A stretch of DNA of 30,004 nucleotides. Source: a virus. The stretch's first letter is position 1, and every line of letters begins with the position of its first letter. A program made the position numbers and the translations under genes. Positions 1-30,004 of the stretch are shown piece after piece. Location of the stretch: IMG/VR virus record IMGVR_UViG_3300025122_000097, positions 1-30,004 of that record. One strand, written 5' to 3'. The notes below the pieces were generated by a model, which saw only the letters and a program-made list of their open reading frames with translations, ran no database searches and was not told where the DNA came from.

Positions 1-138
1 GGTCTAGTAGTCTTGACACTATTGAGAATCGGCGTGAAGACGCTCTTGCATTCTGGACTGTACTTAAAGAAGCTGCTGCGGCGGGCGCTGATGTTGATCT
101 CAACAAGGGCGTTGAAGAAATCATTAGATCATTCGAAA
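1..138. repeat. Left copy of 138-bp terminal direct repeat
   Basis: Bases 1-138 match 29867-30004 at all positions except base 12 (C here, T at 29878). Because the portal reading frame continues across the joint, this is assembly redundancy of a circular or circularly permuted genome, or a true terminal repeat. It lies inside coding sequence, which argues against a special end structure. Confidence 0.95.
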
Positions 139-329
139 GGAAGGAATCAAATGACTTCATCAAGAAAGATTTCTCGTCCATTCTGGGTCTCATTGGTGAT
201 AGAGCACCAGCACCTCAAGTCGGAGCGCCAACAGTCAAAGAAACGGCGGCGATAGCAGTAGCAGAGCCAACACTAAGCAACCCTGCTGAGTTAACTAAAG
301 CAGTCGTTCAGGGGAAGCTAACAGCATAG
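1..329 (+). CDS. Portal protein, C-terminal part (continues from the right end of the window)
   Basis: This is the 3' end of the gene that starts at 28297. Joining base 29866 to base 1 keeps the frame: codons begin at base 3 and run to the TAG at 327-329, giving a 632-residue protein in total. The segment reads from an acidic helical region (IENRREDALAFWTVLKEAA) into an Ala/Pro-rich tail typical of portal C-termini. The C/T difference in the terminal repeat makes one codon Leu here and Phe in the right-hand copy. The next gene starts one base after the stop. An ATG-initiated ORF at 13-255 in another frame is a shadow of this gene. Confidence 0.9.
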   Translation, partial: SSSLDTIENRREDALAFWTVLKEAAAAGADVDLNKGVEEIIRSFERKESNDFIKKDFSSILGLIGDRAPAPQVGAPTVKETAAIAVAEPTLSNPAELTKAVVQGKLTA

Positions 330-330
330 T

Positions 331-594
331 ATGTTTAAAAAACTCAAATCCAAGATAAAGTTCAACGAACAAAAAGACATGGAGAAATTCCATGAACGTC
401 GAATGGAGAGTGTGAGAGCCTTGGCACAGGACGATAACTTCCAGGCCCTCATCGAATATTGGGAAATTGAGTATGAGATTATTGATAACAAGATAGACAC
501 CTTAAAAGGGAAAGAACTAGAGATGGCGGTTCTCGAAAGAGCCGTGATCCGTAAGCATTTATTCTGGATGCAGAACATGCTTGAACAACATTAG
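331..594 (+). CDS. Small helical protein between portal and scaffold, unknown function
   Basis: An 87-residue protein whose ATG lies one base after the portal stop, so it is almost certainly co-translated with it. It is mostly charged and predicted helical: a basic start (FKKLKSKIKF), then Glu/Arg-rich segments and an aromatic stretch (IEYWEIEYEII), ending near Trp and His. No signal peptide, membrane segment or catalytic motif is visible. Its place between portal and scaffold suggests a minor head or assembly factor, but I do not recognise the family. The antisense ORF at 318-578 is its shadow. Confidence 0.8.
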   Translation: MFKKLKSKIKFNEQKDMEKFHERRMESVRALAQDDNFQALIEYWEIEYEIIDNKIDTLKGKELEMAVLERAVIRKHLFWMQNMLEQH

Positions 595-602
595 TTCATC
601 TA

Positions 603-628
603 CTCTGCCTCTATTGGGGGGGGCAGGG
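603..628 (+). other. G-rich hairpin with a run of eight G in the portal-scaffold gap
   Basis: Bases 603-611 can pair with 620-628 (9 bp, two G-U pairs). The loop and 3' arm contain eight consecutive G at 616-623. There is no U run behind it, so it is not a classical terminator; it could slow RNA decay or separate portal from scaffold expression. The homopolymer is also a likely place for sequencing length errors, but it is intergenic. Confidence 0.4.
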
Positions 629-671
629 ATAGGCGAATTAACGCCGACCTTTACAAACTAAGATATTCCAT

Positions 672-1355
672 ATGGAAGACCATAACCTTGAAGAGCGTAC
701 CCCCGTGGAGAATGCGCAAAATGAGGCGGTTGCCGAAAGTGCAGCCCCAGAGACCCAGTCGGGTCAGGACACGCTGCTCGCTGGTAAGTTCAAATCAAGA
801 GAGGACTTGATTTCATCTACAGCCGAGCTTGTTAAACAAGTTGAAGGACGGGACATGAGTCCTACAGAAGTCCTTGAGCTTTCTAAGCAGGATGATGATG
901 CTTTATCAAATTCCTACAAAGGATTAGAACGCCGATTCCACACCGATCGCCCTGCTAAGGCGGAGAACGACGGTGAGTTAGCGGAGGCTGAAAACCTGCT
1001 CGATGAGTGGGCACGAAAACGTGGCTTCGTCCTAAAAGGCGAGCTACAAGCCCAAGAGTACGAAGAGAAAGAATTAACGACCTATTTTGCTCAGAGACCT
1101 GACGCAAAGAGTCGTGAAGATCTTATCCGAACACTTGCTCAGACAGAGGGATTCAAAGACAAAAGTTTCGCAGAAGTTGATTCGTACATTACGTCTCAAT
1201 TTAAAGACGAAGCTGGAGTCAAAAAAAGCCGACCATCGAAAATGGGACAGACCGTCATCGACCCGAATAAGAGTCTTGACGATATGTCAGATGATGAATT
1301 TTTAGATGTTATTAGTTCAGGTCGAGATAGTTCGCTGCGGCGTAGTAACGGGTAG
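672..1355 (+). CDS. Capsid scaffolding protein
   Basis: A 227-residue, very acidic, low-complexity protein directly before the coat gene, the usual place for scaffold. Residues 36-46 (LAGKFKSREDL) match the G-K-[FY]-K-[ST]-x-E-D-L segment common in podovirus scaffold/head assembly proteins. The middle is Glu/Lys-rich and helical, then comes a Lys/Arg patch (KKSRPSKMGQ) and an acidic LDDMSDDEFLDVI helix. It ends with SSLRR, a short basic tail like those with which scaffolds bind coat. It would form the internal core of the procapsid and leave before or during DNA packaging. There is no SD; the ATG follows TTCCAT. The overlapping ORF at 1087-1305 is a frame shadow. Confidence 0.85.
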   Translation: MEDHNLEERTPVENAQNEAVAESAAPETQSGQDTLLAGKFKSREDLISSTAELVKQVEGRDMSPTEVLELSKQDDDALSNSYKGLERRFHTDRPAKAENDGELAEAENLLDEWARKRGFVLKGELQAQEYEEKELTTYFAQRPDAKSREDLIRTLAQTEGFKDKSFAEVDSYITSQFKDEAGVKKSRPSKMGQTVIDPNKSLDDMSDDEFLDVISSGRDSSLRRSNG

Positions 1356-1398
1356 TAACTCGACTAGGCCATTTATTAAGTGAACATAAACTCACACT

Positions 1399-2613
1399 AT
1401 GGCAAACTCACTCAGTCCATATTTCCCAGAGTTTTGGGCACGTACAGCACAGGTACTCCACAAACCACAAGCAATCTACCGACAGATCGCTAACTTCCGT
1501 GGAGAGTCTGAAATGAAGAATGGAGATGTATTTCACAGAATCCTTCCTAATACGACCCAAATCCAGGACTACTCACGATATTCAGACATCGATGCACAAG
1601 ACATCTCTGGTACAAACCAGTCATTGACCGTTGACCGAGAAAAGGCTTTCCGATTCGAAGTAGACGATCTTGATGAAGTGCAATCAAACCTTTCACTCGC
1701 TAAGACTTACATGAAGAACGCAGTTCGAGATCTTTCAAACGTTCTTGACTCTGACGTACTTTATGAAGCGCTTAACGCGACTTCAGAAGTTGATGATGAA
1801 ACTATTGGTGGATCTTCAGACACTCCAATCACACTTACTGGTTCAAACGTGTTCGAATCTCTTACTAAAGTGCAACAGAAACTATCTGAGCAGAACGTAG
1901 GACTCGACAGCCTTTACGGTGCTATCGACCCTGCAACAGCACAGATTATCGCTTCACAAGTTGGAGCACGAGAAACATCATTTGGTGATGAAGCAACACG
2001 AAACGGTTTCAATGGAAACATGGTTCGATACAACGGAATGGACCTTTACGTGACAAACAACTACACAAGCTCTCTTGAGCTTTCAATTGCTACACAGCCT
2101 TCAAACGGTGACACAGTAACCTACACAATTGCAGGTGAAGATGTACTATTCACATTTGTTACAACAATCGGAACAACTGCTGGAAACGTACTTATCGGTG
2201 CTTCTGCTGATACAGCACGTGCTAACCTTGAGACTTTGGTTAATGCTCCAGGAACAACAACTGCTCAAGGAGTTGCTCTTACAGGAACTGATCTTTACCT
2301 ATTGCAACAATGTGTTGCTGTAGATACTGCGGCTGATGATACTCTTGACTTCTACGCTAAAGGAAAGAGTGTTTCAGGTGCTGAAACTCTTACTGATGGT
2401 ACAGATGGATTCGTAGCAGCTAAGGCTTCTAAATGGCTACAATTTGGCCGACGAGGAGCAGTTGACATGGTTGTACAATCACGACCTAGTGTTGACATGC
2501 GAAAAGAATCACGACGCTTCGGAACAAACATCATGGGGAAATCTCTCTACGGTGTACGAACATTCACAGACGGTGCTACAGAGCTCTGTTCTGTACGAAT
2601 GCTTCTAAGCTAA
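1399..2613 (+). CDS. Major capsid (coat) protein, P22-like HK97 fold
   Basis: A 404-residue protein after the scaffold. The N-terminal part (N-arm, then IANFRGE, and a long helix with DLDEVQSNLSLAKTYMKNA at about 89-107) and DPATAQIIASQ at 177-187 resemble P22-type coat proteins. Residues of about 225-338 form a Thr/Gly-rich insert (NGDTVTYTIAGEDVLFTF...) before the fold resumes at about 339 with the RRG and RRFG segments. The insert sits about where P22 coat has its I-domain, but its sequence looks like the small GDTVT..TF modules found in many phage virion proteins. The gene is strongly codon-biased: 15 of 20 Arg codons are CGA. It is probably the most highly expressed gene here, and a stable hairpin follows it. 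Confidence 0.92.
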   Translation: MANSLSPYFPEFWARTAQVLHKPQAIYRQIANFRGESEMKNGDVFHRILPNTTQIQDYSRYSDIDAQDISGTNQSLTVDREKAFRFEVDDLDEVQSNLSLAKTYMKNAVRDLSNVLDSDVLYEALNATSEVDDETIGGSSDTPITLTGSNVFESLTKVQQKLSEQNVGLDSLYGAIDPATAQIIASQVGARETSFGDEATRNGFNGNMVRYNGMDLYVTNNYTSSLELSIATQPSNGDTVTYTIAGEDVLFTFVTTIGTTAGNVLIGASADTARANLETLVNAPGTTTAQGVALTGTDLYLLQQCVAVDTAADDTLDFYAKGKSVSGAETLTDGTDGFVAAKASKWLQFGRRGAVDMVVQSRPSVDMRKESRRFGTNIMGKSLYGVRTFTDGATELCSVRMLLS

Positions 2614-2654
2614 GTCTCGTATTGAGCTTTAGTTAGGAACAAATGGTAAGTGGT

Positions 2655-2680
2655 ATGGGAGGGGCATGACCCCTCTCCAT
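2655..2680 (+). other. Strong hairpin downstream of coat gene
   Basis: ATGGGAGGGG (2655-2664) pairs with CCCCTCTCCAT (2670-2680) with one bulged base and a 5-nt loop. No T run follows, so it is more likely an RNA-stabilising or partial attenuation hairpin that separates coat expression from the fibre genes than a full terminator. The rest of the 123-nt gap (2614-2736) shows no gene. Confidence 0.55.
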
Positions 2681-2736
2681 ATCCTGCCTTAACTGGGCAC
2701 AAAATAAGTTATGACTAATTAAGAAATAAATACGAT

Positions 2737-3744
2737 ATGGCAAGTACAAAAATTTATAATAGAGATGTTGATCTCTCTGGAGGTTCTCGTCTCGTAAAAG
2801 GTGACACAGTACTGATTGATGAGCATGGAAATATTGATGCTCCTGTTACGACAACAAATCTAACAACATCAGGAAATACAACTCTTGGAGATACTTCAGC
2901 AGATACACTCACAGTGCCTTCTTCAACTCTTCTACAAGCAGATACGCAGATTGCAGATAACATTCCGCTTAATTTCGGTGATGGTGATGACATGGTTGTT
3001 ACCTATAATGATCCAGCAGATACTGTAACGGTAGACTTTGCAGGTACTGGTTGCACATTCTCAATTAACAATAATAATGGTTTAAACCTCGTTAGCACTG
3101 ATGCCGGTACAGAGGGGCCAATATTTACGCTTTATCAAAATTCAGCAAGTCCTGCGGCAGATGATGAGGTGGGAATTATTAGCTTCGCTGGAGAAGATGA
3201 CGCGGATGCACAAGCGATCTATGGACTAATTAGCGTTAGTATCGATGACGCTTCCGCTGGTGCAGAGATAGGTACAATATCTCTTATCCCAGCGGATGCC
3301 TCTGGTGATCCGGATTCAGGAGTCGATTTTGCATCAGATGGTTCTACAGTTACCATGCAAGCGATTAATACAGCCGATACGGCAGATTTAGAGTTACTTT
3401 CAGGAGACACAGGAGGTAATGTTTTGCTCTATGCAAGGACAGGATTTGTCTCGATGACAGGTGTAATACAGGAAATCACAGACACAACTGCTATCGACGC
3501 AGTATCACATGTATCAACTCTTTCTAATGGAGGAGCTCAGGCAAATGGGGTTTCAGATGGTACAGAAATTGGACAAATGAAAGTGATTCTCAACTTAGGA
3601 GCTGGTACGTATACGACAACTCCAACTACTTTCCACAATGGAACTAGTCTTACGATTCCAACACTCTCGTCTATCTTCCTTTCTTGGGTAGGTGCAACAG
3701 GATGGGCTGTTCTTGGAGGTGAAGGTTACACAGTAAACGCATAG
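2737..3744 (+). CDS. Beta-rich virion structural protein (fibre or decoration)
   Basis: A 335-residue Thr/Ser/Asp/Gly-rich protein with almost no long helices. The first about 70 residues carry repeated short strands (TTTNLTTSGNTTLGDTSADT), a pattern seen at the start of many phage fibre proteins. Residues of about 145-180 contain an IISFAGEDDADAQAIYGLIS segment. That resembles the E-I-x-F-x-G-[KE]-[ND]-D-A repeat found in phage structural proteins, where a strand describes a trimeric beta region. The C-terminus (LGAGTYTTTPTTFHNG onwards) looks like a compact beta head. It lies between coat and adhesin genes and probably sits on the virion surface. The exact role is not determinable from the sequence. 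Two antisense ORFs in it are shadows. Confidence 0.8.
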   Translation: MASTKIYNRDVDLSGGSRLVKGDTVLIDEHGNIDAPVTTTNLTTSGNTTLGDTSADTLTVPSSTLLQADTQIADNIPLNFGDGDDMVVTYNDPADTVTVDFAGTGCTFSINNNNGLNLVSTDAGTEGPIFTLYQNSASPAADDEVGIISFAGEDDADAQAIYGLISVSIDDASAGAEIGTISLIPADASGDPDSGVDFASDGSTVTMQAINTADTADLELLSGDTGGNVLLYARTGFVSMTGVIQEITDTTAIDAVSHVSTLSNGGAQANGVSDGTEIGQMKVILNLGAGTYTTTPTTFHNGTSLTIPTLSSIFLSWVGATGWAVLGGEGYTVNA

Positions 3745-3754
3745 TTCTTTTCTC

Positions 3755-3773
3755 AGGGGCCTTACGGGCCTCT
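3755..3773 (+). other. Intergenic hairpin after the 335-residue structural gene
   Basis: AGGGGCC (3755-3761) pairs with GGCCTCT (3767-3773), 7 bp with one G-U and a 5-nt loop. A second short pairing, AAGAG...CTCTT, follows at about 3778-3794. Neither has a T run. They probably mark an RNA boundary in the late transcript. Confidence 0.4.
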
Positions 3774-3817
3774 GGATAAGAGAATTAACTCTTAAGACTA
3801 ATTTATTAAGCAATTTT

Positions 3818-4777
3818 ATGTATATAAATAAATTGCCCAACGCTGCTGCGAGTAAAATCGCTGTTACAAGCACAGCGACAAAGCTCTATAGCCTTATTGA
3901 CACTGGAGCTAGTGAAGCAGCGGGGTTAGAGAGTCTAAATCTTAACGCAGTTGACCTTATCGTTGAGGACGGAGATGTTCGTGCTCTTTTTGACGATAAT
4001 ACACCTACTACTGCTAACGGTCTCCTGCTTTCTTCAGGAAATACTTACTACTTTAGAGGAGTGCCTCTTGATAAGCTTCAATTGATCCGCGTAGGTGGCT
4101 CAAACGTAGCCTGTTCTGTACAGGTTGGACGAAGTGAACCAGGAGAAAGCACAAATGCATCCGCTCATGAAGTAACTTTAGAGGCAGGATCAGTCACAAT
4201 TGGTGCTGTTAGCGGTGCTGATATTGATGACAGTGCTTTTACAGCGGCTACCGATGGTGGTCTTGTTGTGATGGGTTACTACAACGATGCTGGAGAGTCA
4301 GTAAACGATGGTGACAAAGGTGCTATTGCTATGAATTCAGAGAGACATGTGCTTGTTCAAGCAGATGGTTATGACTCAGGGACAGATTCAATGAAAGGAT
4401 TTGAAGTAAGTCCTCTTTCTTCTCACCATGTAGAGGAAACATTAGCTGATGTAACGGACGGTACTGATGGAACATATTACTACTACATGGACATGGATGG
4501 GTACAGGAGTTTCTCACTTCAGATGGAACTTAGTGGTGGATCTGGAACATGTACTGTCACTATTGAGGCTACAAACCAAGATGATGATACTGTAGCAGCT
4601 TCATGCACATACCAGGACGTTACCAACGCACTATTTGGTGCAGCTACATTTACAGCAAGTAACTTCTTGATCGCCGACACAGCGGTTGCTTTCAAATATG
4701 TTCGAGTTAAAGTTGTTGCAGCCACAGGAGCGTCTGATGATGCAGACTGGACTCTCTACTCTAAGAAAATGTTCTAA
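3818..4777 (+). CDS. Beta-rich virion structural protein, possible decoration protein
   Basis: A 319-residue protein. The N-terminal third has a stretch common in phage virion proteins: TANGLLLSSGNTYYFRGV followed by LDKLQLIRVGG and a strand-rich end (CSVQVGRSEPGES). The central part links to a C-terminal domain from about residue 210 (DGTDGTYYYYMDMDGYRSF onwards) that looks like a jelly-roll made of regular strands (LQMELSGGSGTCTVTIEATN). No enzyme motif is visible. ATG follows a TTTT tract without SD. Its place between two other beta-rich genes suggests an exposed head or tail component; the specific role is unknown. Confidence 0.78.
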   Translation: MYINKLPNAAASKIAVTSTATKLYSLIDTGASEAAGLESLNLNAVDLIVEDGDVRALFDDNTPTTANGLLLSSGNTYYFRGVPLDKLQLIRVGGSNVACSVQVGRSEPGESTNASAHEVTLEAGSVTIGAVSGADIDDSAFTAATDGGLVVMGYYNDAGESVNDGDKGAIAMNSERHVLVQADGYDSGTDSMKGFEVSPLSSHHVEETLADVTDGTDGTYYYYMDMDGYRSFSLQMELSGGSGTCTVTIEATNQDDDTVAASCTYQDVTNALFGAATFTASNFLIADTAVAFKYVRVKVVAATGASDDADWTLYSKKMF

Positions 4778-4786
4778 CATATAAAT

Positions 4787-5080
4787 ATGGAAAACGTAGT
4801 ACTAAAATATATTGCTCCTGAAGCTCTGAAAGAGGTTGAAGCAGCAGTAAAGGAGGTCAAAGTACCTTCTATAACAAAAACACGCGTAGAGAAGACTGTA
4901 GAGGCTCTTAAGTGGGTAGGGGTTAACCCAGTCCCATTAGCAAATTCAGATCTTGCGGGTCTTGGACACAAAGCAATTGCAGAGAAAGTGGGGTTGACCG
5001 TAGAGCAGGTAAAAAAGGTTCAACAAGATCTAGCAGAGGCGAAAGCAGAAGTTAATAAAGAGGAAGAAGTAGCAGAATAA
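4787..5080 (+). CDS. Small Lys/Glu-rich helical protein, unknown function
   Basis: A 97-residue protein, 9 bases after the previous stop, rich in Glu, Lys, Val and Ala. Residues of about 58-80 (LGHKAIAEKVGLTVEQVKKV) read like a helix-turn-helix: a helix, a G-L-T turn, then a second helix. The tail is purely charged (EVNKEEEVAE). In a late structural operon this is more likely a capsid-associated or assembly protein than a regulator, but DNA binding cannot be excluded. I do not recognise the family. Confidence 0.72.
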   Translation: MENVVLKYIAPEALKEVEAAVKEVKVPSITKTRVEKTVEALKWVGVNPVPLANSDLAGLGHKAIAEKVGLTVEQVKKVQQDLAEAKAEVNKEEEVAE

Positions 5081-5084
5081 ATAT

Positions 5085-6389
5085 ATGGCTTACCCGAAAA
5101 TAAATGATGTAGGGTGGGTTTTTAGAGAGTCTTTCGATTCCGTTTCTTCCGTGATAGATAATGGGGGAACACTAGACCCTGCGAGTACTGTTAGCGGAGG
5201 TTTTATGACCTGTGTTGCGTCAGGGGTGGATTATAATAAGTATTTTTACTGGATGTGGGAGACTGGTTTTTCGATTATGCTGTGGATGCAGGCTAACGTT
5301 TCTGTCCCAGACACAACCTATAGAAGATTTTTGAGTTACCGCATTGATGCTGACCACACGTTGATAGCAGCGGTTAGAAGATCAGACGGGACAGTTATAC
5401 TTCAGTTAAGGACAGCCTCTGGGAGTAACACGTTGGCAATAATTAGTGGGCTTACACTTAATCAGCCTATATTACTTACGCTGACTTACGATGGAACGAA
5501 TTTCTCTGTTTATGAGGACGACAGCCTGCTTGCAACCACTAGTGCTTTAGGAGGATCAGTAATTGGTGAGCCATCTAGTAATCTTGTATTGGGTATCGGC
5601 AAAGGGCCAACCGCAAGTTTTGCTGGAGTTATCAGTGAGGTGCAAGTCTTTGATAGAGCGATTTCTTTAGAAGCGATCGGGGACATATATAACCAGACAA
5701 TATTCTCAGAAGTAGATGATTCAAAAGCTCTTGTAAGCCTTCCCCTTCGAAGTAATTATTTTGATGGTTCAGACCAAGTTACTGATAATATCGGTAGCCC
5801 GGGCGGAACAGCTCAACTTGGAGATGGAACAACCTCTTCTACTTTCCCAACACAACTCGCACCACACGGTATGAATTTTGATGGGGGTGATTACCTTAGT
5901 CTTGATTCAGGTATTGTTGATATCACATCTAATTTCACTGTTATTGCGCAGGTTATAAAAGAAGATAAAGGCGCAACCTCAGATAATGACAGGGTATTTT
6001 CTTTTATTGATGATGCAGATAATGGATTTCAGTTTATATATGACCAAACAACTGGAAAGTATGCTGTTTATTTAAGAATTGCTGGAAGTAATATTATCAA
6101 TAGTTTGACATACGGGTCATATGATGAAGAAAGAATCATTCATTTATCTTATGTTGTCTCTGGAGGTACTGGTTCCTTCTACAGAAATGGTGTTTTAGTA
6201 GAAACTGATGGAAGTACATCGGTTTCACTTGGAGGCACAAGTGGTTATGATATCGGCAGGAGAGCTGATGGTACATCTACAGGTTTCTTTAAAGGAAGCC
6301 TCTTCAAAACGAATATATTTGGTGCCGCGCTTACAGAAACCCAAATCAAGTGGCTTTATTCAAAAGATGAAAGACTTCTAAACATCTAA
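5085..6389 (+). CDS. Tandem LamG (concanavalin-like) adhesin
   Basis: A 434-residue protein with two lectin-like domains of about 215 residues. Each has the LamG order: hydrophobic start, FSIMLWMQANV or FTVIAQVIKED core strand, LTLTYDGTNFSVYEDDSLL or LSYVVSGGTGSFYRNGVLV hairpin, and the closing motif VFDRAISLEAIGDIYNQ (about 190-206) or IFGAALTETQIKWLYS (about 410-425). Such domains bind glycans or surface proteins, so this is a good candidate receptor-binding protein. It starts ATATATGGCT four bases after the previous stop. A broken 5' piece of a second LamG gene follows immediately. Confidence 0.85.
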   Translation: MAYPKINDVGWVFRESFDSVSSVIDNGGTLDPASTVSGGFMTCVASGVDYNKYFYWMWETGFSIMLWMQANVSVPDTTYRRFLSYRIDADHTLIAAVRRSDGTVILQLRTASGSNTLAIISGLTLNQPILLTLTYDGTNFSVYEDDSLLATTSALGGSVIGEPSSNLVLGIGKGPTASFAGVISEVQVFDRAISLEAIGDIYNQTIFSEVDDSKALVSLPLRSNYFDGSDQVTDNIGSPGGTAQLGDGTTSSTFPTQLAPHGMNFDGGDYLSLDSGIVDITSNFTVIAQVIKEDKGATSDNDRVFSFIDDADNGFQFIYDQTTGKYAVYLRIAGSNIINSLTYGSYDEERIIHLSYVVSGGTGSFYRNGVLVETDGSTSVSLGGTSGYDIGRRADGTSTGFFKGSLFKTNIFGAALTETQIKWLYSKDERLLNI

Positions 6390-6390
6390 T

Positions 6391-6498
6391 ATGGCATCAA
6401 TTAAACAACAATTAGAAGCAAATATAGTAGGTCACTGGAATTTTCGTACTAGAGCTATTAAGGATTTAAGTCTGATTATATGTCGGAACAAGATTTAG
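6391..6498 (+). pseudogene. Remnant of a second LamG adhesin gene
   Basis: A 35-codon ORF with the usual TAATATGGC start. Its product begins MASIKQQLEANIVGHWNFRT and continues RAIKDLS. This is the classic opening of a LamG-type adhesin (I-V-G-[HY]-W-N-F-x-x-x-x-x-x-x-D-L-S-G-N). After the DLS the match is lost and the frame ends inside the following gene, whose ATG is at 6480. The simplest reading is a deletion joining the 5' end of an adhesin gene to the upstream edge of the next one. A functional peptide is possible but less likely. Confidence 0.6.
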
Positions 6499-6746
6499 TA
6501 AAGATCCTAGAAACACTAGCGGATTTACGTGAACGTCTTGTACGTATTGAGACAGAGGTTAAAGGGGAACACGAAAAATCGAATCGAATAAACAGTAGGA
6601 TTAGTAAATTAGAAGACGATATGGACGATATGAGAGAATGGCGAGTAAAATTTGTGGCAAAATTCAGTACATATTCTGCAATTGCATTATCAATTGGTGC
6701 CTTTCTCTCGCAGATGGTATTAAGTTTTATTGGTAAAGTTATATAA
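6480..6746 (+). CDS. XhlA/holin-like coiled-coil protein with C-terminal membrane helix
   Basis: An 88-residue protein. Residues 1-60 are a charged coiled coil (DLRERLVRIETEVKGEHEKS, then INSRISKLEDDMDDM). Residues of about 62-86 are one hydrophobic helix (YSAIALSIGAFLSQMVLSFI) with a Lys after it. The LRERLVRIETEVK start plus a single C-terminal membrane segment is the pattern of the XhlA/haemolysin family, which takes part in phage lysis. It could equally anchor a virion component. The ATG lies inside the LamG remnant with no SD. It is distant from the peptidase and holin-like genes at 17-18.5 kb. Confidence 0.72.
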   Translation: MSEQDLVKILETLADLRERLVRIETEVKGEHEKSNRINSRISKLEDDMDDMREWRVKFVAKFSTYSAIALSIGAFLSQMVLSFIGKVI

Positions 6747-6747
6747 T

Positions 6748-6855
6748 ATACCAAAGATCAAAGGATTCAGTACAACAAAAGATCCATTTAAAAAGGTAAG
6801 AGATAAAGTAGAAGCTAAGGTTAGAAAGGTCACTAAGAAAAAGAAAGCTAAATAG
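6748..6855 (+). CDS. Lysine-rich 35-codon ORF with ATA in place of ATG
   Basis: The frame directly after the 6744-6746 stop reads ATA CCA AAG ATC AAA and runs 35 codons to TAG. The product is a basic helix, starting PKIKGFSTTKDPFKKVRDKV and ending KKKKAK. The string TAAT-ATA-CC sits exactly where neighbouring genes have TAAT-ATG-GC, so the true start is either ATA, an upstream TTG at 6730 in the same frame, or an ATG damaged by mutation or a sequencing error. The codon composition and the fit between two genes suggest it is, or recently was, a gene for a nucleic-acid-binding virion peptide. Confidence 0.45.
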   Translation: MPKIKGFSTTKDPFKKVRDKVEAKVRKVTKKKKAK

Positions 6856-6860
6856 TCCAT

Positions 6861-8633
6861 ATGGCCGATGAATTTTCACAAAGAAAGTTGAAACAAGAGT
6901 TCACGGATTATGTGATCCAAAATGAATCACGTTCTCGTAAGATTCTTGGTGCTATCGGTGATCTATCTGATACAACAGAATCACTGCTCAAGTTAAAACA
7001 GGAAGGTGATCTTCATGGACCAAAAGGTACTAAAGGAGATCAAGGGCCTCAAGGAATAAAAGGTGAACAAGGAACTGATGGCCCTCAAGGTGAACAAGGA
7101 CCGCAAGGAGACAGTATTACTGGTCCTCAAGGCCCCCAGGGAGCCACAGGAACCCCTGGGGTAGATGGAAAGGAAGGTAAGGCTGGAGAGCATGGAATCA
7201 ACGGAGAGAACGGAGAAATGGGACCAATGCCAAAACACGAGTGGGATGGTGCAAGACTGCGATTTCAACTTGATGAAGAGAAATGGGGTGATTGGATCAC
7301 ACTTGCAGACTTCAATAATGGTGTCGTTTGGGCAGGAGACAGGAGTATTGAGGTTCGTGACGGGGGGACAATCGTCTCAGGAAAGATCAGGACGTTGAAT
7401 TTCGATGGTCCTGATTTTGTTGTAACGGCAGATGGATACACAGCAAATATTGAACTGGATGGATCTGCCTATGATGCTATTTATGCAAGATTAGACTGTA
7501 CCAACCAACCATTTACAGGAGATGTAGAGGTTAATGGAGTTCTTACAGAGAATGGAGCTAATGTCTACACAGTATTGCAGACAACACGTGATTTTTACGT
7601 GAATGGTTCTACAGGATCTGATAGTAATGATGGACGAACAGCATTAACACCATTCCTTACTATTCAAAAAGCGATGGATGAGGCTGGATTTCAGGCCAGT
7701 AATGACCAAACTATCATTAATGTAGCGGCTGGAACCTATACTAGACCTAACGTTGTTGTTCCTAAATATGCTGTTGGTGAAATTCTTGTTTTAGGTGACA
7801 GAACAACACCAGCAAACGTAGTAGTAGATGGTCGTTTAGATTTAGTTGAAACAAATACTGCATTTACTCATGAACACAATGCAGCACTTTTGGTAATAGA
7901 GGGGATAACCTTTCATAGATATTTTAGGGGTGTTGAGCAATCAGGAACAAATGCTGATATTGGTGGGTGTGCTTTTACTGAAGCTGGTAGAGGTGCAAGT
8001 ATCTCAGAAACAAGTACCGTTGAGTTTTTTGATAATGGTGTTTACAACACAACATTTGATGGAGAAACAACCTTTGGTGTTGGTTGGTTTGTAGTTGCAG
8101 CGACCCATTCAACGGCTACTGTTAGTGATGATATTATTGCAACAAATGTTGCTAGATTCATGAATATTCAATCATTTTCCAGAGGAGTAGTCTCTCTCGG
8201 ATATGACTTAAATATTACACATTTATCAACAGCATTCCCAGCTACATTTTTTATCTCAGGCTCAGATATTTTTATTGGGGGTGGAGATATAATTGCAGAC
8301 GGTAATAATGCTGTACCCGTAGGTGAAAGTTCATTTATGATATTTGGTAAAGGTTTAAATACAACTTCTTTAATTGGTGGTAGCACGTTCACATTAAATG
8401 ATTTTGATTACGTGTTTAACCAAGGATCTAGTACAATTGGAATAACTGATTATACAGATGACAGTACACACACATTTGTATTGACGAATGTTAATAATAC
8501 AATTAAGGCTACCGCAGGATCATCTGGTGCGGATTCAACATCTTTGATTGCACAAGGAGACCTAGAATTGGTTCAAAAAGGTTTCGATACTAGTGTAATT
8601 TTGACCCAAAAAATAGCTTATTTTAATCGATAA
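6861..8633 (+). CDS. Tail fibre with collagen-like repeats and right-handed beta-helix
   Basis: A 590-residue protein. Residues 1-50 are helical. About 53-121 are Gly-X-Y collagen-like triplets (GPKGTKGDQGPQGIKGEQG onwards) with one break at GDSIT. Residues 121-146 (GPMPKHEWDG, RLRFQ, WGDWI) are the short module that often follows collagen repeats in phage fibres. From about 245 (FYVNGSTGSDSNDGRTALTP, LTIQKAMDEA) a pectate-lyase-like beta-helix runs to about 560, and the end is a strand-rich cap. It should form a trimeric fibre or spike. No clear glycosidase catalytic pair is visible, so enzymatic activity is open. Confidence 0.87.
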   Translation: MADEFSQRKLKQEFTDYVIQNESRSRKILGAIGDLSDTTESLLKLKQEGDLHGPKGTKGDQGPQGIKGEQGTDGPQGEQGPQGDSITGPQGPQGATGTPGVDGKEGKAGEHGINGENGEMGPMPKHEWDGARLRFQLDEEKWGDWITLADFNNGVVWAGDRSIEVRDGGTIVSGKIRTLNFDGPDFVVTADGYTANIELDGSAYDAIYARLDCTNQPFTGDVEVNGVLTENGANVYTVLQTTRDFYVNGSTGSDSNDGRTALTPFLTIQKAMDEAGFQASNDQTIINVAAGTYTRPNVVVPKYAVGEILVLGDRTTPANVVVDGRLDLVETNTAFTHEHNAALLVIEGITFHRYFRGVEQSGTNADIGGCAFTEAGRGASISETSTVEFFDNGVYNTTFDGETTFGVGWFVVAATHSTATVSDDIIATNVARFMNIQSFSRGVVSLGYDLNITHLSTAFPATFFISGSDIFIGGGDIIADGNNAVPVGESSFMIFGKGLNTTSLIGGSTFTLNDFDYVFNQGSSTIGITDYTDDSTHTFVLTNVNNTIKATAGSSGADSTSLIAQGDLELVQKGFDTSVILTQKIAYFNR

Positions 8634-8635
8634 TT

Positions 8636-8980
8636 ATGTCTACAGGATTCACAATTAAACAATTAGGTCAGCTACAACCCGCCAATACAACGGCTGCAAG
8701 TATCTATAGTCCTGCATCTGGAATTAACTCGGATGTTAAGACGTTGGTTGTTACAAATACAACAGCCGGTGCAGTAGCATATAGGGTATTTCATGATGAT
8801 GACGGAGCAACATATGATACGTCAACAGCTCTTTTTTATGATGTAAGTCTTAGTGCTAACGCCACCGATGTTATTCCTATAAATGCTGCAATGAGTGATT
8901 CGACAGGAAATTTTGCTGTAAGGACAGATACTAATAATGCCCTTACATTTACATTGTATGGGGCTGAATACGGATTATGA
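8636..8980 (+). CDS. Small beta-sandwich virion protein
   Basis: A 114-residue protein directly after the fibre. Residues of about 34-60 (VKTLVVTNTTAGAVAYRVF) and the regular spacing of strands with SLSANATDVIPIN resemble small phage proteins annotated as decoration or fibre-associated. There are no helices or enzyme motifs, and it ends FTLYGAEYGL. The last bases overlap the next gene by ATGA (8977-8980). A role at the surface or as a fibre partner is likely but unproven. Confidence 0.75.
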   Translation: MSTGFTIKQLGQLQPANTTAASIYSPASGINSDVKTLVVTNTTAGAVAYRVFHDDDGATYDTSTALFYDVSLSANATDVIPINAAMSDSTGNFAVRTDTNNALTFTLYGAEYGL

Positions 8981-9231
8981 TTATAAAAGATAAAATAGCG
9001 AATAACGACATAAGGATAGTCTTCGTTGAGGCGGATGCTCCACGGATGAGCTTACGGCACGAAGTGGACGGGGCGACTAAAGAAGTAACAGTCTACGCAC
9101 GTGGTTCAGAGAAGGATTTGAAGTGTTGGTTTGATGGACGTGTAAAAAGTAATCTTCAGGTTAAAGATGATTATGAGAAGCGAAAAATAGCTCATAAAGC
9201 TCTAAAAAAGAAACCTAGAGAAGATGTCTAA
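8977..9231 (+). CDS. Small basic protein, unknown function
   Basis: An 84-residue protein overlapping the preceding stop by 4 bases (ATGA), which implies translational coupling. The first half is strand-rich (DIRIVFVEADAPRMSLRHEV); the second half is basic and helical, ending KAHKALKKKPRE-like (Lys/Arg cluster). There are no membrane segments or Cys pairs. I do not recognise it; the late-operon position suggests a virion or assembly protein. Confidence 0.7.
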   Translation: MIIKDKIANNDIRIVFVEADAPRMSLRHEVDGATKEVTVYARGSEKDLKCWFDGRVKSNLQVKDDYEKRKIAHKALKKKPREDV

Positions 9232-9266
9232 TACCCTAAAAAAATGGTAAAATATAAATAGCAATT

Positions 9267-9383
9267 ATGTCCATTGCTTATAAAACAAAGGACGGAAAGT
9301 TAGAAAAGACTGAGGTGCAAGTTTTAGAAAAATCAGTAAAAGATTTTTATATTGTTAAAGAGAGCAAAAAACCAAAGAAATAA
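9267..9383 (+). CDS. 38-residue Lys-rich peptide, unknown
   Basis: ATG at 9267 to TAA at 9381-9383, filling the gap between the previous gene and the connector gene. The peptide is strand-like then basic (SIAYKTKDGKLEKTEVQVLE, ending KESKKPKK). Tight spacing (6 bases to the next ATG) and normal codon use favour a real gene. Function unknown. Confidence 0.55.
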   Translation: MSIAYKTKDGKLEKTEVQVLEKSVKDFYIVKESKKPKK

Positions 9384-9389
9384 TTTTAT

Positions 9390-10073
9390 ATGGCCACCCA
9401 ACTTTCAGATCTAAGGTCTCAGCTATTGTCTGAGATGAAAATAGACCCAAACAACCGAATCAACTCGGTGGCTCTTTTGAATAGAAATATTAACAGGTCT
9501 ATTCGGAAGATTCAGCAGGATGCGAACTATTCGCTTCCTCAAAACGTTGAAATTGCAACGATAACAACAGTCTCTGGTACACAGGAATCTACACTGCCAA
9601 GTAACTTTATTCGAGTAGCAAGTCCTCAAGCAGTAAAGATTGGAGGTAGCACACCACTTTATCCTGTTGATTATGTTGCACTTACAGGTGTCACTGATCC
9701 CGCAACAGACAGTGGGCAACCATTTCGTTACTATGTTCGAAAAGATGATGCTAGATGGGCAATTGGTTTTAGTCCAGTACCAGATAGTGGATTTACAGTA
9801 ACAGTTCCTTATTACAAGAAACTTACTGAACCTACAGGTGATACAGATGAATCCCCACTAGATGACATGTACGATGAAGCAATTGTTCAATATGCAGCTT
9901 TTCTCACAATGCGACGCATTAAAGGATATGAGGATATGGCTACTGCATTCTTGGTCTACTATAGAGAAGCGGTTGATGACGTAACTGTGAATACTCAGAC
10001 AGCCGATCAGTATAGTTCACGCGTTGGAATGCAACGAAGAGGACGAGGAGCTTACTACAACCCACGTGGTTAG
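9390..10073 (+). CDS. Head-tail connector / adaptor protein
   Basis: A 227-residue protein. The opening LSDLRSQLLSEM, then NRNINRSIRKIQQDANYSLP, is the helical pattern of podovirus head-tail adaptors, followed by a beta domain (TLPSNFIRVASPQAVKI, ARWAIGFSPVP, VTVPYYKKLTEPT). The C-terminal helices (DDMYDEAIVQYAAFLTMRRI) complete the usual adaptor order, and the end is Arg/Gly-rich (RRGRGAYYNPRG). It would form the ring under the portal, joining the head to the tail hub encoded next. Similar proteins include P22 gp4-like and T7 gp11-like adaptors; I cannot choose between them by eye. Confidence 0.82.
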   Translation: MATQLSDLRSQLLSEMKIDPNNRINSVALLNRNINRSIRKIQQDANYSLPQNVEIATITTVSGTQESTLPSNFIRVASPQAVKIGGSTPLYPVDYVALTGVTDPATDSGQPFRYYVRKDDARWAIGFSPVPDSGFTVTVPYYKKLTEPTGDTDESPLDDMYDEAIVQYAAFLTMRRIKGYEDMATAFLVYYREAVDDVTVNTQTADQYSSRVGMQRRGRGAYYNPRG

Positions 10074-10085
10074 GAGATAATATTT

Positions 10086-11651
10086 ATGGCGCTTAATCGT
10101 TTAGTATTTAACAACTTTGAGACACTGAACACGGGCTACCCTACTGAGATCCCTGATGATCATCTATCTGATGCACTTAACATGGTGCGTCGAAAGGATG
10201 GGCTTTGGGAGAACAGAAAGGGAATCACTCAGTTTGGAGCAGATGTAGGGTCGGGAGAACCGATTCATAGTTTGCGTTTCTGGAAGACTGCGGCAGGAGA
10301 ACGATTCCTAACTGTTGGAACTGATACAGATATTTACAGTTATACAGAAGGGACACCTTTTAATGAGGGTACTTACACCAACAGGCAGTCTGTTACAGAT
10401 ACAGGTCCTTGGGACTCTATCGTTTACAGAGATATCCTTGTTCTAGCAAACGGTGTAGATGACATGAGATCTTCTACAGATAACGTAACGTTTACACAGA
10501 GAGCACAGCAGGCTGGCCCCCCACCGATTGTACGACCTAAGTACCTTGAGGTAGGAAATGATTTCGTTTCATTTGCAGGACATGCTTCAGCACAAGATCA
10601 GGTTCTTCTATCTAGTGGTGCGCCTGCTAATCCATGGGAAGGTAATGCATCTAACGTTGCAAACATTGATATTGGAAACAGTGAAGAGATCACAGGTATC
10701 AAGGCACTTGGACAAGTACTTGTTGTAACAAAGACTACACGTACTTATACAGTGGCTCTATCAGACTTTTCACGAGAAACACTTGATTGGGGTGGTGGTA
10801 CTGAAAGCAACCGGTCAATCCTACAAACACAGAAGAACTCACTTTTCTTGGCATCACGTCAAGGAATTTTCGATATTTCGAAACAGAATATTGGAGACAA
10901 TCAATTGTTTGGACAGCCTGAAAGTGATCCAGTTAAAACTCTGTATGATCTTACAGATGACCACACAACTATTAATGGGCTTTATACACAGAAGGAAAAC
11001 CATGCGATGTGGAACTTATCCACAAGTTTAGGGCGTCTAACCCTTATAAGACACCTAGACTTTAGAAAATCTGTATGGAGTTACTTTAAAGGTATAAATG
11101 CACTTGATTGGACTACTTATGAGGACAGTGAGGGAGAACTTCACTACCTATATGGAGATGCAGGCTCAGATAAGGTGTGGGAATTGTTTGCTGGAAGAAA
11201 TGATAATGGAGCACCAATCCTTTCACGTATTAGTGGAAAACGAACAGACTTTGGACTTCCAGGAAGAAGAAAGAGAATTAGATATATCGACTTCTACGGG
11301 TATATTTCCAAGAATGCAAAATGGAACGTAGAGATTTATAAGGACGATAATAATACAACACCTGCCAAGTCATTAACGATTGATTTCACTCGCCATTCAC
11401 CAGAAACAGCATTAGGTGGGCTTGGTACTTCCCCGTTAGGAACAGTTCCATTAGGAGGTAAGCTAGATGAGGCAACAGGAGATATTCCTGTATATCCTTT
11501 CAAAGCAAGACTTCCTTTAGATGAGGATTACGAGAAGCTACAGTGGGCTCTATGGAATAACCAAGCAGATGCAAAGGTTGTTCTAAGAACTATTGTCGTT
11601 TATACGGATACTCAAGCGCTAGACCTTTTCGACAATAATAATATTCTTTAA
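10086..11651 (+). CDS. Tail hub protein, beta-propeller-like (P22 gp10-like)
   Basis: A 521-residue protein whose start FNNFETLNTGYPTEIPDDHL then DALNMVRRKDGLWENRKGI is the hallmark of podovirus hub/DNA-stabilisation proteins: an N-terminal strand region followed by repeated blades. Blade-like segments recur, for example IHSLRFWKTAAGERFLTVG, DSIVYRDILVLANG, EITGIKALGQVLVVTKTT and NSLFLASRQGIFDI. It should sit between adaptor and tail needle/fibres and close the head after packaging. A GGAG occurs about 10 bases before the ATG, probably by chance since neighbours lack SD. ORFs at 10783-11331 in other frames are shadows. Confidence 0.82.
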   Translation: MALNRLVFNNFETLNTGYPTEIPDDHLSDALNMVRRKDGLWENRKGITQFGADVGSGEPIHSLRFWKTAAGERFLTVGTDTDIYSYTEGTPFNEGTYTNRQSVTDTGPWDSIVYRDILVLANGVDDMRSSTDNVTFTQRAQQAGPPPIVRPKYLEVGNDFVSFAGHASAQDQVLLSSGAPANPWEGNASNVANIDIGNSEEITGIKALGQVLVVTKTTRTYTVALSDFSRETLDWGGGTESNRSILQTQKNSLFLASRQGIFDISKQNIGDNQLFGQPESDPVKTLYDLTDDHTTINGLYTQKENHAMWNLSTSLGRLTLIRHLDFRKSVWSYFKGINALDWTTYEDSEGELHYLYGDAGSDKVWELFAGRNDNGAPILSRISGKRTDFGLPGRRKRIRYIDFYGYISKNAKWNVEIYKDDNNTTPAKSLTIDFTRHSPETALGGLGTSPLGTVPLGGKLDEATGDIPVYPFKARLPLDEDYEKLQWALWNNQADAKVVLRTIVVYTDTQALDLFDNNNIL

Positions 11652-11661
11652 TACATTTTTT

Positions 11662-13026
11662 ATGTCAGACCTAAGCAATATTCCAAAACAGAGTTTTTTC
11701 TCTGAAGCGCTTTCGTCACCGATTGATGCATCACAAACATCAGGCATTGTTTTGTCTGACGTTCCTGAGTATTCACCAGGTGGGGAAACGATTTACTTAA
11801 ACATTCTTGATCCAGACAATCCAGAGATAATCTCTGTAACTGGTTGGAACTCAAGTACAAATGCACTTTCAGGTGTCACACGTGGTGTAGATATCTATAC
11901 AGGAGCAGGCTCAAGTGGAGTCGCTCACGCAGCAGGTACAGAAGTCGTGATTGCTGACGACTGGAATATCTTCAGTGACATCGCAACAGCAGTAAACAGT
12001 AAGGCAGATATCGCAGGAGAAACCTTTACAGGTCCAGTTGACTTTAGTGGTGCTTCTACAACGCTAAGAATTCCAAACCTCACGACAGTAGAACGTGATG
12101 CTTTGGGAGCTCCAACCAATGGAATGCTTGTATATGACACAACCGCTGGTGAGTTTCAGTATTATGACGGAGGAGCATGGCACTCAGTCGGAACCGCATC
12201 GGTGCCTAATGCATCGGCTACGGTCGCTGGTATTATCGAAATGGCAACTAATGCCGAAATGGGTACTGGTACATCTACCGGAGGCACAGGTGCGCTTTTG
12301 GTACCTCCAAATGACGAGCTTGTTAAAACTAGTAGTGGTGCTGGAGACGAAAACAAGATTCCTATCCTCGATGCTAACGGCGAGCTTGCAATGGGCTTTA
12401 TCGATACATCTACAACCGCAGAAGCAAGTAAGATTCCTCTTGCCGATGGTAATGGGGATATAATCGTCCCAACAACACCAACTGATGGAGATGCAGCAGC
12501 AAGTAAGACTTATGTAGATGGTGCAGTAGGAATTCTAGTTGAATCAGGTTCATCAACAACAACAGTAGCAAATACAACCGTAGAAACTTCACTGGCTTCC
12601 TTTACGGTACCAGCGAATACACTAGGAACTAATGGTGGGGTTAAAGTTATGATTCCAATTTCTGATTTTGATCTTGGAGCAACCAATGGACATCGACTTA
12701 ATGTAAATTTAAAATATGGAGCAACAACAGTAGCAACTGCAAGTATTGAACAACAGTCTGGTGTTGCTAGAACAAACTTAACAGGCTTCATTGAAGTTAC
12801 TTTATGGGGATCTGGTGCAACAAACACACAGGTTGGTTATTCATCGATCGGTGTTGGGTTTGAAGACTTCACTGCGGCTATCAACTCAGCAAAGGATGTT
12901 GTGACTGGAACAGCGGCAGAAGATAGTACAGGCGCCCTAACAATGGCTGTAACGGTCCAGTGGAGTGGAGCAGCGGCTGCAAACAGTGTCACGGCGGTTG
13001 GTTATATTGCAAGTAAAATCGTTTAA
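11662..13026 (+). CDS. Fibre-like virion protein
   Basis: A 454-residue protein. Residues of about 1-100 (IYLNILDPDNPEIISVTGWN, ALSGVTRGVD) look like a phage baseplate or fibre attachment region. Residues of about 138-175 (ERDALGAPTNGMLVYDTTAG then EFQYYDGGAWHSVG) are the well-known module of phage fibres that precedes trimeric strands. Then come Thr/Ser-rich strands and a C-terminal beta domain. Probably a short tail fibre or needle associated with the hub. No catalytic residues are apparent. Several antisense and alternate ORFs inside (11660-12827) are shadows. Confidence 0.78.
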   Translation: MSDLSNIPKQSFFSEALSSPIDASQTSGIVLSDVPEYSPGGETIYLNILDPDNPEIISVTGWNSSTNALSGVTRGVDIYTGAGSSGVAHAAGTEVVIADDWNIFSDIATAVNSKADIAGETFTGPVDFSGASTTLRIPNLTTVERDALGAPTNGMLVYDTTAGEFQYYDGGAWHSVGTASVPNASATVAGIIEMATNAEMGTGTSTGGTGALLVPPNDELVKTSSGAGDENKIPILDANGELAMGFIDTSTTAEASKIPLADGNGDIIVPTTPTDGDAAASKTYVDGAVGILVESGSSTTTVANTTVETSLASFTVPANTLGTNGGVKVMIPISDFDLGATNGHRLNVNLKYGATTVATASIEQQSGVARTNLTGFIEVTLWGSGATNTQVGYSSIGVGFEDFTAAINSAKDVVTGTAAEDSTGALTMAVTVQWSGAAAANSVTAVGYIASKIV

Positions 13027-13034
13027 AAAAACAT

Positions 13035-15212
13035 ATGGCATTAACACCGATACAAAAATTAAAAAAAGCGGGTGAGGAACAGCACAAGGCTTTTCTCAAG
13101 ACCGCTGAAGGACAGAAACTTGCTAAGCAAGAACAACAAAGGATAGATAGACTCGCGACTAATGCAGCTCGAAGAAAACAAGCGGCTGTAAACCAACTTC
13201 GTGGAGAAGCTCATGAACTTGCAACAGGAGGTAAAAATTTTCGTGACAATGATCTTGGAGTCTCTGAAGAGAATAAAAAATTTAGAGTTCGAAACAAAAT
13301 TGCACAAATGCAGCAGCAGGCAGAAGCAAGCGCTGCTGCTCAAAGACCACCTACACCACCACCTACTTTTATTGGAGATCTTAATCAACCAACAACTGAA
13401 GAAGATCCTTCTACTACAGCACAAAGAAAAATGATGAGACAGACATTTGGTTTTGGTGAAGATTTTTCAGATGCAGAAATTGATTCTCTATTATCTGGAG
13501 TTACAGACTTTAGCAGTGTAATTGAGGCAACAAAGGGAGGACAGCAGGAAGCTATTGATGAAATGGAAAGACAGCGAATAGAAGCTCAGGGACAATTAGA
13601 AACAGAAAGAGAAAGACTCGATAAAGTAAGACAACGACGAATTAAGAGTCTAGAAGAAGAACGACAAGCTTTTACTGAGGCAGCTCTTGGTACAGCACGA
13701 CGTGAAGCACAAGAAACTACTTCAATTGAAGAAAGGCTTCTTGGTGGACGAGGGAACCTAACTACAACAGTTGGTGCAACAAGACTTGGTGGTATCCAGG
13801 CTAAACTCTCTGAAAGAGAAAACATTGCAAGATCAACTGCACAGGCAAACTTTGAGTTAGAAAGAGCTGTACTTGAGGGTGCTGACCAGGCAACAATTGC
13901 ACAAATGGAAGGTAATATCGCAAAATTAATGCAAGCAGAAAATGTAGCAAGATTAGATGCTATTGCAGATTTAACAGATGCTAAGATTGCAGCCCAGGAG
14001 GCAGGTGATCAAGCTAGATTAAGTCTTATTAATGCAGCTCTTGATAAAGAGAGTGTTGAAAAATTAGCTGCTGAGGTAGATGTAAATGTGACTAGACAGG
14101 TAAATGATGGATTCCTTTATGATGCTACTGGAAATAAGATCGTAGATGCTGAAGGAAATCAAGTTAAATTTACAAGCCCTGAAGAATTAGATGCCCTTGT
14201 TAAGGGTATTAGAGTAGGAGATAGGATTGTTAATCCTGTAACCGGTGAAGTAATTTTTGAATCACCTGAACTTGGTGAGGGTGGTAGTGAATTTGAGGAC
14301 GGAGAAACTCAAGGGTCTAGCTTCTTAAATGAGAGTGCCGACATTGCTACTACTACAGTAGATGGTCTTATAGAAATTTTAGACAGAAGCCCTGGGATTG
14401 CTGGTCGATCAGCTGATGTGCCACTGTTTGATTTTATGCGATCTGATGATTTTAGAAACTTTGAAGGTCAATTAGACACACTTAAAGCTAATATTGCTTT
14501 CGGCGTTCTTACAGCAATGAGAGAAGCTTCTAAGACAGGCGGAGCTTTGGGTCAAGTATCAGATAAAGAGTTAATATTCCTTCAAAGTAAACTTGGTTCT
14601 CTCAAGATGGGTCAGACTCCAGCACAGTTAAGAGCACAGCTTGTTCAAATAAAAGAATCTGTTCAAAGATGGAAAACAGCAGCAGTTGAAGAAGCTGGTG
14701 GATCAGTTACAGCATCTATACAAAGAGATCCTAATGTAGAGGCTGCATTTGAAGTTTTAGGAAGAGAACCAACTAAATCAGAGCTTGAAGAAATTTTACA
14801 ACAATCAATTAGCCCAGAAGTATTTAGCGACATGATGGGTTTAGCACCTAGCCAGGGGGTAAGTGTCAGCACTTCTGGTATGAGAACTGATAGACACAAT
14901 AACCCAACAGCATTTACAACCGACGTAGCTAGAACAGCAGGTCTTGTAGAAGGTGTGGATTATGTTGTTGGAGATGCTTTTCCAAACAATCCAAACTTAA
15001 AGACTGCTAGATTACTTGGTGATCCAATTGCTACAACAATCAAGGCGATCGACAATATGGGATTCTATACACAAGGTGGACAACCACGGTGGAATCACAC
15101 AGCTATCTCTGATAGTAAATGGAATTCTATGAGCTATGCAGAGAAAAAGAATGTGATTAAAGGAATGTATCAAAAAGAAGGTGGTAAAGATCTAATGAGT
15201 AAATTTGCTTAA
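13035..15212 (+). CDS. Large internal virion (ejection) protein, coiled coil
   Basis: A 725-residue protein. Residues 1-100 and about 165-345 are long Gln/Glu/Arg/Ala coiled coils (EEQHKAF, ERERLDKVRQRRIKSLEEER). A Pro-rich linker lies at 104-112. Residues of about 430-555 form a domain with SFLNESADIATTTVDGLIEI and GGALGQVSDKELIFLQ, the latter a motif I recognise from many virion structural proteins. The C-terminal about 85 residues (MRTDRHNNPTAFTTDVARTA, then GFYTQGG, RWNHTA) form a separate compact domain. Coiled-coil mass plus position after the tail genes suggests a protein packed in the head and ejected with DNA; the C-domain may be enzymatic but no catalytic triad is evident. Confidence 0.75.
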   Translation: MALTPIQKLKKAGEEQHKAFLKTAEGQKLAKQEQQRIDRLATNAARRKQAAVNQLRGEAHELATGGKNFRDNDLGVSEENKKFRVRNKIAQMQQQAEASAAAQRPPTPPPTFIGDLNQPTTEEDPSTTAQRKMMRQTFGFGEDFSDAEIDSLLSGVTDFSSVIEATKGGQQEAIDEMERQRIEAQGQLETERERLDKVRQRRIKSLEEERQAFTEAALGTARREAQETTSIEERLLGGRGNLTTTVGATRLGGIQAKLSERENIARSTAQANFELERAVLEGADQATIAQMEGNIAKLMQAENVARLDAIADLTDAKIAAQEAGDQARLSLINAALDKESVEKLAAEVDVNVTRQVNDGFLYDATGNKIVDAEGNQVKFTSPEELDALVKGIRVGDRIVNPVTGEVIFESPELGEGGSEFEDGETQGSSFLNESADIATTTVDGLIEILDRSPGIAGRSADVPLFDFMRSDDFRNFEGQLDTLKANIAFGVLTAMREASKTGGALGQVSDKELIFLQSKLGSLKMGQTPAQLRAQLVQIKESVQRWKTAAVEEAGGSVTASIQRDPNVEAAFEVLGREPTKSELEEILQQSISPEVFSDMMGLAPSQGVSVSTSGMRTDRHNNPTAFTTDVARTAGLVEGVDYVVGDAFPNNPNLKTARLLGDPIATTIKAIDNMGFYTQGGQPRWNHTAISDSKWNSMSYAEKKNVIKGMYQKEGGKDLMSKFA

Positions 15213-15213
15213 T

Positions 15214-21185: not shown

Positions 21186-21485
21186 TTATCGTTGATTCAT
21201 TCTATTAGCCATGTCGTCTACGAAAGATCGAAGATGGTCTTTACAGAGAATGTGCCCGTAATCCACGACACTCATCTTACATGAGTCTACCTGACAAGAG
21301 CTAGTATCTTTACAGGTTGGGCAAAGTGTCTCCTCTTCTAAGAGGAAGATATCATCACAGATTGCACACCCTCTAGGGTATTGAATGAACTTTTGGTCAC
21401 GGTACTTAGCGCTCCTTTCTTCCTTAGTTGTCCGACTAAAGTCAGATGCTAATGAGTTAAGGATGGTGGTGCGTATAGATTGCAT
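21186..21485 (-). CDS. 99-residue multi-Cys zinc protein
   Basis: ATG at 21485, first gene after the leftward TTGACA promoter. Residues 40-84 hold C40-C43 (GCAICDD), C55-C58 (LCPTCK), C64, C69, H78, C81 and H84, enough for two interleaved zinc sites, like a B-box or FYVE-like arrangement. The N-terminal 35 residues are basic and helical. Such early phage zinc proteins often bind host proteins; no specific target can be named. Confidence 0.72.
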   Translation of the reverse strand: MQSIRTTILNSLASDFSRTTKEERSAKYRDQKFIQYPRGCAICDDIFLLEEETLCPTCKDTSSCQVDSCKMSVVDYGHILCKDHLRSFVDDMANRMNQR

Positions 21486-21512
21486 ATAACGTTTGTTATG
21501 AATTCTATATCT

Positions 21513-21542
21513 AGTTTACCTTCAGGGAGACTACCTTGTCAA
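21513..21542 (-). promoter_or_regulatory. Leftward sigma70-like promoter
   Basis: On the minus strand TTGACA (21537-21542), 18-base spacer, TAAACT (21513-21518). A perfect -35 with a 4/6 -10, directly upstream of the 99-residue zinc gene and downstream of the regulator gene. Likely drives most of the leftward unit. Confidence 0.65.
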
Positions 21543-21555
21543 TAGCCTTGTTTAC

Positions 21556-21708
21556 TTATAAATTATGATCTTTTAGATACTTATCCACAGCCTCTGTGTA
21601 AAAGTCTACTTTCTTAACTCCCATTTTCTTACAATAACGATCTATTCGTGGTGCCATCTCGCGCTTTATCCAAGCACGCATATATGGTCTTAAGTCTTTA
21701 TATGGCAT
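21556..21708 (-). CDS. 50-residue possible ribbon-helix-helix regulator
   Basis: ATG at 21708 to TAA at 21556-21558. Basic N-terminal part (RAWIKREMAPRIDRYCKKMG), then KKVDFYTEAVDKYLKDHNL, whose helix resembles the second helix of Arc/MetJ-type regulators, although the strand is not clear. It is the first gene leftward from the divergent control region at 21709-21769, the usual place for an autoregulating repressor. Other possibilities are an antirepressor or a small DNA-binding protein. Moderate certainty that it is a gene, low certainty of fold. Confidence 0.55.
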   Translation of the reverse strand: MPYKDLRPYMRAWIKREMAPRIDRYCKKMGVKKVDFYTEAVDKYLKDHNL

Positions 21709-21711
21709 ATG

Positions 21712-21740
21712 TTTACAAAAATAAGACTACCCTATATAAT
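21712..21740 (+). promoter_or_regulatory. Rightward sigma70-like promoter
   Basis: TTTACA (21712-21717), 17-base spacer, TATAAT (21735-21740). Near-consensus; start expected near 21747, about 23 bases before the SSB-like ATG. A GCGT...ACGC inverted pair (21746-21749, 21764-21767) lies just downstream and could be an operator. Confidence 0.8.
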
Positions 21741-21764
21741 AGAAAGCGTCAATAAATAAAACAA
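21736..21764 (-). promoter_or_regulatory. Leftward promoter overlapping the rightward one
   Basis: On the minus strand TTGTTT (21759-21764), 17-base spacer, TATTAT (21736-21741). Its -10 lies on top of the rightward -10, so the two polymerases would exclude one another, a simple switch geometry. The regulator gene starts about 20 bases downstream of the expected start. Confidence 0.5.
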
Positions 21765-21769
21765 CGCCA

Positions 21770-22228
21770 ATGATACAAAAACGCCCAATGAAATACGAGG
21801 ATGAGAGTAAAGATATAATAAATTTTTTAAGCACAAAAACTATGTCCATATGGGACAACGCAGATCTACAAGCCCCAGCAGCAGACTACTCAAACAGCAA
21901 GTACTTAAACAAACGACTTGGAGACGGAGATTCACTGGTACTCACTTTCAAGGAAGTGATGCACAAAGAACAGCGAGATGAAACCCCTGAACTTTATAGA
22001 ACATCAGATGGTAAGGAATATATTTTCTACTTCACCGATGAATCAGGTGGTGAAGCAGAGATGACACAAGGAACTACACGTGGAAAGTTCTTCTCAGCAA
22101 TGAGGGATGCACGAGTAGAACCTGGAGAAACAATTAACGTAAAGAGAACATGTACTGGAGTTGATACCGAGTACACTATCACTCGAGAAGGCACAGCACC
22201 TGTAAACACAGAAGAAGTTCCATTCTAG
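21770..22228 (+). CDS. SSB-like protein
   Basis: 152 residues from ATG 21770; a second possible start is M25 at 21842. The body has strand-rich OB-like segments (SLVLTFKEVMHKEQ, KEYIFYFTD, NVKRTCTGVDTEYTITREG). It ends NTEEVPF, an acidic tip plus Pro-Phe like the DDIPF tail of bacterial SSB that recruits partners. First gene of the rightward early unit, opposite the RecA-like ATPase, so single-strand DNA binding in replication or recombination is likely. The OB fold is inferred rather than certain. An intrinsic terminator follows the gene. Confidence 0.65.
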   Translation: MIQKRPMKYEDESKDIINFLSTKTMSIWDNADLQAPAADYSNSKYLNKRLGDGDSLVLTFKEVMHKEQRDETPELYRTSDGKEYIFYFTDESGGEAEMTQGTTRGKFFSAMRDARVEPGETINVKRTCTGVDTEYTITREGTAPVNTEEVPF

Positions 22229-22243
22229 TCACACCTTATGCAC

Positions 22244-22266
22244 AACCCGTCCTTGCGGCGGGTTTT
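22244..22266 (+). terminator. Intrinsic terminator after the SSB-like gene
   Basis: AACCCG (22244-22249) pairs with CGGGTT (22259-22264), with inner pairs possible in TCCTTGCGG, followed by TTTTG. It directly precedes the next promoter. Confidence 0.75.
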
Positions 22267-22293
22267 GTATTTGGGATAAAATCGTGTTACAAT
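22265..22293 (+). promoter_or_regulatory. Candidate promoter before the compact RNA
   Basis: TTGTAT (22265-22270), 17 bases, TACAAT (22288-22293) with TG one base before it (extended -10). Predicted start at about 22300, just before the hairpin RNA. It lies right behind the SSB terminator. Confidence 0.6.
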
Positions 22294-22299
22294 TTGTTT

Positions 22300-22397
22300 G
22301 CGTAAATCACATGATAGAAAACTCTTTTGTCTTCAAGGCGGAGCCTAGCTCCACGGCACATGTGAGCCGACGCACCTTGGGGACAAGAGAGTTTTTT
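22300..22397 (+). ncRNA. Compact three-way-junction RNA ending in a U run
   Basis: Bases 22318-22338 pair with 22375-22395 as 21 continuous pairs, including three G-U pairs on the plus strand. At the tip are two hairpins: GGAGC/GCTCC (22340-22344/22348-22352, loop CTA) and CGGC/GCCG (22354-22357/22366-22369). The 3' strand runs into TTTTTT (22392-22397), so the stem itself acts as an intrinsic terminator. An extended -10 promoter is placed to start it at about 22300. It may be an independent small RNA or an attenuator leader for the replication genes that start at 22459. No known family is recognised. Confidence 0.65.
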
Positions 22398-22458
22398 AAT
22401 TCAAAATGAAGCGAGTAAGCTTCGACCGAAACCATAATCGCCGGAAGGCAAGTACTAT

Positions 22459-22929
22459 ATGAAACACTTTTCAATCACAGGAGCTTTAATAGCCAAAGAC
22501 TTTATTGTTGACGCCATCGCAAACGAATGGCAAATCGAGATAAGGGGGTCTGATGGTAAGAAGCTGCTGGTTGTTTTTTATAAAGGAACTTGGGGAATCC
22601 AAGATCCTAGTTCAAAAGATTATTTCCAAATGTATGATGCACCAGACATCATGAGCACACCACACACAATTGGGTTGTGTGAGTTTGATGATGTACTCAA
22701 ACCAAATCCACTATGGGTAAGTTTTGCCAAGGAGAGGCTTGCGTTCCACAATGCAAGCACAAACGGGACTGTTGTAACCAGCTCACAATTAGACAATCTT
22801 GATTGTAGGGTGATTCCAGCAAGAGTAATGACTGACCTCATTTACTCAATCCTCCATGATATTGAGTCTGTTCATGTAGTATCGAAACACAGAAATGGAA
22901 CTATAAAGAATGGATCTATATCAGCATAA
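22459..22929 (+). CDS. 156-residue early protein, unknown
   Basis: Starts at ATG 22459; GGAAGG 10-15 bases upstream is a weak SD-like tract. It is a mixed alpha/beta protein (DFIVDAIANEWQIEIRGSDG, KKLLVVFYKGTWGIQDPSS) with Cys at about 73 and 116. No nucleotide-binding or zinc motif stands out. First gene after the compact RNA and directly before the DnaB/RecA-like ATPase, so it may be a replication accessory protein or a target of the leader RNA. Not recognised. Confidence 0.7.
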   Translation: MKHFSITGALIAKDFIVDAIANEWQIEIRGSDGKKLLVVFYKGTWGIQDPSSKDYFQMYDAPDIMSTPHTIGLCEFDDVLKPNPLWVSFAKERLAFHNASTNGTVVTSSQLDNLDCRVIPARVMTDLIYSILHDIESVHVVSKHRNGTIKNGSISA

Positions 22930-22933
22930 AAAT

Positions 22934-23851
22934 ATGGAGGAGAATAAACCAACACAAGATGAAAATTTAGAGCTTCTCAAACTTCGAGATGCAGGTCAAC
23001 GAGCTATGGCCGAATACTTAGCTCTAAGACCGATCAAGGTTGGTATTGCTGAACTGGACGAGGTGCTGGAGGGCGGTATAGAGCAAGGAGATTACTACTT
23101 GTTCATCGGAGCATCAAAATCAGGTAAGTCAACTGTGCTTAGAAATATAGGTTTGACACTAGCAAAGAAAAGCCCCGTTCTATACCTAAACTTCGAGCAA
23201 CTTGGGAGAAATGTTTTCTCAGCACTTTACAAGTTAAGGACAGGCCGAGCGTTTAGAGACGATATCGCAGAGAACCAAGACATGACGGACGACGAGATTC
23301 AACGGTTCCCAGACATTCCTTTTTTCATGGCTTTTTGGGCGGATACAATCAAAAGCAAGTCGTTCAACAAAGAGATCACCGTAAACCTAAAGAGGTCAGT
23401 TGATGTTATTACAGAGATGGAAGGCGAAAGACCAGTGATTATCTTCGAAAACTTATCAGACGTTTATAACGAAAGGATTAGAGGGTCGGACAATGTGGAG
23501 AACGTAGCTTCCCAAACAATCATGGATATTAAGAACTTCTGCAAAGATAATGAGGTCGCTATGTTTCTCGCTCATCACACCCCTAAGTTAGGTGGTCAAG
23601 CACCCACAGTAGAGAACGGCAGGGACTCCAACAGAATAGCCGACATGGCTCACAGCATCTTCGCATGTCATGTGGTTGAGGAAGAAGGGAAGGACATGTA
23701 TGGCTATGAAACAGTAGAGAAAACACATATACTATCGTATTTGAGAGGTAGGTCATCCCAAGACTCAAAGAAGTGGTCGATTTCATTGAAAAATGACGGT
23801 GGTTTTGACTTGACCAAATATATCAAGCCCAAGAAGGCTGGCAAGAAATAG
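22934..23851 (+). CDS. RecA/DnaB-like ATPase (replicative helicase or loader)
   Basis: Start chosen at ATG 22934, four bases after the previous stop; ATG 22910 would add eight residues and overlap the previous gene. The 305-residue product has Walker A GASKSGKS at 59-66, the VLYLNFEQL strand at 82-90, Walker B VIIFEN at 168-173 and AMFLAHHTPKLGG at 209-221 (sensor-like). A DSNRIADMAHSIF segment and RGRS (271-274, possible Arg finger) follow. This order matches the C-terminal ATPase core of DnaB/RepA helicases without an N-terminal domain. It is the first gene of a cassette with an initiator and a primase, so it is probably the helicase. Confidence 0.78.
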   Translation: MEENKPTQDENLELLKLRDAGQRAMAEYLALRPIKVGIAELDEVLEGGIEQGDYYLFIGASKSGKSTVLRNIGLTLAKKSPVLYLNFEQLGRNVFSALYKLRTGRAFRDDIAENQDMTDDEIQRFPDIPFFMAFWADTIKSKSFNKEITVNLKRSVDVITEMEGERPVIIFENLSDVYNERIRGSDNVENVASQTIMDIKNFCKDNEVAMFLAHHTPKLGGQAPTVENGRDSNRIADMAHSIFACHVVEEEGKDMYGYETVEKTHILSYLRGRSSQDSKKWSISLKNDGGFDLTKYIKPKKAGKK

Positions 23852-23852
23852 T

Positions 23853-24536
23853 ATGAAGTTTATTAAATACTATCAATGGGTCGCAAAGAATAAGGACTTA
23901 TCCACAATGGAGAAGCTGGTTTATTGTGCGCTAATCAGTTATCAGGGCAGCAACGAGACGTGCTGGCCAGCTCAACAAACCCTCGCCAATATCCTCGGAA
24001 TCAGCAAGCCGACAGTTTATAGAACCATCAAAAACCTTGAAAAGCTAGGTTGGGTAGGAGTTAAGGTGTTTGGACATGGAAAAACCAATAGATATAGGTG
24101 TTTAATGACCAACCTTAGTCAGCGTGACTATAATAGTCAGGCTGAAGGGGCTTGTAGTCAGCCTGATGTGCAGACCTTAGTCACTGTGATGTCCAACCTT
24201 AGTCAGCCTGATGTGCAACCTACATCAGAGAGACTATCCTTAGTAGTAGAAGAAGATAAGACCAACCAACCTACCAACCTATTAGAGGGGGTTGGTAGGG
24301 AGGTAGGTTGGTTAACTTCCCAGAAAGAGATCGAGAGGTTGACGCATTATAAAGTTACGAAAGCAGACGAAGCGTCTCTTAGATACATCGACAGTAAGTT
24401 CAGCAAGGAACAAATCAAACCGATACTCATGGAAGTGATCGATGATTGGGATCTCAAGCTGAATACGGATAGAGGGATCGATTCGATTCCAAGAGTAGTG
24501 GCTTATCGATTAAGACAGGCGTATGGAAAATCTTGA
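23853..24536 (+). CDS. Replication initiator with N-terminal helix-turn-helix
   Basis: A 227-residue protein. Residues of about 15-70 form a winged helix-turn-helix: LSTMEKLVYCALISYQG, CWPAQQTLANILGISKPTVY (recognition helix about 50-60) and a wing KVFGHGKTNRYR. This is the HTH_36/RepA-like start of many phage initiators. A low-complexity linker (about 86-150) follows, then a C-terminal helical domain (SLRYIDSKFSKEQIKPILME). As in lambda O, the linker-coding DNA holds repeats that look like initiator-binding sites (24117-24217). Two bases after the helicase gene; it overlaps the primase gene by 14 bases and ends TGA. Confidence 0.8.
   Translation: MKFIKYYQWVAKNKDLSTMEKLVYCALISYQGSNETCWPAQQTLANILGISKPTVYRTIKNLEKLGWVGVKVFGHGKTNRYRCLMTNLSQRDYNSQAEGACSQPDVQTLVTVMSNLSQPDVQPTSERLSLVVEEDKTNQPTNLLEGVGREVGWLTSQKEIERLTHYKVTKADEASLRYIDSKFSKEQIKPILMEVIDDWDLKLNTDRGIDSIPRVVAYRLRQAYGKS
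24117..24217. other. Iteron-like repeats, candidate replication origin
   Basis: Five copies of AGTCAGCCTGATGTGCA or close variants begin at 24117, 24135, 24156, 24179 and 24201 (steps of 18, 21, 23 and 22 bases, about two helix turns). Two copies (24156, 24201) are identical over 17 bases. They encode the low-complexity linker of the initiator, as in lambdoid phages. Confidence 0.65.
24264..24313. repeat. Nested inverted repeats beside the iterons
   Basis: AACCAACCTACC (24264-24275) is fully complementary to GGTAGGTTGGTT (24302-24313). Inside, CCTACCAACC (24270-24279) pairs with GGTTGGTAGG (24290-24299). The two foldings share bases and so exclude each other. It lies 46 bases after the iterons in the same linker region. 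Confidence 0.8.
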
Positions 24537-25644
24537 GAAAATCAAAGAGGATTTATATATGATAAACGTCTTTCATGCAGGCGGTATGAGCTTTGCTGCT
24601 AAAGATATGTTGTTTCAGGTAGTGGCTGATTATCAGGAGAAGAGTGATAAGTTATTCAGCTTTGCTATTAAGTTCTTAATTGAGACTGCTTTACCGAAGA
24701 TTAAGGGTAGGAAACCAAGACCTATACCAAGAGATGTGAAGATAATGTTGCAGCTAGAGGACGAGGAGATAACTTGGAGCGAGTGGTTAGAGTTCTTTCC
24801 AGGATCAAGTATTGAGATGATGGAGGATAAGCAGGGTGGCAGAACTGGCTTCTTGACTAAGGAAAAGTTGGGGAGGTTGCGACCAGATGATTTTCTTGAA
24901 GATAAGACTGGGCTGTTCTATTCACCGAATGGATTTAACGATGAAGTTAGGGAGGGGATGAAACGAAAGAGGGAGCAAGGCAATATCAAATCACTTAATG
25001 CTTTCTTCATCGATCTTGATAAAGCACCGACGAAGGAGTTGAAGGATGCACATCGTCGAACGATTGGAGAGTTCAGTATAGCTCCATCGTTCGTGGTCGA
25101 GACGAGAAATGGTTTTCACGTTCTGTGGCTCTTAGAGCGTTTGTATGGTGCTGAAGACAGTATGAGGTGGAAAAGTATCCAGAAGGGTCTTATAGCTCAT
25201 TTTCAGGCCGACAGGGCGTGTTCAGACTCGTCACGTCTATTGCGTATGCCGAGTTCGTGGCATTGCAAGAGATTGTGGGTAGGTGGAGAGGCTTTCAAGG
25301 TCAAGTTGGTGTATCGCAGTAAGATTCGATATACGATGGATGACTTTAGAGCTTTTGAGTCAAAACAAAAGCCAAGAAAGGTTTTTGAAATGAAGGAGGG
25401 AGAGGTGGTTATTCCACCAAACGCAGCATTAGGGAAGGGTGATCGCCATGCAGCGTTGAAAGAAGAAATCGCTAGAGCTTATGCAAGGATTGGCACGAAT
25501 AGAGAGTTAGCACCGAAAGTGAGGGGTGAAATGAAGACTTGGTATCAAGCGTCTTGTATAGACTTGAAGCCTCATTGGGAGAAGGAGGTGGACGATTACT
25601 GCGATTGGGTAACATTAAACCAGTTTGGAAATAAAATAAGCTAA
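24523..25644 (+). CDS. Archaeo-eukaryotic-type primase (RepB-primase-like)
   Basis: A 373-residue protein. A helical N-terminal region (1-80) is followed by the primase core: LNAFFIDLDKAPTKEL (Asp164, Asp166, the metal pair), SFVVETRNGFHVLWLLERL (His199) and ACSDSSRLLRMPSSWHCK (Asp235, Arg238, Arg241). This D-x-D ... H ... S-R-L-x-R-x-P order is that of AEP/RepB primases of plasmids and phages. The C-terminal part (GKGDRHAALKEEIARAYARI) may contact the helicase. It starts inside the initiator gene. It probably primes synthesis at the nearby iteron origin. Confidence 0.78.
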   Translation: MENLEKIKEDLYMINVFHAGGMSFAAKDMLFQVVADYQEKSDKLFSFAIKFLIETALPKIKGRKPRPIPRDVKIMLQLEDEEITWSEWLEFFPGSSIEMMEDKQGGRTGFLTKEKLGRLRPDDFLEDKTGLFYSPNGFNDEVREGMKRKREQGNIKSLNAFFIDLDKAPTKELKDAHRRTIGEFSIAPSFVVETRNGFHVLWLLERLYGAEDSMRWKSIQKGLIAHFQADRACSDSSRLLRMPSSWHCKRLWVGGEAFKVKLVYRSKIRYTMDDFRAFESKQKPRKVFEMKEGEVVIPPNAALGKGDRHAALKEEIARAYARIGTNRELAPKVRGEMKTWYQASCIDLKPHWEKEVDDYCDWVTLNQFGNKIS

Positions 25645-25691
25645 TATTTGAGGTATAGTAATCTTAAAAACGAGATAACCAAAACAAACAT

Positions 25692-26069
25692 ATGGCGAGT
25701 AAAAGAACAGCTTCGCAACGGGGTAAAGCTAATAGACGCCGTGGACACCAGTTCGAAAGAGAGGTGGCAATTGATTTAAGAGCAGTTGGCTTCCATGATG
25801 CGAAGAGACATCTTGAGTATCAGAAGGAGGAAGTGGTCGGTGTGGATATCGATAACACCGGTCAATTCAAGATACAGTGTAAAGCAAAGAATAATTCTCC
25901 TAATATCCCAGCGGTATTCAAGGAGATCAAGCATGATAAAGACAACGACATCCCTGTCGTAGTGTTTAAGGTTACGAATAAGGGAGAATATGCGTGTTTT
26001 AAGTGGGAGGATGCACAAGTATTGATGGCCTGGCTTCACGGGTTTAGCAAAGACGAAAGTGGAAAATAA
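25692..26069 (+). CDS. Holliday-junction-resolvase-like nuclease (PD-(D/E)xK)
   Basis: A 125-residue protein. Basic start (SKRTASQRGKANRRRGHQFE), then Glu22 in the first helix, a strand with Asp52 (VVGVDIDNTG) and Q-x-K at 62-64 (FKIQCKAKN). This is the E...D...[EQ]xK nuclease core of archaeal Hjc-like resolvases and related phage proteins. It would cut branched replication or packaging intermediates before terminase acts. Between the primase and terminase genes; a weak TATAGT -10-like box lies about 35 bases before the ATG. Confidence 0.72.
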   Translation: MASKRTASQRGKANRRRGHQFEREVAIDLRAVGFHDAKRHLEYQKEEVVGVDIDNTGQFKIQCKAKNNSPNIPAVFKEIKHDKDNDIPVVVFKVTNKGEYACFKWEDAQVLMAWLHGFSKDESGK

Positions 26070-26082
26070 TCTTTAAAGATCT

Positions 26083-26238
26083 ATGAAAAAACCAGAACAC
26101 AGCATCGTGAAATTACTTTGTGAGAGATGTACTAAGTTAACTTATATGTTCTTTAACGACTTCTATGAAGAAGATTACTGTGGTGAGTGTTACGTTAAGA
26201 TGGAATATTTGAGGGAAATTTACACTGAAGTTGAGTAG
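26083..26238 (+). CDS. 51-residue zinc-ribbon protein (first of two)
   Basis: ATG at 26083 to TAG at 26236-26238. Two Cys-x-x-Cys pairs at 13-16 (LLCERCTKLT) and 33-36 (DYCGECYVKM) form a small zinc ribbon. The second half is helical and acidic. Adjacent to a similar gene at 26270, apparently by duplication (CERC ... CG[ER]C). Position between resolvase and terminase suggests a role in DNA processing or transcription of late genes, but this is inference. Confidence 0.65.
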   Translation: MKKPEHSIVKLLCERCTKLTYMFFNDFYEEDYCGECYVKMEYLREIYTEVE

Positions 26239-26269
26239 TTTGTTCTATACAAAGGTAGTCATTTATTAT

Positions 26270-26416
26270 ATGATGTTTATATATCATGTTACTTTTGAAG
26301 ATATGGAGGAGTGTGAACGATGCAAAGATTTAACTGATAAGGATAATATTTATTACGACCCAAACGTAGGTATGTTTCTGTGTGGTCGATGCTTTATTAA
26401 TATCCAATTAGCGTAG
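26270..26416 (+). CDS. 48-residue zinc-ribbon protein (second of two)
   Basis: The longest frame begins at a TTG (26231) inside the previous gene; ATG 26270 is preferred, and ATG 26303 would leave 37 residues. Cys pairs ECERCKDLTD and LCGRCFINIQ repeat the spacing of the neighbour, with an acidic-to-neutral linker (NIYYDPNVGMF). Probably a paralogue of the 26083 product. Function unknown. Confidence 0.6.
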   Translation: MMFIYHVTFEDMEECERCKDLTDKDNIYYDPNVGMFLCGRCFINIQLA

Positions 26417-26439
26417 TTAATCTCAAGATAGTAATTTAT

Positions 26440-26832
26440 ATGGCACAAGGAAGAGAGTGGGATAGAGAAGAAGTTATCGAAATAGTTAAGCCCTATTTAA
26501 AGTTGGGTTACAGTGTGAATAAGTCTTGTATTTTGGCTGAAATCCCTACATCTACGTTTGCTACATGGATGCAGAATGATGAAGTGCTTCGTAAAAAAGT
26601 GGCTGCATGGCGTAACAATATCAACGCAATTGCAAGAAAAAACGTAGTAGAATCGATCAAAGAGGGTGATAATAATGAATCTAGATGGTGGTTAGAAAGA
26701 AAAGAGAAAGAAGACTTTAGTTTGAGACAGGAACACACTGGTAAAGATGGTGAGGCTATTGAGGTTAAGAACATGCAAGAGCTTACCGATGAGCAGTTAG
26801 ATGAGATCATCAACAGAATGACTCAAGCATGA
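26440..26832 (+). CDS. Terminase small subunit
   Basis: 130 residues immediately before the large terminase. The N-terminal part (REEVIEIVKPYLKLGYSVNK, then CILAEIPTSTFATWMQND) is a helix-turn-helix that would recognise the packaging site. The centre is helical and basic for oligomerisation, and the C-terminal end (MQELTDEQLDEIINRM) would contact the large subunit. It overlaps that gene by 4 bases (ATGA), implying coupled translation. Confidence 0.85.
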   Translation: MAQGREWDREEVIEIVKPYLKLGYSVNKSCILAEIPTSTFATWMQNDEVLRKKVAAWRNNINAIARKNVVESIKEGDNNESRWWLERKEKEDFSLRQEHTGKDGEAIEVKNMQELTDEQLDEIINRMTQA

Positions 26833-28295
26833 ACCAAGACTTACAAGCAGCTTTACTAGAGAAAGCCTTAAGAGAACTGGAGAGAAGGAGCAGGGATAAA
26901 CAAGATTCGCTGATCAGTTTTATTAAGTACTTTTTTAAAGAGGAACTTAATAAAGAGTTTCAAGTTAACTGGCATCATGAACTCATTGAAGAGAAGCTTA
27001 AGGGAGTACTTGATGGAACTACTACAAGGCTGATGATTAATATCCCTCCTGGTAGTGGTAAGACAGAATTGATTACCAAGTGCTTCCCTGTGTGGGCAAT
27101 GGGACTGAGACCTGACATTAGAATTATTACAACAGGTTACAGTGCAGCTCTAACACAGAACTTTGGTGCAGAGGCACGTGACTACTACAAATCAAATACA
27201 TTTAAGAAAGTATTCCCACGCCGGTCGGGAGTACGGTCAGACCAAGACACGAAAGGGTTATGGAGAACTAATGCAGGTGGTCAGTATCTAGCAACAGGGA
27301 CGGGGGGAAGCATAACCGGACATAGGGCAAATTGCTTCATAATCGATGATCCGATAAAGCCTGACGATGCAGAGAGTGACGTTAAGAGGACAGCAGTGAA
27401 CAGATGGTATGACAACACAGTTCTTTCACGTCTCTTCAATCCCAACACAGACGCAGTTATCATTGTGATGCAAAGAACTCATGAGGATGATCTATGTGGA
27501 TACCTACTTGATAAGGCACAGAATGGCGCAGGTGAGGTTTTTGATCATATCTCGGTCCAAGCTATAGCTGAGATACAAGAGGCTTTTAGAGACGCAGGAG
27601 AGAGCTATCATGAAGACAGGTTTCCTCTCACAGCTTTAGAGAAGATTAGAAGTAATGACCCAGTTGTATTTTCAACTCAGTACCAACAGGAACCAGTCAA
27701 CAAAGATACACAAGAGTTTCATGAGGAGTTCTTTCGTTACTACGAAGAGATCCCAAAGGGCTTACGTACGTTTACAGTTGTTGACCCAGCATTCAAACAA
27801 CAGAAGCACAACGATGAAACAGCTATTGTTACTGGAGGATTTAGAGATGATGAGCTTTACATCCTTGAGGTGACACACGGGAGATACAATGCAACGCAAC
27901 TCATCGACAAGGTTATCTATCATGGACTCAAATGGCACCCAGAGAAGATTGGTGTTGAAGGATTTCAAGCGCAGACAGTACTTGGTCAGTGGCTTACAAA
28001 GACGATGAAAGATAGACAGCTCTATGTACCGGTAGACGAGATCATGCAGAAGGGATCGAAAGAAGAAAAGATCCGTGGACTGCAAGGACCGATCCGGCAC
28101 GGGAAAGTATTTTGGAAAAAGGACATGCAAGCCCTGGAAACACAGCTTAAAAAGTTTCCAAGAGGTCGTCATGATGATATAATAGATGCAGTACAGATGC
28201 TTTTTCATTTCTATAAAGTTCAACCAAGTGTTGACGACAAAGATTTTAATCTTCAGGTCCAATACGACCATTTAGGAAGACCAATATTTACATAA
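26829..28295 (+). CDS. Terminase large subunit
   Basis: A 488-residue two-domain packaging motor. ATPase: Walker A IPPGSGKT at 72-79, Walker B CFIIDD at 169-174, with coupling motif IIVMQRTHEDD about 211-221. Nuclease: FTVVDPAF (Asp319), VEGFQ (Glu377) and GRHDDIIDAVQM (Asp449/450/453), the RNase H-like metal site. It pumps DNA into procapsids through the portal encoded next and cuts the concatemer. Headful cutting would agree with the circularly permuted assembly, but the packaging type is not shown by sequence alone. The 169-codon antisense ORF is a shadow. Confidence 0.93.
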   Translation: MNQDLQAALLEKALRELERRSRDKQDSLISFIKYFFKEELNKEFQVNWHHELIEEKLKGVLDGTTTRLMINIPPGSGKTELITKCFPVWAMGLRPDIRIITTGYSAALTQNFGAEARDYYKSNTFKKVFPRRSGVRSDQDTKGLWRTNAGGQYLATGTGGSITGHRANCFIIDDPIKPDDAESDVKRTAVNRWYDNTVLSRLFNPNTDAVIIVMQRTHEDDLCGYLLDKAQNGAGEVFDHISVQAIAEIQEAFRDAGESYHEDRFPLTALEKIRSNDPVVFSTQYQQEPVNKDTQEFHEEFFRYYEEIPKGLRTFTVVDPAFKQQKHNDETAIVTGGFRDDELYILEVTHGRYNATQLIDKVIYHGLKWHPEKIGVEGFQAQTVLGQWLTKTMKDRQLYVPVDEIMQKGSKEEKIRGLQGPIRHGKVFWKKDMQALETQLKKFPRGRHDDIIDAVQMLFHFYKVQPSVDDKDFNLQVQYDHLGRPIFT

Positions 28296-28296
28296 T

Positions 28297-30004
28297 ATGG
28301 CTAGAGCACCAGGCAAAACAATTGTTAACAAAGCTCTCCAAGCCGTTACATCCACAAAATCATCTTATAAGGCCATGAACGCTAAGCGTCGTGAGCAACT
28401 TGCTGAGATTTACAGGGAGGTAATGAGCTATGCTGGAGAAAAGCAAGCTGATTGGAGTTCAACACTCAAAGTCAACTTTGCAAACCAGATTGAATCACTC
28501 GTTACTGCACGTTTAACAGCAAAGAACCCAAAGTTCATTGTTTCATTACGTCAGAACACTGATGCAATCGTTGATCGTTACTTTAAAGTATCGAAAGAAC
28601 CAGATGCAGACGCAGGACCTCAAGAGGTTCTAGAGTTTGAACAGAAGAAATTAGAAAGAGAAAAGTTTAAGACAGAAGTCGACAAGTGGTCTTCTGCTGT
28701 TCAGGATTATCTGAACTTTGCTTTTGATGAGTATGGCTTCAACGCTAAGATTCGTCAGGGAGCTAAATCACTTGTGCGCTATGGAAATGTTTATGGAACC
28801 GTAGACTACAAGCATGACGTGTTTCGAAAGAAACGTGATGGAAAGATTGAAGAAGTAAAAGCAGATGAATACCCAGCCTTAGAGATTGTGTCATGGACAG
28901 AGGTTTATCTTGATCCACGGTTTATCCAGGTGTCTGATGCTCCATCTGTTATCTGGGAGCATGACAAGGTACGACTCGGTGAACTCTATGCTCAGAAGGA
29001 AGACCTATTCCACCTTGATAAGATCAAGCTCATCAACTCAAATGAGTTCAATTCAGAGAGGCAAGAGATTTATCAGCTCATGATTACCTCAGCAACGACA
29101 GGTGAAACAGAGGCAAAGAATGTTAAGTACCTCACGATTGATAAGTTCTACGGATATTTTAATCCTACAAAGAACCCAGAGAACGAAGGTATCTACGAGA
29201 TCTGGACAGTGAATGACGCTATTGTCATCAAGGTTAAAGAGATCCCACGTATTCCAGTGCACAGTGCAGGTTGTTTCGAAGATGTAGAGCAGCATTACTC
29301 CATTGGATACATCGAACCAATCCTTGGCTTACAGAGGGAGTACAACTTCAAGCTGAACAGTGCTGTTGAGTACATCAACCAGTCACTGAATCGATCATAT
29401 ATGTGGGACCCTAATAGTGGTGTTAATCCAAAGACACTATCTAACCTTGGTCCAGGATCAATCATTCCAGCAACAAAAGGAATCGAGAACGCATTAACAG
29501 GTGTACAAGAGATTCCACATCGAGACATTAACCAGTCTTATTTCGCTAATAGCAACGAGGTACGTCGAGACATGCAGTCTCTGACCTTTACGGTCGATAC
29601 CACAGCTCCTACATCCACACAGGGCTTTACAAACACTGCTACGGCTGTAAGGGCTAGGTTCTTTGAGAGTAACGTCATGTACTCGGATACCCTCAAACAC
29701 TATGAAGAATTCATCGTCAGACTCGCTTACGACATGCTCGACGCCATCGCAGAGAATGCGAAGGAAGACATCATCATCGCAAAGATGGGAGAAGGAAGGT
29801 TTAAATGGGCAAACAAAGAAATCTTTGAGGATGCACCGTTACGTTACGCTATTCGTGTTGAAGTTGGGTCTAGTAGTTTTGACACTATTGAGAATCGGCG
29901 TGAAGACGCTCTTGCATTCTGGACTGTACTTAAAGAAGCTGCTGCGGCGGGCGCTGATGTTGATCTCAACAAGGGCGTTGAAGAAATCATTAGATCATTC
30001 GAAA
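28297..30004 (+). CDS. Portal protein (N-terminal 569 codons; completes at 1-329)
   Basis: ATG one base after the terminase stop (TAATATGGC). The open frame reaches the window end and rejoins at base 1 in phase, for 632 residues in total. The N-terminal region has ANQIESLVTARLTAKNPKF; the centre has LVRYGNVYGTVDYKHDVFRK, EIVSWTEVYLDPRF, and IGYIEPILGLQREYNFKLNS. The end has TATAVRARFFESNVMYSDTL, all typical of podovirus portals. The 12-mer portal ring would be the procapsid nucleus and DNA channel. Shadow ORFs on both strands are ignored. Confidence 0.9.
   Translation, partial: MARAPGKTIVNKALQAVTSTKSSYKAMNAKRREQLAEIYREVMSYAGEKQADWSSTLKVNFANQIESLVTARLTAKNPKFIVSLRQNTDAIVDRYFKVSKEPDADAGPQEVLEFEQKKLEREKFKTEVDKWSSAVQDYLNFAFDEYGFNAKIRQGAKSLVRYGNVYGTVDYKHDVFRKKRDGKIEEVKADEYPALEIVSWTEVYLDPRFIQVSDAPSVIWEHDKVRLGELYAQKEDLFHLDKIKLINSNEFNSERQEIYQLMITSATTGETEAKNVKYLTIDKFYGYFNPTKNPENEGIYEIWTVNDAIVIKVKEIPRIPVHSAGCFEDVEQHYSIGYIEPILGLQREYNFKLNSAVEYINQSLNRSYMWDPNSGVNPKTLSNLGPGSIIPATKGIENALTGVQEIPHRDINQSYFANSNEVRRDMQSLTFTVDTTAPTSTQGFTNTATAVRARFFESNVMYSDTLKHYEEFIVRLAYDMLDAIAENAKEDIIIAKMGEGRFKWANKEIFEDAPLRYAIRVEVGSSSFDTIENRREDALAFWTVLKEAAAAGADVDLNKGVEEIIRSFE
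29867..30004. repeat. Right copy of 138-bp terminal direct repeat
   Basis: Matches bases 1-138 except T at 29878 for C at 12. It lies in the portal gene and indicates a closed genome of about 29,866 bp. Confidence 0.95.

Follow-up and report, generated by a model that had tools for sequence, protein, structure and literature searches.

A compact three-way-junction RNA ahead of phage replication genes recurs with the same architecture in unrelated sequence

We describe a compact structured RNA of about 98-100 nt on the + strand of a phage genome record, at positions 22300-22398 of IMGVR_UViG_3300025122_000097, upstream of DNA-replication genes. The whole 30,004-base IMG/VR record was analysed and is referred to here as the window. 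We favour the reading that this is a real RNA made from its own promoter, namely a terminated, end-locked leader with read-through to the operon behind it, and put the probability of that reading at about 0.5. The fold, its base pairing, the presence of the same fold in unrelated sequence, its location and the absence of a gap, or of any promoter-like site, that could serve a separate downstream promoter were all computed.

RNAfold gave -45.0 kcal/mol for 22295-22400 (z -6.39), whereas shuffled sequences averaged -23.7 (sd 3.3) and 0 of 200 did as well; for 22300-22398 it gave about -43 to -45 kcal/mol (features are given in Table 1). A preliminary description, made from the letters of the sequence, had claimed a 21-bp continuous stem with two small hairpins at its tip and six T at its end, and this is borne out. 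The long stem, P1, consists of 24 uninterrupted pairs when G-U pairs and the U-run are counted in, and it carries P2 and P3 at its tip, the latter with a CGGC/GCCG stem and an 8-nt loop made up of A and CATGTGA. The same description had read the element as a structured RNA, which is upheld by helices kept in different letters elsewhere, by the better fold of the + strand and by a plausible promoter; what it overlooked is the diagnostic two-part pairing of the leader with the P3 loop and the junction. The leader sequence TCACATG is the exact reverse complement of CATGTGA in the P3 loop (beta with beta'), and GCGT is the reverse complement of ACGC in the junction (alpha with alpha').

Table 1. 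Parts of the RNA and its surroundings in the window.
Feature	Position	Strand	Basis
Intrinsic terminator of the upstream 152-aa gene, 8-bp stem AACCCGTCC..GGCGGGTT then T	22244..22266	+	Terminator scan; unchanged in L002
-35-like TTGTAT, 16 nt before the -10	22266..22271	+	Sequence
Extended -10, TG-T-TACAAT (TG 22285-22286, hexamer 22288-22293)	22285..22293	+	Sequence
Alpha, first 4 nt of the predicted transcript (GCGU), complementary to J3/1	22300..22303	+	MFE of the transcript ending at 22376; alpha test
Beta, leader UCACAUG, complementary to the P3 loop	22307..22313	+	Sequence complementarity
P1 5' arm	22315..22338	+	RNAfold, architecture comparison
P2 hairpin GGAGC-CUA-GCUCC	22340..22352	+	RNAfold, architecture comparison
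P3 hairpin CGGC-A-CAUGUGA-GCCG; beta' = 22359-22365	22354..22369	+	RNAfold, architecture comparison
J3/1 junction ACGCA; alpha' = 22370-22373	22370..22374	+	Fold comparison, alpha test
P1 3' arm with U6 at 22392-22397, putative intrinsic terminator	22375..22398	+	Sequence, RNAfold
Putative 18-codon ORF (MKRVSFDRNHNRRKASTI*), begins 8 nt past P1 and overlaps the following start codon (ATATGA)	22406..22462	+	Read from sequence
First gene behind the RNA, 156 aa, no family match	22459..22929	+	ORF, profile searches
DnaB/primase-helicase-like ATPase	22910..23851	+	Profile matches
HTH_36 / O- or DnaD-like replication initiator	23853..24536	+	Profile matches

Copies of the architecture were found in other phages. 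Three are strong (the window, L002 and L039) and all belong to one terL clade; one is probable (L236) and one loose (L215). L002 (IMGVR_UViG_3300006753_000027) matches the window at ~99% identity along most of its length. The identity stops at window position 22273 and resumes at 26033, and the swapped replication module, window 22274-26032, has sharp borders. In place of the window's replication genes, L002 has a primase-polymerase-like protein and an AAA ATPase, and in the same slot it has an RNA of unrelated sequence and equal architecture (z -6.0), reading AAGACACGATTGGTTAGTGGAT-[CTGCC-TAAG-GGCAG]-A-[CGGTT-ACCCCAAAA-AACCG]-AATGC-ATCCACTGACCTATCGTGTTTT. Its leader TTTTGGG forms 7 bp with the loop CCCAAAA, and GCATT, further upstream, forms 5 bp with the junction AATGC. 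The two RNAs have no helix sequence in common except the outer part of P3, and when a covariance model was built on just the window copy, it found the L002 RNA in register, scoring 28.9 bits on the + strand and 10.2 bits on the - strand.

L039 (IMGVR_UViG_3300024520_000231), a relative that reads TGA as glycine, was found by a leader-blind fold scan of related records. It has a 25-pair P1, a P2, a P3 of the form GATCAAC-TC+GTAGTGTG-GTTGATC and a T-rich tail; that its leader CACACTAC forms 8 bp with the P3 loop was noticed after the fold scan had found it. L236 (IMGVR_UViG_3300038361_000191), a probable fourth member from a distant phage, has its RNA at 7070-7190, identical in G071, and was the top match of both scan types in its batch. 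The entire P3 loop TATCATCA is paired with the leader TGATGATA, and the entire junction CAGTT (CAGUU) with alpha, AACTG (AACUG); the alpha pairing was noticed later and not used to find L236. L215 (8292-8395) is a looser variant: P3 is missing, and 12 nt of leader pair with the tip. The compensatory base changes in homologues on which the preliminary description had staked its reading are present, every helix being kept with different letters in other phages. Since the same fold is built from entirely different letters in related viruses, the shape itself is preserved.

P1 is 21-25 bp long in the main copies. RNase III sites of about two helical turns, the length of P1 in the window, L002 and L039, lie between T7 early genes, and P1 might likewise be a dsRNA processing site that frees the downstream mRNA. 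This would leave alpha and beta unexplained, and P1 of L236 is 13 bp followed by a bulged 9 bp; we regard such a role as improbable.

Beta pairs with the flush 3' part of the P3 loop over 7, 7, 8 and 8 bp in the window, L002, L039 and L236, respectively. Alpha pairs with J3/1 over 4, 5 and 5 bp in the window, L002 and L236 and weakly in L039; three of the four copies thus have the first 4-5 nt of the predicted transcript paired with the P3-P1 junction. For beta the chance p was 0.011-0.014 per copy in dinucleotide shuffles of the leader (three copies). For alpha it was 0.019 in the window, 0.005 in L002 and 0.014 in L236, and in L039 alpha was not significant (p 0.24, leader shuffle). A descriptor of the whole architecture scored 45.2 in L039, 39.6 in the window, 37.8 in L002 and 33.5 in L236, against a null maximum of 33.5, with none at or above 37, in 22.2 Mb of random strand-sequence. 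The score of L236 is no better than the best random match, and the support for this copy comes from its intergenic position, its fold score and its alpha pairing. Rival high scorers were mostly in coding frames, and L275, L067/L239, L132 and L269 were rejected as lying inside long reading frames. A chance hairpin with chance leader complementarity, to which the p of around 0.01 for each pairing alone might lend itself, is hardly credible when the same architecture occurs in unrelated sequence in the same slot and three copies exceed the 22 Mb null.

In all five copies the + strand folds 6-8 kcal/mol better than the - strand, as expected of an RNA with G-U pairs. This, together with the kept promoter spacing, argues against a DNA element such as a replication origin, hairpin or recombination site, which we consider very improbable even though the site is at the edge of the exchanged replication module. 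The likely origin is moreover a separate inverted repeat in the initiator gene, and the replication-origin reading of the RNA was rejected. That repeat, ACCAACCAACCTACCAACC..GGTTGGTAGGGAGGTAGGTTGGTTAAC at 24261-24315, is itself a candidate replication origin inside the O-like initiator gene.

The preliminary description had an extended -10 promoter starting the RNA a few bases before the stem, and the motif was found by reading the sequence, with the start placed at G22300 by the -10 rule (hexamer, 6 nt, then G). Neither the extended -10 nor TTGTAT is in the list of a stricter consensus promoter scan. The same spacing from -10 to +1 is seen in L002 (TATAAT-N6-G5244) and L039 (TAAACT-N6-G7322). 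Alpha begins at or beside the base predicted as +1 in the window, L002 and L039, and in the window and L002 the predicted +1 is the first nucleotide of alpha.

At the other end of the RNA, a stem is followed by a U-run as in an intrinsic terminator: P1 with U6 in the window, and T-rich tails in L002, L039 and L236, although the U-run of L002 (UUUUAGUUUAU) is weak. In place of the usual short loop of 3-8 nt the tip is a 36-nt branched domain, which is nonstandard for a terminator loop. The P1 hairpin is not listed by the intrinsic-terminator scan because that scan admits only 3-8 nt loops. T-runs of at least 4 are found upstream of only 4 of the 24 window genes; therefore, the U-run is not merely generic upstream sequence.

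All copies precede a gene on the same strand, and in 3 of the 5 phages the RNA is directly before replication genes. In the window the module behind it comprises a DnaB-like ATPase, an HTH_36/O-like initiator and a RepB-type primase. The gene behind the RNA of L236 is a NUMOD3/HNH endonuclease, not a replication gene, and that of L215 is a short Cys-rich, possibly HNH-like ORF with no Pfam match. The gap from RNA to start codon is 7-20 nt in L002, L039 and L236, and in the window 8 nt to the mini-ORF and 61 nt to the gene. The consensus scan of the window lists no promoter-like site between the RNA and the gene. In L002 only a few nucleotides separate the U-run from the start codon of the primase-polymerase, with no room for another promoter, and therefore the primase-polymerase gene must be transcribed through the RNA. 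Given this lack of room and the close start codons, we take the RNA to be the leader of whichever gene follows.

This passage through the RNA in L002, and the same-strand gene behind every copy, weigh against reading the element as a phage 'moron', namely a small RNA gene that has a promoter and terminator of its own, acts purely in trans or by binding a protein, and stands before replication genes only incidentally. Moreover, no target was found in the phage's own genome, where no long antisense match was conspicuous and the best others are distant and rich in G-U. Such a gene would nevertheless account for the own promoter and sealed ends, for the variety of downstream genes (helicase module, primase-polymerase, HTH_36 initiator, HNH endonuclease) and for a shape that is kept while the sequence is free, as expected if a protein reads shape. 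We consider it possible but doubtful.

The start codon close behind P1 in the copies read is also what a cis-only attenuator or 5' UTR would show, with the leader helix and the P1 fold as alternative states that choose between termination and read-through, or with P1, beside the start codon, blocking or guiding translation. When the window transcript ends at 22376, before the 3' arm of P1, the leader helix is the best RNAfold structure and P3 is broken; in L039, alpha' overlaps a P3 strand. A Shine-Dalgarno-like site is present in only 1 of the 24 window genes and starts follow AU-rich sequence, so that AU-rich leaders may serve translation. However, the leader helix and P1 share no bases and hence are not in direct competition, unlike the states of ordinary attenuators, and there is no ligand-like conserved sequence. 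An RNA acting only in cis in this way is therefore unlikely.

For the terminated, end-locked leader that we prefer, we infer the start site, termination, stability and attenuation as follows. Transcription would start at 22300, and during synthesis beta would pair with the P3 loop and alpha with the P3-P1 junction. The 3' arm would then zip P1, and the polymerase would stop at the U-run and sometimes read through. In the finished RNA the 5' end would be hidden in a two-part pseudoknot at the three-way junction, while P1 would close the 3' end. Pairing of the 5' end into junction and loop, and of the 3' end within P1, should make both ends resist decay. The majority of transcripts would persist as a stable small RNA, which might also act in trans on a protein or an RNA, and read-through would feed the operon behind it, in the window the replication genes. 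By a rough geometric estimate beta and P1 may be formed together, with P3 and beta stacked and folded back along P1 and the linker as a bridge. Whether alpha, beta, P3 and the full P1 all coexist was judged by geometry only; they may do so, or alpha and beta may be a transient intermediate that times the formation of P1.

The RNA was not found in most of the related phages scanned, and therefore the clade can do without it. No copy was present in six sequenced phages that have related terminases or Sak4 proteins, and prophages in genome contigs yielded no clear relatives. When the requirement was relaxed to a leader pairing at whatever tip a long stem might have, the scan stayed within its null; another scan, of long-stem terminators and controls, was suggestive but no more. 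The window core ACGGCAC-N7-GCCGACGCA has 47 exact matches in IMG/VR, none with a P1 or leader match, showing that the core letters are no family signature. The covariance model from the window copy was tied too closely to its sequence to be useful for searching records, and there is no multi-member model because MAFFT could not register the copies.

Two other types of fold were seen in these phages. On the - strand of L227, at about 7490-7585 (also in L228), there is a 26-bp leader hairpin with a strong fold whose loop pairs over 13 bp with the sequence just behind it, an element of the knotted or alternative-hairpin type. The strongest fold of the clade is a hairpin with long G and C runs, at about 14671 in L044 and about 366 in L003; a hairpin of this type is absent among the top folds of the window.

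Lastly, the terminase relatives bear on the host. TGA occurs at conserved glycines in L020, L014 and L018 (for example PPGS*KT in L020), and it is read as glycine (genetic code 25) in these three and in L039 and L215. This is the code of Gracilibacteria and Absconditabacteria (PMC10746230), and the TGA=Gly relatives point to these groups as hosts for the terminase clade. The window uses the standard code, with TGA a rare stop (4/24 genes), and its terminase matches Terminase_6 families. As both code types are reported in predicted phages of Gracilibacteria and Absconditabacteria (PMC10746230), a host from the candidate phyla is plausible for the window phage. BLAST coordinates against L005 imply a ~138-nt terminal direct repeat in the 30,004-base record (1-138 and 29867-30004), and the record may therefore be a complete, circularly assembled genome.

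The preliminary description knew no family that matched the shape. In agreement with this, Rfam 15 searched at gathering scores gave 0 matches for the window; there was no match to the L002 element and none at E<=1 in L213 and L215, and the best sub-threshold match in L001 was mir-727 at 23.4 bits against the 104 needed. Judged by Rfam and a limited, non-exhaustive literature search, the architecture is apparently undescribed. We tentatively propose a new class of phage non-coding RNA, defined by shape alone, in which a two-part pseudoknot would draw the RNA's own 5' end into a three-way junction and the stem would be closed by the 3' end. The class would work as a bacterial counterpart of exonuclease-resistant RNAs, occurring in phages of which some infect TGA=Gly candidate-phyla bacteria, and exchanged with replication modules. 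Sequence-based family searches would be blind to such a class, and more members may be hidden in phage genomes. The way to find them is to look for leaders that pair with the tip of a long stem rather than for conservation of sequence. The interest of the element is that a structured RNA of a little-known phage group keeps its shape while sharing no sequence, and that no Rfam family includes it; should the end-locking prove real, it would offer a testable design for highly stable RNA in bacteria and for controlling the replication operons of phages.

Among known systems, flaviviral xrRNA has a three-way junction with two pseudoknots, one between the 5' end and the junction and one from a hairpin loop. 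The likeness is one of working only, and exonuclease resistance of the window RNA is conjectural; unlike xrRNA, the window RNA has both pairing partners 5' of P1, is encoded by phage DNA, has a U-run and has no Rfam match. The pRNA of phi29 is likewise a phage three-way-junction RNA of conserved shape and variable sequence. However, its loops kiss between molecules and it acts in packaging, whereas the pairing in the window RNA is intramolecular. A packaging-RNA reading was rejected, with no Rfam match and with replication genes as neighbours. In the C4 antisense RNA of phages P1/P7 and relatives (RF01695), a long basal stem closes hairpins. Like C4, the window RNA would be a small phage RNA at a transcript 5' end that regulates the genes behind it, but the complement of its loop is in its own 5' leader and no loop pair matches a downstream ribosome-binding site. 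A C4-type loop complementary to the downstream translation start is absent, TCACATG occurring nearby only in the leader (22307), and RF01695 was not among the Rfam matches of the window, L001, L002, L213 or L215. Lambda 6S RNA is not known to have such a fold, and HK022 put RNA consists of two hairpins one nucleotide apart, not within a terminator stem, with no leader pseudoknot. The window RNA resembles lambda PR'/6S RNA and HK022 put RNA in being short, in starting at a phage promoter immediately ahead of an operon, and in the importance of read-through.
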